A stretch of DNA of 64,000 nucleotides from Dehalococcoidia bacterium (GTDB taxonomy: Bacteria > Chloroflexota > Dehalococcoidia > DSTF01 > JALHUB01). The position numbers and the translations under genes were made by a program. Below, in pieces: positions 1 to 64,000 of the stretch. The notes beneath the pieces were generated by a model that had not been told where the DNA came from, made no database searches, and saw only the letters and a list, made by a program, of their open reading frames with translations. The DNA is taken from assembly GCA_030018455.1 (NCBI GenBank), contig JASEFU010000009.1, positions 1 to 64,000 on the forward strand. The letters are read 5' to 3'. How positions within the stretch are numbered: the first letter of the stretch is position 1; each line of letters opens with the position of its first letter.

Positions 1-11
1 TGAATCGCATA

Positions 12-33
12 GTGACACCATTCTAGGTGTCAC
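12..33. promoter_or_regulatory. Inverted repeat, candidate operator
   Basis: GTGACACC (12-19) and GGTGTCAC (26-33) form a perfect 8-bp inverted repeat around six bases. It lies about 35 bases upstream of a -10-like hexamer and 90 bases before the zinc-ribbon gene. The symmetry suits a dimeric repressor or activator. No T-run follows, so a terminator is less likely. The cognate regulator is unknown. Confidence 0.45.
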
Positions 34-65
34 CAATGTTTCTGAACGAGCACAGGCACTTGTGT

Positions 66-71
66 TATACT
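66..71 (+). promoter_or_regulatory. -10-like element upstream of zinc-ribbon gene
   Basis: TATACT matches five of six bases of the sigma-70 -10 consensus and lies 52 bases before the ATG at 124. No convincing -35 hexamer is seen at 16-18 bases upstream, so an activator acting at the 12-33 palindrome is possible. Confidence 0.35.
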
Positions 72-123
72 GCGATCCGGGGAATGCTAGAGAGCGCTAG
101 CGGTAGCGACAAGTCGAGGGAAC

Positions 124-348
124 ATGATGCCGGCGTTTAAGACGAGGGTGATCCGCAGGCCGAAGGCGGGTACCCGCCCGATTCTGGTCTTGCACAAGGC
201 GCCAGCCTTACGAGGGCATAACGGCAGCGACAAGTACCTGTGCGGAGGCTGCGGTGCTACCCTCCTCGAGGCCATCGCTGAAGGAGTCGATTTCGGCGAA
301 ATCGCGCTGAAGTGCCCGGTCTGCGGCGCCTTCAGCGAGCTGCAGTAG
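124..348 (+). CDS. Small zinc-ribbon protein
   Basis: This 74-residue protein has a basic N-terminal third and a C-terminal pair of knuckles, CGGC near residue 40 and CPVC near residue 64, spaced as in a zinc ribbon. The second ATG at 127 could equally be the start. It resembles no enzyme family I can name. Nucleic-acid or protein binding is the usual role of such ribbons but is only inferred here. It stands alone between a palindrome and the convergent SGNH gene. Four ordered cysteines and an own promoter-like element argue that it is real. Confidence 0.6.
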   Translation: MMPAFKTRVIRRPKAGTRPILVLHKAPALRGHNGSDKYLCGGCGATLLEAIAEGVDFGEIALKCPVCGAFSELQ

Positions 349-391
349 ACCCTGCCGCTGACTTCTCTACCCCGCAGTCTTTCCGATCTGC

Positions 392-1147
392 TCACTGGCC
401 GCCGGTTCGCGGGCATTCTCTTTCGTAGGGCCGTTCCGGCGGTCGCTTCAGCTCATCGCGAAGCTCCTCGAGGTAGACCCGCGCGATCAGGGCGTGCCCC
501 GCGTCCGCCGGATGAAACGAGTCGCCGCGATAGGGAGGCAGGAACGAGGGGTCTTCGGCACTGGAGACGAAGCCCTCTCTTAGCTTTGTGGCCGACCACA
601 GATCGGCTACCCCCACGTCCTTCTTCGCAGCCTCCTGCTTGATCACCTCCGATAGCAGGGCCGCCTTCTCGTACGCAGGGCTGTCGCGCTCCCACCCCAA
701 CCACGGCACGGTGCCGGCCACGACCACGGTGCCGTCACCGGCGACGCAATCGAGAATCTGGCCGTACAGTCTCCTGAAGACGCCTTCCGTGATGTCCCCC
801 GCCGCCACGCTGTGCACGCCGAACTCGACGATGACGACATCCGGGTCCGTCGCCATCGCGTTAACGGTGACCGGCAGGTTGGTGTTCGGATCGACGGAGA
901 TGAAGAGCTGGCTTTGCGTCCGCAGCCCTTCATCGTTGAGGCCCGCTTCGACGATAGCGTGAAAAGTGTTCGAAGGACGGGAGGCGAGATAGCCGATGGT
1001 GATGCTATCGCCGAGGAAGACGATGCTGGCGTGGCCTCCGTTGAACTCGGCGATGCGCCCATCTTCGGACCGGCAACCCGACAGCGAAAGGAGGGCGATG
1101 AGCAGGAGGAGAACGAAGGCCGCCGGACACGCTCTTTTCGGACTCAT
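392..1147 (-). CDS. SGNH/GDSL-family hydrolase lipoprotein
   Basis: This is a 251-residue exported lipoprotein. A hydrophobic signal peptide (residues about 9-24) ends in the lipobox LSGC, so it should be anchored outside the membrane. Block I (FLGDSIT, near residue 45) supplies the nucleophilic Ser, and block V (DSFHPADAGH) supplies Asp and His. The block holding the oxyanion-hole Asn, normally G-x-N-D, reads FGVHS here, so the Asn appears replaced by His. Esterase, lipase or carbohydrate deacetylase activity is typical of the family; the substrate is unknown. It starts 25 bases after the yifB stop and is probably co-transcribed with it. Confidence 0.8.
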   Translation of the reverse strand: MSPKRACPAAFVLLLLIALLSLSGCRSEDGRIAEFNGGHASIVFLGDSITIGYLASRPSNTFHAIVEAGLNDEGLRTQSQLFISVDPNTNLPVTVNAMATDPDVVIVEFGVHSVAAGDITEGVFRRLYGQILDCVAGDGTVVVAGTVPWLGWERDSPAYEKAALLSEVIKQEAAKKDVGVADLWSATKLREGFVSSAEDPSFLPPYRGDSFHPADAGHALIARVYLEELRDELKRPPERPYERECPRTGGQ

Positions 1148-1172
1148 CTCAACGTCCTGCCGCCGCCCGTCG

Positions 1173-2699
1173 CTAGGCGCCGCGTTGGCGGTACTGCACC
1201 GCCTCCGCCAGGTGTTGGGAGGCGATCACCTCCGAGCCGGCAAGATCGGCTATCGTGCGCGCCAGTTTCAAGACGCGGTGGAACGCCCGCGCCGACAGAT
1301 TTAGCTGCGTCATCGCCAGCCGCAGCAGCGCCTGCGCCGGCTCCGCCAGTTGCCTCTGGCAGTACTCGCGCACCTCGACGGGGGTCATCTCGGCGTTGCA
1401 CCTGATGCGCGTACCCTCGAACCGGGCCGCCTGTCTCTGCCGCGCCGCCTCCACCCGTTGCCGCACGCTCTCCGAGGGCTCGCCCGCGCTGTCGCCCGCC
1501 AGCTTTTCGTAGTCCACGCGCGGCACCTCGACGAAGATGTCGATGCGGTCGAGCAACGGCCCTGAAATTCGCTTTTGATAACGGCTGACGGTCGAATTTG
1601 CGCAGGTGCACTCCTTCGTCGGGTCGCCGTAGAAGCCGCAGGGACAGGGGTTCATGGCGGCGATAAGCATGAAGTTGGCGGGAAACGTCACCGTCCCCTG
1701 AGCGCGGCTGATGGTGACGACGCGGTCCTCCAGCGGCTGGCGCAGCACCTCGAGACCGGCCTGCCCGAACTCCGGCAGCTCGTCGAGGAAGAGGACGCCG
1801 CGGTGGCTGAGGGTGATCTCGCCCGCGCGGGGCTGGCGTCCGCCGCCGACGAGCCCAGCGTGCGATATCGTGTGGTGGGGCGCACGGAACGGCCGCTGCC
1901 TGATGAGCGGCGTCTCCGGCGGCAGCAGCCCGCTCACGCTGTATATGCGCGTCACCTCCAGCGCCTCGTCGGTGTTCATCGAGGGCAGGATCGACGGCAT
2001 CGAACGCGCGAGCAGTGTCTTGCCGGCGCCGGGCGGCCCCGTCATAAGGACGTTATGGCCACCGGACGCCGCGACCTCGAGCGCGCGCTTCACGTGCTCC
2101 TGTCCCTTGATGTCGGCGAAGTCGACGCCCTCCCACAGCGGCGGCATCGCCTGCGCGTCCGTCGCGTCGCAGACGAACGGCGCTATCGGCTCGTACGCCG
2201 CCAGGTGCGCCGCAAGCTGCGCCAGGCCGGCCACGGGGATCACGCGCACCCCCTCGATGAGGGCGGCCTCGCGCGCGTCGGCGGCGGGAACGTAGACGGT
2301 GCCGATGCCCTGCTCTTTCGCCAGCGCGACCATCGACAGGATGCCGTGGGCGTGACGCACCTGGCCGTCGAGCGAGAGCTCGCCGAGGAGGAGGCAATCG
2401 GAGAGATCGGCGGCCACCTGCCCCGAGGCAACGAGTATCCCGACGGCGATAGGCAGGTCATAGGCGGGGCCTTCTTTTCGCAGATCGGCGGGGGCGAGGT
2501 TAACGGTGATGCGCTTCTGCGGGAACTGGAGTCCGGAGTTGCGGACGGCGGAGCGGACGCGCTCCTTCGCCTCCTGGACGGCGGCGTCAGGAAGGCCGAC
2601 GATGTAGAAGGCGGGGAGGCCGGACGCTATGTCGACCTCGACCTCGACGATTGCCCCATCGAGTCCGACGACGGCGCAGGAGAGGACTTTGGCGAGCAT
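1173..2699 (-). CDS. YifB/ComM-family Mg-chelatase-like AAA+ ATPase
   Basis: The 508-residue protein has the YifB layout: an N-terminal Lon-protease-like fold (starts MLAKVLSC, contains GLPAFYIVGLPDAAV), a central Mg-chelatase AAA+ module with Walker A GPPGAGKT near residue 222 and Walker B GVLFLDELPEF, and a C-terminal lid domain. A Cys-rich insert (CPCGFYGDPTKECTC) precedes sensor 1 and is usual in the family. ComM, the characterised member, is a hexameric helicase promoting branch migration during natural transformation. Whether this host is transformable is unknown. The gene lies downstream of rel after a 159-base gap containing two repeats. Confidence 0.93.
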   Translation of the reverse strand: MLAKVLSCAVVGLDGAIVEVEVDIASGLPAFYIVGLPDAAVQEAKERVRSAVRNSGLQFPQKRITVNLAPADLRKEGPAYDLPIAVGILVASGQVAADLSDCLLLGELSLDGQVRHAHGILSMVALAKEQGIGTVYVPAADAREAALIEGVRVIPVAGLAQLAAHLAAYEPIAPFVCDATDAQAMPPLWEGVDFADIKGQEHVKRALEVAASGGHNVLMTGPPGAGKTLLARSMPSILPSMNTDEALEVTRIYSVSGLLPPETPLIRQRPFRAPHHTISHAGLVGGGRQPRAGEITLSHRGVLFLDELPEFGQAGLEVLRQPLEDRVVTISRAQGTVTFPANFMLIAAMNPCPCGFYGDPTKECTCANSTVSRYQKRISGPLLDRIDIFVEVPRVDYEKLAGDSAGEPSESVRQRVEAARQRQAARFEGTRIRCNAEMTPVEVREYCQRQLAEPAQALLRLAMTQLNLSARAFHRVLKLARTIADLAGSEVIASQHLAEAVQYRQRGA

Positions 2700-2765
2700 C
2701 GGCCCTATTTATCGCATAGGGCAAGGCGCTCAGGCAAGTAGCCGGGAGTTCTAGCGAAAATGAAA

Positions 2766-2785
2766 GGGCAGGCATCTTGCCCGCC
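2766..2785. repeat. Dispersed hairpin repeat, family A
   Basis: GGGCAGGCATCTTGCCCGCC is one of four intergenic copies of a GC-rich hairpin with the core GGGCATCTTGCC. The others are at 5102-5120, 48156-48175 and 49768-49786. It lies in the gap between rel and yifB. Confidence 0.6.
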
Positions 2786-2816
2786 TCACCGACGCTGGAC
2801 GGCCCTGAAGCCACGC

Positions 2817-2839
2817 GTTTATCCGTTTCCTATCCGTTG
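2817..2839. repeat. Dispersed repeat, family C
   Basis: GTTTATCCGTTTCC followed by TATCCGTTG recurs with few changes at 48087-48109 and 54294-54316. All copies are intergenic and have internal TCCGTT periodicity. Function is unknown. Confidence 0.5.
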
Positions 2840-2858
2840 ATAGGAAGCCGGTTGCCCG

Positions 2859-5048
2859 CTACTTTGAGGCGCTTTGACGCGGCGACCCCTCGACGTGCCG
2901 GTCGACGGAGAAGACGCCGCGCACCCGCTCCAGTTTCCCCAAGAGGCGAGTCAGCTGGTCGACGCCTGTGGTCTGGAGCGTTATGTAAACACTTGTCGTC
3001 CGGTCGTCGTGCTCCTGCGTCCGCACAGCCACCATGTTTACCTTCTCTTCGGCCACGATCGTGCCGATGTCGCGCAGCAGCCCCACGCGGTCCCACGCCT
3101 CGATGCGCACCGCGACGGGGTACAGGCGGCTCGTGCGCCCCCACTGCACGTCGACCAACCGCTCGACCTCCGTTTCGTAACGCACGTTGTGGCAGTCCTG
3201 CCGGTGCACGGTCACGCCGCGGCTGCGCGTGACGTAGCCGATGACCGGGTCGCCGGGGACGGGGTTGCAGCAGCGGGCAAGCTGGGTGAGGAGGTCGCCC
3301 GTGCCCAGCACTTCGATGCTCGACGTGTAGACGGGGCCCGGCGGCGCCTCCACCGATGGTTCTGCCGGCGCCTCCTCCTGGATGAGCGGCGCCAGCCGCA
3401 CCGCGACCTGGTGCAGGCTGACCCCGCCGTAGCCGATGGCCGCCAGCAGTTCGTCCATATCGTCGTACTTGAAGCCGTCGATGAGGTGGGGCTGCGCTTC
3501 CGCCAGCGTCAGGCCGAGGCGTCGCAGTTCCCTGACCAGCATGTCGCGGCCGCGCTCGACGTTTATCGCCCGCTCCTGGCGCTTGAACCAGGCGCGCACC
3601 TTCTCGCGCGCGTGGCTGGTCATGATGTAGCCGAGGTTCGGGTTCAGCCAGTCGCGCGAGGGCCCGCGCGGCGTCTTGCTGGTCATGATCTCGACCACGT
3701 CGCCGTTCTGGAGCTGGTAGTTCAGCGGAACGAGGCGTCCGTTGACGCGCGCCCCGATGCAGCGGTGCCCGACGTCGGTGTGGATGCGGTACGCGAAGTC
3801 GATGGGCGTGGAGCGGACAGGCAGGTCCTTCACCTCGCCCTTCGGCGTGTAGACGAACACCTGGTCCTGGAAGATATCGGTCTTCACCAGCTCGACGAAG
3901 TCGTCGGCGGCGGCCATTTCGCGCTGCCACTCCAGGAGCTGCCGTATCCACGACACCTGCTCCTCGAAGTGGAGGTCGCCCTTGCCGCCCGCCTTGTAGC
4001 GCCAGTGAGCGGCCACGCCGTACTCGGCCAGGCGGTGCATCTCGTGGGTGCGTATCTGCACCTCGAGAGCGCGCGCCCCCATGCACAGGACGGTCGTGTG
4101 GAGCGAGCGGTAGACGCCCTCCTTAGGATTGGCGATATAGTCGTCGAACTGGCCCGGGATAGGATGCCACAGGTTGTGGACGACACCGAGGGCGCGGTAG
4201 CAATCGGCCTCCGTCTCCACGAGCACCCGTAGGGCCAGCAGGTCGTAGATCTCGTTGAAGGTCTTGCCCTGGGCGGCGTACTTTTCCATCTTCTGATAGA
4301 TGCTGTAGATGTGCTTCGCGCGGCCCTGCACGTCCGCCTCGACGCCGTGCTTTTCCAGCTCCGCCTTGAGGATGCCCTCGACCTGCGCCACATACTTCTC
4401 GCGCGCGCTGCGGCTGGACGCGAGGAGGTTCGCGATGGCGCGGTAACGTTCAGGGTTGAGGTAGCGGAAGGAAAGGTCTTCCAGCTCGCGGCTTATTTGC
4501 CAGATGCCGAGCCGGCTCGCCAGCGGGGCATATATCTCCATCGTCTCCTGCGCCACCCGAAGCTGCTTCTCAGGCGGCAGCGCGTACAGCGTGCGCATGT
4601 TGTGCAACCGATCGGCGAGCTTGATGATCACCACGCGGATGTCCTTGGCCATGGCGAGGAACATCTTGCGCAGGTTCTCCGCCTGCGCCGCTTTGTCGCC
4701 CACGCGCTCGTCGGGGGCCTTCCAGGCGATCTTCTCCAGCTTGCTGCCGCCGTCGACGAGCCGCGCGACGTCCCTGCCGAACCGCTTAACCAGCTCGGCG
4801 TTGGGGACGCCGCAGTCCTCCGTGACATCGTGGACGAGGGCGGCGGCGACGGCAGTCGCGTCGAGCTGGAGGTCGACGACCGTGTTCGCCGTATCGAGAG
4901 GATGGGTGATGTAAGGATCGCCGGTCTTGCGCACCTGGTCGCGGTGGCACTCTTCCGCGAACCGGTAAGCGCTTTCGATGAGGGCGATATTGCCGTCGGG
5001 GATGTATTCCCGCGCCTTGTCGAGCAGCTCGTCTATTGAGGCAACCAT
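2859..5048 (-). CDS. rel: Bifunctional (p)ppGpp synthetase/hydrolase
   Basis: This 729-residue RelA/SpoT-homologue makes and degrades the stringent-response alarmone (p)ppGpp in the cytosol. The N-terminal HD hydrolase domain keeps VHDVTED (residues about 73-79), so hydrolase activity is expected. The synthetase domain carries NPKEGVYRSLHT and EVQIRTHEMHRLAEYG, followed by a TGS domain (VYTPKGEVKDLP), a helical/zinc-finger region with LARCCNPVPGD, and a C-terminal ACT domain. Length is normal for long RSH enzymes. The ATG at 5048 begins MVASIDELL and fits the family. The gene is divergent from hisS. Confidence 0.95.
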   Translation of the reverse strand: MVASIDELLDKAREYIPDGNIALIESAYRFAEECHRDQVRKTGDPYITHPLDTANTVVDLQLDATAVAAALVHDVTEDCGVPNAELVKRFGRDVARLVDGGSKLEKIAWKAPDERVGDKAAQAENLRKMFLAMAKDIRVVIIKLADRLHNMRTLYALPPEKQLRVAQETMEIYAPLASRLGIWQISRELEDLSFRYLNPERYRAIANLLASSRSAREKYVAQVEGILKAELEKHGVEADVQGRAKHIYSIYQKMEKYAAQGKTFNEIYDLLALRVLVETEADCYRALGVVHNLWHPIPGQFDDYIANPKEGVYRSLHTTVLCMGARALEVQIRTHEMHRLAEYGVAAHWRYKAGGKGDLHFEEQVSWIRQLLEWQREMAAADDFVELVKTDIFQDQVFVYTPKGEVKDLPVRSTPIDFAYRIHTDVGHRCIGARVNGRLVPLNYQLQNGDVVEIMTSKTPRGPSRDWLNPNLGYIMTSHAREKVRAWFKRQERAINVERGRDMLVRELRRLGLTLAEAQPHLIDGFKYDDMDELLAAIGYGGVSLHQVAVRLAPLIQEEAPAEPSVEAPPGPVYTSSIEVLGTGDLLTQLARCCNPVPGDPVIGYVTRSRGVTVHRQDCHNVRYETEVERLVDVQWGRTSRLYPVAVRIEAWDRVGLLRDIGTIVAEEKVNMVAVRTQEHDDRTTSVYITLQTTGVDQLTRLLGKLERVRGVFSVDRHVEGSPRQSASK

Positions 5049-5416
5049 GCGACTATCCGGAGTCTAGCGTTCCAAGTACTAATGTACCATATCCGAGGCA
5101 GACGGCGGGCATCCTGCCGTTCCCGTGCTTTCGCCGCGCCCGGCATAGGGGAAGCGTCCGACGTGGTCGCCGCAACACGAGCGCCTACCTTCCCACCCGC
5201 CCGCCCCCAAACGTCTCGGCGGACCCCCCGGACCCCGGCAAAGGGGACTCCCCTCTGCACTCTCCCTGCTTGCGCCCCGGCCAACCCCGGGGACGCCGGC
5301 TGGTTGGGCCATCCCATCGTCCACGCATCGCACGCTGACCCTGAGCGTGGCGCTTTACAGTGCGCCCCCGCTCCGATATGCTGAATCCGCTCGAACACCT
5401 AAGCGAGGAGCCACGT
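5049..5416. other. Divergent intergenic region rel/hisS
   Basis: This 368-base gap separates divergent rel and hisS and should hold both promoters. I see no strong -35/-10 pair and no T-box specifier or antiterminator sequence upstream of hisS. It contains one family A hairpin (5102-5120) and a C-rich stretch (about 5190-5300). Short reading frames in it have no ribosome site or recognisable product. Confidence 0.5.
5102..5120. repeat. Dispersed hairpin repeat, family A
   Basis: ACGGC (5102-5106) and GCCGT (5116-5120) bracket the family A core GGGCATCCTGCC. This copy carries C for T at one core position. Confidence 0.55.
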
Positions 5417-6700
5417 TTGCCCCACTTCTCCGTGCCGCGCGGCACAGCGGATGTCCTGCCGAAGGACCAGCCCTACTGGCAACGGGCGATAGGCGAGGCC
5501 GAAAGACTGAGCCGCCTCTATGGCTATCAGCGCATCGACACGCCCATCTTCGAAGAGGCGGCCCTCTTCGAGCGCGGTGTCGGTGACGCGACAGACATCG
5601 TCCAGAAGGAGATGTACGTGTTCGAGGACCGCAGCGGCCAACGCATGGCCCTTCGCCCCGAGGGGACGGCCAACGTCTGCCGCGCCTACCTGCAACACGG
5701 CATGTACAACCGCACCCAGCCCGTCCGTCTCTACTACATCGCGCCCACCTTCCGCTACGAGCGGCCGCAGGCGGGCCGACAACGCCAGCACACCCAGTTC
5801 GGCTGCGAGGCGATCGGCGAGGACGACCCGGCAATCGACGCCGAGCTAATCGAGCTGCTCTGGCAACTGTACGAGAACCTGGAGCTGCGCGATCTCGTCC
5901 TGCTGCTCAACAGCATCGGCGACCCCGAGTGCCGCGCCGGCTACCTGAATGCCCTGCAAGACCACTATCGCGGCCTGATCGATACTGTTTGCCGCGATTG
6001 CCGCGAGCGCGTCGAGCGCAACCCCTTGCGCCTCCTCGACTGCAAGCAGGAAAGCTGTCAGCCGGTCATCGCCTCCGCGCCCTCCATCCTCGATTACCTT
6101 TGCCCCGCCTGCCGCGAGCACTTCGACAGTCTGCGCCGCTACCTCGATGCGCTGGGCGTGCCTTACGAGATCGAGCCCCGCCTCGTGCGCGGCCTCGACT
6201 ACTACACCCGCACCGTGTTCGAGATACAGCCCCGGGGCGGCGGCGCGCAGAGCACCGTCGGCGCCGGCGGACGCTACGACCGCCTCATCGAAGAACTGGG
6301 CGGCAGGCGCACCCCCGGCATCGGCTTCGCGGCCGGCATCGAGCGCATAGTGCTGAATATGAAGCGACAAAAGGCGCCCGTGCCGCCGCAGCCGACGCCC
6401 GATGTCTACGTCGCCTACCAGGTCAAAGAAGCGAAAACGGAGGCGCTTGCTCTCGCCGCCCGTCTGCGCCGCGAAGGGGTGTCGGCGGTCGTGGCCACGG
6501 GCGGCCGCAGCCTCCGCGCGCAGATGCGCCACGCCGACGCGCTGAAAGCGAGGTGGGCCGTAATCCTCGGTCAGCGCGAGCTTGCCGCCGGCACCGTCCA
6601 GCTACGGAACATGACCGACGCCTCTCAGCGCGAGCTGACACGCGAAGAGGCGGTCGCTTTTCTGGGCCGCGCTGCCGCGGACCCGCAGTCGCCGGCATAG
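5417..6700 (+). CDS. hisS: Histidyl-tRNA synthetase
   Basis: This class II aminoacyl-tRNA synthetase charges tRNA-His. The TTG at 5417 is preferred as start because GAGGAG lies six to seven bases upstream and the protein then begins MPHFSVPRGTADVLP, the usual N-terminus; an in-frame ATG at 5378 would add 13 residues. Motif 2 (YYIAPTFRYERPQAGRQRQHTQFG), the HisRS signature LVRGLDYYTRTVFE, motif 3 (GGRYDRLIEELGG, GIGFAAGIERI) and a C-terminal anticodon-binding domain are in order. Length is about 427 residues. It is followed after 78 bases by prfA. Confidence 0.95.
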   Translation: MPHFSVPRGTADVLPKDQPYWQRAIGEAERLSRLYGYQRIDTPIFEEAALFERGVGDATDIVQKEMYVFEDRSGQRMALRPEGTANVCRAYLQHGMYNRTQPVRLYYIAPTFRYERPQAGRQRQHTQFGCEAIGEDDPAIDAELIELLWQLYENLELRDLVLLLNSIGDPECRAGYLNALQDHYRGLIDTVCRDCRERVERNPLRLLDCKQESCQPVIASAPSILDYLCPACREHFDSLRRYLDALGVPYEIEPRLVRGLDYYTRTVFEIQPRGGGAQSTVGAGGRYDRLIEELGGRRTPGIGFAAGIERIVLNMKRQKAPVPPQPTPDVYVAYQVKEAKTEALALAARLRREGVSAVVATGGRSLRAQMRHADALKARWAVILGQRELAAGTVQLRNMTDASQRELTREEAVAFLGRAAADPQSPA

Positions 6701-6731
6701 CCGTCGACGGCCGCGCCGCCTCTCGCTGTGC

Positions 6732-6767
6732 TATAATTCGAGTGAATCGGGCCCCGATGCGTCGGGG
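6732..6767 (+). promoter_or_regulatory. -10 element and leader hairpin before prfA
   Basis: A perfect TATAAT (6732-6737) lies 41 bases before the prfA ATG. A hairpin CCCCGA-TGCG-TCGGGG (6752-6767) would sit in the short leader. No clear -35 is visible. The hairpin and the absence of a good ribosome site suggest a possible translational effect. Confidence 0.45.
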
Positions 6768-6778
6768 TTCGCTCACGT

Positions 6779-7861
6779 ATGGACAGAAGAATGCTCGATA
6801 GATTACGCGGACTCGTCAACCGCTACGAAGAGATAACGGCGGAAATGGGCCGTCCGGAGGTCGCGTCCGACTACGAACGGCTGCAGACGCTCGCCCGCGA
6901 GCGCGCCTCGCTGGAAGAAATCGTGGCGCTCTACCAGGACTATGAGCAGGCCGAGGCGGGCATCCAGCAGGCGCGCGACCTGCTGGAAGAGAGCCAGGAG
7001 CAGGAATTGAGGGACCTCGCGCGCGAGGAGCTGGAGCGGCTGAACGAGCGGAAGGAGGCGCTCACGGAGCGCATCAGGAAGGCGCTGGTGCCGCCTGACC
7101 CCCGCGACGAGAAGAGCGTCATCATGGAGATACGCGCCGGTACCGGCGGAGAGGAGGCCGCCCTGTTCGCTGCCGACCTCTTCCGCATGTACACGCGCTA
7201 CGCCGACCGCCACAACTGGGGCGTCGAGGTCATGTCTCGCAGCGAAAGCGGCGTCGGCGGCTTCAAGGAGATCATTTTCGAGGTGAAAGGCCGCGGCGCC
7301 TTCTCGCGCCTCAAGTATGAGAGCGGCGTCCATCGCGTGCAGCGCGTGCCGCTGACGGAGGCGCAGGGGCGCATCCACACCTCGACAGCCACCGTTGCCG
7401 TTCTGCCGGAAGCCGAAGAGGTCGACGTGAAAATAAACGAGGACGAGCTTCGCGTCGACATCTTCCATAGCGGCGGGCCTGGCGGCCAAAACGTCCAAAA
7501 GGTGGCCACCGCCGTTCGCCTCACCCACATCCCAACGGGGATCGTCGTCGTCTGCCAGGACGAGCGCTCGCAGTGGAAGAACCGTGTGCGCGCCATGGCC
7601 GTTCTGCGCGCGCGCCTGCTCGACGCGGAGCAGCGACGCCAGGCAGAGGAGATCGGCGCCACGCGGCGCTCGCAGGTCGGCACGGGCGAGCGCGCCGAAA
7701 AGATACGCACCTATAACTTCCCCCAGGACCGCGTGACCGACCATCGCGTGGGGTTGACGCTGCACAACCTGCAGGGCATCCTCGACGGCGACATCGACCC
7801 CATAATCGACGCCGTCGCCACCGAAGAGCAGGCGCGGCTGCTGGAGGAACAGCTCGTGTGA
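6779..7861 (+). CDS. prfA: Peptide chain release factor 1
   Basis: RF1 recognises UAA and UAG and triggers peptide release on the ribosome. The 360-residue protein has the N-terminal coiled region, the domain-2 fold with the recognition loop, and the catalytic GGQ motif in HSGGPGGQNVQK (near residue 230). That Gln is the target of PrmC, whose gene overlaps this stop codon. The ATG at 6779 gives MDRRMLDRL; the ATG at 6791 is an alternative. Length is standard. Confidence 0.96.
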   Translation: MDRRMLDRLRGLVNRYEEITAEMGRPEVASDYERLQTLARERASLEEIVALYQDYEQAEAGIQQARDLLEESQEQELRDLAREELERLNERKEALTERIRKALVPPDPRDEKSVIMEIRAGTGGEEAALFAADLFRMYTRYADRHNWGVEVMSRSESGVGGFKEIIFEVKGRGAFSRLKYESGVHRVQRVPLTEAQGRIHTSTATVAVLPEAEEVDVKINEDELRVDIFHSGGPGGQNVQKVATAVRLTHIPTGIVVVCQDERSQWKNRVRAMAVLRARLLDAEQRRQAEEIGATRRSQVGTGERAEKIRTYNFPQDRVTDHRVGLTLHNLQGILDGDIDPIIDAVATEEQARLLEEQLV

Positions 7862-8709
7862 CGCTGGCGGAAGCGCTTCACGCCGCCGAGAACAGGCTGG
7901 CGGCCGCCGGCATCGAGGACGCGGCCATCGAAGCCGAGGTGCTACTGCGCCATGTCTTGCAGTGGGACCGCCCGCACCTCTATGCCCGTCTCCAGCAGGA
8001 GATATCGCCCGAGCGGGACGAGCGCTTCCGCAAGCTCATCGAACGGCGGCTGGCCCGCGAGCCCACGCCCTACATCACCGGCCACAAGGAGTTCTTCGAC
8101 CTTGACCTGGAGACCACTCCCGTCGCGCCTATCCCGCGCCCGGAGACAGAGCTGCTGGTGGAGGAGGCGCTCCGGTGGGCGGGCGAAAGAGCGCAACCGC
8201 TGATCGTTGTCGACGTGGGCACGGGCTGCGGCGCGCTCGCCGTCGCCATTGCCTATCACCTGCCGGACGCCCTCGTCTACTGCACCGACCTCTCGGCGGG
8301 AGCGCTGGCGCTTGCGGGTCGCAACGCCGGGCTGCTGGGGGTGAAGCGGCGGATGCGCTTCCTCCAGGGCGACCTGCTGGAGCCGCTGCCCGAGCCCGCC
8401 GACCTCATCGTAGCCAATCTGCCTTATGTAAAGACCAGCGTGTGGGACGCGCTACAGCCGGAGATCCGCGACCACGAGCCGCGCCCGGCGCTCGACGGCG
8501 GGCCGGAGGGGACGGAGGTGCTGGAGCGCTTCCTGCGGCAGGCGCCGCCGTATCCGAAGCGGCCGGGGCTGCTGCTGGCGGAGATCGGCTGGGACCAGGG
8601 GGAGCGGTTGCGGGCAGTGGCCCGCGAGCGCTTCCCGGACGCGCACATCGAAGTGAAGAAAGACCTCGCCGGGCTCGACCGCGTGCTGGTAATCGAGCTG
8701 GCAGGGTGA
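7858..8709 (+). CDS. prmC: Release factor glutamine methyltransferase
   Basis: PrmC methylates the GGQ glutamine of release factors using S-adenosylmethionine. The 283-residue protein has an N-terminal helical domain, SAM motif I VVDVGTGCGALAVAIA (near residue 119) and a catalytic NLPY in IVANLPYVK, the usual N-P-P-Y with L at position 2. The GTG start at 7858 overlaps the prfA TGA by four bases, giving translational coupling with its substrate gene. Confidence 0.94.
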   Translation: MTLAEALHAAENRLAAAGIEDAAIEAEVLLRHVLQWDRPHLYARLQQEISPERDERFRKLIERRLAREPTPYITGHKEFFDLDLETTPVAPIPRPETELLVEEALRWAGERAQPLIVVDVGTGCGALAVAIAYHLPDALVYCTDLSAGALALAGRNAGLLGVKRRMRFLQGDLLEPLPEPADLIVANLPYVKTSVWDALQPEIRDHEPRPALDGGPEGTEVLERFLRQAPPYPKRPGLLLAEIGWDQGERLRAVARERFPDAHIEVKKDLAGLDRVLVIELAG

Positions 8710-8716
8710 TGTAGAG

Positions 8717-8732
8717 GAGGGCTTTAGCCCTC
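8717..8732. repeat. Dispersed hairpin repeat, family B
   Basis: GAGGGCT-TT-AGCCCTC is a seven-bp hairpin with a two-base loop. Related hairpins with a GGCT/AGCC-type apex lie at 8813-8844, 59136-59151 and 62631-62647. Confidence 0.55.
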
Positions 8733-8812
8733 AACATCGTCGCGTACGGGTCACACGCATGTCGCCGCAAGAGGGGCTACGGGCTCTCGGCAGCGATGGG
8801 CCATTCGCTGTG

Positions 8813-8844
8813 TAGCGGCGTGGAAGGCTGAAGCCTTCCGCTAC
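8813..8844. repeat. Nested palindrome, family B
   Basis: GTAGCGG/CCGCTAC forms an outer stem and GGAAGGCT-GA-AGCCTTCC an overlapping inner stem. It lies in the convergent gap between prmC and guaB3, where it could act as a factor-independent transcription barrier although no T-run follows. Confidence 0.55.
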
Positions 8845-8869
8845 ATTCCGGAACAGAGTTCCCCGGCCG

Positions 8870-10084
8870 CTACGACGAGGCGAAGGTGCGGCCTTCCGTC
8901 TTAATCGCGGGCGCGATCATCAGCTCTACCTGCTGGAACTCGCGCACGTTCCCCGCGCCGCATACGCCCAGCGCAGTGCGCAGGATGCCCGCCAGGTTCT
9001 CCGTGCCGTCGCTGCGCGAAGTGGGGCCGTGGAGTATCTTCTTCAAATTGTTGCGCACGCCCACCGTCACCCTCGTGCCGCGCGGCAGCTCGGGGTGCGG
9101 CGCCGACATCCCCCAGTGATGGCCGCGCCCGGGCGCTTCCTCGGCGCTGCTCAGCAGGGTGCCGAGCATGACCGCGTCGGCGCCGGCGGCAAACGCCTTG
9201 CACAGGTCGCCGCCGCTGTGGATGCCGCCGTCGGTGATGATGGGCACGTAGCGTCCGCTCTCGCGGAAGTAGGCGTTGCGGGCGGCCGCGCAGTCGATGG
9301 TCGCCGTGACCTGCGGCACGCCGATCCCCAGCACCTCGCGCGTGGTGCAGATGCAGCTCGGCCCCACGCCGACGAGCACGCCCGCCACTCCCGTCTCCAT
9401 CAATTCCTTGCAGGGCCCGAAGCTCACCGTGTTACCGACGACGACGGGCACCGGTAGCTGCTGGCAGAGCTTCTCGAAACGCAGGCCCTCGAGGCTGCGG
9501 GAAATGTGGCGCGCCGTCGTCACCGTCGACTGCACGAAGAAGACATCGACGCCCGCTTCGACGGCCAACGGCGCGAACTTCTTGGCGTTCGCCGGCGTGC
9601 AGGAGACGGCGCTGAGGGCGCCCGCACTCTTCACCTGCCTGATCCGCTCGCCGATGAGCGCGGGTTTCACGGGCTGCGAGTATATGCGCTGCAGCAACGC
9701 ACCCACTTCGTCGATCCGCGCCGACGCGATCTCGGCCAGGACGCCTTCAGGGTCTTCGTAGCGCGTCTGTACGCCCTCCAGGTTGAGCACGGCCAGCCCG
9801 CCAAGCTGATTGAAGACAACGGCAGAGCGTGGATCGACGATGGCGTCCATCGCGGCGGCGATGAACGGCAGGGGCAGCTTGATGTCTCCGAGACTGAAGG
9901 AGATATCGGTAAGCTCAGGATTAAGGGTTACGTCGCCGGGAACTATGGCGACCTCGTCGAAGCCGTACGCCCGGCGCATTTGTTTAGCCCCGGGGGGCGC
10001 CATGGCCTCTTCCCGGGGCTCGACAGTCGGAACCAGCGATGCCGGTACCCGCGCCGGGACATCTTGCCAGCCGATGTCCCTCAT
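8870..10084 (-). CDS. guaB3: GuaB3-type IMP dehydrogenase-related protein
   Basis: The 404-residue TIM barrel belongs to the IMP dehydrogenase/GMP reductase superfamily. The loop GVGPSCICTTREVLGIGVPQ (near residue 228) holds the catalytic Cys, and VPIITDGGIHSGGD plus GADAVMLGTLL form the phosphate-binding site. CBS domains are absent and length is well below the roughly 490 residues of GuaB, matching GuaB3. GuaB3 proteins have been reported to oxidise IMP to XMP in some bacteria; the reaction here is inferred. A strong ribosome site (GGAGGGGGGAG) precedes the ATG at 10084. It is divergent from rsmI. Confidence 0.88.
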   Translation of the reverse strand: MRDIGWQDVPARVPASLVPTVEPREEAMAPPGAKQMRRAYGFDEVAIVPGDVTLNPELTDISFSLGDIKLPLPFIAAAMDAIVDPRSAVVFNQLGGLAVLNLEGVQTRYEDPEGVLAEIASARIDEVGALLQRIYSQPVKPALIGERIRQVKSAGALSAVSCTPANAKKFAPLAVEAGVDVFFVQSTVTTARHISRSLEGLRFEKLCQQLPVPVVVGNTVSFGPCKELMETGVAGVLVGVGPSCICTTREVLGIGVPQVTATIDCAAARNAYFRESGRYVPIITDGGIHSGGDLCKAFAAGADAVMLGTLLSSAEEAPGRGHHWGMSAPHPELPRGTRVTVGVRNNLKKILHGPTSRSDGTENLAGILRTALGVCGAGNVREFQQVELMIAPAIKTEGRTFASS

Positions 10085-10163
10085 TTGCTCCCCCCTCCCT
10101 CAGAGGTGCTTTTCAAAGACTTTATCAAAGAGCGGGGGAGAGGTCAATGGTAAACAACCCCTG

Positions 10164-10186
10164 ATCGTTTATAATATTGCAACGAT
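10164..10186. promoter_or_regulatory. AT-rich divergent promoter region with inverted repeat
   Basis: ATCGTT (10164-10169) and AACGAT (10181-10186) flank TATAAT (10170-10175) on the plus strand. On the minus strand the same bases read as a TATTAT-like -10. The region lies between divergent guaB3 and rsmI and is the most AT-rich stretch nearby. A bound dimer would cover both start regions. No consensus -35 is seen. Confidence 0.4.
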
Positions 10187-10214
10187 TAGACGAATAATCA
10201 ATTTATGTAAAACG

Positions 10215-11045
10215 ATGGGGAAACTTTTCCTGGTCGCGACGCCAATCGGCAACCTGGAGGACATCACCCTCCGCGCCCTGCGCACCCTCCGCGAGGTCAG
10301 TCTGATCGCCGCCGAGGATACCCGCACCACCCGCAAGCTCCTCTCACACTACGATATCCACACACCGGTAACCAGCTACAACGACGACAACAAGGCGAAG
10401 AAGACGCCCTTCGTCCTCCAGCGCCTGAGCGAAGGCGACGTCGCTCTCGTATCGGAGGCAGGGACGCCCGGAATAAGCGATCCCGGCCGGGAGCTGGTGG
10501 CGGCCGCGAACGCAGCGGGCGTGCAGGTCGTGCCCGTGCCCGGGCCGTCGGCGGTGACGGCGGCGATCGCGGCCTCCGGCGTCGGCCCGCGCGGGTTCAC
10601 GTTCGTCGGCTTTCCGCCGCGGCAGGCCTCCCAGCGCCGGCGCCTGTTCCACTCGCTTCGAGACAGGGACGAGACGCTCGTCCTCTTCGAGGCGCCGCAC
10701 CGCCTGATCGGGACGCTCGCCGACCTGCGCTCGGAGCTGGGCGACCGCCGGGTAGTCGTCTGCCGCGAGCTGACGAAGCTCCACGAAGAAGTCTTTCGCG
10801 GCCGCGTCTCGGAGGCGCAGGAGCGCTTTCGCGAGCCGCGGGGCGAGTTCACGCTCGTCGTCGCCCCGCCTGAGGAAGGGCAGGTGCCGGAGCAGGGCGA
10901 TCGGCAGGACGAAGCGGCGATCATCGAAGAAATGCGCCGGTTGCGCGACGAGGGCAGGAGCGCACAGGAAACGATGCGGCTGCTCTCGGAGCGACACAGC
11001 GTATCGCGACGGCGGCTCTACCGCCTCTGGCTGGGGCTACAGTAG
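10215..11045 (+). CDS. rsmI: 16S rRNA (cytidine-1402 2'-O) methyltransferase
   Basis: RsmI methylates the ribose of C1402 in the decoding centre of 16S rRNA. The start at 10215 gives the canonical MGKLFLVATPIGNLEDITLRAL. Conserved blocks AAEDTRTTRKLL, VALVSEAGTPGISDPG, VVPVPGPSAVTAAIAASG and LFEAPHRL follow in order. The 276-residue length and small C-terminal basic domain are typical. An in-frame extension upstream to 9810 is antisense to guaB3 and not real. metG follows after 60 bases. Confidence 0.95.
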   Translation: MGKLFLVATPIGNLEDITLRALRTLREVSLIAAEDTRTTRKLLSHYDIHTPVTSYNDDNKAKKTPFVLQRLSEGDVALVSEAGTPGISDPGRELVAAANAAGVQVVPVPGPSAVTAAIAASGVGPRGFTFVGFPPRQASQRRRLFHSLRDRDETLVLFEAPHRLIGTLADLRSELGDRRVVVCRELTKLHEEVFRGRVSEAQERFREPRGEFTLVVAPPEEGQVPEQGDRQDEAAIIEEMRRLRDEGRSAQETMRLLSERHSVSRRRLYRLWLGLQ

Positions 11046-11105
11046 GTTTCTCAGAACGGTGCGGCTGGTATATTAGTACATGGTAGCGATGCGGGAAGGA
11101 CGCCA

Positions 11106-12770
11106 ATGCCTGAGAAGATATTCATCGGAGTGGCCTGGCCCTACGCCAACGGCTCGCTGCACCTGGGCCAGATAGCCGGCGCCTACCTGCCGCCCGACAT
11201 CTTCGCGCGCTATCACCGCGTGAAAGGCAACCGCGTGCTAATGGTGTCGGGCAGCGACCAGCACGGCACCCCTATCACCGTCCGCGCCGCCGAGGAAGGC
11301 GTCAGCCCGACGGAGATCGCGTCCCGCTTCCACGAGGAGTTCGTCGACTCGTGGCGGCGCCTCGGCATCGCCTTCGATCTGTATACCACGACAGGCACGG
11401 CTAACCACGCCGCCGTCGTCCAGGATATGTTCAGCCGGCTGCTCCAAAACGGCGACATCTACCGGGAGAAGATGCGCCTCCCCTACTGCACCGTCGAGCA
11501 GCGCTTCCTCCTCGACCGCTACGTCATCGGCGTGTGCCCCATCTGCGGCTACCCCGACGCCCGCGGCGACCAGTGCGACAACTGCGGCAACGTGCTTGAT
11601 CCCAACGATCTGCTGGACGCGCACTGCCGCTTCGACGGCTCCGTGCCGGAGACGCGCGAGTCGGAGCACTTCTTCCTGCGTCTCAGCGCCTACAACGAGC
11701 GCCTCAAGGCCTGGCTATCAGAGGACAAGGCGCACTGGCGCAAGAACGTCCTTAACTTCTCGCTGGGGGTGCTCCAGCAGGGGCTCCGCGACAGGGCGAT
11801 AACGCGCGACCTCGAATGGGGGATCAAGATACCTGTCGAGGGGTTCGAGGACAAGCGCATCTACGTCTGGTTCGAGAACGTCATCGGCTACCTGTCGGCG
11901 GCGAAGGAATGGGCGCAGCGCCGCGGCGAGCCCGAGGCCTGGCGCGAGTTCTGGCAGGACCCGGAGTGCAAGAGCTACTACTTCATCGGCAAGGACAATA
12001 TCTGGTTCCACACCCTTAGCTGGCCGGCGATGCTCATGATGTACGGCGGCCTCAACCTCCCCTACGACGTCCCCGCGAACCAGTACTTGAATTTCGGCGG
12101 CGGCAAGGCATCGACGAGCCGCGGCACGGCGCCGTTCCTCCCCGATTACCTGGCGAAATACGACCCCGACCCGCTCCGCTACTATCTCACCGCCATCATG
12201 CCGGAGACAGCCGACAGCGACTTCAGCGAGGTCGCGCTGGTGCGCCGCAACAACGACGAGCTGCTGGCTACCTGGGGCAACCTGGTGCACCGCGTGGTCA
12301 CGTTCACCTACCGCCGCTTTGACGGCAAGGTGCCGGAGCCGGGCTATCTGGACGCTGAGAGCCGCGCGCTGCTTTCCCGCGCAGAGACGGCCCTGCAAGA
12401 GGAGGGCGATCATCTGGCCGCCTGCCGCTTTCGCGCCGGACTGGCGAGCGCGATGTCGCTGGCCCAGGACGCGAACCGCTACCTGGAAGAGAAATCGCCC
12501 TGGCGGCGGATCAAGGAAGACCCGCTAGAGGCGGCAACCGCCCTTCACACGGCCATAAGTGTGATCAATACCCTGAAGACCGCTTTCTACCCCTACCTGC
12601 CCTTCACCTCGGAGCGGTTGCACGGCTATTTGGGGCAGGAAGGGGACGTGACCGCGGCCGGCTGGCAGGTCCGCGCCGTCGAGCCGGGGACGCCCCTCCG
12701 CGAGCCGGAGCCCCTGTTCAAGAAGCTGGAGCCGCTTGTCACCGAAGAAGAGGAGGCGCCGCCTGCCTGA
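11106..12770 (+). CDS. metG: Methionyl-tRNA synthetase
   Basis: This class I synthetase charges initiator and elongator tRNA-Met. HLGQ (HIGH motif, near residue 17) lies in PYANGSLHLGQIAGAYL. A zinc knuckle CPICGYPDARGDQCDNCG follows, and the KMSKS loop reads KASTSRG, a divergent form that keeps the first Lys and the second Ser. The 554-residue protein ends after the anticodon-binding helical domain and lacks the C-terminal tRNA-binding extension. The tatD ribosome site lies inside its last codons, indicating an operon metG-tatD-prenyl synthase. Confidence 0.95.
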   Translation: MPEKIFIGVAWPYANGSLHLGQIAGAYLPPDIFARYHRVKGNRVLMVSGSDQHGTPITVRAAEEGVSPTEIASRFHEEFVDSWRRLGIAFDLYTTTGTANHAAVVQDMFSRLLQNGDIYREKMRLPYCTVEQRFLLDRYVIGVCPICGYPDARGDQCDNCGNVLDPNDLLDAHCRFDGSVPETRESEHFFLRLSAYNERLKAWLSEDKAHWRKNVLNFSLGVLQQGLRDRAITRDLEWGIKIPVEGFEDKRIYVWFENVIGYLSAAKEWAQRRGEPEAWREFWQDPECKSYYFIGKDNIWFHTLSWPAMLMMYGGLNLPYDVPANQYLNFGGGKASTSRGTAPFLPDYLAKYDPDPLRYYLTAIMPETADSDFSEVALVRRNNDELLATWGNLVHRVVTFTYRRFDGKVPEPGYLDAESRALLSRAETALQEEGDHLAACRFRAGLASAMSLAQDANRYLEEKSPWRRIKEDPLEAATALHTAISVINTLKTAFYPYLPFTSERLHGYLGQEGDVTAAGWQVRAVEPGTPLREPEPLFKKLEPLVTEEEEAPPA

Positions 12771-12771
12771 C

Positions 12772-13599
12772 ATGGACGTCGTCTTCGATTCCCACGGCCA
12801 CCTTCAGCTCGCCGCTTTCGACAGGGACCGCGACGCCGTGCTCGAACGAGCGCGGGATGCGGGTGTGTCGGGAAGCGTAGTCGTCGGCATCGACGGCGAG
12901 AGCAATCGGCGCGCCGTCGCCCTCACCAAGCGCCACCCGGACGTCTTCGCGGCGGTCGGCTTCCACCCCCACGAGGCGAAGTCGTTTGACGGCGAAGCGC
13001 TCCACCTGCTAAGGGAGCTAGCTCAGGCGCCGGGCGTCGTCGCCATCGGGGAGACCGGCTTCGATTTCTACCGCAATCTTTCCCCTCGCGCCGACCAGGA
13101 GCGGGCGTTCCGCGCCCATCTGGAACTGGCGGCGGAACTGGGTCTGCCGGTGATTATCCACGCGCGGCAAGCGGAGAAGGAGACGCTCGCCGCGCTCAGA
13201 AGCTGGACGAATAGCAATCCGGCGCTCTCGCGGCCGCTCGGCGTGCTCCACTGCTTCGCAGGCAGCGCGGAGTCGGCGAGGGCCTACTTCGAGATGGGCT
13301 TCCTCATCTCCGTCGCCGGGAACGTCACCTACCCCAACGCGGCCCACCTTCGATCGGTCGTCGCGGCGGTGCCCCTCGAGCGTCTGGTCGTCGAAACCGA
13401 CTGCCCGTTTCTGGCGCCGCAGAGCCGGCGCGGCAGGCGTAGCGAACCCGCGGACGTAGTCGAGACGGCGAAGGCGGTTGCGGCTATCCAGGACGTTACC
13501 TTCGGCGAGGTCGCACGGGCGACGACCGACAACGCGCGCGCTCTGTTCCGCATCACTGCCCGCGAGCCGGTGTCGGGCCGACGAGGTGGCGCGGCGTGA
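12772..13599 (+). CDS. tatD: TatD-family metal-dependent DNase
   Basis: The 275-residue TIM-barrel hydrolase starts at ATG 12772, one base after the metG stop, with GAGGAGG upstream. Metal ligands are visible as DSHGHL (near residue 6), the central Glu in VAIGETGFDFYRN, IIHARQ, VLHCFAG and the final Asp in VVETDCPFLAP. The start motif is D-S-H-G-H rather than the usual D-T-H-C-H, which keeps the two His. TatD enzymes are 3'-exonucleases implicated in DNA repair. Placement behind metG is common in bacteria. Confidence 0.92.
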   Translation: MDVVFDSHGHLQLAAFDRDRDAVLERARDAGVSGSVVVGIDGESNRRAVALTKRHPDVFAAVGFHPHEAKSFDGEALHLLRELAQAPGVVAIGETGFDFYRNLSPRADQERAFRAHLELAAELGLPVIIHARQAEKETLAALRSWTNSNPALSRPLGVLHCFAGSAESARAYFEMGFLISVAGNVTYPNAAHLRSVVAAVPLERLVVETDCPFLAPQSRRGRRSEPADVVETAKAVAAIQDVTFGEVARATTDNARALFRITAREPVSGRRGGAA

Positions 13600-14564
13600 A
13601 AGCGATCTCCAGCCTCTACGCCCCAATCCGTCGGGAGCTGGCGGGCGTCGAAGAGACGCTTCAGCGGGTGGCCAGGCCCGACAGCCCCTGGCTGGCCGAG
13701 ATGCTGTCGGCCGTTCTCTTCAAGGGCGGCAAACGGATGCGGCCGGCGGTGGCGCTGCTCTCCGGCAAGTTCGGCGATTCCGCGGATGCGCCGTCCGTGC
13801 CGCTGGCGGCGGCGCTCGAACTCCTCCACACGGCGAGTCTGGTGCACGACGACATCATCGACAGCGCCGGCATGAGACGCGGCCGGCCGACGGCCAGCAG
13901 CCTGTTCGATAATCACTCCGCGGTCGTGCTGGGCGACTACATATTCGCGGTAGCGGCCGTGCTGGTGGCACAGACCGGCAATGTCGAAGTAACCAGCCTG
14001 TTCGCGCAGACAATGATCGCCATGGCGCAAGCGGAGTTGAGCGAGGACAGGTCTGCCTTCCAATACTACCAGAGCCTTGACGACTATCTTCGCCGGATCA
14101 ACGGCAAGACGGCCTCGCTCTTCGCCGTTGCCGCGCAGGGAGGTGCGCTCGCGGCAAACGCCTCGCGTGCGGTCGTGCAATCGCTTCAGAAGTACGGCGA
14201 GAACCTGGGGATGGAGTTCCAGATCGTGGATGATATCCTCGACTTCGACGGCGATGCCGAGGAAATGGGGAAGCCTGTGGGAAGCGACCTCATGCAGGGG
14301 ACACTGACGCTGCCCTCGCTCCTCCTGGTGCAGCGCTACCCTGAGGACAACCCCGTCAAGCTTCTGTTCGACGCAAGAGGCGGCAGTGAGCTGCTGGCCC
14401 GCTCCATCGGGATGGTGAAGGAGTCGGGGATACTCGAGGAGTCGTACGCGGTGGCCAGGGACTATCGCGACCGCGCCTGCCTGTCGCTGCGAGAGCTGCC
14501 TCCGGGGGCACCGCGCGACGCTCTCGAGGGGCTAGCCGATTACGTGCTGGAGCGCCGGACGTAG
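13596..14564 (+). CDS. Polyprenyl diphosphate synthase
   Basis: This all-trans prenyl transferase elongates allylic diphosphates with IPP, probably for a quinone side chain. The first Asp-rich motif is HDDIIDSAGMRRGRPT (near residue 88) and the second is IVDDILDFDG (near residue 210). At 322 residues it matches the catalytic subunit of hepta- to nonaprenyl synthases. The GTG start at 13596 overlaps the tatD TGA by four bases. Chain length cannot be read with confidence. Confidence 0.9.
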   Translation: MKAISSLYAPIRRELAGVEETLQRVARPDSPWLAEMLSAVLFKGGKRMRPAVALLSGKFGDSADAPSVPLAAALELLHTASLVHDDIIDSAGMRRGRPTASSLFDNHSAVVLGDYIFAVAAVLVAQTGNVEVTSLFAQTMIAMAQAELSEDRSAFQYYQSLDDYLRRINGKTASLFAVAAQGGALAANASRAVVQSLQKYGENLGMEFQIVDDILDFDGDAEEMGKPVGSDLMQGTLTLPSLLLVQRYPEDNPVKLLFDARGGSELLARSIGMVKESGILEESYAVARDYRDRACLSLRELPPGAPRDALEGLADYVLERRT

Positions 14565-14567
14565 CCG

Positions 14568-14972
14568 CTAGCGGATTTGTGGCTTCGGCCCCCTGATCGG
14601 GCGGACGCCGGAGTCCAGCATCTTTTTTTCTTCCTTCTTTTGGAGCTCCGCCTTTTCCCGCTCGATTTCAAGCTCGCCCTTGCTCTTCCGCGCCGGCGGC
14701 CGCGGCTTGTTCAGCTCCGGGTGCTCCCCCACGCGGACGGGGCCCGTGATCGGCCGCTTCACCTCTTTGCCCAGGTGCCAGTACGTGCCCTTATCGGGAA
14801 TGCGGCGGGGGTAGCCGTCGCGGAAGGTGAAGGCGGCAAAGGAAGTGGGCATGATGCGCTGCCCGTCCTTGCTGCAAAGTGGACAGGGAACGGGATCGGA
14901 GGCTTCGCGCATGGGGCGAAGGGCCTCGAAGATGCCGTTGCAGTTTTCGCAGTAGTACTCGTACAGGGGCAC
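14568..14972 (-). CDS. FmdB-family zinc-ribbon protein
   Basis: The 134-residue protein starts with the FmdB signature MPLYEYYCENCNGIFEALRP and a second knuckle CPLC near residue 34, forming one zinc ribbon. The C-terminal half is long, basic and Lys/Glu-rich, probably a helix. FmdB-type proteins were first linked to formamidase operons as putative regulators; the role here is unknown. It converges on the prenyl synthase gene with only three bases between, and recO lies upstream on the same strand. Confidence 0.8.
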   Translation of the reverse strand: MPLYEYYCENCNGIFEALRPMREASDPVPCPLCSKDGQRIMPTSFAAFTFRDGYPRRIPDKGTYWHLGKEVKRPITGPVRVGEHPELNKPRPPARKSKGELEIEREKAELQKKEEKKMLDSGVRPIRGPKPQIR

Positions 14973-15023
14973 CGAACCAACCTCCGACAGCTTGCTTTGA
15001 ATTCAGATTACAGCCCGCATCGC

Positions 15024-15827
15024 TTACTGTCTAACCTCTCGTTCCGCGACGCGATCCGTGTGGCGAAGCGTGTCGAGGAAGCGGGCAGAGCGCACGTCGC
15101 GCTCAAGCAGGTAGAAGATGTACTCGCGCAGATGCCTTTCGATCTCGACTGCGAGAGCAGGCGTCAGACGCAGGCGGGCCACATCCGCGAAGTCGCCGGT
15201 TTGCAGCAGCCGCATCACCTTCAGCGCGTTGAGGGAAAGCGGTCGAGGCATCGGCGAGTCGCGGGCGCACTCCGGGCAACTCACGCCGCCGCTCTCCACG
15301 CTCCAGTTGTTCGTTTGAGGGCGCAGGGCTTTGCCGCAGACGACGCACTCCTGCAACTGCGGCCGATAGCCCAGGTGGTCGAGGAGGCGCATCTCGAAGA
15401 AACGGAGGACGGCGTCGAGAGACGTCTCGGCGGCGAGGCGCCGCAGGCTCTCAAGCAGGAGGCGGAACACCGGGTACGCCTCCTGGCGCTCCGGGGTGAA
15501 GCGGTCGACGAGCTCGACCAGATAAAGGGCGCGGCCGGTGCGGTCGAGGTCCTCTCGCACAGGGGCGAAGAGCTCGACGGCCTGCGCCTGCGTGATTATG
15601 TCGAGCTCGCGTCCCTTCGCCAGCAGGAACGACGTGTGGCTGAGCGGCTCGACATGACCGCCGAGCTTGCTCCGGGGACGCCGCACTCCCTTCGCGACAG
15701 CGTCGAGCTTGCCGAGGTTGGGGGTGAAGAGGGTAATTATCTTGTCGGCCTCGCCCAGCCGCCGCTGCCGGAGGACGATGCCGGCCGTCTTGTAGAGCCG
15801 GGGGCGGCGCTCATCGGATGTCGTCAT
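15024..15827 (-). CDS. recO: DNA repair protein RecO
   Basis: RecO anneals SSB-coated single strands and with RecR loads RecA at gaps. The 267-residue protein has the N-terminal OB fold (KTAGIVLRQRRLGEADKIITLFT), a helical domain, and a zinc finger with CVVC near residue 180 and CPEC near residue 201. It lies 14 bases downstream of recR on the minus strand, a functional pairing. Confidence 0.93.
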   Translation of the reverse strand: MTTSDERRPRLYKTAGIVLRQRRLGEADKIITLFTPNLGKLDAVAKGVRRPRSKLGGHVEPLSHTSFLLAKGRELDIITQAQAVELFAPVREDLDRTGRALYLVELVDRFTPERQEAYPVFRLLLESLRRLAAETSLDAVLRFFEMRLLDHLGYRPQLQECVVCGKALRPQTNNWSVESGGVSCPECARDSPMPRPLSLNALKVMRLLQTGDFADVARLRLTPALAVEIERHLREYIFYLLERDVRSARFLDTLRHTDRVAEREVRQ

Positions 15828-15841
15828 GGCGGAGGCGGAGG

Positions 15842-16453
15842 TCAGACCTCCTGGCGGCCTTCGAGGGCGCGCGCGAGGGTTATGTTGTCGGCGTACTCGA
15901 GGTCGGCGCCCATAGGGAGGCCGCGCGCGAGGCGCGTCATCCTGATCCCCAGCGGCGCTATGAGGCGGCTGAGGTACATCGCCGTCGCCTCGCCCTGGAG
16001 ATTGGGGTTCGTGGCCATTATCACTTCGCGGACGCGGCCGTCCTTGAGCCGCGCCAGCAGCTCGCGCACCTTCAGGTCATCGGGCCCGATGCCGTCGACG
16101 GGGGAGATGGCGCCGTGGAGGACGTGGTAGAGCCCCTTATAGCTGCCGGTCCGCTCCAGGGCCAGGATGTCCAGCGGCTCCTCGACGACGCAGATGATCG
16201 ACTGCTCGCGCTGCTCATCGCGGCAAATGGCGCAGGGGTCGGAGTCGGTGATGTTCTGACAGACGGAACAGAGGACGATCTTCTCCTTCACTTCCAGGAT
16301 CGCCTGCGCGAGCGCCTGCGCGTACTCCTGCGGGGCGCGCAGCAGGTAGTAAGTGAGGCGCTGGGCGCTCTTCGGGCCGATACCGGGCAGCTTGCTCAGC
16401 TCCTCGATAAGGCGCCCCACCGGCATGGCGGTGGACGAAGAGATGTTTGTCAT
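15842..16453 (-). CDS. recR: Recombination protein RecR
   Basis: RecR forms a ring clamp acting with RecO in RecFOR gap repair. The 203-residue protein has an N-terminal helix-hairpin-helix (LSKLPGIGPKSAQRL), a Cys4 zinc finger (CSVC...CAIC, residues about 64-81), a Toprim domain beginning ICVVEEPLDILALE, and the C-terminal Walker-B-like region. The start has a short extra N-terminus; a downstream M at residue 10 is an alternative. The order dnaX-ybaB-recR is widely conserved. Confidence 0.95.
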   Translation of the reverse strand: MTNISSSTAMPVGRLIEELSKLPGIGPKSAQRLTYYLLRAPQEYAQALAQAILEVKEKIVLCSVCQNITDSDPCAICRDEQREQSIICVVEEPLDILALERTGSYKGLYHVLHGAISPVDGIGPDDLKVRELLARLKDGRVREVIMATNPNLQGEATAMYLSRLIAPLGIRMTRLARGLPMGADLEYADNITLARALEGRQEV

Positions 16454-16472
16454 TCGAGGCTCGTCACCACGT

Positions 16473-16790
16473 TCAGGGCATTCCCGGCAGACGCAGCCCG
16501 GCGGTGAGGCCGGACAGATGCTCCGACTGCAACGCCTGCGCCTTATGGAGCGCCTCGTTGAGGGCGGCGGTCACCAGGTCCTGCAGCATCTCGACGTCGT
16601 CGGGGTCGATAACCTCGGGCGCGATGGTGAGCGACAGGACGCGGAAGTCGCCGGAGAGGACGATCTTGACAGCGCCGCCGCCGGCGCTCCCTTCGGCGGT
16701 CTTGTTCTGGAGCTCCTGCTGCGCCTTCGCCAGCCGCGACTGCATCTGCTGGATCTGCCGCATCATCTCGCGGTTCATTTTCATTGTCAC
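16473..16790 (-). CDS. YbaB/EbfC-family nucleoid-associated protein
   Basis: This 105-residue protein is a dimeric DNA-binding protein of the YbaB family. The N-terminus (MTMKMNREMMRQIQQMQSRLAKAQQEL) is the long helix; the beta sheet includes GGGAVKIVLSGDFRVLSLTIAPE. It sits between dnaX and recR, the standard location. A GGTGTGAC upstream may be a weak ribosome site. Confidence 0.92.
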   Translation of the reverse strand: MTMKMNREMMRQIQQMQSRLAKAQQELQNKTAEGSAGGGAVKIVLSGDFRVLSLTIAPEVIDPDDVEMLQDLVTAALNEALHKAQALQSEHLSGLTAGLRLPGMP

Positions 16791-16894
16791 ACCTCATGTT
16801 TTGAGGATCGTTGTCCTTCGACGAGACTTGTCTTGCTGCACCAGGCCCTGACGGACGCGGCATCATTCCGAGGCTAAAGGAAGGGCAACCCTCC

Positions 16895-18574
16895 TCATTC
16901 TCCTTCGTTGACGAGGCGCGCGCCCATTTCGCGGGCGGCCTCCACCAGGTGCCCGCCTCTCACCGCGCTCCCACGCCTTGCTGCCCGTTGCGCCACAACC
17001 GCGTCCGGGTCCAGGACGCAGCGGATGTCGTACTCGCTGCCAAGAACCTCCTGTACCACCTCGCGAACGGCCTGAATGTTTGCCCCGTTGTCGTCGCTAT
17101 TCATCTTCTCGGCAAGCATTTGATGCTGGAATGCCAGCACGATTGTCTTGCCTTCCATGCCGACGATAGCGCAATTGCTGTTGAGCAGGGCTCCGGCTTT
17201 CTGATTCTTCTGCCGAGTAAGCCGGTAGATATGCTCCCACTCGGCCTGGACCCGCGCCAATTCTTCGGACGCGGGCGCGGTGATCTCGATGGGGACTTGG
17301 ACAGGCGTCGCCTCCGATGCGGGAGCGCGCTCCGGCTCCGCAATCGGGGCCGCATCCCTTGTCTCAGACGCCGCCGCCGTCGCTGGCCGGGAGCGCGATA
17401 CAGGCGGCTTTGGCTCGGGAGAAGGCGCCGCCGCCGGAGGAGCGGCCGGGGCCGCTTCCGGCGCCGGCTGCGATGCGGGCGCGGTTGCGGCAACCCGCTG
17501 CTTTGTCAGGACGCACTCTGTGAGGGCGATCTCGAGGGGCAGCGGCGACAGAGGGTCGGCGCGCAGGTCGGCCTGAGCGAAGGTCTGGAGAGCCCGCAGG
17601 AGCTCGTCCCGCGACACGCCTTTCACCAGCTTCTTCATCTCCGCCGCCTGCTCCTTTGTCAGGCTGAGCGTGTTCTCCGCCCCCGCGTGGACGAGGAGCA
17701 ACTCGCGCAGGTAGGAGACGACCTGCCGCTGGAACTGGCGCAGGTCGAGACCGTCGTCGCGCACAGACGATATGAGAATCAGGCCACCCGGCAGGTCGCC
17801 TTCGAGCGTGAGGCGGGCAAGCTCGGCGCTGCGGGCGTCGCCGCTCAGGCCGAGGCCGCTGCGGACCGCGTCGACCGACAGGTCGCGGCCGTGATAGTCA
17901 ACCGCCTGTTCGAGGAGGTTGATGGCGTCGCGCATGCTGCCGGTGGCGGCGCGGGCGACGAGCTCGAGCGCCTCCTTCGGGCAGGCGATGCCTTCCTGCT
18001 CGCAGATGGTCTCCAGACGGGCGACAGCGGCTTCGAGGGGGATGCGCCGGAAATCGAAGCGCTGGCAGCGCGAGGCGATGGTGGCCGGTATCTTGTGGGG
18101 CTCCGTCGTCGCGAGCACGAACAGGACGTGCGGCGGCGGCTCCTCCAGCGTCTTGAGCAAAGCGTTGAACGCCTGCTCGGTCAGCATGTGCGCCTCGTCG
18201 ATGATGTACACCTTAAAGCGCGCGACGGCAGGGGCGAAGCCCACGTTATCGCGCAGGTTGCGGATGTCGTCGACGCCGCGGTTGCTGGCGGCGTCGAGCT
18301 CGATGAGGTCGATAGCACGTCCTTCGAGGAAGCTCAGGCAGGAGTCGCAGACGTTACAGGGCTCGCCGTCCTGCGGGTTGGAGCAGTTCACGGCCTTGGC
18401 GAGAAGGCGGCCACTGCTTGTCTTGCCGGTGCCGCGCGGGCCGCTGAACAGGTAAGCGTGGGCTACTTTGCCCGCGGCGACCGCATTGCGCAGCGTACGC
18501 GCGATGGGGTCCTGTCCGGCAAGCTCGGAGAAGGACTGGGGGCGGTACTTGCGGTAGAGGACTTCGACAGCCAT
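16895..18574 (-). CDS. dnaX: DNA polymerase III subunit gamma/tau
   Basis: The clamp-loader ATPase of the replicative polymerase. Walker A is GPRGTGKTSSGRLLAK (near residue 45), followed by the zinc knuckle with CNVCDSC, the Walker B/DEAH box in VYIIDEAHMLTEQAFNALLK, and sensor motif LATTEPHKIPATIASRCQRFDF. Domain III follows, then a Pro/Ala-rich linker (about 360-440) and a short tau-like C-terminus. At 559 residues it is intermediate in length. I did not find an obvious A-run for programmed frameshifting. It starts three bases after the ybeY stop. Confidence 0.94.
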   Translation of the reverse strand: MAVEVLYRKYRPQSFSELAGQDPIARTLRNAVAAGKVAHAYLFSGPRGTGKTSSGRLLAKAVNCSNPQDGEPCNVCDSCLSFLEGRAIDLIELDAASNRGVDDIRNLRDNVGFAPAVARFKVYIIDEAHMLTEQAFNALLKTLEEPPPHVLFVLATTEPHKIPATIASRCQRFDFRRIPLEAAVARLETICEQEGIACPKEALELVARAATGSMRDAINLLEQAVDYHGRDLSVDAVRSGLGLSGDARSAELARLTLEGDLPGGLILISSVRDDGLDLRQFQRQVVSYLRELLLVHAGAENTLSLTKEQAAEMKKLVKGVSRDELLRALQTFAQADLRADPLSPLPLEIALTECVLTKQRVAATAPASQPAPEAAPAAPPAAAPSPEPKPPVSRSRPATAAASETRDAAPIAEPERAPASEATPVQVPIEITAPASEELARVQAEWEHIYRLTRQKNQKAGALLNSNCAIVGMEGKTIVLAFQHQMLAEKMNSDDNGANIQAVREVVQEVLGSEYDIRCVLDPDAVVAQRAARRGSAVRGGHLVEAAREMGARLVNEGE

Positions 18575-18577
18575 CGA

Positions 18578-19054
18578 CTACTCACGCTGAATTATATCAT
18601 TCCCCAACGCGGAGAGCAGGCCTTCCTCGCGGCCGCGCATCCGCTTTCTGTCCTCTTCGGACTCGTGATCGTACCCGAGCAGGTGGAGGACGCCGTGAAT
18701 GAGCACGTGGGCGACTTCGGTCAGCAGGGGGCGGCCCGCCTCGCGCGCCTGGCGTCGGGCCGTGGGAAGCGAGACCACGACCTCGCCCAGTTGCAGGACG
18801 CCGCCGGGCGGGAGGACGAAGTCATGCGGATTCTCTGAGAGGGCGAATGCGAGGACGTCGGTGGGCGCGTCCTCGCCGCGGTACTCACGGTTGAGCCGGC
18901 GGACGAGCGCATCGCCCGCGATCCGGACGCTTACCCACACACGGGGCGTCTTCTCGGCGGCGAGGACGCGCCCGACGATCCCGCGCACCCACTCCTCCCT
19001 CACCTCCCGCCGGAACGGGGCGTCGACCCGCACCTCTACCTCATGCCTTCGCAT
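18578..19054 (-). CDS. ybeY: Endoribonuclease YbeY
   Basis: YbeY is a zinc-dependent RNase needed for 16S rRNA 3'-end maturation and ribosome quality control. The metal site HGVLHLLGYDH (near residue 119) keeps the three His of the H-x3-H-x5-H pattern. Length is 158 residues. It is the first gene of the minus-strand dnaX-ybaB-recR-recO run and is divergent from the Nudix gene. Confidence 0.94.
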   Translation of the reverse strand: MRRHEVEVRVDAPFRREVREEWVRGIVGRVLAAEKTPRVWVSVRIAGDALVRRLNREYRGEDAPTDVLAFALSENPHDFVLPPGGVLQLGEVVVSLPTARRQAREAGRPLLTEVAHVLIHGVLHLLGYDHESEEDRKRMRGREEGLLSALGNDIIQRE

Positions 19055-19149
19055 CCTTCCCCCTGCGCCCTATCATGGATCAACCGTCGCGCCGGTGGAA
19101 GCCGTTTACGCGCCCGCCTCTTCTGTTGTAGATTTCCCCCGGACGTGAG

Positions 19150-19599
19150 ATGAACGATCAACCTGCGCGCCGAGAAGTCGTGACCTGCTTCCTGCGCCGC
19201 ACCGACGCGCGGGGCGAGGCGCGCGTCCTCATCGTCCGGCGCAGCGGACGCGTCGGCACCTATCGTGGACGGTGGTCCGCAATCAGCGGCTACCTGGAAG
19301 CGGAGACTCCGCTCGATCAGGCGATGACGGAGATCAGCGAGGAGACGGGGCTCGGCAACGACGATGTCACGCTGGTCGCCGCGGGCGAGCCCCTGCCCGT
19401 CGACGATGCGCAATCGGGACTGCGCTGGCTCGTCTACCCGTTCCTCTTCGACATGGCATCCGGGAGAGACGTCGAGCTCGATTGGGAGAACGTTGAGGGC
19501 CGCTGGGTGGCGCCCGAAGAACTGTCGCGGTACGATACCGTTCCCGCGCTGGAAGACGCGCTCCGCCGGGTGTGGCCCTCGGGCCGGACGCGCGGTTGA
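19150..19599 (+). CDS. Nudix hydrolase
   Basis: The 149-residue protein has one Nudix domain, with a Nudix box around GYLEAETPLDQAMTEISEET (residues about 45-65). The metal-binding E-E-T-G is kept, but the position normally Arg in R-E-x-x-E-E reads Thr. Nudix enzymes cleave nucleoside diphosphates linked to another moiety; no substrate can be assigned. It precedes the AhbD-like gene by 65 bases that include a TATAAT, so it may be a separate unit. Confidence 0.85.
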   Translation: MNDQPARREVVTCFLRRTDARGEARVLIVRRSGRVGTYRGRWSAISGYLEAETPLDQAMTEISEETGLGNDDVTLVAAGEPLPVDDAQSGLRWLVYPFLFDMASGRDVELDWENVEGRWVAPEELSRYDTVPALEDALRRVWPSGRTRG

Positions 19600-19632
19600 A
19601 AGAGTGCGCTCCGCCGCCTACCGGCCGCCTGC

Positions 19633-19638
19633 TATAAT
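19633..19638 (+). promoter_or_regulatory. -10 element upstream of ahb-like operon
   Basis: A perfect TATAAT lies 26 bases before the ATG at 19665. The preceding bases are GC-rich with no clear -35. Confidence 0.45.
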
Positions 19639-19664
19639 AGAAGCCAGCGAAACACGAGCCTGAT

Positions 19665-20819
19665 ATGCACGTCAGCGAGCGGCCGCGTCCCCCTCTGTCC
19701 GAGGTCGATTTTTCTCTGACGCCGTTCACCGTCGCCTGGGAGATCACGCGCGCCTGCGCCCTCGCCTGCGTCCATTGCCGTGCCGAAGCGCAGCCTCATC
19801 GCGACCCGCGCGAGCTGTCGCTTGAAGAGGGCTTCCGCCTCATCGACGAGCTGGTCGCAATGGGCGGCCCCATCCTCATCCTGACCGGCGGCGACCCCTT
19901 GATGCGGCCCGATCTCTTCGATCTCATGGGCCGGGCGAGAGAGCGCGGCCTGCGGGTCGCCCTGTCACCAACGGCGACGGCGCTCGTCACAAGAGAGCGG
20001 CTAACGCGGGCGCAAAAGGCAGGCGTGTCACGGCTCCAGGTGAGCCTCGATGGCTCCCGCCCCGAAATCCAGGACGCGTTCAGGGGTCGGAACGGCTCCT
20101 TCCAACGCACCGTCGAGATACTGGCGGAGATACAGCGGCTCGGCATCTCCCTTCAGATCGGCACGACGGTGAGCCGGTACAACGTCCACGACCTCGAAGG
20201 CATCGCGGAGGTCGTGGCCCGCTACGGCGCCGTAATGTGGAACCTGTTCTTCCTCGTCCCCACCGGGCGCGGCCGCATCGAAGACGTGATCTCGCCCGAA
20301 GAACATGAGCGCGTCTTTAACTGGATGTACGACCTCTCGAAGACCGCCCCGTTCGACGTGCGGACAACGGCGGCGCAGCACTACCGGCGCGTCGTCATCC
20401 AGCGGCGACGCCGGGAAGCCGCGCACGCGCCCAGCGCGGACGCCTCGCTGGTCACCGGCGCAGGCTACAGCTTCGCCGACGGCCTCGGGCAGTCGGGCAA
20501 GGGCGTGAACGACGGCAACGGCTTCGCCTTCGTTAGCCACATCGGCGACGTCTGCCCAAGCGGCTTCCTTCCCCTCTCCGGCGGCAACCTCCGCGAACAG
20601 TCCTTCATCGACATCTACCGCCGCTCGCCCTTGTTCCGCCAGCTGAGAGATTACGCTCGTCTTAAAGGGAAGTGCGGCGTCTGCGATTTCCGCGAAGTGT
20701 GCGGCGGCTCCCGTGCCCGCGCGTTCGCCGTCACCGGCGACTACCTGGAGTCCGACCCCTACTGCGTCTACCTCCCGCCCGCATGGCAAAACAGCAGCCC
20801 TTCCGGTCAATCCACATGA
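19665..20819 (+). CDS. Radical SAM/SPASM protein, AhbD-like
   Basis: The 384-residue enzyme carries the radical SAM cluster motif CALACVHC (C31, C35, C38), the GGDP motif (ILTGGDPLMRPD), and a C-terminal SPASM-type Cys set around CPSG, CGVC and CGG. It resembles AhbD, which decarboxylates Fe-coproporphyrin III to heme, and related radical SAM/SPASM proteins. Immediately downstream and overlapping by four bases are AhbA- and AhbB-like genes, which supports a tetrapyrrole role. No separate AhbC-like deacetylase is in the window, so this protein could instead fill that step or a NirJ-like role. Family membership is firm; the reaction is inferred. Confidence 0.8.
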   Translation: MHVSERPRPPLSEVDFSLTPFTVAWEITRACALACVHCRAEAQPHRDPRELSLEEGFRLIDELVAMGGPILILTGGDPLMRPDLFDLMGRARERGLRVALSPTATALVTRERLTRAQKAGVSRLQVSLDGSRPEIQDAFRGRNGSFQRTVEILAEIQRLGISLQIGTTVSRYNVHDLEGIAEVVARYGAVMWNLFFLVPTGRGRIEDVISPEEHERVFNWMYDLSKTAPFDVRTTAAQHYRRVVIQRRRREAAHAPSADASLVTGAGYSFADGLGQSGKGVNDGNGFAFVSHIGDVCPSGFLPLSGGNLREQSFIDIYRRSPLFRQLRDYARLKGKCGVCDFREVCGGSRARAFAVTGDYLESDPYCVYLPPAWQNSSPSGQST

Positions 20820-21274
20820 CGCTGAAGCTGGACCCGACGGACGCCGCCCTCCTCGACGAGTTGCAGACGGGCCTTCCTCTGGAATCACGCCCTTATCTGT
20901 CGATCGGCAAGAAACTCGGCCTCCCCGAAAACGAGGTCGTCTCGCGCCTGCGCAGGCTGCTCGAAGCGGGCGCTATCAACCGGATCGGCCCCGTCCTCAG
21001 CGCGACGGCGATGGGCGGAAAGCGCATGCTCGCGGCCATGAGCGTCCCGCCCGATCGCCTGGAGGAGGTCGCGTCATACGTTAACGGCTTTCCGGCCGTC
21101 AGCCACAACTACGAGCGCGAACACCATTACAACCTCTGGTTCGTCATCTCGTCCGCCGACCCGGCAGAGGTCGATGCCGCCTTGTACGCCATCCGCAAGC
21201 GGACGAGGCTGCCGGTCATGGAGCTGCCGGCGCTGGAGGAATACTTCCTGGGAGTCCGTTTTGAGCTCGCGTAA
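20816..21274 (+). CDS. ahbA: Siroheme decarboxylase subunit, AhbA-like
   Basis: This 152-residue protein has an N-terminal AsnC/Lrp-type helix-turn-helix fold and a C-terminal domain containing HNYEREHHYNLWF (near residue 97), the motif of AhbA/NirD-L proteins. Together with AhbB it removes two acetate carboxyls of siroheme to give 12,18-didecarboxysiroheme in the alternative heme or heme d1 routes. The ATG at 20816 overlaps the radical SAM stop (ATGA). It could be mistaken for an Lrp regulator; the tandem pairing argues for the enzyme. Confidence 0.82.
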   Translation: MTLKLDPTDAALLDELQTGLPLESRPYLSIGKKLGLPENEVVSRLRRLLEAGAINRIGPVLSATAMGGKRMLAAMSVPPDRLEEVASYVNGFPAVSHNYEREHHYNLWFVISSADPAEVDAALYAIRKRTRLPVMELPALEEYFLGVRFELA

Positions 21275-21815
21275 CGCATCGAAGGCCCTGACCGAGGAAG
21301 AACGAAGGGTCGTCCTCGCCGTGCAGGACGGCCTGCCCATCGTCGCCCGCCCGTTCGAAGCCGTCGCCAACGGACTGGGGAAGACGGAGCAGCAGGTTAT
21401 CGCCCTCCTTCGCTCGCTCATGGAGAGGGGCATAGTCACCCGCCTGGGCGCCGTCCTCAATCACCGGGCGCTCGGCTTCACCGCCAACGGGATGGCCGTC
21501 TGGGACGTCCCCGACGACCGCGTGTCGGAGGCGGGGCGGAAGCTCGCCGCCTTCGCGGCGGTCACGCACTGCTACCGGCGTCCGCGCCGTCCCCCCGACT
21601 GGCCCTACAACCTGTACGCCATGCTGCACGGCCGTTCACGGGAAGAAGTGATCGCAACGGCGGAGCGCATCGCGGCGGAGGCGGGAATAGCGGATTGTGC
21701 GCACGACGTGCTGTTCAGCGTGCGGCAGTTCAGGAAGCGCGGCATGCGGCTGCAGGCTCCGGCAGAGGGCGGCGGAGAAGACCGTCTCTTTGCTCTTCAT
21801 ACGAACGAAGATTGA
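21261..21815 (+). CDS. ahbB: Siroheme decarboxylase subunit, AhbB-like
   Basis: The 184-residue partner of the preceding gene starts at TTG 21261 with GGGAG seven to ten bases upstream, overlapping the ahbA end by 14 bases. It carries CYRRPRRPPDWPYNLYAMLH (near residue 95), the diagnostic C-Y-x-R...W-P-Y-N-L-Y-A-M block of AhbB/NirG-H. The C-terminus extends about 25 residues beyond the Lrp-like fold. The overlaps indicate one co-translated unit with the AhbD-like gene. Confidence 0.82.
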   Translation: MSSRNASKALTEEERRVVLAVQDGLPIVARPFEAVANGLGKTEQQVIALLRSLMERGIVTRLGAVLNHRALGFTANGMAVWDVPDDRVSEAGRKLAAFAAVTHCYRRPRRPPDWPYNLYAMLHGRSREEVIATAERIAAEAGIADCAHDVLFSVRQFRKRGMRLQAPAEGGGEDRLFALHTNED

Positions 21816-21884
21816 CACCCTTACCCGCCGTGGACTAACATTGTCGAAGAACGTCCTCTCAGCAGTAGCCTGTCCCGGAGGAGC

Positions 21885-23132
21885 ATGCACCGAACGCTGA
21901 TCGGCAAGTCGAAGACGCTCGATGACCATGTTCCCATCGTCGGCGGCGACGTCGTCGACGAATTGAGACGGCTCGGCAAGCCCCTCAAGAACCTCAAGGT
22001 GCTGAACATCAGCGTTACCGCCTTCGGCACCGGCGTCGCCGAGCTCCTCCGCTCCTCCGTCCCTCTCTTTTGCGACCTCGGCCTCAAGTGCCACTGGGAA
22101 GTCACACGCGCCGACGAGGGTTTCACTTACGTAAACAAGGAAATGTACAGGGCGCTCGCCGGCGGCCAGGTCGAGTGGACCGACGACATGACCGGCGTCT
22201 GGGAACGGTACACGGCCATGAACGCCGAGCTCCTCCGCGGGAACTTCGACGTCATAGTGGTACACGATCCCCAGCCGGCCGCGCTTCGTTCCTACGCCCA
22301 TAAGGGCCGCCATCGCGGGCAATGGGTGCTTCACTCCCACATCGACGCCGGTTCCGCGCATGAAGAGGTCTGGAGGCTGCTGCGGCCCCATATCCTGGAA
22401 TACGATGCGCTCGTGTTCGAGGACGAGTCCTTCCTTGGCAGGGGGATGGAGAAATCGGCAGTCAGCTTCATCGCTCCCGCCATCGACCCGCTGGGCACCC
22501 GCAACATGGAAATATCCGAACACGCGGTCGATCACCTGCTCAACCGGCTGGGGATCGACCCTGAGCGCCCTCTGGTCGCGCAGATCGCGCCCCTCAGCAA
22601 AGAAAGCAACGCCCTCGGCGCGGTGCAGGCGTACTGGTATGCGAGGGAAGAGATTCCGGGCCTTCAGCTCGTTCTGGTAGCGACCGCCTCCCCCCAGGAC
22701 CCTGTCGCGTTCTCCTACTTCGAGTCGGTGCTAAAGGTCGCGGCGGAAGACCCGGACATACACGTGCTGCCCCATCCGGACCACGCGGGCAACGTCGAGG
22801 TCAACGTCATCCAGAGGGCGGCGCGGACTGTGATGCAGCGGGCGCTGCAACGCGGCTTCGGCATTTGGATATCAGACGCGCTGTGGAAGCGCACGCCCGT
22901 AGTCGCCGCACCGATGGGAGGCATTCCGAAACAGATCATCGACGGCAAGACGGGGTTCCTCGCCGAAAGCGATGAGGGATTCGCCGAGCGCATCGTCGAC
23001 CTCATACGGGACGAGGAACTTGCGCAGAGGCTGGGATCTGCCGGGCGCCAGCATGTTGCCGACAATTTCCTTATATGCCGGTACCTCCGTGATTACCTGC
23101 AGCTCTTACAGACGGTGTCCTCCAGTCCGTAG
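21885..23132 (+). CDS. GT4-fold glycosyltransferase paralogue, probably inactive
   Basis: The 415-residue protein aligns along its length with the next gene and shares its TreT-like GT-B fold, including FGTGVAELL, VVHDPQPA and GGIPKQIIDGKTGFL. The nucleotide-sugar site is altered: the R and K of the partner's AQISRFDPWKDP are replaced in AQIAPLSKESNA, and the E-x7-E motif (EGFGLSVTE in the partner) reads RGFGIWISD. The fold and dimer surfaces look intact, so a regulatory or scaffolding role for the active paralogue is plausible. A good ribosome site (GGAGGA) precedes the ATG at 21885. Confidence 0.75.
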   Translation: MHRTLIGKSKTLDDHVPIVGGDVVDELRRLGKPLKNLKVLNISVTAFGTGVAELLRSSVPLFCDLGLKCHWEVTRADEGFTYVNKEMYRALAGGQVEWTDDMTGVWERYTAMNAELLRGNFDVIVVHDPQPAALRSYAHKGRHRGQWVLHSHIDAGSAHEEVWRLLRPHILEYDALVFEDESFLGRGMEKSAVSFIAPAIDPLGTRNMEISEHAVDHLLNRLGIDPERPLVAQIAPLSKESNALGAVQAYWYAREEIPGLQLVLVATASPQDPVAFSYFESVLKVAAEDPDIHVLPHPDHAGNVEVNVIQRAARTVMQRALQRGFGIWISDALWKRTPVVAAPMGGIPKQIIDGKTGFLAESDEGFAERIVDLIRDEELAQRLGSAGRQHVADNFLICRYLRDYLQLLQTVSSSP

Positions 23133-23187
23133 ACGGTAGGCGGCGCTTACGGTACGATTTTAATTAGATAAAGACGCAAGAATACGG

Positions 23188-24522
23188 ATGCTCAGCACTG
23201 TCCCCATCACGCCCAAGGCGCTCGAGAACTACCGGCCCCTCATAGGCGACAATCACGTCGATGAAATCTATGAGCTCGCTGCCCCCTTTAAGGGCGCCCG
23301 CGTCCTTCATCTCAACTCGACGCCCTTCGGCGGCGGCGTCGCCGAGATCCTGACTTCCTTCGTCCCCCTCATGATCAACGTCGGCTTCAACGCCGAATGG
23401 CAGGTAATCCGCGCCGGCGACGACTTCTTCCGCGTCACCAAGGCGATGCACAACAGCCTGCAAGGCATGTACGCCGACTGGACGCCGCAGATGTGGGAGC
23501 TGTGGCTGCAGTACAACCGCATCAACGCCGAGATGTTCGACGAGGACTACGACTTCGTCATCATCCACGACCCGCAGCCCGCCCCCATCCTCAGCTTCCT
23601 CGAAGAACTGCGCGGCGGCAAGCCGCCCGGGAAGTGGATCTGGCGCTGTCACATCGACCTGACGGATGCCCAGGTGCAGGTCTGGGACATGCTCCGCCCC
23701 TATGTCTCCCGCTACGACGCCGCCATCTTCACCCTCCGCGACTACATGAAAGACGATCTCGTCGGGCCCGCGCTCTTCGTCCTCCCTCCGGGGATAGACC
23801 CCCTGAACGCGAAGAACGCCGACATCCCCGACGACACGATCGAGAACATACTCCGGCACCACGAGATCGACCCCGCGAAACCGATCATCGCCCAGATATC
23901 GCGCTTCGACCCGTGGAAGGACCCTCTCGGCGTTATCGACGTCTATCGCGCCGTCAAGAAGGAGCTGCCCGACCTGCAACTCGTTATGGTCGCTTCGATG
24001 GCGTACGACGACCCGGAAGGATGGGCCTGGTACGAGCGCACGGTGCGGCGCGCCGGCGAAGACATGGACATCAAGGTGCGCACCAACCTGAACGGCGTGG
24101 GCAACGTGGAGGTCAACGCCTTCCAGCGCTCGGCGCAGGTCGTTATACAGAAATCAGTCCGCGAGGGGTTCGGCCTTTCGGTCACTGAAGCGCTGTGGAA
24201 GGGGCGGCCCGTGGTCGCGGGCAACGTCGGCGGCATCCCCCTGCAGATCGTCGACGGGAAGACGGGCTACCTGGTCAGCACCGCCGAAGATTGCGCCAAG
24301 CGCGTCCTTTATCTGCTGCAGAATCCGGAGATCGCCGACGACATGGGCCGGGCGGGCAAGGAGAGAGTCCGGCAGAACTTCCTTATCACGAGGAATTTGC
24401 GGGACTATCTCCATATCCTGAGGTCGCTCGTGGGGCTGGAGGCGCCCGCGAGAGAGCCCGCGCTCGAAGCCTCATCCGCGGTGGGTGCCCCGCTCAAGGT
24501 GCTGCCCCCTTCCGCGGGATAG
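23188..24522 (+). CDS. TreT-like glycosyltransferase (GT4)
   Basis: The 444-residue GT-B enzyme resembles trehalose glycosyltransferring synthase TreT, which joins NDP-glucose and glucose to trehalose reversibly. Visible blocks are STPFGGGVAEIL (near 48), IIHDPQPAPIL, RCHIDLTDAQ, ISRFDPWKDPLG with the phosphate-binding R and K, and EGFGLSVTEALW with the catalytic E-x7-E. The last 30 residues are low-complexity. The degenerate paralogue lies 55 bases upstream on the same strand. Trehalose synthesis or breakdown is the likely role; the acceptor is not certain. Confidence 0.8.
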   Translation: MLSTVPITPKALENYRPLIGDNHVDEIYELAAPFKGARVLHLNSTPFGGGVAEILTSFVPLMINVGFNAEWQVIRAGDDFFRVTKAMHNSLQGMYADWTPQMWELWLQYNRINAEMFDEDYDFVIIHDPQPAPILSFLEELRGGKPPGKWIWRCHIDLTDAQVQVWDMLRPYVSRYDAAIFTLRDYMKDDLVGPALFVLPPGIDPLNAKNADIPDDTIENILRHHEIDPAKPIIAQISRFDPWKDPLGVIDVYRAVKKELPDLQLVMVASMAYDDPEGWAWYERTVRRAGEDMDIKVRTNLNGVGNVEVNAFQRSAQVVIQKSVREGFGLSVTEALWKGRPVVAGNVGGIPLQIVDGKTGYLVSTAEDCAKRVLYLLQNPEIADDMGRAGKERVRQNFLITRNLRDYLHILRSLVGLEAPAREPALEASSAVGAPLKVLPPSAG

Positions 24523-24594
24523 GCCGGAAAAACCCTGCCATCTTCATCGGAAGTCCGCCTTCCCTCTCGCAGGAGGCGATGATCAGGGGGTCGT

Positions 24595-25425
24595 GTGCCG
24601 AAAGCCATCGTAAATGGAAACAGCATTTACTATGAGGCTTACGGCTCCGGGGAACCGCTGCTCCTCATAATGGGCCTCGGCGCCAGCACCCTTGCCTGGC
24701 ACGCCCAGGTGCCCACGCTCTCCCGGTACCTGCGCGTCATCGCCTTCGATAACCGCGGCAGCGGACGCAGCGACAGGCCGCAGGACTACTCGATGCCGCT
24801 GTTCGCCCGCGACGCCGCCGGCCTCCTGCGGACGCTGGGTATCGACTCCGCGCACGTCTTCGGCGTGTCCATGGGCGGGATGATCGCCCAGCAATTGGCG
24901 CTCGACTATCCCGGCGCTGTGCGCTCACTCATCCTCGGCGCCACCAGCCCCTGTCTCGCCGCCTGGCCGCCGGAGCAGGCGGTGCAGGACGCGACGGCGC
25001 GGGCCATGGACGCGCCGCCCCGGGAAGGCTTCGAGGTAATGCTCTGGACAGGTTACAGCGACCGCTACGTCGCCGAGCACAAAGAGGATCTCTGGCTCCA
25101 GTTCCAGATCGAGCTTCCCCTCATGCCGCCGGTCGAGTTCTGGCAGAAGCAGCTCGCCGCCGTCCTGGAGTTCGATGCGCGCGAGCGCCTCAAAGAGATA
25201 AGCGTGCCAACGCTCGTCATCGGCGGCGCCGACGACCCCGTCATCCCGCGCGCCGCCTGCGAGTATCTGGCGGAGCACATCCCCGGCGCGGAGCTCGTCC
25301 TGTTTCCGGGCGCCCGGCACGGCTTCAACATAGAGCGCGAGGAGGAGACCAATCAGGCCGTCCTCGACTTCATACGGCGTTCAGCCCGCGCTTCCGCGGC
25401 TAGTGAGGAGACCTCTGATGCGTGA
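24595..25425 (+). CDS. Alpha/beta-fold hydrolase
   Basis: The 276-residue protein has the full catalytic set of an alpha/beta hydrolase: an oxyanion region LLIMGLGAS, the nucleophile elbow GVSMGGM (near residue 90), an Asp in GGADDPVIP and the His in ARHGFNIE. The GTG at 24595 gives MPKAIVNGNSIYYE, the usual N-terminus. Similar proteins include 3-oxoadipate enol-lactonases and esterases; no substrate is assigned. Its end overlaps the tldD start by eight bases. Confidence 0.85.
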   Translation: MPKAIVNGNSIYYEAYGSGEPLLLIMGLGASTLAWHAQVPTLSRYLRVIAFDNRGSGRSDRPQDYSMPLFARDAAGLLRTLGIDSAHVFGVSMGGMIAQQLALDYPGAVRSLILGATSPCLAAWPPEQAVQDATARAMDAPPREGFEVMLWTGYSDRYVAEHKEDLWLQFQIELPLMPPVEFWQKQLAAVLEFDARERLKEISVPTLVIGGADDPVIPRAACEYLAEHIPGAELVLFPGARHGFNIEREEETNQAVLDFIRRSARASAASEETSDA

Positions 25426-26860
25426 ACTCGTTATGCGCGCCCTCGACACGGCGCGCGCGCGGGGCGCCGGATACGCCGACGTCCGGGTCGTAGGCCGCAA
25501 GAGTGAATCGATAACCGTCCGCAACCGGAACGTCGAGGCGCTGACGGCCGACGAGACGATGGGGTTCGGCGTCCGCGTCCTCGTCGATGGCTACTGGGGG
25601 TTCGCGGGCAGCAACCGCATGACGCTGGAAGAGGCCGACCAGGCGGCGGCGGAGGCGGTACGCATCGCCAAAGCCTCCGCGCGCGCGGGCGGCCCCCGCG
25701 CCGATCTCGGCCCACCCGAAGTCCACCAGGACGCCTACCGGACTGCCTTCGCGAAGGACCCGTTCGCCGTTTCGCTCGATGACAAGATAGCTCTCCTCAT
25801 CGTCGTCAACGAACAGATGATGAAGGTCAAGAGCATCGTCATGGCGGAATCGAACCTGTACTACCAGCGCGAGAACAAGACCTTCGCCAGCACCGAGGGG
25901 AGCTACATCGAGCAGGAGCTGATCGAGACGGGCTGCGGCATCGAGGCGACAGCCGTGGGCGACGGCGAAGTGCAGAAGCGCTCCTACCCGAACAGCGTCG
26001 GGCGCCACCAGGGCACCGAGGGCTGGGAGTTCGTGGAGCGCTACGACCTGCCGGGCAACGCGCTGCGTGTGGCGGAGGAGGCGGCCGCGCTTCTCACCGC
26101 GAAACCCTGCCCTTCAGGCGTCACCACCATCATCCTCGATGGCAGCCAGCTCGCGCTCCAGGTCCACGAGAGCTGCGGCCACGCCATCGAGCTCGACCGC
26201 GTGCTGGGGACGGAGGCCGCCTACGCCGGCACCAGCTTCCTCACCGTCGACAAGCTGGGCGTGTTGCAGTACGGCTCAGGAGTTGTGAACCTTACGGCCG
26301 ACGCAACGATCCCCGGCGGGCTCGGCACCTTCGGCTACGACGACGAAGGGGTGCCGGCGCAATCGACGCCCATCGTGCGCGAGGGCGTCTTCCTCGGCTA
26401 CCTTATGTCGCGCGAGACGGCGGCCATGCTTGGAATGCGCAGCAACGGAACGATGCGCGCCGCCGACTGGAACCACATCCCGCTCATCCGCATGACCAAC
26501 GTCAACCTCGAGCCCGGCTCCTGGCGCCTGGAAGACCTGATCGCTGATACCGACGATGGCCTCTACATGGAGACCAACCGTAGCTGGAGCATCGACGACC
26601 GGCGGCTCAACTTCCAGTTCGGCACGGAGCTGGCGCGCGAGATCAAGAACGGCAAGCTGGGCGACCTCGTGAAGAACGCGACCTACACCGGCATCACGCC
26701 CCAGTTCTGGGGTAGTTGCGACGCTGTCTGCAACCGCGACCACTGGGTGGTCTGGGGAACGCCGAACTGCGGCAAGGGCCAGCCGGAGCAGGTGGCGCAC
26801 ACTGGCCACGGCGCGGCGCCCGCCCGCTTCCGCAACATCCAGGTCGGACTGGTCAGATAG
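25418..26860 (+). CDS. tldD: TldD metallopeptidase
   Basis: TldD is the catalytic half of the TldD/TldE protease, which degrades unfolded peptides and matures some ribosomal peptides in other bacteria. The zinc motif HESCGH (near residue 252, in VHESCGHAIELDR) is present. The ATG at 25418 with GAGGAG six bases upstream is preferred over 25403. At 480 residues it is full length. tldE follows after 23 bases, so the heterodimer is co-expressed. No precursor peptide gene was recognised nearby. Confidence 0.93.
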   Translation: MRELVMRALDTARARGAGYADVRVVGRKSESITVRNRNVEALTADETMGFGVRVLVDGYWGFAGSNRMTLEEADQAAAEAVRIAKASARAGGPRADLGPPEVHQDAYRTAFAKDPFAVSLDDKIALLIVVNEQMMKVKSIVMAESNLYYQRENKTFASTEGSYIEQELIETGCGIEATAVGDGEVQKRSYPNSVGRHQGTEGWEFVERYDLPGNALRVAEEAAALLTAKPCPSGVTTIILDGSQLALQVHESCGHAIELDRVLGTEAAYAGTSFLTVDKLGVLQYGSGVVNLTADATIPGGLGTFGYDDEGVPAQSTPIVREGVFLGYLMSRETAAMLGMRSNGTMRAADWNHIPLIRMTNVNLEPGSWRLEDLIADTDDGLYMETNRSWSIDDRRLNFQFGTELAREIKNGKLGDLVKNATYTGITPQFWGSCDAVCNRDHWVVWGTPNCGKGQPEQVAHTGHGAAPARFRNIQVGLVR

Positions 26861-26883
26861 GCCGCCCTAGAGAGGCAAGAGAA

Positions 26884-28224
26884 ATGTTAATGGACGAGCC
26901 GGGGCTGAAGAACATCGCCGACCGTGTGCTGGCCGCGAGCGCCGCCGATCAGACGGAAGTGCTCATCTTCGGCAGCCACTCGGCGCTCACGCGCTTCGCG
27001 AACAGTTACATCCACCAGAACGTCGCGCGGACAGGCTTTGAGGTCAGCGTGCGGGCCGTCATCGGCAAGAAGATAGGCATAGCTGCGACCAACATCCTCT
27101 CCGACGAATCGCTGAAAGCGGTTGCGGAGAAGGCGGTGACGCTGGCGCGGCACCAGAAGGAGAATGAGGACTTCCGGTCGCTACCGGGCCCGGCGCCGTT
27201 GCCCCAGGCCCACGCCTACTCGCAGCGCACCGCCGATTGCACGCCGGAGCAGCGGGCGAGCGTCGTCGCCACTATCTGCGATGCCGCCCGCCGCGAGGGG
27301 GTGACGGCCGCCGGCGCTTTCAAGACCGGCGTCTCCGAGATCGCCGTCGCAAACTCCCTTGGCGTGTTCGCCTACAACCGAGACACGCACGCCAGCCTCA
27401 ACACGACGATGATGTCGGCCACCAGCAGCGGCTACGCCTCACGCCTCAGCATCGATATCGACGACATCGACGGCACCGCCCTCGCCGCCGAGGCGATAGA
27501 CAAGTGCCTGCGCAGCACCGACCCGATAGCGATCGACCCGGGGGAATACGAGGTCATCCTCGAAGACTACGCCGTCACCGACATCCTCGACTTCTTCGCC
27601 TACCTGTCGTTCGGCGCGCAGGCCTATCAGGAAAAGCGCAGCTTCATGACCGACCACCTGGGCGAGAAGGTGATGGGCGAAAACATCACGATCTGGGACG
27701 ACGGTCTTTCACCCGAGACCATCGCCAACCCGTTTGATTTCGAGGGAGTGCCCCGACAGCGGGTCGACTTCATTGTGGGAGGCGTGGCGAAGGGTATCGT
27801 CTACGATACTTACTACGCCGGCAAGGAGGGCAAAACATCGACGGGCCACGCCCTGCCGGCCGCCGTTACCTTCGGCCCTGTCCCCAGCAACATGTTCCTG
27901 GCGGCGGGAAACGCCTCGAAGGAAGAGATGCTCGCGTCTGTGGAGCGGGGCATCTGGGTAAGCCGCTTCTGGTACACGCGGCCGGTGCACCCGCTGCGGG
28001 TCATCGTCACCGGCATGACCCGCGATGGCACGTTCCTCATCGAGAAGGGGAAGATCACGGCCCCCGTGCGCAACCTGCGCTTCACGCAGAGCTACCTCGA
28101 CGCCATGAACCAGGTGGAGCTTATCGGCGGCGAGACGAGGCTGCACGAGGCGATAGCGGGGGTGAGCCGCGTGCCCGCGCTCAAGATCCGCTCGTGGGCG
28201 TTTACCGGCGCCACCGAATTCTAG
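26884..28224 (+). CDS. tldE: TldE/PmbA protein
   Basis: The non-catalytic partner of TldD. The 446-residue protein shares the TldD fold (SVRAVIGKKIGIAATN near the N-terminus; YTRPVHPLRVIVTGMTRDGTF and AFTGATEF at the C-terminus) but lacks the HExxxH zinc motif, as expected. Start is ATG 26884, with M at 26890 an alternative; AGAGAGGCAAGAG precedes it. Confidence 0.92.
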   Translation: MLMDEPGLKNIADRVLAASAADQTEVLIFGSHSALTRFANSYIHQNVARTGFEVSVRAVIGKKIGIAATNILSDESLKAVAEKAVTLARHQKENEDFRSLPGPAPLPQAHAYSQRTADCTPEQRASVVATICDAARREGVTAAGAFKTGVSEIAVANSLGVFAYNRDTHASLNTTMMSATSSGYASRLSIDIDDIDGTALAAEAIDKCLRSTDPIAIDPGEYEVILEDYAVTDILDFFAYLSFGAQAYQEKRSFMTDHLGEKVMGENITIWDDGLSPETIANPFDFEGVPRQRVDFIVGGVAKGIVYDTYYAGKEGKTSTGHALPAAVTFGPVPSNMFLAAGNASKEEMLASVERGIWVSRFWYTRPVHPLRVIVTGMTRDGTFLIEKGKITAPVRNLRFTQSYLDAMNQVELIGGETRLHEAIAGVSRVPALKIRSWAFTGATEF

Positions 28225-28501
28225 CGCCCCCTGTTCCTTTTCCCAATTTGAGTTCGGGGAAGTAGGCGGCGCAGTAGCCTCTGTCTGTCGAGAGGAACCG
28301 GTCGGCCTGCGCCAATGTAAGGACTGCGTAGCCCCGAATGCAGGCTCTTTGACGCATCTGAGGGTCAAGACGCTCCCCTGCACTCGACTCCCGCCATCCC
28401 TATCCGTTTCTTGTTCGCTAACAGGCCAGCTTTCCCTCCTTGACATTCCTTCCTCGCTGCGCAATCGTTGGCCTGGGAGAGTCTTGATAGAGAGGTGACG
28501 C
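28225..28501 (+). other. Intergenic region before NDUFA9-like gene
   Basis: This 277-base gap has no open reading frame I can support. A TTGACA at about 28440 lacks a good -10 at normal spacing. No terminator hairpin with a T-run was seen after tldE. AGAGAGGTGACGC just before 28502 gives the ribosome site of the next gene. Confidence 0.4.
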
Positions 28502-29392
28502 ATGATCCTGTTGCTGGGAGGCACCGGCTTCATCGGGCGACGGGTCGCGGCGCGGCTCGTCGAAACGGGCGAGAAGGTGCGCGTCGCCGCCCGCGGCAGC
28601 CGCAAGGGCGTCCTGCCGGAAACGGTCGAGGAAGCGCGCGCGAACGTCATGACCGGCGAGGGCCTGGCCGACGCAATGGCCGGCGTCGACAAGGTCGTCC
28701 ACCTGGTCGCGGTCATCGTCGAGAAAGGTGAGCAAAGCTTCGACGCCGTCATCCGCTCCGGCACCGTGAACGTGGTCGAGGAGGCGAAGAAGGCGGGTGT
28801 CAAGAAGCTCGTCTACGTCAGTGCGATAGGCGCGGCCGCCGGCCCCGAGTACCCGTACTGGCACGCGAAGTGGCTGGCAGAGCGGGCGGTGGTGAACAGC
28901 GGCCTGACATACACCATCATCAGGCCATCACTCGTCTTCGGGCCCGACGACGACTTCTTCAACCGCCTCGCCGACATGGCGCGGCGTTTTCCCGTGATGC
29001 CCATCGCCGGTAATGGCAAGACGAAGTTCCAGCCGATATGGGTCGAAGACTTGGTGTCGTGCGTCGTCGCCTGCCTGGACGAGGGGAAGTGCGACCGCCA
29101 GGTTATCGAGGTGGGCGGGCCCGAGCACCTCACCTACGACGAGATCGTGGAGGTGATCTGCGACGCGCTCGGCAAGCGACGGCTGCGCGTCCATGTGCCG
29201 CTCTGGGCCATGCGCCCGATGGCCGGCCTCTTCCAGGCGCTGCTCTCCAACCCGCCGGTAACAACGCAGCAGCTCGATATGCTGTCGAAGGACAACACCA
29301 CGGAAGTCGATGCGGTAGTCAAGCAGTTCGGCTTCGAGCCGAAGCGGCTGGCCGACGGCTTGGCGCACCTCAGGGGCCGCACCGCGCCCTGA
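28502..29392 (+). CDS. NAD(P)-binding NDUFA9-like atypical SDR
   Basis: The 296-residue protein begins with a Rossmann glycine motif LLGGTGFIGRRVAARL. It lacks a clear catalytic Y-x3-K and shows FQPIWVEDLV and GGPEHLTYDEIVE, features of the complex I NDUFA9-like atypical short-chain dehydrogenase group. Members bind NAD(P)H and are often annotated as nucleotide-sugar epimerases. No complex I genes adjoin it. A good ribosome site lies upstream. Confidence 0.82.
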   Translation: MILLLGGTGFIGRRVAARLVETGEKVRVAARGSRKGVLPETVEEARANVMTGEGLADAMAGVDKVVHLVAVIVEKGEQSFDAVIRSGTVNVVEEAKKAGVKKLVYVSAIGAAAGPEYPYWHAKWLAERAVVNSGLTYTIIRPSLVFGPDDDFFNRLADMARRFPVMPIAGNGKTKFQPIWVEDLVSCVVACLDEGKCDRQVIEVGGPEHLTYDEIVEVICDALGKRRLRVHVPLWAMRPMAGLFQALLSNPPVTTQQLDMLSKDNTTEVDAVVKQFGFEPKRLADGLAHLRGRTAP

Positions 29393-29514
29393 AGGACGCG
29401 GCACGCGAAACGCCGCTCCGGCAGACGGGGCGCGCCCACCCTTCTCGGGAAGCTCCCTGACTTCCGTTCCGACTGGGCCGGGGGTCTGTACCCGGCCCGC
29501 CCTCGCCTGCAGCC

Positions 29515-30216
29515 TCACGACGCAGGCGGCGCTTCTTTCCGCACCCCTATGAGATAGTGGCTGCGGAGGAAGGGCGCCGCTTCGACGGCCCGGCACAGCG
29601 CCGCCGAGACGCAGACCAGCGGGCGCAGCAGCGGAGGCGCCAGGGTCACCCTGCGGACATCGAGGCGGCAGCCCGGATAGAGCCGCCGGACCTCCCCGAG
29701 GCGTATCCCTCGCACGTCACGGTTCGTCGGGTTCCAGATGAAGTCGTACCAGATGAGCAGACCGCCCGGCCGGAGGACGCGCAGCGTCTCGGCGGCGATG
29801 CGACGCCGCGTCTCCCCATCGAACACCGACGACATCAGCGTGAACTGGAGCGCGACGTCGAACGCGGAGTCGCGGTACGGCAGGGCGGCGGCGTTGCCCA
29901 CGGCGAACGAGACCGCTGGATTGCGCCCGCGCGCCCGCTCGATCCGCTCCTCCAGCAGGTCGACGCCCGCAAGCAGCGATGGGTCGGCGCCGTAACGGAC
30001 GAACCCGTCGAGCACTTCGCCGCTGCCGCAGCCGATATCGAGGATGCGCAGGCCAGCAAGGGAGGCGACGCCCTGCCGCCCCAGCAGCGAGAGGAGCGCC
30101 TCCTCGCGCCGTTGGAAGAGATAGCGGTTCGCCGGGTCCGTCAGCGAGTAGCGTTCATCGAGGCCGGCGGCGGCGCGCCGGGCGTAGGCGGCGCGGATGC
30201 GTTCGATCTCGCTCAC
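29515..30216 (-). CDS. Class I SAM-dependent methyltransferase
   Basis: The 233-residue protein has SAM motif I ILDIGCGSGEVL (near residue 58), the acidic loop GVDLLEERIERAR, and LRPGGLLIWYDF as motif IV. It has no accessory domain. The C-terminal RSHYLIGVRKE resembles small-molecule O/C-methyltransferases. Substrate and pathway are unknown. It converges with the NDUFA9-like gene and is divergent from yjbQ. Confidence 0.8.
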   Translation of the reverse strand: MSEIERIRAAYARRAAAGLDERYSLTDPANRYLFQRREEALLSLLGRQGVASLAGLRILDIGCGSGEVLDGFVRYGADPSLLAGVDLLEERIERARGRNPAVSFAVGNAAALPYRDSAFDVALQFTLMSSVFDGETRRRIAAETLRVLRPGGLLIWYDFIWNPTNRDVRGIRLGEVRRLYPGCRLDVRRVTLAPPLLRPLVCVSAALCRAVEAAPFLRSHYLIGVRKEAPPAS

Positions 30217-30435
30217 GACTCGGAGTCCTCCCTCCGACCGCGCGCGCGGGACGGAAACGGGCGTCGTTGTCAGCGCCTATCCTAGCACCTCAGCGCGCGA
30301 CCCTGAATCCCGGGGGTAGGCTTTCTTTCATTTTCGTGGGCTGGTTCGGACACCCTCTTTTCCTGAGCGTGAAACGTGGTAAACTTACAGAGATGACTCG
30401 TTCTGCTCAGCATTTCCACGGAGGGCGTCAGTTAC

Positions 30436-30957
30436 ATGGATGGGAGCTTGCTCGAGGTCGCGAACGAGACGGCAGTCCTGATCGATACCCGCGCACCCGC
30501 CGCACGTGTCTACTGTGAAGCGATAGAGCTCGACACCGAAGAGGCGTTGCAGTTCATCGATATCACACCCGCCGTATCGGCGATAGTCGGGAAGTCCGGG
30601 GTGGCGTTCGGTCAGGCAACCGTCTACTCTACACACACCACCGCGGCAATCAAGATCAACGAGAACGAGCCGCTCCTGCTGGACGACTTGAGGCAGATGC
30701 TTCAACGGCTCGCCCCCTGCGACGGGGAGTACGGCCACAACGATTTCCGCCGGCGCACCGTCAACATGAACGAGGAGGAGTGCGCTAATGGCCACTCCCA
30801 CTGCCAGCACCTCTTCCTGAGCAGCAGCGAGACTGTGCCCGTCGTAGAGGGCCGCCTCATGCTGGGACAGTGGCAGCGGATCTTCCTCGTCGAGCTCGAC
30901 CGCCCACGCCAGCGACGCCTTGTCGTCAGCGTCCTCGGCGTCGAGTCCTCGGGCTAA
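30436..30957 (+). CDS. YjbQ/UPF0047-family protein
   Basis: The 173-residue single-domain protein matches the YjbQ family: DITPAVSAIV, VYSTHTTAAIKINENEP and NGHSHCQHLFLSSSETVPVVEGRL containing the conserved His cluster. Some members show weak thiamine-phosphate synthase activity in complementation tests; the physiological role is unsettled. The N-terminus is about 25 residues longer than many homologues. A hairpin terminator follows directly. Confidence 0.85.
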   Translation: MDGSLLEVANETAVLIDTRAPAARVYCEAIELDTEEALQFIDITPAVSAIVGKSGVAFGQATVYSTHTTAAIKINENEPLLLDDLRQMLQRLAPCDGEYGHNDFRRRTVNMNEEECANGHSHCQHLFLSSSETVPVVEGRLMLGQWQRIFLVELDRPRQRRLVVSVLGVESSG

Positions 30958-30999
30958 GGCGCCGGGCCTCCCGTCATTTCCCCCGGCCCGCGCCTTTTT
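30958..30999 (+). terminator. Rho-independent terminator after yjbQ
   Basis: GGCGCCGGGCC and GGCCCGCGCC pair with one bulged base around a 16-base loop, followed by TTTTT (30995-30999). It starts immediately after the yjbQ stop codon. Confidence 0.7.
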
Positions 31000-31161
31000 C
31001 GCGCTCTCTACGCGCACAATTGCCGTACTATCCATCATCGAACGCGCCTTGCTCTGCCAACGCAAGACGGCTGCCAACACCATGAGCTCGGCCTGTCTCG
31101 CTCAAGGGGTTGCGGATCGGGGCCTGCCGTCGCGGAGCCCGACCTGCTACGTGGTGAGGCG

Positions 31162-32247
31162 TCAGCGGCGGGGGATGAAGTGGACGGAATGGGCCTTGAA
31201 CGCGGCGACCACCTCCCGTCCCTTGCGGATGTCGAGTTCGTCGACTGACTGCTTCGTCACCAGCGCCACCAGCGGAAAACCGCAGTCGATGACCACCCGC
31301 GCCTGCCGGCCGCTCGGCGTGACGCTGACGATCTTGCCGTGAAAGCGGTTACGCGCGCTGCCCGCGACCGAGAGGTCCCCCGCCGGGAAGAGCGTGACGT
31401 CTTCGGGACGCACAACAACGAGAACGTCATCAGGCAACCGCCCGTTGGAGACTCCCTGCACCACGTGCGGCCCGACCTGCACGCGGCTCAGCCCTCCATC
31501 CTCTGACATATGCCGTCCCGCGACGACCGTCTCCGCGCCCACGAGCGCGGCAACGTCTTCGTCAGCGGGGGCGGCGAAGACCTCCGTGGTCGGGCCGATT
31601 TGACGGAGCTCGCCCTTGACGATCACGGCCACGCGCGCCCCCAGGCGCAGCGCCTCATTGCGATCGTGCGTGACGAAGACGGTCGTGACCCCCGTCTCGC
31701 GCAGGGCTTCCGCGAGCTCTTCGAGCAGAGCCTCCCGCGTCGGCTGGTCGAGGGCGCTGAACGGCTCGTCGAGGAGGAGGACTTCCGGCTCCAGGGCGAA
31801 CGCGCGCGCCAGGCTGACGCGATGCGCTTCGCCGCCGGAGAGCTTGCGGGCGGAACGTTCCGCCAGATGCGCTACGCCGAAGCGCCGCAGCCATCGCTCG
31901 ACCCTCGCCTTCCGCTCGCCGCGCGGAACGCCCCGCAGGCTCATCCCCATCTCCACGTTCTCGGCCACGGAGCGTCGCAGGAGGAGCGGCTCCTGGAGCA
32001 TCACGGCCATGCGACGTCGAAGCGAAAGCTCCCACCTGCGCACCGGCTGCCCCTCGAATAGCACCTCGCCGCGGGCCGGCCGCAGGAGGAGCCCCAGCAC
32101 CTGGAGAAGCGTGCTCTTGCCGGCGCCGTTGGGGCCGATGACCGCCAACACCTCGCCTTCCATCACGTCCATTGCGGCCAGACGAAGGATTTCTCTGTCG
32201 CGCCGGCGCACGATGATATCGCGGAGGGACAGCTTCTCCCCTGCCAT
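31162..32247 (-). CDS. tupC: Tungstate/molybdate ABC transporter ATP-binding protein
   Basis: The 361-residue ATPase powers oxyanion uptake. Walker A is IGPNGAGKST (near residue 35), the signature is KLSGGEAHRVSLARA, and Walker B is VLLLDEPFSALD. The C-terminal third is a TOBE/Mop-like domain (GSARNRFHGKIVSV, ALVTKQSVDELDI), typical of ModC/WtpC-type proteins that sense the oxyanion. The start codon shares one base with the tupB stop (TAATG). Confidence 0.88.
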   Translation of the reverse strand: MAGEKLSLRDIIVRRRDREILRLAAMDVMEGEVLAVIGPNGAGKSTLLQVLGLLLRPARGEVLFEGQPVRRWELSLRRRMAVMLQEPLLLRRSVAENVEMGMSLRGVPRGERKARVERWLRRFGVAHLAERSARKLSGGEAHRVSLARAFALEPEVLLLDEPFSALDQPTREALLEELAEALRETGVTTVFVTHDRNEALRLGARVAVIVKGELRQIGPTTEVFAAPADEDVAALVGAETVVAGRHMSEDGGLSRVQVGPHVVQGVSNGRLPDDVLVVVRPEDVTLFPAGDLSVAGSARNRFHGKIVSVTPSGRQARVVIDCGFPLVALVTKQSVDELDIRKGREVVAAFKAHSVHFIPRR

Positions 32248-32948
32248 TAAGTCCCTTCCTGCTGCTGGACGGAAGTCAAGACCAAATTCACGATGAATAT
32301 GAGGACGAGCAGGATGAGCGACAGCGCGATGGCGGGGGCGAAGTTACCGCGGCTGACCTCGAGGACGACGGCGGTGGTGAGGACGCGCGTCTCGCCCGCC
32401 AGGTTGCCGCCCACCATTATTGAAGCCCCGATCTCGGAGATGGCGCCGCCGAAGCCGGCCATGACGGCCGCCAGGAGCGGGAGCTTCGTCTCCCAGAGGA
32501 TGATCCAGAGCATCTGCAGCCGTGAGGCGCCGAGCGCGTAGACCTGGGTGCGCAGCCGCGGATCGAGGTGGCGCAACGCCGCCGTCGTGAAGCCGGTGAC
32601 GATGGGCGTGGCTATGATCGTCTGTGCGACCACCATCGCTGCGGGAGTGTAGATAAGGCGCATCTGCCCGAAGGGGCCGCTACGCCAGAGCAGGATCGCC
32701 ACCAGCAGCCCGACGACCACCGGCGGCAGCCCCATGCCCGTATTCACAAGCGTCACGAGGAAACCGCGGCCACGGAAGTCGTTGAAGGCGAGGGCGGCTC
32801 CAATCGCCACTCCAAAGACTAGACTCAGGGCGACGGCGCTCCCCGATATCAGCAACGAGCGCAACGTGATCTGCCACAGGTCGTAGTCGCCGCTGCGCAG
32901 TATGTCGAGCGACTCGCGGAGTCCGTCCCAAATCAGGTCCACGGCCAC
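32247..32948 (-). CDS. tupB: Tungstate ABC transporter permease
   Basis: The 233-residue inner-membrane protein has about five to six hydrophobic segments and the permease EAA-type loop LGASRLQMLWIILWETKLPLL. It contains the TupB-like stretch GASIMVGGNLAGETRVLTTAV. It couples the TupA binding protein to the TupC ATPase. It lies 14 bases after tupA and overlaps tupC by one base. Confidence 0.88.
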   Translation of the reverse strand: MAVDLIWDGLRESLDILRSGDYDLWQITLRSLLISGSAVALSLVFGVAIGAALAFNDFRGRGFLVTLVNTGMGLPPVVVGLLVAILLWRSGPFGQMRLIYTPAAMVVAQTIIATPIVTGFTTAALRHLDPRLRTQVYALGASRLQMLWIILWETKLPLLAAVMAGFGGAISEIGASIMVGGNLAGETRVLTTAVVLEVSRGNFAPAIALSLILLVLIFIVNLVLTSVQQQEGT

Positions 32949-32962
32949 CTCCCTGGGAAAGT

Positions 32963-33883
32963 CTATCCGAAAGGCGTGCTCAACCCCAGGTCCTCGTACG
33001 TCTTGTCGGCATCCGGTATGAAGAGCGGCTCGCCGGAAACCTCATCGACGAAGTCGGCGATTATCTGCTGTGCCTTGTCCGAAACGACGAAGTCGGCGAA
33101 GGCCTCCCCACCGGGGCCGTTGACGAGATCAAACTTGTCGGGGTTGACCTGAATGACGGAGTATACGTTCAAGAGAGCCGGATCGCCCTCCAACAAGATG
33201 ACGAGCGAGAGGCTTCCCCTCTGGGCGAAATAGGTGGCGCGGTCGCAGAGGATGTAGGCGTCGCGCTGGTTCGCGATCTGGAGCGTCGCCCCCATTCCCT
33301 GGCCGCTCTCTTCGTACCAGGAAGCTCCGCTCGGGTCCAGGCCGGCCTTCTTCCACAGGCTTCTTTCCAGCTTGTCGGTGCCGGAATCGTCACCACGGTT
33401 GAGGAAGGTAGACCCGGCCTCGTAGATCTTCTCGAAGGCTTCGACGGTAGAGGTGGTCCCCTTGATGCCGGCAGGGTCGCTTTCGGGACCGAGAATGATG
33501 AAGTCGTTGTGCATCACGAGGCGACGGTTAATCCCGGCCCCGCTATCGACGAGCATCTTTTCGGAGGCAGGAGCGTGCACGAGGAGGACGTCGGCGTCGC
33601 CGCGCTCCCCCATCGCCAGCGCCTGCCCTGTCCCGACGGCGATGACCTTCACGTTGTACCTCGTCTCCTCTTCAAATGCCGGCACGAGAACATCCAGGAG
33701 ACCGCTGTCCTGAGTGCTCGTGGTGGTGGCCACGATGATATCCTTCGCCCCTTCTCTGGCCGACGACGACGTTCCCTGCGGAGAAGACCCTGACCCATCG
33801 TCGCCGTTCTCTCCACACTCAAGAGCGGTTATGGATAAGACCAGCGCCACCAGGAGACCGAAGAGCATCCATTTCCCGTTCAT
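32963..33883 (-). CDS. tupA: Tungstate-binding lipoprotein
   Basis: The 306-residue substrate-binding protein carries the TupA signature ATTTSTQDSGLLDVL (near residue 52), followed by VIAVGTGQALAMGERGDADVLLVHAP and RGDDSGTD. TupA-type proteins prefer tungstate over molybdate, unlike ModA. The N-terminal hydrophobic segment ends at a Cys near residue 23 in an atypical lipobox (ALEC), followed by a Ser/Gly-rich linker. A palindrome of ModE type lies 19 bases upstream of the start, between this gene and the modE-like gene. Confidence 0.9.
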   Translation of the reverse strand: MNGKWMLFGLLVALVLSITALECGENGDDGSGSSPQGTSSSAREGAKDIIVATTTSTQDSGLLDVLVPAFEEETRYNVKVIAVGTGQALAMGERGDADVLLVHAPASEKMLVDSGAGINRRLVMHNDFIILGPESDPAGIKGTTSTVEAFEKIYEAGSTFLNRGDDSGTDKLERSLWKKAGLDPSGASWYEESGQGMGATLQIANQRDAYILCDRATYFAQRGSLSLVILLEGDPALLNVYSVIQVNPDKFDLVNGPGGEAFADFVVSDKAQQIIADFVDEVSGEPLFIPDADKTYEDLGLSTPFG

Positions 33884-33901
33884 TCGACTTTGCCCGGCGT
33901 T

Positions 33902-33923
33902 GTTATGCTGACCCTAGCATAAC
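33902..33923 (-). promoter_or_regulatory. Candidate ModE-type operator of the tup operon
   Basis: GTTATGCT (33902-33909) and AGCATAAC (33916-33923) form a perfect 8-bp inverted repeat around GACCCT. The architecture resembles the Escherichia coli ModE box (TATATAAC-type half-sites about six bases apart). It lies between the modE-like gene and tupA, where bound protein would block tup transcription. Confidence 0.6.
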
Positions 33924-33937
33924 GCCCATCAAAAAAA

Positions 33938-34327
33938 CTACCCCTGCCGGAACAGCTTCTCGAACTCTTGCCTGACGTCGGCCTGCGCCGCCGCTTCGAA
34001 GCGGGGGTAAAGCGCGACTATATTCTCCGCTTCGGCGGTGAGGCGGCTCCGGCCCCCGCCAGGGCCTCCCGGCTCGCTCTCGACGAGTCGCGCGCCCAGG
34101 TTCTCCTCCATCTCGCGCACCTTCCCCCAGGCGCGCCGGTACGACAGCCCCATCTTTCGCGCCGCCTCCGCAAGCGAGCCGGTCTCCGCGATAAGCTGCA
34201 ACAGGCGCACACGGTAGCCGCTCAGGGCCACGCCGCCGCCCTTTTCCACCCAGATCTTGACCCTCGGCTCCACGGCATCGTCCTCAATGGGCGTCATTCG
34301 GGGCTTTGCCGGTCCGCGCCGCCCCAT
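33938..34327 (-). CDS. ModE-like winged-helix regulator
   Basis: The 129-residue protein has the ModE N-terminal DNA-binding domain: GYRVRLLQLIAETGSLAEAARKMGLSYRRAWGKVREMEENLG, then LVESEPGGPGGGRSRLT as the wing. It lacks the two C-terminal Mop (di-MOP) ligand domains of E. coli ModE, so it may sense metal through a partner such as the TOBE domain of TupC, or may not sense it directly. It sits just upstream of tupA with a palindrome between, which supports control of tungstate uptake. Confidence 0.85.
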   Translation of the reverse strand: MGRRGPAKPRMTPIEDDAVEPRVKIWVEKGGGVALSGYRVRLLQLIAETGSLAEAARKMGLSYRRAWGKVREMEENLGARLVESEPGGPGGGRSRLTAEAENIVALYPRFEAAAQADVRQEFEKLFRQG

Positions 34328-34359
34328 CGTACCGCCGACATGACAGGAGGCGGCTGCGT

Positions 34360-34986
34360 CTACCGGCCGACAGCGGTCCGGATCTCGAAGTGCTCTCGCG
34401 ACGCGCCCATGGGTTCGGCGTGAGGAAGAAGGGGGCTTTCGGCCAGCCCTATGATTTGCAGACGCGAGAGGTCGATATACCGCGGCAGCAGCCTTTGCAG
34501 TGCCATCCCGACTGAGGGGGCGATGACGTTCGCCGTCACCACGGCGAGCACGACGTACAGCGGACTCATGCGATCGATGGCGAGCAGGACGCCGAGAAAC
34601 GCGACGGCGCCCAGCAGGCCGGCCGCAACGATCGCCTCGACGGAGCGCAGGTGCACCGCAAGGCGCCGCTCGCCCGCCCGCAGACGTCGCAACCCTTCCT
34701 GTGCCGCGGCGAGGACGACGTCCGGCGGCGCGACGCCGTCCAGAGTGAAGCCGCTCTCAAGCGCCAGTCCGTTGAGACCGCTCGGCCCGAACCGCTCCTC
34801 GATCACGTTCATCGTCGCGTGCTTTAGCGCCTCGTTGCTGCGCACCGCCTGGTTCATGAACAAGGCCGCCAGCGAACGCGGCACGAGCAGCAGGCTGGAG
34901 AGCGCCCGCATCGTGAAGCCGAAAACGAGCAGCATGAGCAGTAGCACAAGAGTGACCAGCAGCAGGCCGAAGAAAAGCAATATCAT
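34360..34986 (-). CDS. Membrane protein of unknown function, DUF6391-like
   Basis: The 208-residue protein starts with a strongly hydrophobic segment (residues 2-24) and has a second hydrophobic pair at about 115-155. Between them lies RSNEALKHATMNVIEERFG, resembling the E-H-A-T block of DUF6391 proteins, then EGLRRLRAGERRLAVH. No catalytic motif is evident. It lies upstream of modE-like and tupA on the same strand, but a link to metal uptake is not shown. A TATACT on the minus strand near 35010 may be its -10. Confidence 0.65.
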   Translation of the reverse strand: MILLFFGLLLVTLVLLLMLLVFGFTMRALSSLLLVPRSLAALFMNQAVRSNEALKHATMNVIEERFGPSGLNGLALESGFTLDGVAPPDVVLAAAQEGLRRLRAGERRLAVHLRSVEAIVAAGLLGAVAFLGVLLAIDRMSPLYVVLAVVTANVIAPSVGMALQRLLPRYIDLSRLQIIGLAESPLLPHAEPMGASREHFEIRTAVGR

Positions 34987-35123
34987 TGTTCACGACCCAC
35001 GACAGAAGAGTATAGCGCTTCAATTCGATTCTCGCCAGCGCCCCGCCTTCTTGAAATCGGTGATGCCCATGATCGTTTCGGCCCATCGCCTGAACCGCGC
35101 GGCACCCTTAAGATAGGAAGCGG

Positions 35124-36299
35124 ATGCCCATGCAGTTTGACGACACCGACTTCGAACCGTCGACCGAGAGCGAGCCGCTCAAGGAGGCCATCCGCCTGCG
35201 GATCGAGGCGGAGGGCAGGATAACGTTCGAGCAGTTCATGGCGATGGCCCTCTATCACCCCCTGTACGGCTACTACAACTCGCCCGGGGAGAAGATGGGC
35301 CGCCAGGGCGATTACCTGACAAGCCCCGAAGTCCACCCCATCTTCGGTCAGTTGGTCGCCCGGCAACTCCGCGAGATGTGGGAGCTGATGGGCCGGCCCG
35401 CCGTGTTCGACGTGCTGGAGCAGGGAGCGGGCAACGGCCTTCTCTGCCGCGATGTCCTCCGCTGGGCGCAAAGACAGGCGCCGGACTTCCTCGAGGCGCT
35501 GCGCTACCGGCTGCGGGATACAAGCGAGGAGCTGGTGGGGCGGCAACGGCGCGCGATCGAGCCGCAGGGCGCGGCTGCGGCCGCGCACGCCTACTGGGAA
35601 GACGCGTCGGCGCCGCTGGAAGCCGTCGAGGGCTGCGCGCTCAGCAACGAGCTTGTCGACAGCTTTCCCGTGCATCGCGTGCTGATGGAAAACGGCGAGC
35701 TGCGCGAGATATATGTCACGTGGAAGGACGGCCGCTTCCAGGAGGAGATCGGCGACCCTTCCTCGCCGGCGCTCGCGGCCCACTTCGAGGCGCTGGGGGT
35801 CTGGCCGGGCGAGGGCTGCCGCGCCGAGGTCAACCTGGCGGCGGTCGATTGGACGAGGCAGGTCGCGCAGGCGCTCCAGCGCGGCTTCGTCATGACCTTC
35901 GATTACGGCTACGAGGCGGCCGACCTCTACGCGCCCTGGCGCCGCGACGGGACCCTCCTCTGCTTCTACCGCCACAGCGCCGGCGGCGACCCCTACGCGC
36001 GCATCGGGCGGCAGGACATGACCTCGCACGTCGATTTCACCACCCTGGTCCGGACCGGCGAAGCGCACGGCCTCAACCTCCTCGGCATAACGACGCAGGA
36101 GAGGTTCCTCACCGCGCTGGGGATAGGCGGCGCCCTTGCTCCGCCGCAAGGCACGGAGACCCGCCTCGAGGAGTACTACGCGCGTCGTCGGGCAGTCACC
36201 GAGCTCACCGATCCGGCGGGCCTGGGCCGCATAAAGGTGATGCTGCAGGAGAAAGGCGTCGGCGCCGTCCACCTGCGGGGCCTCCAGCTCTCGGCGTAG
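35124..36299 (+). CDS. MidA/NDUFAF7-family SAM-dependent methyltransferase
   Basis: The 391-residue protein matches the MidA family (COG1565): FEQFMAMALYHPLYGYY, GDYLTSPEVHPIFGQLVARQ, VLEQGAGNGLLCRDVL as SAM motif I (near residue 98), and LSNELVDSFPVHRV. The mitochondrial homologue NDUFAF7 dimethylates an Arg of the complex I 49-kDa subunit. The bacterial substrate is unknown. The ATG at 35124 follows GGAAG. The 3' end converges on the 30-residue membrane protein gene. Confidence 0.88.
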   Translation: MPMQFDDTDFEPSTESEPLKEAIRLRIEAEGRITFEQFMAMALYHPLYGYYNSPGEKMGRQGDYLTSPEVHPIFGQLVARQLREMWELMGRPAVFDVLEQGAGNGLLCRDVLRWAQRQAPDFLEALRYRLRDTSEELVGRQRRAIEPQGAAAAAHAYWEDASAPLEAVEGCALSNELVDSFPVHRVLMENGELREIYVTWKDGRFQEEIGDPSSPALAAHFEALGVWPGEGCRAEVNLAAVDWTRQVAQALQRGFVMTFDYGYEAADLYAPWRRDGTLLCFYRHSAGGDPYARIGRQDMTSHVDFTTLVRTGEAHGLNLLGITTQERFLTALGIGGALAPPQGTETRLEEYYARRRAVTELTDPAGLGRIKVMLQEKGVGAVHLRGLQLSA

Positions 36300-36314
36300 T
36301 GGGCGTTGGCCCCG

Positions 36315-36407
36315 TCACGCGCCATCCGCCAGCTCCCTCGACCACCACTGCCACACGAGATACAGCGCCGCCGCAACCACCCACACCGCGACAATCAGGC
36401 TACCCAT
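36315..36407 (-). CDS. Small membrane protein, 30 residues
   Basis: A 30-codon gene reading MGSLIVAVWVV at its start, with a hydrophobic helix spanning about residues 4-19 and a C-terminal tail holding three Trp, Ser-Arg-Glu and an Asp. A single-pass membrane peptide is predicted. Support is unusually good for its size: GGAGGGA lies four to five bases before the ATG, and TTGACA-N17-TATACT is placed about 33 bases further upstream. It is convergent with midA. I recognise no family. Similar single-helix proteins often bind larger membrane complexes or transporters. Confidence 0.6.
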   Translation of the reverse strand: MGSLIVAVWVVAAALYLVWQWWSRELADGA

Positions 36408-36417
36408 GGTTCCCTCC

Positions 36418-36467
36418 GCAGTACATCTGTTCGTCTTCTGGCGGCAAGTATAGAACACATGTACTGC
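36418..36467. promoter_or_regulatory. Long-spaced inverted repeat over the small-gene promoter
   Basis: GCAGTACAT (36418-36426) and ATGTACTGC (36459-36467) are perfect inverted copies 32 bases apart. One half lies between the -35 and -10 of the minus-strand promoter and the other in the leader of the small gene. This fits a repressor binding two half-sites, or a long hairpin in a plus-strand transcript. Confidence 0.5.
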
Positions 36468-36475
36468 CCTGTCAA
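36447..36475 (-). promoter_or_regulatory. Consensus sigma-70 promoter of the small membrane protein
   Basis: On the minus strand TTGACA (36470-36475) is followed by exactly 17 bases and TATACT (36447-36452). This is the closest match to the housekeeping consensus I found in the window. Predicted transcription starts near 36440, about 33 bases before the ATG. Confidence 0.7.
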
Positions 36476-36490
36476 GCGTTTGTTGATGTC

Positions 36491-36519
36491 TTGATCCACA
36501 TTCAGAGTCGTGCTAGAAA
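36491..36519 (+). promoter_or_regulatory. Probable promoter of the DUF35-thiolase operon
   Basis: TTGATC (36491-36496), 17 bases, TAGAAA (36514-36519). Each hexamer matches four of six consensus bases. The start of the DUF35 gene lies 71 bases downstream. Confidence 0.45.
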
Positions 36520-36589
36520 TCGGTCTACCGGCGCGCACAGCTCCGGACGGAGACAGCGGCAGAGGTCCGACCAACGAAAGGAGGTCCCG

Positions 36590-37039
36590 TTGACACAGGC
36601 AAGCGAGACTGAAACCAAGGAGAAACAACAGAAACCCATCGTCAATTACTTGAAACTTCCCGACTCCCCGGACGAGAAGCCTTACCTGTGGGGCAGCCGC
36701 TGCAAGGCCTGCGGGGCCGCATATCTGGGGCCGCGGCTGGCCTGCGCCAGGTGCTTCGCGGTCGGCGACTTCGACGAGATCAGGTTCGGAGACGAGGGCA
36801 CCCTCAAGACCTTCACGATCGTCCACCAGTCCGCGCCCGGGATCGAGGTCCCTTTCATCGCTGCCATCGTCGACCTGCCGGAGGGCACGGCCGTACGCTG
36901 CAACCTCGGCGGCATTGAGCCCGACCCCGAGAAGCTGGTGCCGCTCCTGGGCAAGAAGGTGGAAATGTACACCGAAAAGGTCCGCGAGGACCGCGAGGGC
37001 AACGACGTAATCGCTTTCAAGTACCGGCCCGCGAACTAA
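36590..37039 (+). CDS. Zn-ribbon OB-fold (DUF35) thiolase partner
   Basis: The 149-residue protein has a rubredoxin-like zinc ribbon (CKACGAAYLGPRLACARC, near residues 38-55) followed by an OB fold (GTLKTFTIVHQSAPGIEVPF). DUF35 proteins bind thiolases and shuttle acyl-CoA, as in archaeal acetoacetyl-CoA thiolase/HMG-CoA synthase complexes and BbsA of toluene degradation. The TTG start at 36590 is set by an ideal AAAGGAGGT six bases upstream. The thiolase gene follows after 39 bases. Confidence 0.88.
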   Translation: MTQASETETKEKQQKPIVNYLKLPDSPDEKPYLWGSRCKACGAAYLGPRLACARCFAVGDFDEIRFGDEGTLKTFTIVHQSAPGIEVPFIAAIVDLPEGTAVRCNLGGIEPDPEKLVPLLGKKVEMYTEKVREDREGNDVIAFKYRPAN

Positions 37040-37078
37040 CGGTCGAGAGGCTACCCCGACCGCTGAGAAGGAGGAAAC

Positions 37079-38239
37079 ATGCCTGTCAAACCAGCGAGAG
37101 ACGCTTACATAATCGGCGTCGGCATGGTGAAGTACGGCCGCTACCCCGACAAGTCGGTCGTTGACCTCGCGACGGAAGCGGTGATCGCCGCCCTCAAGGA
37201 CGCCAACCTGACGATGAAAGATATCCAGATGGTGGGCAGCGGCAACCTGTCCGCCCCCATCGGCCAGGCGATAATGCGCAGCGTCGGCCAGACCGGCGTG
37301 CCCGTGGTCAACGTATCGAACGCCTGCGCCACCGGCTCCACTGCCTGCCGCGAGGCCTACTTCTCGGTGGCCTCCGGCGCCTTCGATATCGCCATGGGCA
37401 TCGGCTCGGAGCAAATGGGGAAGGCCGGCCTCCTCGGCGCCGGCCGGATTGGCGCCATGGGAGACCTGGCGTACATCCCCGAAGGCGTCATGGGCTCGCA
37501 GCTCATGCCGCCCGTGTTCTCGCAATGGGGCGTCGACCACATGCGCAAGTACGGGACAACCTTCGAGGACTTCGCCCGCGTAGCCTACAAGAACCATAAG
37601 AACTCCGTCCACAACCCGTACGCCCAGTACCAGCAGGAGTTCTCCATGGAGGAGATCATGAACGCCCGCATGATCTCCTGGCCCAACACACTGTACATGT
37701 GCTGTCCCACCGGCGACGGCGCCGGCGCCGTCATCTACGCCAGCGCCGACAAGGTGCGACAGCTGGGCCTGAGCTCGAAGGCCGTGAAGGTGGCGGCCTG
37801 CGTCCTCACCAGCGACCCCTGGAGCGAATCGGGGAACGCGATACTCGACATCAACCTCTGCACTCGGCTGGCGGTGAAAGAGGCTTACGAGATCGCAGGG
37901 ATAGGCCCCGAGGACCTCGACGCGGTGGAACTGCACGACTGCTTCGCGACCGCCGAGCTGCTTCACTACGAGAACATGGGGCTGGCGCCGGAAGGCGAAG
38001 GCGCCCGCTACCTGAAGGAAGGCAAGTTCGACATCGGCGGGAAGACCGCGGTGAACGCCAGCGGCGGCCTCCTCTCGCGCGGCCACCCCCTGGGCGCGAC
38101 CGGCGCCTGCGGCATCAGCGAGATCGTATGGCAGCTCAGAGGCGAAGCCGGCGGCCGCCAGCAGCCGAACGCGAAGGTGGGGCTGGCGCACGTCATCGGG
38201 CTCACCTCCGCCTGCACCGTCAACATCATGGTCAAATAG
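37079..38239 (+). CDS. Thiolase (SCP2/acetyl-CoA acetyltransferase type)
   Basis: The 386-residue enzyme catalyses Claisen condensation or thiolysis of acyl-CoA. The nucleophilic Cys is in VSNACATGSTACREA (near residue 84), with catalytic His residues in ELHDCFATAELL and GGLLSRGHPLGATGACG. It lacks the classical thiolase loop domain and is of the class that partners with DUF35 proteins. GAAGGAGG precedes the ATG. The pair probably forms one complex; the substrate cannot be read, with acetoacetyl-CoA or a longer beta-ketoacyl-CoA as candidates. Confidence 0.88.
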   Translation: MPVKPARDAYIIGVGMVKYGRYPDKSVVDLATEAVIAALKDANLTMKDIQMVGSGNLSAPIGQAIMRSVGQTGVPVVNVSNACATGSTACREAYFSVASGAFDIAMGIGSEQMGKAGLLGAGRIGAMGDLAYIPEGVMGSQLMPPVFSQWGVDHMRKYGTTFEDFARVAYKNHKNSVHNPYAQYQQEFSMEEIMNARMISWPNTLYMCCPTGDGAGAVIYASADKVRQLGLSSKAVKVAACVLTSDPWSESGNAILDINLCTRLAVKEAYEIAGIGPEDLDAVELHDCFATAELLHYENMGLAPEGEGARYLKEGKFDIGGKTAVNASGGLLSRGHPLGATGACGISEIVWQLRGEAGGRQQPNAKVGLAHVIGLTSACTVNIMVK

Positions 38240-38256
38240 ACAAGCGCGATCCACTG

Positions 38257-38286
38257 AGAGGGCCGGCCACAGCAGACCGGCCCTCT
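38257..38286 (+). terminator. Hairpin terminator after thiolase
   Basis: AGAGGGCCGG (38257-38266) and CCGGCCCTCT (38277-38286) form a perfect ten-bp stem with a ten-base loop, 18 bases after the stop. Only TTCGT follows, so termination may need Rho or be partial. Confidence 0.6.
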
Positions 38287-38328
38287 TCGTGATACCCGCC
38301 CGTAATCGGGGCCGCCGCCTTCCGCGTG

Positions 38329-38334
38329 TATAAT
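38329..38334 (+). promoter_or_regulatory. -10 element upstream of MBL-fold gene
   Basis: A perfect TATAAT lies 16 bases before GTG 38351. The transcript would have a very short leader. No clear -35 is seen. Confidence 0.45.
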
Positions 38335-38350
38335 GGACTGAGGACGCGCC

Positions 38351-39103
38351 GTGAGAGACATGAGCGAAGCGGAGACGCTCTTCGAGCTAACCTTTCTTGG
38401 TTCCGGCAACGCCTTCGCCGGCGACCGCTACTGGAGCTCGTTCGCGCTCAACCGTCGGTTCCTCTTCGACGCCCCGCCGACGTTGCTCGCGCATCTCAAC
38501 AGGCTCGACATCCCGACCCTCGGCATCGACGCCGTCTTTCTGAGCCATTTTCACGCCGACCACTTCTTCGGTCTGCCCTTCCTCTTCCTCGACTACGAGT
38601 ACATCAACCATCGCACCAAGGACCTGCTCATCGTGGGGCCGCCCGGCGTGGAGGAAAAGGTAGAGCGCCTTACCGAGCTGGGGTTCCCCGGGCTCGTGCG
38701 CAAGAACCAGCGCTATCGCCGGCGGTACCTGGAAGTGGCGGAGGGAAACGAGTATCCCGTGCTCGAACTGATAGCACGACCGGTGCGCATGCAGCACACG
38801 GAGTCGCTGGATTGCTTCGGCTTCAAAGTGAGGCTGGACGGCAGAGTCTTGGCCTACGCCGGCGACGCCGAGATGTCGCCCGCCGTGCTGGAACTCGCGA
38901 AGGGAGCCGACGTCCTCGTCGTCGAGTGCTCCTGCTGGGAGGGGGACTGCGGCCCCCACATAAGCCTTGACGACATCCGGCGGCTTCGCGCGCAGATTCC
39001 GCCCCAGACCACGTTCGTCCTCACCCACCTCGAACCGGGCCGCCCGCAGCTCGACATGCCGGGAGTACTTCTGGCGGACGACTTCGCCACCTTTCGCCTG
39101 TGA
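38351..39103 (+). CDS. MBL-fold metallohydrolase, RNase Z-like
   Basis: The 250-residue protein has the metallo-beta-lactamase fold with HFHADH (near residue 60), a later His in MQHTESLDCFGF, Asp in YAGDAEMS and a C-terminal His in VLTHLEPG. The layout TFLGSGNAFAGDRYWSSF resembles RNase Z/ElaC-like and phosphodiesterase members. It lacks the exosite arm of true RNase Z as far as I can see, so another phosphodiester or ester substrate is possible. The start is GTG 38351 or ATG 38360. Confidence 0.8.
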   Translation: MRDMSEAETLFELTFLGSGNAFAGDRYWSSFALNRRFLFDAPPTLLAHLNRLDIPTLGIDAVFLSHFHADHFFGLPFLFLDYEYINHRTKDLLIVGPPGVEEKVERLTELGFPGLVRKNQRYRRRYLEVAEGNEYPVLELIARPVRMQHTESLDCFGFKVRLDGRVLAYAGDAEMSPAVLELAKGADVLVVECSCWEGDCGPHISLDDIRRLRAQIPPQTTFVLTHLEPGRPQLDMPGVLLADDFATFRL

Positions 39104-39193
39104 CTGCTTTCACGATCACCGAGAATAGGGTCTTCCCCCTAAAGGACGCTCCGGTTATTCTTTAGCTGCAGTCCAGCAATCGAGGGAGGACGG

Positions 39194-39670
39194 ATGTACG
39201 GCCTCGGCCTTGCGAAGGGGATGCTTGTCACCCTCAAGAACGCTTTCCGCAAGCCTTTCACCGTCCAGTTCCCCGAAGAAGTCCGCCACATCCCTCCCCG
39301 CGCCAGGACAAGCCTGCTGTGGTTCGAGGAGCGCTGCACCGGCTGTAGCACCTGCGCCCAGGCCTGCCCGGACGGCTGCATCCTCGTCGCTACCTCACCC
39401 GCGCCCGACGGCAGCCGGCGCGTCGACCGCTATGAGATCGACTTCCGTCTCTGCATGTACTGCGGCCTCTGCACCGAGGCCTGCCCCTACCTGGCCATCC
39501 AGCCCGGTGGGACTTACCGCGACGCCGTCTACATCTTCCAGGACATGTACAAGGACAAACACGCGCTTACCGAGCTGGCTCGGCAGTACCTGCGCGAGCA
39601 CGACTACACCTACCCCCACGGCGGCAAGGCGCCCCAGGCCGTCGTCGAGGCGATAGAACGGGGTGCCTGA
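39194..39670 (+). CDS. NuoI-like 2[4Fe-4S] ferredoxin subunit
   Basis: The 158-residue protein has the NuoI layout: an N-terminal segment LAKGMLVTLKNAFRKPFTVQF, a Pro/Arg stretch, then two 4Fe-4S motifs, CTGCSTCAQACPDGC (near residue 50) and CMYCGLCTEACPYLA (near residue 89). In complex I NuoI carries clusters N6a/N6b to the quinone module. Here no membrane subunits are present; the gene overlaps a NuoG-like gene by eight bases and precedes PFOR, so it probably relays electrons in a soluble or peripheral assembly. GGGAGGA precedes the ATG. Confidence 0.85.
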   Translation: MYGLGLAKGMLVTLKNAFRKPFTVQFPEEVRHIPPRARTSLLWFEERCTGCSTCAQACPDGCILVATSPAPDGSRRVDRYEIDFRLCMYCGLCTEACPYLAIQPGGTYRDAVYIFQDMYKDKHALTELARQYLREHDYTYPHGGKAPQAVVEAIERGA

Positions 39671-42374
39671 CGTGGCGAAGATAACCATCGACGGCCAGGA
39701 GATAGAGGCCCCCGAGGGCGCCGTCCTCCTCGAAGTAGCGAAGCAGAACGGCTTTTACATCCCCGCGCTCTGCTACATCGACGGACTTCCTCCCTACGCC
39801 GGCTGCCGCATGTGCCTCGTCGAGGTGGAGGGGGGACGCGGCCCCCAGCTCTCGTGCACCACCCGCGTGACCGACGGCATGGAGGTGCGCACCAACACGC
39901 CCCAGCTCGCCGACGCGCGCCGCGCCGTCCTCTCGCTCATCCTCGCCAACCACTCCGACCGCTGCCTCACCTGCCACCGGCGCGTGCATTGCATGCCCGG
40001 CGACATCTGCCTGCGGGACGGCGTCGTGACCCACCGCTGCCTCACCTGCTCGAAGAACTACCGCTGCGAGCTCCAGCGCGCCTGCGAGCTTGTCGACACC
40101 GTCAACTACGAGCCGTGGATCGGCGAGGAGCGCACCTTCTACCGGAAGGAGCAACCGCCGGCGGACCGCGCGAACCCCTTCCTCGAGTTCGACCCGCAGA
40201 TGTGCATCATCTGCACCCGCTGTCTCCGCGCCTGCGACGAGATCCGTCACACGGGCGCCATCGGCCTGGCGCGGCGCGGGTTCGAGACGCGTATCATCTT
40301 CGGCGCCGGGGGGCGCGTGGACGAATCGAATTGCGACTTCTGCGGCGCCTGCATCGACCTCTGCCCGACGGCCACCCTCATGGAAAAGCCCAACAAGTGG
40401 GTCGGCCAGGCCGATGAGTGGGTCGCCACGGCCTGCAACTCCTGCAGCGTCGGCTGCACGCTCAGCATGGGGGTGCGCGAAGGCCGTCCCGTCATCGTCC
40501 GGCCCGATGCCCTCAACCCCGTCAGCTTCACCCAAATCTGCGTCCGCGGCCGCTTCCACTACGACGCCGTCGAAGAGCAGGAATGGCTGACGCACCCGCT
40601 CGTGAAGAAAGACGGCGCGCTCGTCCCTGTGACCTGGGAAGAGGCGCTCAACGAAGCAGTCTCGCGTCTCGCCGAGATCAGGGAACGGGACGGCGCGGAC
40701 GCCATCGGCTTCCTCGGCTCGCCGCTGGCGACGAACGAGGAGAACTACCTGCTACAGAAGGTCGCGCGGGCCGCCATCGGGACGAACAACGTCGATTACA
40801 GCGGCGGGCCCGTCGCGGCGGCGGTTGCGGAGTCGCTGCGGGCCGCCTTCGGCTCCGAGGCGCTGCCCGCCGACATGAGCGAGATCGCCACCGCAAAGAC
40901 GCTCGTCGTCGCCGCCGACGACCTCGAATCGAGCCATAACGTCGCCGCCCTCCGCGTCAAGGACGCGGTCGTGAACGGCGGCGCCCGCCTGATAGTCGTC
41001 AGCCCGCACTGGGGCGAGGTCTGCGACTTCGCGGAGGCGTGGTTGCGCCCCTACCCCGGCAACGAGGCGGCGACACTACAGGCGCTGGCGCGCCTCGTCG
41101 CGCAGGACGCGGAGGTAAGCGAGAAGGCGCAGGTCGAGGGCGTCGAAGCGCTTGGCGACGGCGCGCACGTGCCCGGCGTTCCCGCCGAGGCACTGGAGAA
41201 CGCCGCCGCCCTGCTCACCGAGGCCGCGAAGGACCGCGAGGGCCATCTCGCCGTCATCGTCGCTCCCGGCCCACTGAGCGCCCTCGAAGCCGGCGACACG
41301 GCGCGCGCGGCCGCCAACCTCGCCATCGTCGCCCGCGGACGCCAGGCCGCCCGCTCCCTTTACGTCCTGCCTGTCGATGCGAACGCGACCGGCGCCCGCG
41401 ACATGGGCGTCGCGCCCGACCGGCTTCCCGGGCTGCGCTCGCTTTCGGACGCCGCGGCGGGCGAGGCCCTGGCGAAGACGTGGGGCGCCGATTTGCCGCC
41501 GGCCGACGGCCTCGATTTCAACGGCATGATAGCCGCGGCCCGACAGGGCAAGCTGAAGGCGCTCGTCGCTCTGAAAGACAACCCCCTGCTTGCCGCGGCC
41601 GCGAAAGCGAGCGTGCGCGAGGCGCTGGGCAACCTCCAGTTCCTGCTCGTCATCGATAATCTGCTGACCGATACCGCGCGCTCCGCCGACATCGTCCTGC
41701 CTGAAGTGACCACCTACGGCAAGGAAGGCACCTTCACAAGCGCCGACCGCCGCCTGCTGCGGCTGAACGCCGCGATGGTCCCGCTGGGCGAGGCCCGGCA
41801 GTCGTGGCGCATACTTTCCGAGCTGGGCAGCAGGCTGGGCGAGAAGCTGTCGAGCGCGGCCGGCTTCGCTTACGAGAGCGCGGGGGCGGTAATGGAGGAG
41901 ATAGCGTCGGTGGCGCCGCTCTACGGCGCCGCCCGCTATGATTCGCTCCAGTCGGGCAAGACGCGCGCGGCAGCCGAAGAAGTCCCGCAGGCGACGATCA
42001 GGCCGCTCGTCTCACTGCCTCGAATGGCGCCCGCCGACGGCGTCTTCACGCTCACGACCGGCCGCGGGCTCTACACCAGTCTCGAGGGAGCGGCGGTCCA
42101 TTCCGTCGAGGCCGACAAGCTGCACCGCGAAGAGTTCGTGGAGATTAACCCCGAAGACGCGGCCCGCCTTGGCGTGAAGGACGGCGACAAGGTCGTCCTC
42201 GTAAGCGACCGCGGAGAACTCGCGATCGCGGCGCGGGTGACCCCCAATGTGCTTCCCGGCGTCCTTTTCGTGCCGTTGCACTACGTGGGCGGCGGCGTCA
42301 CCGCCTTCTTTCCCGGCGACGCCGACGAGAGTCTCCTCCCCCAGGTAAAGGTCGCCGTCCAGACGCCCGCCTAG
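39663..42374 (+). CDS. NuoG-like Fe-S/molybdopterin-fold oxidoreductase subunit
   Basis: The 903-residue protein is multidomain. An N-terminal [2Fe-2S] domain (CYIDGLPPYAGCRMC) is followed by a His/Cys cluster site (HSDRCLTCHRRVHC), two [4Fe-4S] motifs (CIICTRCLRAC and CDFCGACIDLC), an N7-like cluster (CNSCSVGC near residue 260), a molybdopterin-oxidoreductase fold and a C-terminal dinucleotide-binding domain. No Cys or Sec is seen at the metal-ligand position of formate dehydrogenases (region NVDYSGGPVAAAV), so catalysis at Mo/W is doubtful and an electron-wire role as in NuoG is more likely. GTG 39663 or GTG 39672 is the start. Confidence 0.85.
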   Translation: MPDVAKITIDGQEIEAPEGAVLLEVAKQNGFYIPALCYIDGLPPYAGCRMCLVEVEGGRGPQLSCTTRVTDGMEVRTNTPQLADARRAVLSLILANHSDRCLTCHRRVHCMPGDICLRDGVVTHRCLTCSKNYRCELQRACELVDTVNYEPWIGEERTFYRKEQPPADRANPFLEFDPQMCIICTRCLRACDEIRHTGAIGLARRGFETRIIFGAGGRVDESNCDFCGACIDLCPTATLMEKPNKWVGQADEWVATACNSCSVGCTLSMGVREGRPVIVRPDALNPVSFTQICVRGRFHYDAVEEQEWLTHPLVKKDGALVPVTWEEALNEAVSRLAEIRERDGADAIGFLGSPLATNEENYLLQKVARAAIGTNNVDYSGGPVAAAVAESLRAAFGSEALPADMSEIATAKTLVVAADDLESSHNVAALRVKDAVVNGGARLIVVSPHWGEVCDFAEAWLRPYPGNEAATLQALARLVAQDAEVSEKAQVEGVEALGDGAHVPGVPAEALENAAALLTEAAKDREGHLAVIVAPGPLSALEAGDTARAAANLAIVARGRQAARSLYVLPVDANATGARDMGVAPDRLPGLRSLSDAAAGEALAKTWGADLPPADGLDFNGMIAAARQGKLKALVALKDNPLLAAAAKASVREALGNLQFLLVIDNLLTDTARSADIVLPEVTTYGKEGTFTSADRRLLRLNAAMVPLGEARQSWRILSELGSRLGEKLSSAAGFAYESAGAVMEEIASVAPLYGAARYDSLQSGKTRAAAEEVPQATIRPLVSLPRMAPADGVFTLTTGRGLYTSLEGAAVHSVEADKLHREEFVEINPEDAARLGVKDGDKVVLVSDRGELAIAARVTPNVLPGVLFVPLHYVGGGVTAFFPGDADESLLPQVKVAVQTPA

Positions 42375-42404
42375 CCCACCGGGAGACTTTTCCTCTTTTG
42401 AACG

Positions 42405-42433
42405 TTGCAAACTTCTTTAATTCGTGACATACT
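42405..42433 (+). promoter_or_regulatory. Possible upstream promoter of PFOR operon
   Basis: TTGCAA (42405-42410), 17 bases, CATACT (42428-42433). It lies in the 249-base gap after the NuoG-like gene. Confidence 0.3.
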
Positions 42434-42443
42434 GGTACTGGTT

Positions 42444-42467
42444 CCGCAATCATGGGTCCCGCAATCA
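42444..42467 (+). repeat. Direct repeat upstream of PFOR genes
   Basis: CCGCAATCA occurs at 42444-42452 and again at 42459-42467, a 15-base period. It lies between two promoter-like elements and could be a tandem regulator site. Confidence 0.35.
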
Positions 42468-42549
42468 CAATCCTCCCCGGCGCACGACAAGCGGCTTGCC
42501 TTCGGCGCGTCGGCCAGCGAGAGGAGACCGGCCGGCTGCAGCCCGCCGG

Positions 42550-42577
42550 TTGCATTGAAACGCGACTCTTGTATACT
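42550..42577 (+). promoter_or_regulatory. Promoter of PFOR operon
   Basis: TTGCAT (42550-42555), 16 bases, TATACT (42572-42577). Transcription from here would give a leader of about 40 bases before ATG 42624, so PFOR can be expressed apart from the NuoI/NuoG-like pair. Confidence 0.45.
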
Positions 42578-42623
42578 TGAGCGCATATTTCCCCATCTAG
42601 CTATGTTTTGTGAGGGCTGACGA

Positions 42624-44600
42624 ATGGCAAAGAACAGAAGCGAAAGGGGCTTCCCCTATCCCGGCATCCCTTCCACCAGCGACGGCACGGGCGTCGCCGT
42701 ATGGGTGGAGACGCACATTACCCAGGGCGCCTGCGCCTACCCCATTACGCCTTCGAGCAACATGGGGGAAGGATACGCCGACGAGGTATCGAACGGACGC
42801 AAGAACATCTGGGGAGAGACGCTTGTCTTCCTTGAGCCGGAGTCCGAGCACAGCTCCGCCTCCGCCTGCGAGGGGTATGCCGCAGCCGGCGGCCGCGTGA
42901 CCAACTTCACCTGCGGGCAGGGTCTCATCCTCATGAAGGAGGTCCTCTACACCATCTCCGGCAAGCGGCTGCCCGTCGTGTTCCAGATCGGCGCCCGCGC
43001 TCTCACCTCACAGTCGCTCAACATCCACTCCGGCCACGACGACGTGATGGGCGTCGCCGACTGCGGATGGGGCATTCTGTTCGCCCGCAACGCCCAGGAG
43101 GTCGGCGACCTCGCGCTCATCGCCCGCCGCACGGCTGAGGATACCCAGACGCCGTTCCTCAACTGCCAGGACGGCTTCCTCACCACCCACACTGTCGAAA
43201 GCGTCCGCCTGCCCGAGCCCGAGCTTATGGACGCCTTCGTCGGGCCGCCCGGCGCGAAGCTTGTCAACATCATCGACCCACACCATCCCGTCATGAGCGG
43301 CATCGTCCAGGACATGGACAGCTACATGATGGGGAAGATAGCGCAGCGGTACTTTTACGAGAGGGTGCCGCAGGCGCTCCAGAACGCGATGGACGAGTAC
43401 TACGAGCTTACGGGCCGCCGCTACAACCCCGTCATGCCCTACCGCCTCGATGACGCCGAATACGCCATCGTCGGGATGGGCTCGATGATGGACACGGCAA
43501 TAGCGACTGTCGACTACCTGCGCGAGAAGAGAGGGATACCAGTCGGGCTGCTGACGGTGACGGCGTTCCGACCCTTCCCGGGGCCGCAACTCGTCGCGGC
43601 TCTAAAGCATTTGAAGACGTTCAGCGTTCTCGAAAAGATGGACAACCCGCTCGGTCAGTCCAACCCGCTGACGGCGGAGATAAAGGCCGCCTTCGCCGAC
43701 GCTATCGGCGGGCACCCCGACTACGAAGCCATCAACCGCGTCCCCGCCATCCTATCGGGCTCCGCCGGCCTGGGCAGCCGCGACGTGCGGCCGGGCCACA
43801 TCGTGGCGGTCGTCGAGAACATGATGACGAAGGAGCCAAAGCGCTACTTCACCCTCAACGTCAACCACCCGACAGCGCTGCCGGTCACCGAAGACCCCGA
43901 CGTCCGGCCGAAGGGCTCGTTCTCCATGCGCGGCCACTCCGTCGGCGGCTTCGGGGCCATCACCACCAACAAGGTCATCGCATCAATCTCGTCCGACCTC
44001 TTCGGTCTGAACGCCCAGGCCTACCCACGGTACGGCGCGGAGAAGAAGGGGCTGCCGACGAGCTACTACCTGACGCTGGCCCACGACATCATCCGGCCGC
44101 ACTGCGAGCAGAAGTTCGTCGAGTTCGTCCCCCTGCACGACGTCAGCGCCTTCAGCAGCGGCAACCCACTCGCCGGCCTCGCCGACGGCGGCACGGTGTT
44201 CATCCAGACGCCTCACTCGAAGCCGGAGGACGTTTGGGCCGACATACCCGCGCCGGCGCGCCAGGCGATCCGCGAGCGCAACATCCGCGTGCTGGCCCTC
44301 GATACGGCGAAGATCGCGGCGGAGGTGGCAAGCCGCCCCGACCTCGTGCAGCGCATGCAGGGCATCGTCCTGCTGGGCGTGTTCCTGCGCTACACGCCCT
44401 TCCTTGAAGAGGCGAAGGTGAACGAGAGGGAGCTGTTCCAGCGCATTGAGAAGTCGCTGCGCAAGTACTTCGGCGGCCGCGGCGAGGGAGTGATCCGCGA
44501 CAACCTGGAGTGCGTCCGCCGCGGCTTCAACGAAGTCTTCGAGGTGCCGCCGGAAGTGAAAGCGAAAGAACCGAGCGCGACGGCGCGCGCCGGTCGCTAG
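42624..44600 (+). CDS. 2-oxoacid:ferredoxin oxidoreductase, fused alpha-gamma subunit
   Basis: The 658-residue protein corresponds to domains I-III of pyruvate:ferredoxin oxidoreductase. The alpha part has the substrate-site block AYPITPSSNMGEG (near residue 38) and IGARALTSQSLNIHSGHDD; the gamma part begins near residue 435 with KGSFSMRGHSVGGFGAITTNKVIA. Fusion order alpha-gamma equals that of single-chain PFOR, so this looks like a one-chain enzyme split after domain III. The beta part is the next gene, 21 bases downstream. Pyruvate is the likeliest substrate. Confidence 0.88.
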   Translation: MAKNRSERGFPYPGIPSTSDGTGVAVWVETHITQGACAYPITPSSNMGEGYADEVSNGRKNIWGETLVFLEPESEHSSASACEGYAAAGGRVTNFTCGQGLILMKEVLYTISGKRLPVVFQIGARALTSQSLNIHSGHDDVMGVADCGWGILFARNAQEVGDLALIARRTAEDTQTPFLNCQDGFLTTHTVESVRLPEPELMDAFVGPPGAKLVNIIDPHHPVMSGIVQDMDSYMMGKIAQRYFYERVPQALQNAMDEYYELTGRRYNPVMPYRLDDAEYAIVGMGSMMDTAIATVDYLREKRGIPVGLLTVTAFRPFPGPQLVAALKHLKTFSVLEKMDNPLGQSNPLTAEIKAAFADAIGGHPDYEAINRVPAILSGSAGLGSRDVRPGHIVAVVENMMTKEPKRYFTLNVNHPTALPVTEDPDVRPKGSFSMRGHSVGGFGAITTNKVIASISSDLFGLNAQAYPRYGAEKKGLPTSYYLTLAHDIIRPHCEQKFVEFVPLHDVSAFSSGNPLAGLADGGTVFIQTPHSKPEDVWADIPAPARQAIRERNIRVLALDTAKIAAEVASRPDLVQRMQGIVLLGVFLRYTPFLEEAKVNERELFQRIEKSLRKYFGGRGEGVIRDNLECVRRGFNEVFEVPPEVKAKEPSATARAGR

Positions 44601-44621
44601 CCCTGGAGAGGTATTGAGAAC

Positions 44622-46208
44622 ATGAGCAACGCCAAGAGCAAACAACAGAAGAAGGGGCAGAGCGCCGTTATCCCGACCGCCGAGGAGTTCCAGCAAAAAG
44701 TCATCGCCGCCTATCGCGCGGGAAAGGGCGCCGACATCCTCCCCTCTGATGAGGCGGCGGCGCGCAGCCTGATCCCGCCGGGGACGGCCGCTCTCCGCGA
44801 TTTTAGCTACATCTCCCCCGAGTTCCCGGCGCTCGACGCCGAGAAGTGCGTCGGCTGCATGGAGTGCGTCACCAAGTGCCCCGACACGGCGATCCTCGCC
44901 AAAGTCGTCGCGAAATCGGAGCTCGAGAAGCGGCTGGCAGTAGTCGAGGACCCCGCCGAGCGCGAAAGGCTGCGCGGCCACTTCGCGGAGACGACGAAGT
45001 TCTACGGCGCGCCCGAGAAGAAGGGAGAGGAAGGCGGCCTGTTCGGCCTGTTCATCGACGTGAGCAAGTGCAAGGGCTGCGCCGAGTGCGTCGAGGTCTG
45101 CGGCAGCCACGAGGCTCTCTCGATGACGCGCAAAACCCCGGAATCGGTCGAGGCGTATAAGCGCGATTTCGCCTTCTTCAAAGGTCTGCCCGACACGCCG
45201 TCCCGCTACATCAACGAGAAGGTCCTTCCCGACATCATGCTCGCTGAACGCTCGCTCCTCTACGTGGGCGGCGCCGGCTCCTGCATGGGCTGCGGCGAGG
45301 CGACGGCGATCCGCATGATGCTGGCCGCGACCGGCTTCGTCTACGGGCCGGAGAACGTGGCCCTCGTCGCCGCTACCGGCTGCAACACCGTCTACGGCTC
45401 AAGCTATCCCTTCAACCCTTACCTCGTGCCCTGGACGAATTCGCTGTTCGAGAACGCGGTCTCGGACGCGATGGGCATACGCCTGCGCTGGAACCAGATG
45501 GGCTGGCAGCATAAGCGGCTGTGGGCGATGGGCGGCGACGGCGCCATTCTCGATATCGGCTTCGGCGCCCTGTCCCGGCTCCTCGCCTCGGGGATGGACG
45601 TCAAGGTGCTCGTCCTCGATACGCAGGTCTACTCGAACACCGGCGGCCAGGCGTCGACGGCAACCTACACCGGGCAGGACGCGGAGATGGCCCCCTTCGG
45701 CGCGGCCATCGCCGGCAAGCAGGAGCGGCGCAAGGAGCTGGGCATCATCGCCATGATGCACCCCAACGTCTTCGTCGCCCAGACGATAACGGCCGACATC
45801 AACCACTTCTACCGCTCGATCATGGCCGCCAACGAGTTCAAGGGCCCGGCCGTCGTCAGCGTTTACTGCGCCTGCCAGCCGGAGCACCAGATAGCGGACG
45901 ACCAGTCGTCGCACCAGGCGCGGCTGGCCAAGGACTCACGCACGTTCCCCATCTTTGTGTACGATCCGCGAAATGGGTCGAGTATTAAAGAGAGGCTCAG
46001 TCTTCAGGGAAACCCGTCGATGAAGCAGGACTGGCACATCGACCCGAAGACGGAGGAGCCGCTCGACTTCATCGCCTTCGCGAGGACGGAGGGCCGCTTC
46101 GCGAAGCAGTTCGACAAGGACGGGAACCCGAGCGAGGTGTTGCTGGCGGCGCAGCAGGACAGACTTGAATACTGGCGCTTGCTCCAGGAGCTTGCAGGAC
46201 TGCGCTGA
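44622..46208 (+). CDS. 2-oxoacid:ferredoxin oxidoreductase, fused delta-beta subunit
   Basis: The 528-residue protein holds the rest of PFOR. Two [4Fe-4S] motifs, CVGCMECVTKCP (near residue 76) and CKGCAECVEVC (near residue 150), form the ferredoxin-like domain. The thiamine diphosphate domain follows, with GSCMGCGEATAIR, GGDGAILDIGFGALSR and DTQVYSNTGGQASTAT. With the preceding gene it would oxidise a 2-oxoacid to acyl-CoA and CO2 and deliver low-potential electrons, perhaps to the NuoI/NuoG-like proteins upstream. The N-terminal 20 residues are Lys/Gln-rich. Confidence 0.88.
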   Translation: MSNAKSKQQKKGQSAVIPTAEEFQQKVIAAYRAGKGADILPSDEAAARSLIPPGTAALRDFSYISPEFPALDAEKCVGCMECVTKCPDTAILAKVVAKSELEKRLAVVEDPAERERLRGHFAETTKFYGAPEKKGEEGGLFGLFIDVSKCKGCAECVEVCGSHEALSMTRKTPESVEAYKRDFAFFKGLPDTPSRYINEKVLPDIMLAERSLLYVGGAGSCMGCGEATAIRMMLAATGFVYGPENVALVAATGCNTVYGSSYPFNPYLVPWTNSLFENAVSDAMGIRLRWNQMGWQHKRLWAMGGDGAILDIGFGALSRLLASGMDVKVLVLDTQVYSNTGGQASTATYTGQDAEMAPFGAAIAGKQERRKELGIIAMMHPNVFVAQTITADINHFYRSIMAANEFKGPAVVSVYCACQPEHQIADDQSSHQARLAKDSRTFPIFVYDPRNGSSIKERLSLQGNPSMKQDWHIDPKTEEPLDFIAFARTEGRFAKQFDKDGNPSEVLLAAQQDRLEYWRLLQELAGLR

Positions 46209-46220
46209 GTTATGTAAAAT
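46192..46220 (+). promoter_or_regulatory. Promoter of candidate ncRNA
   Basis: TTGCAG (46192-46197) lies within the last PFOR codons, followed by exactly 17 bases and TAAAAT (46215-46220), five of six matches to the -10 consensus. The predicted start is near 46227. Confidence 0.5.
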
Positions 46221-46226
46221 GATTAC

Positions 46227-46394
46227 GGGATGACTCCTGGCGGGTGTCACCCCTACTTGCAGCGGCGCGGTTTTCCTCGCCACCAGCATCGCGCCGAAGC
46301 CGCCCGCCAGGCCACCGAAGCGGAATGGCCGTCAGGAACAAGCCCCGCGACGGTATCCCGGGGTGCGCTCCCTACGGAGCGCACCCTTCTTTAT
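46227..46394 (+). ncRNA. Candidate structured non-coding RNA, unknown family
   Basis: About 165 bases lie between a promoter-like element and a strong terminator, with no coding frame. CCTGGCGGG (46236-46244) pairs perfectly with CCCGCCAGG (46303-46311), enclosing CGGCGCG/CGCGCCG (46263-46269 and 46290-46296). Downstream, CCGTC/GACGG (46329-46333, 46349-46353) interleaves with CCCCG/CGGGG (46343-46347, 46359-46363), the order of an H-type pseudoknot. Both flanking genes end here, so it is not a riboswitch for either. I could not match it to SRP RNA, 6S RNA, tmRNA or RNase P. Confidence 0.5.
46361..46394 (+). terminator. Strong hairpin terminator
   Basis: GGGTGCGCTCC (46361-46371) and GGAGCGCACCC (46376-46386) form an 11-bp perfect stem with loop CTAC, followed by TTCTTTATT. 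It ends PFOR or ncRNA transcripts; its tail overlaps the stop codon of the convergent HAD gene. Confidence 0.8.
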
Positions 46395-47089
46395 TCCGCT
46401 GCGGCCGATAGGCCCAGTGCCCCAAGCACGCCCCGCCAATCCGCGAAATCGTCAAAGAACAAGTCGGGCTCTTCAGCGATAAGCTCTTCCGCTGTCGTCC
46501 CGCCCGTAGCCACGGCGACGGCGACGGCGGCGTTCGCCTTCGCCGCCCTTATGTCGTAGACGGTATCGCCGATCACGTACACTGTGTCGGCGTCCGCCCA
46601 CGAGCCGTCGCGCATGATCTCGATCGCCCGGGCCACCAGCCCATTCCGTTCCTCGCGATCGTCGCCAAAGGCGCCGCCGTCGAAGAAGTGCCAGAGACCG
46701 TAGTGCGACAGCTTGGTCTCCGCTCCGCTGCGAAAGTTCCCTGTCGCCAGGCCGAGCCGGACGTCCGGCCTTTCCCAGAGGGCCGTTAGCAGCTCACGGA
46801 CGCCGGGCAGAACCGTGCCCGTCGCTTCTTTGAGGGTGACGCTGAGGTGGCGGCAGTAGGCGTCGCGAAAGCGGCGGACCTGCTCGTCGAAGGCCTGCGT
46901 AGGGAGCCCGTGCTTCAGCAGCGCCGCTCGCAAGATGGCGGCGTCGATGCGGCCCGCCATCTCGACACCGTCCAGGCCGCCCTCGACCGCAAACAGCTCG
47001 CCGAACGCGAGGTCCATGGCGCGCCGTCCCGCTCCGCCCGTGCGGATGAGGGTACCGTCGACATCAAAAAGGAGGAGCTTGCGGTCCAT
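46391..47089 (-). CDS. HAD-family phosphatase, phosphoglycolate phosphatase-like
   Basis: The 232-residue protein has HAD motif I LLLFDVDGTLIRT at its N-terminus, motif II in LATGNF, and motif IV in VYVIGDTVYDIRAA. The cap domain is of the Gph/beta-phosphoglucomutase type. ATG 47089 gives the usual start; in-frame codons further upstream would only add a low-quality leader. Substrate is not assigned; phosphoglycolate or another small phosphate ester is typical. Confidence 0.85.
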   Translation of the reverse strand: MDRKLLLFDVDGTLIRTGGAGRRAMDLAFGELFAVEGGLDGVEMAGRIDAAILRAALLKHGLPTQAFDEQVRRFRDAYCRHLSVTLKEATGTVLPGVRELLTALWERPDVRLGLATGNFRSGAETKLSHYGLWHFFDGGAFGDDREERNGLVARAIEIMRDGSWADADTVYVIGDTVYDIRAAKANAAVAVAVATGGTTAEELIAEEPDLFFDDFADWRGVLGALGLSAAAE

Positions 47090-47274
47090 GGCTGAGCCGC
47101 TTTTCATTGTAGCAGAGGCAGTCGGCCAGACGACGCCGCGTCCCTGCCTGCGGCGGGCGGGCTTCAAGGCGCGGTGAGGCCATAGGGCCTCCGACGGCGC
47201 GGTCAGGCTGCAGGCTCGTCCGGTTGACCGCCTTCGAGCGCGGGTGCGAAACTGAAAGTTGAGGAGAACGCTCC

Positions 47275-48009
47275 GTGGCCCTGCTCGCGATATTCGCCAA
47301 CACTTTCCTCATCAGCCTCTCCGGCGCCCTCATGCCGGGGCCTCTCTTCACGCTCTCGGTGCGGGAGACGCTCCGCCGCGGCTTCTGGGTCGGGCCGATG
47401 GTCGCGGCAGGACACGGCCTCATCGAGCTGGCGCTGGTCATCGGACTCGCGCTCGGTCTGAGCGAGTTCCTCGACGAGGGACTCGGTACGGCCGTGATCG
47501 CCCTTCTCGGCGGCCTGTTCCTGCTCTGGATGGGGTACCAGATGGTGCGCACGGCGCCCCGCCAGGAACTCCGCCTGGACGTGGACTCGCTTCCGAACAG
47601 CAGTGACGGGCAGCCCGCGTCCGGAGGCTACCGCCGTCGCCTGGTAGCGGCGATGGCAGGGACGGACGCGGCGGTCGCGTCAAACCGTCCCCTGCCGATG
47701 CTCGGCGTCCTCGTGCCGGCGGGCATCCTCGTGAGCGTCGCCAACCCCTACTGGATCATCTGGTGGGCGAGCATCGGGATGGCGTACCTCACGGAGTCGC
47801 TCGATCACGGGGCCGCTGGAGTCAGCTCGTTCTTCACGGCGCACATCCTCTCCGATTTCCTCTGGCTGAGCTTCGTCGCGTTCGTCCTCGCTTCCGGACG
47901 GCGCATGATGAGCGCTCGCACCTATCGAGCGATCCTCTTTGTGTGCGGCGTGTTCCTGCTGGCGATAGGCGTCCGCTTCGTCTACTCTGCCTTCGATTTC
48001 CTGATGTAG
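47275..48009 (+). CDS. LysE-family exporter
   Basis: The 244-residue inner-membrane protein has about six hydrophobic segments and the LysE opening block SLSGALMPGPLFTLSVRETLRRG with the conserved P-G-P. A hydrophilic insert of about 40 residues (near 100-145) separates two helices and is longer than usual. Such carriers export basic amino acids, homoserine lactone or similar compounds. GTG 47275 is preceded by GAGGAG. Confidence 0.85.
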   Translation: MALLAIFANTFLISLSGALMPGPLFTLSVRETLRRGFWVGPMVAAGHGLIELALVIGLALGLSEFLDEGLGTAVIALLGGLFLLWMGYQMVRTAPRQELRLDVDSLPNSSDGQPASGGYRRRLVAAMAGTDAAVASNRPLPMLGVLVPAGILVSVANPYWIIWWASIGMAYLTESLDHGAAGVSSFFTAHILSDFLWLSFVAFVLASGRRMMSARTYRAILFVCGVFLLAIGVRFVYSAFDFLM

Positions 48010-48086
48010 CAACACACGCCGCTTCACGATAGGCTGCGGGATTCATCCCGCCGGATCGGATACGGCAATACATCCGCGCCGCATGC

Positions 48087-48109
48087 GCTTTTCCGTTTTC
48101 TATCCGTTG
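48087..48109. repeat. Dispersed repeat, family C
   Basis: GCTTTTCCGTTTTC followed by TATCCGTTG is homologous to 2817-2839 and 54294-54316. Confidence 0.5.
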
Positions 48110-48132
48110 GCAGACCGCCCCCGACGAAAATC

Positions 48133-48274
48133 GCTTGCGGCCCGGCTCCCCCATAGGGCGGGCATCTTGCCCGCCATCTCCACGCCATCCGGTAGACCCC
48201 TCGTCACAGTAGGACATGAGTCGCTTGCGGCCCGACGACGCTTCAGCAGATAAACGGTGCTTGCTTGCGGCCCG
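48133..48274 (+). repeat. Threefold direct repeat GCTTGCGGCCCG
   Basis: Identical 12-base units occur at about 48133, 48223 and 48263, spaced 90 and 40 bases. Spacing is irregular and units are short, unlike CRISPR. Confidence 0.45.
48156..48175. repeat. Dispersed hairpin repeat, family A
   Basis: GGGCGGGCATCTTGCCCGCC, the best-formed copy: GGCGGGC and GCCCGCC pair around ATCTT. Confidence 0.6.
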
Positions 48275-48469
48275 ACGCTCGGCCTGGATCCGACCGGTAA
48301 CCTTTTCCGGCTGCAGGACCCTGTCCTGCAGCCAATAACAAGCGCCGCGACCAATCGGAAAACGCCATTTGTAAGACCGCTTTAAGACTGTCCTCGCCAC
48401 CAGATATTGACGATCCCCTCCCGATGCGTTACCTTCACTAGAAGTGCAGCTCCAGAAAGGAGTTTCGAA

Positions 48470-48724
48470 ATGGCCGAGATGGTCCGCGATCCGGTCTGCG
48501 GCATGGAGTGCGAAACAACGAGCGCCGCCGGCATGTCCACCTACCAGGGCGTCAACTACTACTTCTGCTCTGAGGAATGTAAGCGCCAGTTCGAAGCGGA
48601 CCCCTCCAAGTACGCTCCCCTTCCTTCCAGCATGGAGGCGGCGCCGGAAACGGCCGAGATGCCGATGGCATCGAAGGGCCAGGCCGCGCCGAAGTCGAAA
48701 CGCTGGTGGGAGTTCTGGAAGTAG
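48470..48724 (+). CDS. YHS-domain protein
   Basis: The 84-residue protein consists of a YHS domain: VRDPVCGMECETTSAAG, then YQGVNYYFCSEECKRQFEADPSKY with the metal-binding Cys. The C-terminal 30 residues are a Pro/Ala-rich linker ending in KRWWEFWK, an unusual aromatic-basic tail that could dock to membrane or a partner. YHS domains accompany copper or heavy-metal ATPases and may bind Cu. AAAGGAG precedes ATG 48470. Confidence 0.85.
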   Translation: MAEMVRDPVCGMECETTSAAGMSTYQGVNYYFCSEECKRQFEADPSKYAPLPSSMEAAPETAEMPMASKGQAAPKSKRWWEFWK

Positions 48725-48744
48725 GTCTGTCCGCCCGCGCTGAA

Positions 48745-49728
48745 GTGAAAAGCGCCGCCGTCTTCGTCACCAGAGAGCTTCCCGGCAACGCACTCCCTCT
48801 CCTTCAGGCCGCGGCTGACGTGGAAGTGTGGCCCGAGGAGGCCCCGCCGCCCCGCGACGAGATACTCCGCCGTGCGCCACACGTCGACGCCCTCCTCACT
48901 ATGCTTACCGACCGCATCGACGCAACAGTCCTTGACGCGGGCGCCCGCCTCCGCGTGGTGAGCAACATGGCCGTCGGCTACGACAATATCGACGTTGCGG
49001 CGGCCACAGCGCGGGGCATCCTCGTCGCCAACACCCCCGGCGTCCTTACCGAGACAACCGCTGACATGGCTTTCGCGCTCCTCCTCGCCGCCGCCCGGCG
49101 CGTCGTCGAAGGTGATCGCCTCACGAGGACCGGCGGCTGGAAAACGTGGCACCCTTCTTTCCTTCTCGGACGCGACGCCCACGGCGCCGTCCTCGGCATC
49201 GTCGGCCTGGGGCAGATCGGCCTCGCTGTGGCCAGGCGCGCCCGCGGCTTCAACATGCGCCTCCTCTACTGCGACATCGTACGGCGGAACGAAGCGGAGA
49301 AAGAGCTTGGACTCGAATACGTGGACCTCGACAGGCTCCTCTCGCAGTCCGACTTCGTAAGCGTGCACGTCTTCCTCGACGCGCAGAGCCATCACCTCAT
49401 CGGTGAGCGCGAGCTCGCCCTTATGAAGCCGGGCGCTGTCCTCGTCAACACCTCTCGGGGCGCCGTCGTCGATCAGCGCGCTCTCTATTCCGCCTTAAAG
49501 GAAGGCCGGATTGCGGCGGCGGGCCTCGACGTTTCGGAGATCGAGCCCATCCCCGCAGACGATCCGCTTCTGGACCTCGACAACGTTGTGATCACTCCCC
49601 ACATCGCCAGCGCCAGCGTCGCGACCCGCGAGAAGATGGCGAGAATGGCCGTGGAGAACATCGTCGCCGTCCTCCAGGGCGAAATGCCGGCCCATTGCGT
49701 CAATCCGGAAGCCCGCCGGCCGGCGTAA
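48745..49728 (+). CDS. D-isomer-specific 2-hydroxyacid dehydrogenase
   Basis: The protein, 327 residues from GTG 48745, matches glyoxylate/hydroxypyruvate reductase-like enzymes: N-terminal SAAVFVTRELPGNAL, the Rossmann motif GIVGLGQIGLAVARRARG (near residue 150), the catalytic Arg in VNTSRGAVVD, a Glu in SEIEPIP and the His in ITPHIASA. The NAD(H)-linked reduction of glyoxylate or hydroxypyruvate is likely. An alternative GTG at 48706 would overlap the YHS gene; the later start fits family N-termini better. Confidence 0.87.
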   Translation: MKSAAVFVTRELPGNALPLLQAAADVEVWPEEAPPPRDEILRRAPHVDALLTMLTDRIDATVLDAGARLRVVSNMAVGYDNIDVAAATARGILVANTPGVLTETTADMAFALLLAAARRVVEGDRLTRTGGWKTWHPSFLLGRDAHGAVLGIVGLGQIGLAVARRARGFNMRLLYCDIVRRNEAEKELGLEYVDLDRLLSQSDFVSVHVFLDAQSHHLIGERELALMKPGAVLVNTSRGAVVDQRALYSALKEGRIAAAGLDVSEIEPIPADDPLLDLDNVVITPHIASASVATREKMARMAVENIVAVLQGEMPAHCVNPEARRPA

Positions 49729-49767
49729 CTGGACGAAGCCTTCGTATGACGGCACGCGGTTACGGGC

Positions 49768-49786
49768 GGCCGGGCATCTTGCCGGC
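49768..49786. repeat. Dispersed hairpin repeat, family A
   Basis: GGCCGGGCATCTTGCCGGC keeps the GGGCATCTTGCC core with changed flanking pairs that remain complementary. It lies between the dehydrogenase and PyrE-like genes. Confidence 0.55.
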
Positions 49787-49811
49787 ATTAGAGATTCTTC
49801 GCCATTTCTGT

Positions 49812-49817
49812 TATATT
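49812..49817 (+). promoter_or_regulatory. -10-like element upstream of pyrE-like gene
   Basis: TATATT lies 28 bases before ATG 49846. No good -35 was seen. Confidence 0.35.
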
Positions 49818-49845
49818 AGCCATTAATTCGACGCAAGGACCCCAA

Positions 49846-50484
49846 ATGGTACGCCTCTCCTATCGGGGAAACCTCTGGCTCGCCGATACGCTGTGGAAGC
49901 TGGGAGCGATTCAGTTCGGCGATTTCACGCTCGGCCGCACCGCCGTTCACTCGCCCGTATACCTTAACCTGCGCCTTCTCATCAGCAAGCCCTCCGCCCT
50001 CCAGCGAGCGGCGCGCGTCATCAGAGATGAGGTCGACGCCCGTCAGCGCATGCTCAACCCGCAGGTCGCCCCGTTTCAGCTCGTGGCCGGCGTGCCCTTC
50101 GGCGGGCTGCACCTCGCGACCGCCTTCTCGCTCGCCGCTAAGGTGCCCCTCATCTACGTTCACCCCGGTCAGCTCAAGAACGGCCAGATCGAAGGGCTGC
50201 ACGAGGCCGGGCAGAGCGTCCTCATCATCGACGACCTGATTACCGGCGGCCACAGCATCCTCGATACCGCCCGCTATCTGAAAGAGGCCGGGCTGCGGAT
50301 CAAAGACGTCGTAGTGCTGCTCGACAGGCAACAGGGCGGACGCGAGCTACTGCGGCAGCACAACATGAACCTCATCTCCATACTTACCCTCGAAGTCGTC
50401 CTCAACTATCTCATGTCCAGCGGCAAGATCAGCGAGGAATGGTACAGGAGGTCCCTCGAGTACCTGCGGGCCAGCGGTCCTTGA
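49846..50484 (+). CDS. Orotate phosphoribosyltransferase-like protein
   Basis: The 212-residue type I phosphoribosyltransferase carries the PRPP-binding loop VLIIDDLITGGHSILDTARYL (near residue 125) and the OPRTase-like N-terminus IQFGDFTLGRTAVHSPVYLNLRLL. It should form OMP from orotate and PRPP in pyrimidine synthesis. No other pyr gene adjoins it, and a T/G change in the loop (ITGGHS for VTTGGS) leaves open another base specificity. Confidence 0.8.
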   Translation: MVRLSYRGNLWLADTLWKLGAIQFGDFTLGRTAVHSPVYLNLRLLISKPSALQRAARVIRDEVDARQRMLNPQVAPFQLVAGVPFGGLHLATAFSLAAKVPLIYVHPGQLKNGQIEGLHEAGQSVLIIDDLITGGHSILDTARYLKEAGLRIKDVVVLLDRQQGGRELLRQHNMNLISILTLEVVLNYLMSSGKISEEWYRRSLEYLRASGP

Positions 50485-50507
50485 CCCGGGAGGAAAGGAC
50501 GGCAGAT

Positions 50508-51305
50508 GTGAGGAAAGGTCCATTCTCGCGGTCCCCGTTCTTTGTGTGTGTCCTTGCCGTCGTGGGCCTTGTTGCGCTTATGGCGGCGTGCGACGACGAC
50601 GGCGCGCCACCTGAGGAGGCCGTCGCCTCCCCGGCCGCGACCGGCACGCCGACGCCGTTCCCGACACTGCCGCCCGCGCTCGTCTCCATCGGACCGCTCA
50701 ACGAACTCGAGAGCTTTCGCTACTCCGTGCGGCTCAGCCTGAGCATCCCCCAGATGGAGGACGAGCTACTCCAGGGCTTCGCATCCCTTCTCTCGGAGGT
50801 CGAGATACGGGGCGCATCCATTCCTCCGGACAAGAGCGAGATGTGGATAGAGTTCAAGAACAGCGGGCACTCTCTCGGCACTGTCAACATCGGAGGGAAG
50901 ACCTGGTTCAAGTCCGGGGAAGAGTGGACGGAGACCGCCAACTCGGGACTCGACGCCTCCCTGCTCACTCCTGAGGAGATAACCGCGGCGATAGCGCGGG
51001 AGGACATGTTTGCGGGCGCCCGGCCCCTCCGCGAGGAGCTTGACGGCGTTCCCGTCCTCCACTACAGCGTCACCCAGCAAGGAATGCGCTGGCTTGCGCT
51101 GCTCCTGAATACGGAAGAGGAAAGCGGCGTCAGCGGCCAGACGAAGGTGGACCTCTGGCTCACTGAAGAAGGGCATTACCCGGTGGAGATAACGTTCGAT
51201 GCCCGCGGCAAGGACGAGCAGGGGCGCGACGTGCTGGTGACGCTGGAGATGCAGGTCACCAACCTCAACGACCCGTTGATCGAGATAGTCCCGCCACCGG
51301 CGTGA
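50508..51305 (+). CDS. Lipoprotein, LppX/LprG-like
   Basis: The protein, 265 residues from GTG 50508, has an N-terminal basic segment, a hydrophobic helix (FFVCVLAVVGLVALMAAC) and a lipobox Cys near residue 26, then a Pro/Thr/Ala linker. The mature part (GPLNELESFRYSVRLSLSI, VNIGGKTWFKSGEEWTE, GQTKVDLWLTEEGHYPVEI) suggests an LppX/LprAFG- or LolA-like half-barrel that binds lipid. It follows the PyrE-like gene by 23 bases and ends with a terminator. Confidence 0.7.
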   Translation: MRKGPFSRSPFFVCVLAVVGLVALMAACDDDGAPPEEAVASPAATGTPTPFPTLPPALVSIGPLNELESFRYSVRLSLSIPQMEDELLQGFASLLSEVEIRGASIPPDKSEMWIEFKNSGHSLGTVNIGGKTWFKSGEEWTETANSGLDASLLTPEEITAAIAREDMFAGARPLREELDGVPVLHYSVTQQGMRWLALLLNTEEESGVSGQTKVDLWLTEEGHYPVEITFDARGKDEQGRDVLVTLEMQVTNLNDPLIEIVPPPA

Positions 51306-51326
51306 GTCCTTTCTCGGGAAAAGCGA

Positions 51327-51350
51327 AAGGGCCTCCCGGCCCTTTTTTCT
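51327..51350 (+). terminator. Rho-independent terminator
   Basis: AAGGGCC (51327-51333), loop TCCC, GGCCCTT (51338-51344), then a run of T. It closes the pyrE-like/lipoprotein unit. Confidence 0.8.
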
Positions 51351-51369
51351 TTCTTGGCGCGCGGCGTCC

Positions 51370-51633
51370 CTACAGCAGCCGGCGGATCGTTTTCCGGCCC
51401 GGACGCGGGTCGTAGTTCGTCTTGAACATCTCCAGCTTGTCGCGTTCGATCAAATACTTGCCGGCGAACACCATGGCCGGTATCTTCTTCTGCTTGATCA
51501 GCCGGCGCAGGCTCTGCGGGTGGATGCCGAGCACCCGCGCTGCCTCGACCAGGTCCAGATAATTGTCGAAGGGTTCTACTACCATTTCAGAGTCGGATGG
51601 TAAGCTGCTAATACCATTACATAGTTCTTCCAT
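51370..51633 (-). CDS. Excisionase-type helix-turn-helix protein
   Basis: The C-terminal two thirds match a MerR-like excisionase HTH: YLDLVEAARVLGIHPQSLRRLIKQKKIPAMVFAGKYLIERDKLEMF. The N-terminus is uncertain: ATG 51633 gives 87 residues and ATG 51585 gives 71; a TTGACA at 51637-51642 (minus strand) would favour the shorter form. It is not flanked by phage genes and may be a stand-alone regulator acting on the palindrome at 51671-51688. Confidence 0.75.
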   Translation of the reverse strand: MEELCNGISSLPSDSEMVVEPFDNYLDLVEAARVLGIHPQSLRRLIKQKKIPAMVFAGKYLIERDKLEMFKTNYDPRPGRKTIRRLL

Positions 51634-51670
51634 GCTTGTCAAGCGCCCGGCAGGACTGCCCCCTCGACTC

Positions 51671-51688
51671 TAGCACTGCAGTGTGCTA
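51671..51688. promoter_or_regulatory. Inverted repeat between HTH gene and membrane aminopropyltransferase-like gene
   Basis: TAGCAC (51671-51676) and GTGCTA (51683-51688) flank TGCAGT, making an almost fully symmetric 18-base site. It lies in the divergent region and is a natural candidate for autoregulation by the HTH protein. Confidence 0.45.
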
Positions 51689-51748
51689 AACAATCGTCAA
51701 CACGGTTTCCCCGCCCAGTGTCCCGTCCGCGCACCGGGAGGCGCTGTC

Positions 51749-54256
51749 TTGACCCTGCTGGAGATGACCACCCCGCGGGCCCGCCTCGGCACCTACGTCG
51801 GCCTCTTCCTCATCACGCTTTCCACCCTGATGTACGAAGTCTTGCTCACGCGCATCTTCAGCGTGACCATGATGTACCACTTCGCTTTCGTCGCCATCTC
51901 CGTCGCCCTCTTCGGAATGACCGTCGGCGCGCTCATCGTCTACCTTCTCCCCGACCGCTTCCCAACGGAGAAGACGAACGAGCGGCTCATTGTGTTTTCC
52001 TTCCTCTTCAGCATATCGATCGTGCTCAGCTTCCTCACTCAGCTCTCGGTGCCGTTCGTTGCCCGCTGGTCATTAGCAGGGGTCTACTCGGCGACCCTCA
52101 TCTATCTCGTGACTGCCATCCCGTTCATATTCAGCGGCGTCTGCGTCTGCCTTGCCCTCACGCGTTTCCCCCGGCAGATAAGCCGGCTCTACGCCGCCGA
52201 CCTCGTCGGCGCCGCCGTAGGGGCCGTCGCCCTCGTCTGGCTGCTGGACATGATGGACGCCCCCTCAGCTGTGGTTGCCATCGCCGCCCTGCCAAGCGTC
52301 GCCTCATTCTGGTTCGCCCAAGCCGCCGGCCAGCAACGACTCTTCTGGCTCGGTTTCACTGGCGCCATCGCCCTGTTTTGCCTCGCCTTCTCGAACGCCG
52401 TCCTCTTCGAACAGCGCCAACCATTCCTGCGTGTGACCTGGGTAGGGTCGGACCTGGCCGTCCCCAGCTACGAGGTCTCGTCGCCGTTGTACGAGCAATG
52501 GAACGCCTTTTCGAGGATCAGGGTGAACCCCAGCCTGAGCATGGTCCCAATGGGGTGGGGAATGAGTCCCACGCTGCCCAAAGAAATAAAGGTCCAGCAG
52601 CTCGACCTCGTAATCGACTCTACCGCCTTCACCGTTCTGACCCGCTATGCGGGACGTGAGGAGGAGATCCGTCACCTCAAGTACGACGTCACGAATCTTG
52701 CGCACTACGGTTATAAGGACGCCGACGTCCTTGTCGTCGGCGTCGGGGGCGGCCGCGACATCCTTTCCGCTCTCGCCTTCGATCAGAAGTCGGTCACGGG
52801 AGTGGAGATCAACGACAACATACTGCACGCCGTAAACGACGTGTACGGCGATTTCACCGGCCATCTCGACAGGGACCCGCGCGTGACGTTTGTCAATGAC
52901 GAGGCGCGGAGCTACATCGCGCGCTCAGACCAGAAGTACGACATCATACAGCTCTCCCTGACCGATACGTGGGCTGCCACGGCGGCCGGCGCCTACGCCC
53001 TCTCGGAAAACTCTCTCTACACGGTGGAGGCGTGGGACTGCTTCCTCGATCACCTGACCCCCAACGGACTGCTTAGCGTTTCCCGCTTCTACAACTGGGA
53101 GCAGCCGCTGCAGGCCCAACGCCTGGTGGCCCTGGCGACCGAGACCCTGCATCGCCGCGGAGTTAAGGACGCGCGGGCACACATCTACATGGCGGGAGCG
53201 GGGGTGACGGCGACCATCCTCGTCAGTCCGTCTCCTCTGTCCGCGGAGACTATTGCTGCGCTCGATCACGCCGTGGAGGAGATGCAGTTCGGCCGTATTA
53301 TCACGCCGGCCTACGTGGGGGAGGATAGCTTTGCGGGCATAGTGAACGCGGAAGACGTGAACTCCTACGTGGCCGGCCTCCCGGTTGACATCTCTCCGCC
53401 CACCGACGACCAGCCGTACTTCTTCCAGATGCTCCGTCTCCGCGACCTGTTTCGCAGTGACCTCCCGGACGAGAAAGGACTGACCGAGCCCGTGCTCGTC
53501 CTCGCGGGCCTGACGATAGCCGTCTTCGTCCTCACGTTCCTGTGCATCATCGTCCCCCTGATGCTGACGGCGAGAAAAGCCAGTCTCAGGGGGATGCCTC
53601 CCTTCTTCCTGTTCTTCGCGGGCATCGGGCTGGGCTTCTTGCTCATCGAAGTATCGCAGATGCAGCGGTTGAACATCTTCCTGGGGCACCCGACGTACGG
53701 GTTATCGGTGGTCCTGTTCTCGCTCCTGCTGTTCAGCGGCATCGGGAGCTTCGTCACCGAGCGGATAGCGGCCCCCGGCCCGCGGTTGCTGAACCTGTTG
53801 CCCCTTGTCATTCTTCTGGCGCTGCTTCTCGCCTTCGGCTTCGTCACGCCGCTTCTCATCGATCGCTTCGAATCATCGACGACTCCCGTGCGCATTCTCG
53901 CCGCCGTCGCCGTTCTCGCCCCGATGGGTCTGGCGATGGGGATGCCGTTCCCCATCGGGATGAGGGTCGTTTCCGCCTGGCCGGACGCTCCGACGCCCTT
54001 CTTCTGGGGGGTAAACGGCGCCACCTCCGTATGCGCCTCCGTCTTCGCGGTGGCCATTGCCCTTTCCTGGGGGATCTCGGTTTCGTTCTGGGTCGGCTGC
54101 GCCTGCTATCTGGCAGCGACAGCCGGCTTGGGGGCGGCGGCCTGGCGCGCCCGGCCACCCCGCCGCAGGGAGCGGCAAGAGTCTGCCGCTGAGGAGACGG
54201 ACCTCCTGCCCACCGCGCACACCGCCTCATCAGACCCGCAGATGCCCCCGGAATAG
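51749..54256 (+). CDS. Membrane-embedded spermidine-synthase-like protein
   Basis: The protein of 835 residues has an N-terminal bundle of about six or seven transmembrane helices, a soluble spermidine-synthase-like Rossmann domain (VLVVGVGGGRDILSALAFDQKSVTGVEIND near residue 330; TDDQPYFFQ near 550), then a second bundle of about six to seven helices. Such fusions of aminopropyltransferase-like and transporter-like parts are known but uncharacterised. The G-G-G-R-D replaces the usual G-G-G-D/E-G, so polyamine synthesis is uncertain. TTG 51749 follows GGGAGG. The C-terminus is cytosolic, Glu/Ala-rich. Confidence 0.78.
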   Translation: MTLLEMTTPRARLGTYVGLFLITLSTLMYEVLLTRIFSVTMMYHFAFVAISVALFGMTVGALIVYLLPDRFPTEKTNERLIVFSFLFSISIVLSFLTQLSVPFVARWSLAGVYSATLIYLVTAIPFIFSGVCVCLALTRFPRQISRLYAADLVGAAVGAVALVWLLDMMDAPSAVVAIAALPSVASFWFAQAAGQQRLFWLGFTGAIALFCLAFSNAVLFEQRQPFLRVTWVGSDLAVPSYEVSSPLYEQWNAFSRIRVNPSLSMVPMGWGMSPTLPKEIKVQQLDLVIDSTAFTVLTRYAGREEEIRHLKYDVTNLAHYGYKDADVLVVGVGGGRDILSALAFDQKSVTGVEINDNILHAVNDVYGDFTGHLDRDPRVTFVNDEARSYIARSDQKYDIIQLSLTDTWAATAAGAYALSENSLYTVEAWDCFLDHLTPNGLLSVSRFYNWEQPLQAQRLVALATETLHRRGVKDARAHIYMAGAGVTATILVSPSPLSAETIAALDHAVEEMQFGRIITPAYVGEDSFAGIVNAEDVNSYVAGLPVDISPPTDDQPYFFQMLRLRDLFRSDLPDEKGLTEPVLVLAGLTIAVFVLTFLCIIVPLMLTARKASLRGMPPFFLFFAGIGLGFLLIEVSQMQRLNIFLGHPTYGLSVVLFSLLLFSGIGSFVTERIAAPGPRLLNLLPLVILLALLLAFGFVTPLLIDRFESSTTPVRILAAVAVLAPMGLAMGMPFPIGMRVVSAWPDAPTPFFWGVNGATSVCASVFAVAIALSWGISVSFWVGCACYLAATAGLGAAAWRARPPRRRERQESAAEETDLLPTAHTASSDPQMPPE

Positions 54257-54293
54257 GGCCGCGCCTGCCGGCGGCGCGCCGCTTCAGCCATCC

Positions 54294-54316
54294 GTTTATC
54301 CGCTTTTCATCCGTGG
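54294..54316. repeat. Dispersed repeat, family C
   Basis: GTTTATCCGCTTTTC followed by ATCCGTGG, the most diverged of three copies. Confidence 0.45.
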
Positions 54317-54425
54317 GCGGCAAGCCCGGCTGGTCGGGCAGAGACGCCCGAGCCTGTCGGAATGTGCCCCTTTTCTCACATGCTCCTTTGGGAGGAAATG
54401 TTAACGAACTCTTCACACTACTGCC

Positions 54426-54455
54426 TTGACACTAGCGATAAAAGACCGATAAACT
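54426..54455 (+). promoter_or_regulatory. Promoter of glutamate synthase operon
   Basis: TTGACA (54426-54431, perfect -35), 18 bases, TAAACT (54450-54455). Transcription would begin near 54462, giving a leader of about 128 bases. Confidence 0.6.
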
Positions 54456-54465
54456 TGTGGCATAC

Positions 54466-54479
54466 GGTAGCCGCTTGCC
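54466..54479 (+). promoter_or_regulatory. Motif shared with gdhA promoter
   Basis: GGTAGCCGCTTGCC differs at two positions from GGCAACCGCTTGCC at 60098-60111. It lies just downstream of the predicted transcription start. A shared nitrogen-control site is suggested; the protein that binds it is not known. Confidence 0.4.
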
Positions 54480-54539
54480 GCCTCACCTCCCTCTTCTCAG
54501 TCGTGGTGAGACGACAGAACGGACGAAACAAAGAGAGGT

Positions 54540-54580
54540 AACCGGTAGCAGCTGCCGGTTCTTCTCCGGCAAAAGGCAGC
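54540..54580 (+). promoter_or_regulatory. Leader with competing hairpins
   Basis: AACCGG (54540-54545) and CCGGTT (54555-54560) form a hairpin extended inward to about nine pairs. GCCGG (54554-54558) can instead pair with CCGGC (54566-54570), and GCTGCC (54551-54556) with GGCAGC (54575-54580). The alternatives share bases and end ten bases before the ATG, where only a weak ribosome site is seen. Confidence 0.4.
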
Positions 54581-54589
54581 GACAGCAAA

Positions 54590-55063
54590 ATGAAACGCAT
54601 CCGCGTAAACGAGGACGTCTGCATCGGGTGCAGGCTTTGCGAGATTAGCTGCGTCGTCGAGCACTCGCTGTCGCGCGACATCCTCAAGGCGTTCAAGTCC
54701 GAGAGCCCGCCCTCGCTCTCAAGAATATCCGTGCGCCAGGCGAAGGACGGCTTCCTGCCCGTCCGCTGCTTGCACTGCCCGGAGCCCGCCTGCGTCGACG
54801 CCTGCCTCACCGGCGCCCTCAGCCGCGACCCATCGAGCGGCCTCGTCCTTTACGATGCCACACGCTGCGTCGGGTGCTGGACGTGCGTCATCGCCTGCCC
54901 CTTCGGCGCGATAACACCCGACGCCGCGCGACAATCGATCGCGAAGTGCGACATGTGCCCTGACCTCGATGTCCCCGCCTGTGTCGCCGGCTGCTCCAAC
55001 CGCGCCCTCACGCTGGAGGAAGCCGCGGTGGAGGCGGCGATCCTTGAAAGCGTGGAGCGGTAG
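54590..55063 (+). CDS. Polyferredoxin-type electron-transfer subunit
   Basis: The 157-residue Fe-S protein resembles HycB/CooF-type subunits. Four Cys groups are visible: CIGCRLCEISC (near residue 11), CLHCPEPACVDAC (near 60), CVGCWTCVIAC (near 92) and CDMCPDLDVPACVAGC (near 121), enough for four [4Fe-4S] clusters. It is the first gene of the glutamate synthase operon, two bases before the flavoprotein gene, and probably relays electrons between that flavoprotein and the FMN subunit. Confidence 0.87.
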   Translation: MKRIRVNEDVCIGCRLCEISCVVEHSLSRDILKAFKSESPPSLSRISVRQAKDGFLPVRCLHCPEPACVDACLTGALSRDPSSGLVLYDATRCVGCWTCVIACPFGAITPDAARQSIAKCDMCPDLDVPACVAGCSNRALTLEEAAVEAAILESVER

Positions 55064-55065
55064 CG

Positions 55066-56397
55066 ATGGGAAGGCAGGTCTCCACCCGTTATCTGCTAAT
55101 CGGCAACTCCGCCGGCGCCATCGCCGCCGCGGAGGCGATCCGCGAGCTTGACACGGCGGGCCCGATAACCATCATCTCCGACGAGCGCCATCCCGCCTAC
55201 TCGCGCCCTCTCATCTCCGACTACCTCGCCGGACACCGCTCGATAAAGCAGACCTTCCTCGGCGGGCCCGGCTTCTATTCGAAAAACGGCATCGAAACTG
55301 TCCTTGGAACGAAGGCCACGCGCCTCGACATCGAAGGCCGGGCTGTCGAGCTCGACGACGGGACGGCGCTGCGCTGGGAAAAGCTCCTGCTCGCTACCGG
55401 CGGCTCCCCTATCCGGCCCGACGTCGCCGGCATAAGCCGCAGCGGCGTCTTCACCTTCACCACCCTCGACGACGCGGTCGCCCTGCGCCGGGAGATTGAC
55501 GCCGCGTCGCGCGTCGTCGTCATCGGCGGCGGGCTCATCGGCGTCAGCGTGTCGCAGGCGCTCGTCAGCATCGGAGCGAAGGTCATTATCGTGGAGCTGA
55601 TGGATCGCATTCTCAGCGCCGCTCTCGACAGCCAGGCGTCGGCGATGGTCGAAGCGCGGCTGCGCGAAGCCGGCGTCAAGGTGATTACGGGGCGCAGCGT
55701 GGAACAGATAATCGGCGCGCGCGAGAACGGACGCCGCGCGGCGGGCGTTGTGCTCGACGACGGGCGCGAGATAGCCTGCCAGGCGGTAGTCTCCGCCGTG
55801 GGCGTCTCGCCCCGAACCGACCTCGTGAGCGGAACAGCGATAAAGACGCGACGCGGGATCGTCGTCGATTCCCACATGATGACGAGCTGCCCCGACGTCT
55901 ACGCTTGCGGCGACGTGGCCGAGGTCTACGACTTCGCACGCGGGGAGACGCGGCCCAACCCCATCTGGCCGAACGCCGTCATGGGTGGTCGCATCGCCGG
56001 GCACAACATGGCCCGCGCTCCCGGCCTACCGGCGCGCGCTTACGAGGGAAGCACGAACCTCAACGCCTTCAACTACTTTGGAATGGCCATTGTATCGGCA
56101 GGCATCGTCGAGCCGCCGAAGAACGGCGGCTACCGCGTGCTGCGCTCGCAGACGAGCGGCGGCCGCTACCGGCGCGTGGTCTTGAAGGACGGGCGCGTCG
56201 TCGGGGCGATCTTCGCCGGCGACATCCAGAGCGCGGGCGTCGTCTACGGGCTCATGCGGGCGGCCATCGATACGCACCGCTTCGAGAAGGCGCTCGCAGC
56301 GGAGGACTTCAGTTTCGCGTCGCTACCGCCGCACGCGCGACAGCGGCTGCTGGACCGCGCCGGCATCGAGGAGGACGGGCGAAATGCAGGACGTTAG
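55066..56397 (+). CDS. FAD/NAD(P)-dependent oxidoreductase
   Basis: The 443-residue flavoprotein has an FAD Rossmann motif (IGNSAGAIAAAEAI near residue 10), an NAD(P) Rossmann motif (VVIGGGLIGVSVSQAL near residue 150) and the second FAD motif VYACGDVAEVYD. It belongs to the rubredoxin reductase/NirB-like group. In this operon it is the likely NAD(P)H entry point for glutamate synthase, replacing GltD. Its end overlaps the amidotransferase gene by 14 bases. It could also run in reverse from ferredoxin. Confidence 0.87.
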   Translation: MGRQVSTRYLLIGNSAGAIAAAEAIRELDTAGPITIISDERHPAYSRPLISDYLAGHRSIKQTFLGGPGFYSKNGIETVLGTKATRLDIEGRAVELDDGTALRWEKLLLATGGSPIRPDVAGISRSGVFTFTTLDDAVALRREIDAASRVVVIGGGLIGVSVSQALVSIGAKVIIVELMDRILSAALDSQASAMVEARLREAGVKVITGRSVEQIIGARENGRRAAGVVLDDGREIACQAVVSAVGVSPRTDLVSGTAIKTRRGIVVDSHMMTSCPDVYACGDVAEVYDFARGETRPNPIWPNAVMGGRIAGHNMARAPGLPARAYEGSTNLNAFNYFGMAIVSAGIVEPPKNGGYRVLRSQTSGGRYRRVVLKDGRVVGAIFAGDIQSAGVVYGLMRAAIDTHRFEKALAAEDFSFASLPPHARQRLLDRAGIEEDGRNAGR

Positions 56398-57517
56398 ACG
56401 GCTCAGCAACCCCTACAACGACGACAAGGTCATCGCCGCCTGCTCCATCTTCGGCGTCATGGACACCTCGGGGCGCGCCGTCAAAGGCAGCGACGTCATC
56501 CGCGCCATCGCCAACATGCACGACCGCGGCAACGGCCTCGGCGGCGGCTTCGCCATCTACGGCATCTACCCCGAGTACGCCGACTGCTACGCCTTCCACA
56601 TCATGTTCCCCGACGACGAGGCCCGCAAGCAGATCGAGCGCTTCATTGCGCAGTCGTTCACCGTCATCCGCGGTGAGGAGATTCCTACCAGGCCGTGCGA
56701 CGCTATCAGAGACCCGCCGCTCGTCTGGCGCTACTTCCTGCTGCCGCACGGCGCAAAGGCGGGCGAGGAGGGGGACTTCGTCATCGAGCAGGTGATGAAG
56801 ATCAACACCGGTTTCGCCGGTTCGTTTGTCTTTTCGAGCGGGAAGAACATGGGCGTGTTCAAGGGCGTCGGCTATCCGGAGGACATCGCCGCGTACTTCC
56901 GCCTCGAAGAGTACCGCGGCTACCTGTGGAGCGCTCACGGACGCTTCCCCACAAACTCGCCCGGCTGGTGGGGCGGCGCCCATCCCTTCAACATCCTCGA
57001 CTGGACGGTCGTCCACAACGGCGAGATTTCATCTTACGGCACAAACCGCCGCTACCTGGAGATGTTCGGCTATGACTGCACGATGCAGACCGATACGGAA
57101 GTCGTGGCCTACGCCGTCGACCTGCTGATGCGGCGCCACGGCCTTCCCATCGACCTGGCGGCGAAGGTGTTCGCGCCGCCGCTTTGGGAGCAGATCGAGC
57201 GCAGCCCGGCGAAGGAGCGCGCGCTCCTCACGACCCTTCGCCAGGTCTACGCCAGCCTCCTGCTCAACGGGCCGTTCGCAGTCATCATCGCCCGGCAGGG
57301 AGAGATGATCGGTCTGACCGACCGCATCCGACTGCGGCCCCTGACGGCGGCAGTGAAGGGCGACCTGCTGTACCTGTCGTCCGAAGAGTCGGCGATACGG
57401 CTGGTCGAGCCCGACGTCGAGCGCGTCTGGACGCCCATGGGCGGCGAGCCCATCATCGGCCGTCTGGGCGAGCCCCTGCCCCGGCCCGACAAGCGCCTGG
57501 AGACGGCCGCCGCATAG
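56384..57517 (+). CDS. Glutamate synthase, glutamine amidotransferase subunit
   Basis: This 377-residue protein is the class II (Ntn) glutaminase domain of glutamate synthase as a separate subunit. The nucleophile is predicted to be Cys20 in AACSIFGVMDTSG; further motifs are AHGRFPTNSPGWWGGAHPF and VHNGEISSYGTNRRYLE. About 19 residues precede the Cys and no start codon allows it to be residue 2, so a propeptide must be removed, as in GltB and some PurF proteins. It releases ammonia from glutamine for the FMN subunit encoded next. Confidence 0.88.
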   Translation: MQDVRRLSNPYNDDKVIAACSIFGVMDTSGRAVKGSDVIRAIANMHDRGNGLGGGFAIYGIYPEYADCYAFHIMFPDDEARKQIERFIAQSFTVIRGEEIPTRPCDAIRDPPLVWRYFLLPHGAKAGEEGDFVIEQVMKINTGFAGSFVFSSGKNMGVFKGVGYPEDIAAYFRLEEYRGYLWSAHGRFPTNSPGWWGGAHPFNILDWTVVHNGEISSYGTNRRYLEMFGYDCTMQTDTEVVAYAVDLLMRRHGLPIDLAAKVFAPPLWEQIERSPAKERALLTTLRQVYASLLLNGPFAVIIARQGEMIGLTDRIRLRPLTAAVKGDLLYLSSEESAIRLVEPDVERVWTPMGGEPIIGRLGEPLPRPDKRLETAAA

Positions 57518-57527
57518 AGAGAGAACG

Positions 57528-59075
57528 ATGATAAGCGCCAGGAAGACAGCCCACGCCTCCCCCGCTCGCAGGTCTTTTCACCTCGGGCCCCGCTTTGCCG
57601 TTCTTCGCGACAGGGAGCGCTGCATCAACTGCCGCGTTTGCGTCACGCAGTGCACCTTCGGCGCCCAGGGCTACGACGCCGCCGACGACACTGTCTTCAG
57701 CATCGACGACAACTGCGTCGGCTGCCAGCGCTGCGTCGCCTTCTGCCCCACCGACGCCCTGAGCGTCGTCGAGAGGCCGCCGCGCTTCCGCCAGAACTAT
57801 AGCTGGCGCGCGGAGGTGATCGAGGACGTCAAGCGGCAGGCGGAGACCGGCGGCGTGCTGCTGACCGGCATGGGCGACGACAAGTCGCAGCGCATCTACT
57901 GGGACCACCTGCTGCTGAACGCCAGCCAGGTCACCAACCCCTCGATAGACCCCCTGCGCGAGCCAATGGAGCTGCGCACCTACCTGGGACGAAAGCCCGA
58001 ACGCGTGGAGGTCGACAGCGAAGGGCGGCCTGCGCCGACGAAGGTCCCGCCGCAGGTGATGATCGAGACGCCGATCCTCTTTTCGGCGATGTCGTACGGA
58101 GCCGTCAGTCTCAACGTACACGAGTCGCTGGCGCGCGCCGCCGCCGCCTCGGGCACTCTATTCAACACCGGCGAGGGCGGCCTCCACCAGAAGCTGCACC
58201 GCTACGGTCGGTACACCATCGCCCAGGTGGCGTCCGGGCGCTTCGGCGTCAACCCCGAGTACCTGGACGTGGCGGCGATCATCGAGATCAAGATCGGCCA
58301 GGGGGCGAAGCCCGGCATCGGCGGACACCTTCCGGGCGAGAAAGTGAGCGCGGAGGTGTCGGCGACGCGCATGATACCGACGGGCACCGACGCCCTCTCG
58401 CCCGCGCCCCACCACGACATCTACTCGATAGAAGACCTGGCGCAGCTCATCTACGCCCTCAAAGAGGCAACCAACTACACCAAGCCTGTCTGCGTCAAGA
58501 TCGCCGCCGTGCACAACGCCGCCGCCATTGCCAGCGGGATGGTGCGCGCGGGCGCCGATATCATCGCCCTCGACGGGCTCCGCGGCTCGACGGGGGCGGC
58601 GCCGAAGATCATACGCGACAACGTGGGCATCCCCATCGAGCTCGCCCTCGCCGCCGTCGACACCCGTCTGCGACAGGAGGGCATACGCAACCAGGTGTCG
58701 ATAATCGCCGGCGGCGGCATCCGCAGCAGCGGCGACGCCATAAAGGCGATAGCCCTGGGCGCGGATGCCGTCTACATCGGCACGGCCGCGCTCATCGCCC
58801 TGGGCTGCACCGTGTGCCAGCAGTGCCCCAGCGGGCTCTGCGCCTGGGGCATCTGCACGACCGATCCGGTCATCAGCAAGCGCGTGAACCCGGACATCGG
58901 CGCTGAACGGCTGACGAACCTGCTGCACGCCTGGAGTCTCGAGATAAAGGAGATGCTGGGTGGCATGGGGATCAACGCCCTCGAGAGCCTGCGCGGGAAC
59001 CGCCACCACCTTCGCGCCGTTGGGCTGATGGAGGCCGAGATGGAAGTGCTCGGCGTGAGGGTAGCGGGCTCGTGA
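57528..59075 (+). CDS. Glutamate synthase, FMN/Fe-S catalytic subunit
   Basis: The 515-residue protein joins an N-terminal 2[4Fe-4S] ferredoxin domain (CINCRVCVTQC near residue 28; CVGCQRCVAFCP near 64) to the FMN-binding TIM barrel of glutamate synthase (SYGAVSLNVHESLARAA, GEGGLHQKLHRYG, GQGAKPGIGGHLPGEKV, IIAGGGIRSSGDAIKAIALGA). CTVCQQCPSGLCAWGIC near residue 427 is the 3Fe-4S site. This is the archaeal-type arrangement. It makes glutamate from 2-oxoglutarate and glutamine-derived ammonia. Confidence 0.92.
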   Translation: MISARKTAHASPARRSFHLGPRFAVLRDRERCINCRVCVTQCTFGAQGYDAADDTVFSIDDNCVGCQRCVAFCPTDALSVVERPPRFRQNYSWRAEVIEDVKRQAETGGVLLTGMGDDKSQRIYWDHLLLNASQVTNPSIDPLREPMELRTYLGRKPERVEVDSEGRPAPTKVPPQVMIETPILFSAMSYGAVSLNVHESLARAAAASGTLFNTGEGGLHQKLHRYGRYTIAQVASGRFGVNPEYLDVAAIIEIKIGQGAKPGIGGHLPGEKVSAEVSATRMIPTGTDALSPAPHHDIYSIEDLAQLIYALKEATNYTKPVCVKIAAVHNAAAIASGMVRAGADIIALDGLRGSTGAAPKIIRDNVGIPIELALAAVDTRLRQEGIRNQVSIIAGGGIRSSGDAIKAIALGADAVYIGTAALIALGCTVCQQCPSGLCAWGICTTDPVISKRVNPDIGAERLTNLLHAWSLEIKEMLGGMGINALESLRGNRHHLRAVGLMEAEMEVLGVRVAGS

Positions 59076-59135
59076 TCGGTTTTCAGGAATGGTGGCGCTC
59101 CCTCACGGTCTCGAAACGGGAGCGAAGGCAGTACC

Positions 59136-59151
59136 GCGGCCTGAAGGCTGC
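59136..59151. repeat. Dispersed hairpin repeat, family B
   Basis: GCGGCCT-GA-AGGCTGC is a seven-bp hairpin with one G-T pair and the GA loop of family B. It lies in the 221-base gap inside the glutamate synthase operon, the only sizeable gap there. Confidence 0.45.
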
Positions 59152-59296
59152 GGCATGAGACAACACAAGCATGTCGAGGGAAAGCGTGAACGGTGTCTAT
59201 GAGATGACGCCCTGTCCTTCATGGCGCGGTGTCGAGAAACGCCGGCGGGGGCAGAGATCGCGTCACAGGTATGGTGCAGGAGCGGGCCAGCAGGCG

Positions 59297-60058
59297 ATGA
59301 CGGTTTCGTGGTCGCCGCGCGCGATGCGCATCGACGCGGCCGGCCTGCACTACCGCGAGCTCAACCGTCTCATCCGGGAAATGGCTTCGCGCTCGGTGCG
59401 CCGGGTGGAACTGCACAACGTCTTCGGGCAGCGCTACATCGGCACCAATCTCAGGGGGCGCGCCCGCATCGACATCTACGGCACGCCGGGGAACGACCTC
59501 GGCGCTTTCATGGACGGCCCGACCATCGTCGTTCACGGCAACGCGCAGGACGGTTGCGGCAACACCATGAACGGCGGCACGATAATCGTTCACGGCCGCG
59601 CCGGCGACATCACCGGCCTGGCAGCTCGCGGCGGCAAGATATTCGTCCGCGACAACGTCGGCTACCGCGCCGGCATCCATATGAAAGAATACAACGGCAA
59701 GCACCCGCTTCTCGTCGTCGGCGGCACGTCTCAGGACTTTCTCGGCGAGTACATGGCAGGCGGCGTCCTCGTGCTGCTGGGACTGCAACTCCGCGAAGGC
59801 GAACCCCATCCCGCTAACCTCGTCGGTGCGGGGATGCACGGCGGCGTCATCTATCTCCGCGGCACGATCGACCGTGAGCGCCTGGACAATGCGGTGACGG
59901 TGAGCGAGCCGGGCGAAAAGGAGACGGCCTTCCTGAGGCGCGTTGCGCGGGAGTTCGGCAGGCACTTCGGCCGCGACGAAGAAGACATCATGTTGCGCCC
60001 CTTCCTCAAGCTCGCGCCCCTATCGCACCGGCCTTACGGGCGGCTCTACGCCCACTAG
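59297..60058 (+). CDS. Glutamate synthase, GXGXG-domain subunit
   Basis: The 253-residue protein is the right-handed beta-helix domain of glutamate synthase as its own subunit. Repeats such as RARIDIYGTPGNDLGAFMDG, GNAQDGCGNTMNGGTIIVHG and GRAGDITGLAARGGKIFVRD give the G-x-x-G-x-x-x-G pattern. The domain is structural and holds the ammonia tunnel together. ATG 59297 is chosen; an in-frame ATG at 59171 would add 42 residues with no family similarity. Confidence 0.88.
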   Translation: MTVSWSPRAMRIDAAGLHYRELNRLIREMASRSVRRVELHNVFGQRYIGTNLRGRARIDIYGTPGNDLGAFMDGPTIVVHGNAQDGCGNTMNGGTIIVHGRAGDITGLAARGGKIFVRDNVGYRAGIHMKEYNGKHPLLVVGGTSQDFLGEYMAGGVLVLLGLQLREGEPHPANLVGAGMHGGVIYLRGTIDRERLDNAVTVSEPGEKETAFLRRVAREFGRHFGRDEEDIMLRPFLKLAPLSHRPYGRLYAH

Positions 60059-60097
60059 GGAGCCGTCGTCGTTAGAAAAAAGTGAGAAATCGGAGGC

Positions 60098-60135
60098 GGC
60101 AACCGCTTGCCATATACCCGCTCATCGTTTATCCT
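60098..60135 (+). promoter_or_regulatory. gdhA promoter with overlapping palindrome
   Basis: TTGCCA (60107-60112), 17 bases, TATCCT (60130-60135). GGCAA (60098-60102) and TTGCC (60107-60111) make an inverted repeat that covers the -35, and the whole GGCAACCGCTTGCC is nearly the same as 54466-54479 in the glutamate synthase promoter region. Confidence 0.5.
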
Positions 60136-60168
60136 ACCGGCGAAAAGACCCCCGGAGGTGAAAGGAAG

Positions 60169-61449
60169 ATGAGCGATAGCCAGGCCATGCCCATCGTCGA
60201 ACCCGCCGTCGGCAACCCCTGGGAGAACGCGCAGGCCCAATTCGACGCCGTCGCCGAGATCATGAACCTCGACGACGACACCCGGAGAGAGCTTCGCACT
60301 CCCCAGCGCGAGCTGACCGTCAACTTTCCCGTGCGGATGGATGACGGCAGCATTCAGATGTTTACGGGGTACCGCGTGCAACACAACAGCGCGCTCGGAC
60401 CCCACAAGGGAGGGATCCGCTATCACCCCGACGTAAGCCTCGACGAGGTCAGGGCGCTGGCGATGTGGATGACCTGGAAGTGTTCCGTCGCCGGCCTGCC
60501 TTACGGAGGAGGCAAAGGTGGCGTCATCTGCAACCCCAAGGAGATGTCGGCGCGCGAGCTGGAAAGCCTGACGCGCCGCTACGCCGCCGAGATCAGTTGT
60601 GTAATCGGCCCCTGGAAGGACGTGCCCGCGCCGGACGTGAACACCACCGGTCAGATCATGGCCTGGATGATGGACACGATAAGCCGGCAGTGCGGCGAGG
60701 CCAAGCCGGGCGTCATCACCGGCAAGCCCCTCTGCGTCTTCGGCAGCGAGGGCCGCTTCGAGGCCACCGGCCGCGGCGTCCTCTACGTCGCCCAGGAGGC
60801 CTGCCCGTACAGGAACACGCCGCTCGCCGGCGCAACGGTCGCCGTCCAGGGGTTCGGCAACGCCGGCACCGTCGCCGCCTGTCTTCTCGAGGAGGCGGGA
60901 GCGCGAGTCGTCGCCGTCAGCGACACCTCCGGCGGCATCTACAACCGAAAAGGGCTCGACGCCAAGGCCCTGACAACCTACAAGCGGTCGGGAGGGCGCG
61001 TCGCCGAGAGCGGCGCCGGCGACCGCATCACCAACGCCGAGCTCCTCACCCTGCCGGTGGACGTGCTCGTGCCCGCGGCCTTCGAGGGCCAGATAACCGA
61101 GAGGAACGCCGCCGACGTCAAGGCGCGCATCATCCTTGAGGCGGCGAACGGGCCCATCTCACCGGAGGCGGACGAGATACTGAACGAGGCCGGCGCCTTC
61201 GTCGTGCCCGACATTCTGGCCAGCGCCGGCGGCGTCATCGTCTCCTACTTCGAGTGGCTGCAGAACATCAACGGCTACTACTGGGACGAGGACGAAGTCA
61301 ACGACCGCCTGCACCGCATGATGACGAAGGCGTTCCGCCAGGTCGTCGCCGTCCACGAGCGCGACAAGCTTCCCATGAGGCAGGCGGCATACGTGGTGGC
61401 CGTGCAGCGCGTCGTCGACGCCACGAAGGCAAGGGGCGTCTACCTGTAG
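60169..61449 (+). CDS. gdhA: Glutamate dehydrogenase
   Basis: The 426-residue hexameric enzyme converts 2-oxoglutarate and ammonia to glutamate with NAD(P)H. The substrate-binding block is GGIRYHPDVSLDEVRALAMWMTWK and the catalytic Lys lies in GLPYGGGKGGV (near residue 115), followed by the Rossmann motif VQGFGNAGTVAACLL and VSYFEWLQNINGYYW. ATG 60169 with GGAGGTGAAAGGAAG upstream is clear. Placed between split glutamate synthase and NrpR, it completes an ammonia-assimilation block. Coenzyme choice cannot be read safely. Confidence 0.95.
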   Translation: MSDSQAMPIVEPAVGNPWENAQAQFDAVAEIMNLDDDTRRELRTPQRELTVNFPVRMDDGSIQMFTGYRVQHNSALGPHKGGIRYHPDVSLDEVRALAMWMTWKCSVAGLPYGGGKGGVICNPKEMSARELESLTRRYAAEISCVIGPWKDVPAPDVNTTGQIMAWMMDTISRQCGEAKPGVITGKPLCVFGSEGRFEATGRGVLYVAQEACPYRNTPLAGATVAVQGFGNAGTVAACLLEEAGARVVAVSDTSGGIYNRKGLDAKALTTYKRSGGRVAESGAGDRITNAELLTLPVDVLVPAAFEGQITERNAADVKARIILEAANGPISPEADEILNEAGAFVVPDILASAGGVIVSYFEWLQNINGYYWDEDEVNDRLHRMMTKAFRQVVAVHERDKLPMRQAAYVVAVQRVVDATKARGVYL

Positions 61450-61496
61450 CGCAAGTGGGTGACGCCGCATAATAACATAAATACAAATGAATGCTT

Positions 61497-61529
61497 CCGG
61501 CCCCGTCGTTCGAGCAGCGCCGGGGCCGG
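61497..61529. promoter_or_regulatory. Inverted repeat upstream of nrpR
   Basis: CCGGCCCCG (61497-61505) and CGGGGCCGG (61521-61529) are perfect nine-base inverted copies with a 15-base spacer, ending 12 bases before ATG 61542. A leader hairpin that hides the ribosome site, an operator, or the gdhA terminator (no T-run) are alternatives. Confidence 0.5.
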
Positions 61530-61541
61530 GAGAGGTTGCAC

Positions 61542-62537
61542 ATGCTTGAAAGCGAAGCGCGCGAGACAGAGCGCAAGATAGTGTCGATTCTCAAGGTGCT
61601 GAGCGAGTCGCCGGAACCGCTGGGCTCAATCAGCATAGCCCGCGCCCTCCAGGACCACGGCATCTACCTGAGCGAAAGGGCCGTGCGCTACCACCTGAGG
61701 ATCACCGACGAGCGCGGCTTTACCCAGCCGCTGGGCCGCGACGGGCGGATGCTTACCTCCAAGGGAATGGAGGAGCTGCGCATGGCCCTCGCGCCCGACC
61801 AGGTGGGCTTCGTCATCGAGAGGATCGCATCGCTCGCGTTCCAGACGACTTTCGACCCGGAGACACGGAGCGGCGGCGTGATCATCAACACCTCGCTTTT
61901 CCCGAAGGACCGGTTCAAGCGCGCCCTCTCGGCGATGAAGGAGGCGTTCTCCGCCAACATCTGCGTCAGCCACCTCGTCGCCGTGGCCGACGAGGGCGAC
62001 AAGCTGGGCGACGTCATTATCCCCGAGGGCCGCGTCGGCTTTGCTACCGTGTGCAGCGCCACGATCAACGGCGTGCTCCTGAAGAACGGCATCCCCATGG
62101 ACTCGCGCTTCGGCGGCATCCTGGAGATGCGTGGCTCCGTGCCCCGGCGCTTCGTCGCCGTCATCCATTACGCCGGCTCCTCTCTCGACCCGTCGCTCGC
62201 CTACATTAAGGCGCGCATGACGAGCGTCCGCGAGGCGGCGGCGAAGGGCGACGGCATGATCCTCGCCAACTTCCGCGAGATACCGGCGGCGGCCAAGCCG
62301 ATAACCGGCCAGGTGGTCGAGAAGATGAAGGAGGCGGGGATCGGCGGCGTCGTGCTCATGGGGTACACCAGCCAGCCGGTGTGCCAGATACCGGTCGGGC
62401 TGAACAAGGTCGGCATGATCCTGCACGGCGGCCTGAACCCGGTCGCCGCCGCGGAGGAGGCGGGCATAGAGGCCGAGAACATCGCCAACAGCGGCGTCAT
62501 GGACTTTCAGCGCCTCGGCAGCTTCTGGGACATCTGA
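61542..62537 (+). CDS. nrpR: NrpR-family nitrogen regulator
   Basis: The 331-residue protein has an N-terminal RNase R-type winged helix (ETERKIVSILKVLSES, then YLSERAVRYHLRITDERGF) and one NrpR/DUF128 ligand domain (GGVIINTSLFPKD, GVIIP-like DVIIPEGRVGFATVCSATINGVLL, PVGLNKVGMILHGGLNP). In methanogens NrpR represses nif and glnA and is released by 2-oxoglutarate. It is mainly archaeal, with known bacterial members in Dehalococcoides. GGGAGAGG precedes ATG 61542. The gene context makes glt and gdhA its likely targets. Confidence 0.88.
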   Translation: MLESEARETERKIVSILKVLSESPEPLGSISIARALQDHGIYLSERAVRYHLRITDERGFTQPLGRDGRMLTSKGMEELRMALAPDQVGFVIERIASLAFQTTFDPETRSGGVIINTSLFPKDRFKRALSAMKEAFSANICVSHLVAVADEGDKLGDVIIPEGRVGFATVCSATINGVLLKNGIPMDSRFGGILEMRGSVPRRFVAVIHYAGSSLDPSLAYIKARMTSVREAAAKGDGMILANFREIPAAAKPITGQVVEKMKEAGIGGVVLMGYTSQPVCQIPVGLNKVGMILHGGLNPVAAAEEAGIEAENIANSGVMDFQRLGSFWDI

Positions 62538-62630
62538 CCACCGCCTGATTCCACCTTCGCCGCTCCACTTCCTCGTTCCAGCAAGACCTCTCTGTAGACT
62601 CTGCTGCCGCCCCGTCGACTGAGACGACGT

Positions 62631-62647
62631 GGAGGGCTGAAGCCTCC
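62631..62647. repeat. Dispersed hairpin repeat, family B
   Basis: GGAGGGCTGAAGCCTCC, followed by GCTACATT as at 8840-8847, pairs with one bulged G around GA. Confidence 0.5.
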
Positions 62648-62749
62648 GCTACATTGCCGCCGGCGGCCTTCCTGCGCACTTCGGTCGCGCCCAACCGGGC
62701 TTTGGCTTATACTTCCCGCGAATCGAGGGTCAAGAGAGGAGCTCCCATA

Positions 62750-63562
62750 ATGGCAATGGAGAAGTTCGACCTTGCCGGCAAAGCGATTGTCGTCACCGGC
62801 GCCGCCCGCGGCCTAGGGAAGCAGATGACCCTCGCCCTCGCGAAGGCGGGCGCCGACATCCTCGCCGCCGACCTGCTGACAGAGCAGAACGAGCAGACGG
62901 TCGAAGAGGTGCGCGCGCTCGGGCGCCGCGCCCTCTCCATGTCGGTCGACGTGCGCGACTCGCGCCAGTGCGACGCCCTCATTCAGCGTTGCCTCGACGA
63001 GTTCGGGCGCATCGACGTCATGCTCAGCAACGCCGGCCTCGGTGAGCGCCGTGGCCTCGGCAAGCCGCTGCTTGAGGTGACCGACGACGACTGGCACGAC
63101 AACCTCCAGGTGAATCTCTCCAGCGCTTTCTACTGCGCCCGCGCCGCCGCCCGCCCGATGATGGAGCAGCGCTCCGGCGTCATCATCAACCTCGGCTCCG
63201 GCACGGCGCTGCGCGGCGCGCCCAACATCTTTCCCTACGCGGCGGCGAAAGCGGCCGTCATCTCGCTGAGCAAGTCGCTCGGAGTCATGCTCGCTCCCTA
63301 CAACATACGCGTCCACTGCATCATCCCCGGCGAGATCGCGCGGCGGCCCGTCGAAAGCGAAGACGAGGAGCAGTACTGGCGCGACCGCGGCCGCTTCTTC
63401 CCCGCACAGCGTGTGGGCGAGCCGTGGGAGCTGGGGCCGCTCGCCGTGTTCCTCGCCTCCGATGCCTCCAGCTACATGACGGGCCAGGGCTTCCCGCTCG
63501 ATGGCGGCTTCCTCGCAGGGGGACTCGCTCCCATCCCATTCGCCCCCAGGGTCGAAATCTAA
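62750..63562 (+). CDS. Short-chain dehydrogenase/reductase
   Basis: The 270-residue classical SDR has the cofactor motif VVTGAARGLGKQM (near residue 15), LSNAGLG, a Ser in INLGSGTALRG and the catalytic YAAAK (near residue 163). The Asp after the second strand (AADLL) suggests NAD(H) preference. GAGGAG precedes ATG 62750. The alcohol or ketone substrate is unknown; FabG-like and sugar-acid dehydrogenases look alike. A TATACT lies 40 bases upstream. Confidence 0.87.
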   Translation: MAMEKFDLAGKAIVVTGAARGLGKQMTLALAKAGADILAADLLTEQNEQTVEEVRALGRRALSMSVDVRDSRQCDALIQRCLDEFGRIDVMLSNAGLGERRGLGKPLLEVTDDDWHDNLQVNLSSAFYCARAAARPMMEQRSGVIINLGSGTALRGAPNIFPYAAAKAAVISLSKSLGVMLAPYNIRVHCIIPGEIARRPVESEDEEQYWRDRGRFFPAQRVGEPWELGPLAVFLASDASSYMTGQGFPLDGGFLAGGLAPIPFAPRVEI

Positions 63563-63711
63563 CCGGCAATCACGGCCCGTTCCGTCTCGCCCGGCTCCCA
63601 CAGCGGTCTGCCGCGGCCCCGCCTTCAAGTCGGGAATTACCCCTATGCAGGGAGGACCGCCCGCGGCCGATATCTCTCTGTACCAAGCCGATGAGGAGGT
63701 AGGATTCAGGG

Positions 63712-64000
63712 ATGTATAAGAAGATGCTCGTCCCCATTGACGGCTCCATGCGATCGGAAGTCGTCGTTCCCCACGCCGCGGCGACCGCCAAGGCTTTGGG
63801 ATGCAACGTCCGGCTCCTCACCGTCGTCGATCTGAGCAAGAACGGCAACGGCAAGAATGTGGACTCGGTCGGCGACGAAGCAGCCAGCGTTGCTTGGATC
63901 GAAGCGCAGATCGAACAGGCCGAGAGCTACATGCACCCGGTCGCCGAGCGTTTTGCCGACCACGGATTGAGGGCCGAAATGGAGGTCCGCTTCGGCAGTC
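63712..64000 (+). CDS. Universal stress protein, partial
   Basis: The reading frame starts at ATG 63712 (MYKKMLVPIDGSMRSEVVVP) and runs off the window after 96 codons. The start, VPIDGS, is typical of UspA-family proteins, with the first strand and the conserved Asp. The ATP-binding G-x2-G-x9-G motif would lie beyond the window edge. GAGGAGG lies about 13 bases upstream. Confidence 0.8.
   Translation, partial: MYKKMLVPIDGSMRSEVVVPHAAATAKALGCNVRLLTVVDLSKNGNGKNVDSVGDEAASVAWIEAQIEQAESYMHPVAERFADHGLRAEMEVRFGS

Follow-up and report, generated by a model that had tools for sequence, protein, structure and literature searches.

Within a 64-kb stretch of a Dehalococcoidia genome (64,000 nucleotides, referred to here as the window), a minus-strand frame of 30 codons with promoter-like elements in front of it is flanked by a midA-like gene (PF02636), convergent and stopping at 36299, and by a plus-strand DUF35-type gene that starts at 36590. 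Is this frame a real gene, what controls its expression, and what could so short a product do in the cell?

Promoter, reading frame and paired operators

The frame occupies positions 36315..36407 of the minus strand, with its ATG at 36407 and its TGA ending at 36315, and encodes MGSLIVAVWVVAAALYLVWQWWSRELADGA, a predicted transmembrane helix followed by an aromatic and charged tail. An alternative upstream GTG start would extend the product to 47 residues; homologues align from the ATG only. The initial annotation had described an ordered set of signals in front of this frame, TTGACA-N17-TATACT, a leader of about 33 nucleotides and GGAGGGA, and each of them was located where it had been placed. 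The −35 hexamer TTGACA (36470..36475, minus strand) matches the consensus exactly and is found at all homologues within the order that carry LexA-type boxes (see below). A promoter scan identified the −10 hexamer TATACT at 36447..36452 on the same strand, 39 nt from the ATG, which leaves the leader of ~33 nt if transcription starts near 36440. The ribosome-binding site GGAGGGA (36411..36417, minus strand) is a purine-rich site that is retained 5′ of the homologous frames. The description of this promoter as the best in the window is borne out by a whole-window scan, in which it is the top sigma-70-like site with 11 of 12 matches versus 10 of 12 for the runners-up; the exact string TTGACA-N17-TATACT occurs once.

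An inverted repeat across promoter and leader had been noticed as well. The repeat is present, but its length was understated at nine bases: the arms, at 36418-36432 and 36453-36467 (span 36418..36467, no strand assigned), are 15 nt long, complementary at 14 of 15 positions and separated by 20 nt. Each arm contains a near-palindromic 12-mer resembling GAAC-N4-GTTC, the LexA operator motif of Gram-positive bacteria (PMC3323433). Operator 1, GTACATGTGTTC (36453..36464, minus strand), lies in the spacer between the −35 and −10 hexamers and abuts the latter. Operator 2, GAACAGATGTAC (36421..36432, minus strand), covers approximately +9 to +20 of the transcript. Because the upstream arm precedes the expected transcription start, the repeat is a pair of DNA operators and not an RNA hairpin.

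The strength of these sites was evaluated with a matrix trained on the lexA and recA promoter boxes of the order only, with zero small-gene sites included. Over all positions of the window, the two boxes take ranks 1 and 2, with 14.5 bits for operator 1 and 13.8 bits for operator 2. Two hundred Markov replicas of the window gave on average 0.5 sites this good, and none of the 200 had a pair within 60 bp. The exact pattern GWAC-N4-GTTC is not enriched over the whole genome relative to a control pattern, so that the pattern alone proves nothing; the argument is carried by the matrix, by the pairing of the boxes and by their conservation. High-scoring boxes within long genes (GreA-like, penicillin-binding protein and pseudouridine synthase genes, named by eye) were judged to be chance matches. 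A LexA of Dehalococcoides reportedly also uses the GAAC-N4-GTTC motif. Taken on its sequence features, the small gene is very probably repressed by LexA.

Homologues and translation of the small frame

Homologues were sought by a profile search of 393 genomes of the class with manual follow-up, and in 400 genomes of the phylum. Of the order's 18 genomes, 15 (G000-G012, G016 and G017) have a boxed homologue; the assemblies of the other three (G013, G014 and G015) have a completeness of 72-84%. A longer-tailed version with two boxes is encoded in each of four genomes from a second Dehalococcoidia family, f23 (G036, G169, G199 and G233). In these f23 proteins (L137-L140), a variable linker is followed by a conserved second segment, LPTAAALGVDADVAVR. 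No convincing homologue was found in the rest of the class (393 genomes) or in the phylum (400 genomes), including the sampled Dehalococcoides-like and other Chloroflexota genomes. Weak matches there (G071, G159, G051, G229, G719, G565 and others) are without an operator pair and were set aside as unproven or due to chance. At the DNA level, matches among relatives were limited to the closest family, and a contig search with a two-row profile yielded, apart from an unrelated Chitinophagales match, the contig of G001 (Dehalococcoidia MAG PFL39) only.

The initial annotation had proposed to look in related genomes for synonymous-biased change and for stop codons. Stops are absent from the boxed frames of the 15 genomes, and pN is smaller than pS in 15 of 15 codon comparisons (pN/pS 0.15-0.72), which are not 15 independent tests since the pairs share branches. 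The ratio is 0.46 between the window and G001 and 0.15 between G002 and G004, with zero second-position changes in the latter pair. Start codons and purine-rich ribosome sites are also retained across the homologues. Judged by this conservation, the 30-codon frame is a real, translated gene. The suggestion of a regulated small protein is supported by the same frame conservation and low pN, and the regulator that had been missed is indicated by the LexA box pair. Likewise, the view that the ordered combination is unlikely for a random frame gains from the conserved frame, from pN<pS and from operators ranking as the top two of 64 kb.

The operators are conserved together with the frame. In all 17 boxed homologues that were scored together, the 120 nt nearest the start codon contain two or three boxes, a box count that other scanned segments of the same loci almost never match; two further boxed loci were found after this scoring. 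Within the order, the distance from the first base of the −35 hexamer to the start of box 1 is 11-13 nt. The nearest relative, G001 of the same family, encodes MLSAVVVGISVMLGGFYLIWQWWSRELAEGE, with boxes GTACGGGTGTTC and GAACATATGTGC at a TTGACA promoter, and its locus keeps the neighbourhood of a ModE-type regulator, a DUF6391 protein and a metallo-hydrolase. Gene neighbours vary by family, with DUF35 in the window, a hydrolase in G001, and fumarase-like and MRILAVDMGTGTQDILLFD genes in family f4. Since the neighbours differ between families, the operators travel with the small gene and not with a neighbour.

Some relatives of the small gene are unboxed. G004 has two copies (L071 and L075), one boxed and one without a LexA box, so that one of the copies seems either to have lost SOS control or never to have been under it. 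In family f3, unboxed relatives of the form MQFF...AYLLHQFW (L012, L110, L016, L162 and L164) are located 3′ of a Lys/Ala-rich, histone-H1-like gene, and their C termini, LKAA or LMAA, resemble ClpXP-type C-terminal tags. These unboxed paralogues in G004 and f3 imply that the helix family is not confined to SOS.

LexA-type sites elsewhere in the order

The same type of site is found at genes of the SOS response. With true lexA genes defined by a PF01726 match with E below 1e-15, 15 such genes of the order have a box near the promoter, mostly directly after the −10 hexamer (for example GAACAGGCGTTT and GAACACGCGTTC); the box at the lexA gene of the window's own genome is GAACATGTATTC. The recA promoters of family f3 have box pairs, and those of G003 and G009 contain GAACAGATGTAC, identical to operator 2 of the window. 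The recA promoter of the window's own genome (L053), in contrast to the boxed recA promoters of f3 (L055, L056, L063 and L064), is without a LexA-type box, indicating that recA is not under uniform SOS control across the order. The lexA gene was located in most genomes of the order; in the 90% complete assembly of G008, which has a boxed small gene, neither lexA nor recA was found.

Further sites were observed in the window's own genome. A LexA-type box, GAACACACGTTC, overlaps the TTGAC promoter of a TIGR03916-like radical-SAM gene for DNA modification or repair (L076 2074-3306, G000:C8), whose match of 334 bits is slightly under the curated cut-off of 343.5. A weaker box, GAACTAACGTTC, lies upstream of a Y-family polymerase gene (IMS domain). 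The sequence TTGACGGCGCAGCACATGTGTTCTATCCT, nearly identical to the promoter-operator of the window, is found 5′ of a gene for a 176-residue coiled-coil protein (MQDTEPERPEIEERLTEAQ...; L091 1490-2063, G000:C5:169810-170400), which on the strength of this site is probably a second SOS gene, with no function assigned. Paired boxes, GAACGCCTGTTC and GAACAGATGCTC, and a TTGACA hexamer also precede, in the paired arrangement of the window promoter, a gene for a 36-residue zinc-ribbon protein, VSRRRISSHRCPDCGGPLVHGEGCIRCPICGFTHCS (L083 ~1870-2060, G000:C12:5170-5360), for which no confident Pfam family was found.

These data bear on two readings that would take the small gene, or its product, out of the SOS response. 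It could be argued that the boxes serve a repressor other than LexA whose site is GAAC-N4-GTTC-like, as the link to LexA is drawn from sequence and the recA gene of the same genome is unboxed. However, the motif stands directly after the −10 hexamer of nearly all true lexA genes of the order and recurs in the f3 recA promoters, and it is the one established for Gram-positive LexA (PMC3323433), which makes a different repressor improbable. Still less probable, to the point of being barely credible, is that there is no protein gene at all, the frame being there by chance and the signals serving an antisense or regulatory RNA or the divergent DUF35 gene. The boxes do lie 126-170 nt upstream of the start of DUF35 (36590, opposite strand), but no plus-strand promoter was seen there, and where the divergent gene is a different one, as in G001 and other genomes, the boxes stay with the small frame. 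The antisense RNA, which the initial annotation had offered as the alternative, fails because the frame, start codon and ribosome site are all conserved, with pN<pS, and because the transcript from approximately +1 is less structured than its shuffles (z +2.0), which argues against a structured RNA.

The membrane protein and its possible role

All members of the family have a stretch of ~17 uncharged hydrophobic residues with a hydrophobic moment of 0.03-0.16, i.e. non-amphipathic. The helix is followed by a collar, [WYH]-[QE]-[WYFLI], and then by a short tail, which has a negative charge in the members from the order; in the window protein this tail has 12 residues. The earlier description of one hydrophobic helix with a Trp-rich charged tail agrees with the single predicted helix and the WQWWSREL tail found here. 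A small-residue patch (AAA, GG, CAA or SSA) is retained near the collar and may be like those of helices that pack against other helices. The AlphaFold model consists of one helix, residues 2-29, with a pLDDT of 95, and is uninformative on the target. The small protein is strongly predicted to insert in the membrane as a single-pass protein. Searches of Pfam, NCBIfam and PADLOC gave no family match, and PHROGs gave none for the window protein; the two weak PHROGs matches, at E>0.005, belong to other members.

The sequence evidence thus strongly supports a gene that is repressed by LexA and induced in the SOS response, and whose product is a single-pass membrane microprotein. Given the paired LexA-type operators, the small protein is probably made upon DNA damage, as we infer from established SOS biology. 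LexA bound to both operators, in the promoter spacer and just after the transcription start, would shut the strong sigma-70 promoter. Upon DNA damage, RecA-stimulated self-cleavage of LexA would release the promoter and allow the 30-residue membrane protein to be made. The helix, with its small-residue patch and aromatic/Gln collar, would then probably pack against a membrane component of the divisome, with the SEDS polymerase FtsW, or one of its partners, as the likeliest target; septation would be delayed until repair is done, as with SidA, YneA and SosA. The genome encodes FtsZ and two SEDS (FtsW/RodA) proteins, the SEDS genes lying at C2:238821 and C2:265172; nothing in the sequence of the small gene or its neighbourhood points specifically to division. 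We regard the chances as even that this whole chain holds, with a stand-alone SOS gene whose product holds back division via FtsW or a partner.

The proposed division arrest and FtsW target are suggested by analogy with known proteins. Small membrane proteins that are induced by SOS and inhibit division are in use in many bacteria and are mutually unrelated in sequence (PMC6051672). SidA of Caulobacter crescentus is a 29-residue inner-membrane protein that is induced by LexA cleavage and acts on FtsW (PMC4211646). The window protein is compared with SidA by size and by its single helix, with no sequence relation claimed. The LexA motif, however, differs between the two lineages, and the interaction with FtsW belongs to SidA and may be extended to the window protein by analogy. 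YneA of Bacillus subtilis, SosA of Staphylococcus and ChiZ of Mycobacterium are single-TM proteins that are induced by SOS and act on the synthesis of the septal wall, and they share with the window gene an operator of the GAAC-N4-GTTC type found in Gram-positives (PMC3323433). The TM segment of YneA binds TM7 of FtsW, and FtsW has been proposed as a common target (PMC13396833). Unlike the genes of this group, the small gene is not adjacent to lexA, and the extracellular LysM domain of YneA has no C-terminal counterpart in the window protein, which ends in the short tail only.

Two other roles for an SOS-induced membrane protein were weighed against the division checkpoint. A depolariser of the TisB/DinQ type, which would lower the proton motive force and lead to dormancy, fits the size class, as TisB (29 aa) and DinQ (27 aa) of Escherichia coli are likewise single-TM proteins of 27-29 residues under LexA control (PMC8309996, PMC3567139). 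The charged helix and antisense RNA control of TisB and DinQ are, however, both unseen at the small gene. TisB has a charged strip of D5, K12, D22 and K26, versus an uncharged helix of low moment (0.03-0.16) in all members here. No opposite-strand sigma-70 promoter for an antisense antitoxin was seen in the 34-39 kb region, a scan outside of which a trans-acting RNA would fall, and the transcript has less structure than its shuffles (z +2.0). A TisB-like pore is therefore less likely than a division checkpoint, and we consider it unlikely in its own right. The product could instead regulate a membrane protein other than the divisome, such as a protease, a transporter, a cell-wall enzyme or a DNA-uptake or nucleoid-membrane factor. 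Small single-TM proteins often act as adaptors, and the unboxed paralogues place the same helix in other contexts. Against this, most of the single-TM proteins known from the SOS response either inhibit division or depolarise the membrane (PMC6051672; PMC13396833), and no neighbour suggests a different partner, the neighbours changing between families. Such a role is a lesser but real possibility, and the division checkpoint stays our working model.

There is almost no sequence in common among small SOS membrane proteins, which have been discovered one at a time; a literature search found none described for Chloroflexota. The small gene adds a family that is new in sequence, conserved and with a fixed operator layout, to a functional kind already known, and a LexA operator model with a small regulon has been obtained for the order. 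If its product acts as proposed, it would be a new independent case for FtsW as the common target of these proteins, and it offers a testable connection from DNA damage to division, in a phylum that is poorly represented in culture. We tentatively suggest, at somewhat less than even odds, that this previously undescribed LexA-controlled microprotein family, which lacks an extracellular domain and uses a bare TM helix and a W/Y/H-Q-W/F collar, may constitute the DNA-damage division checkpoint of Dehalococcoidia.
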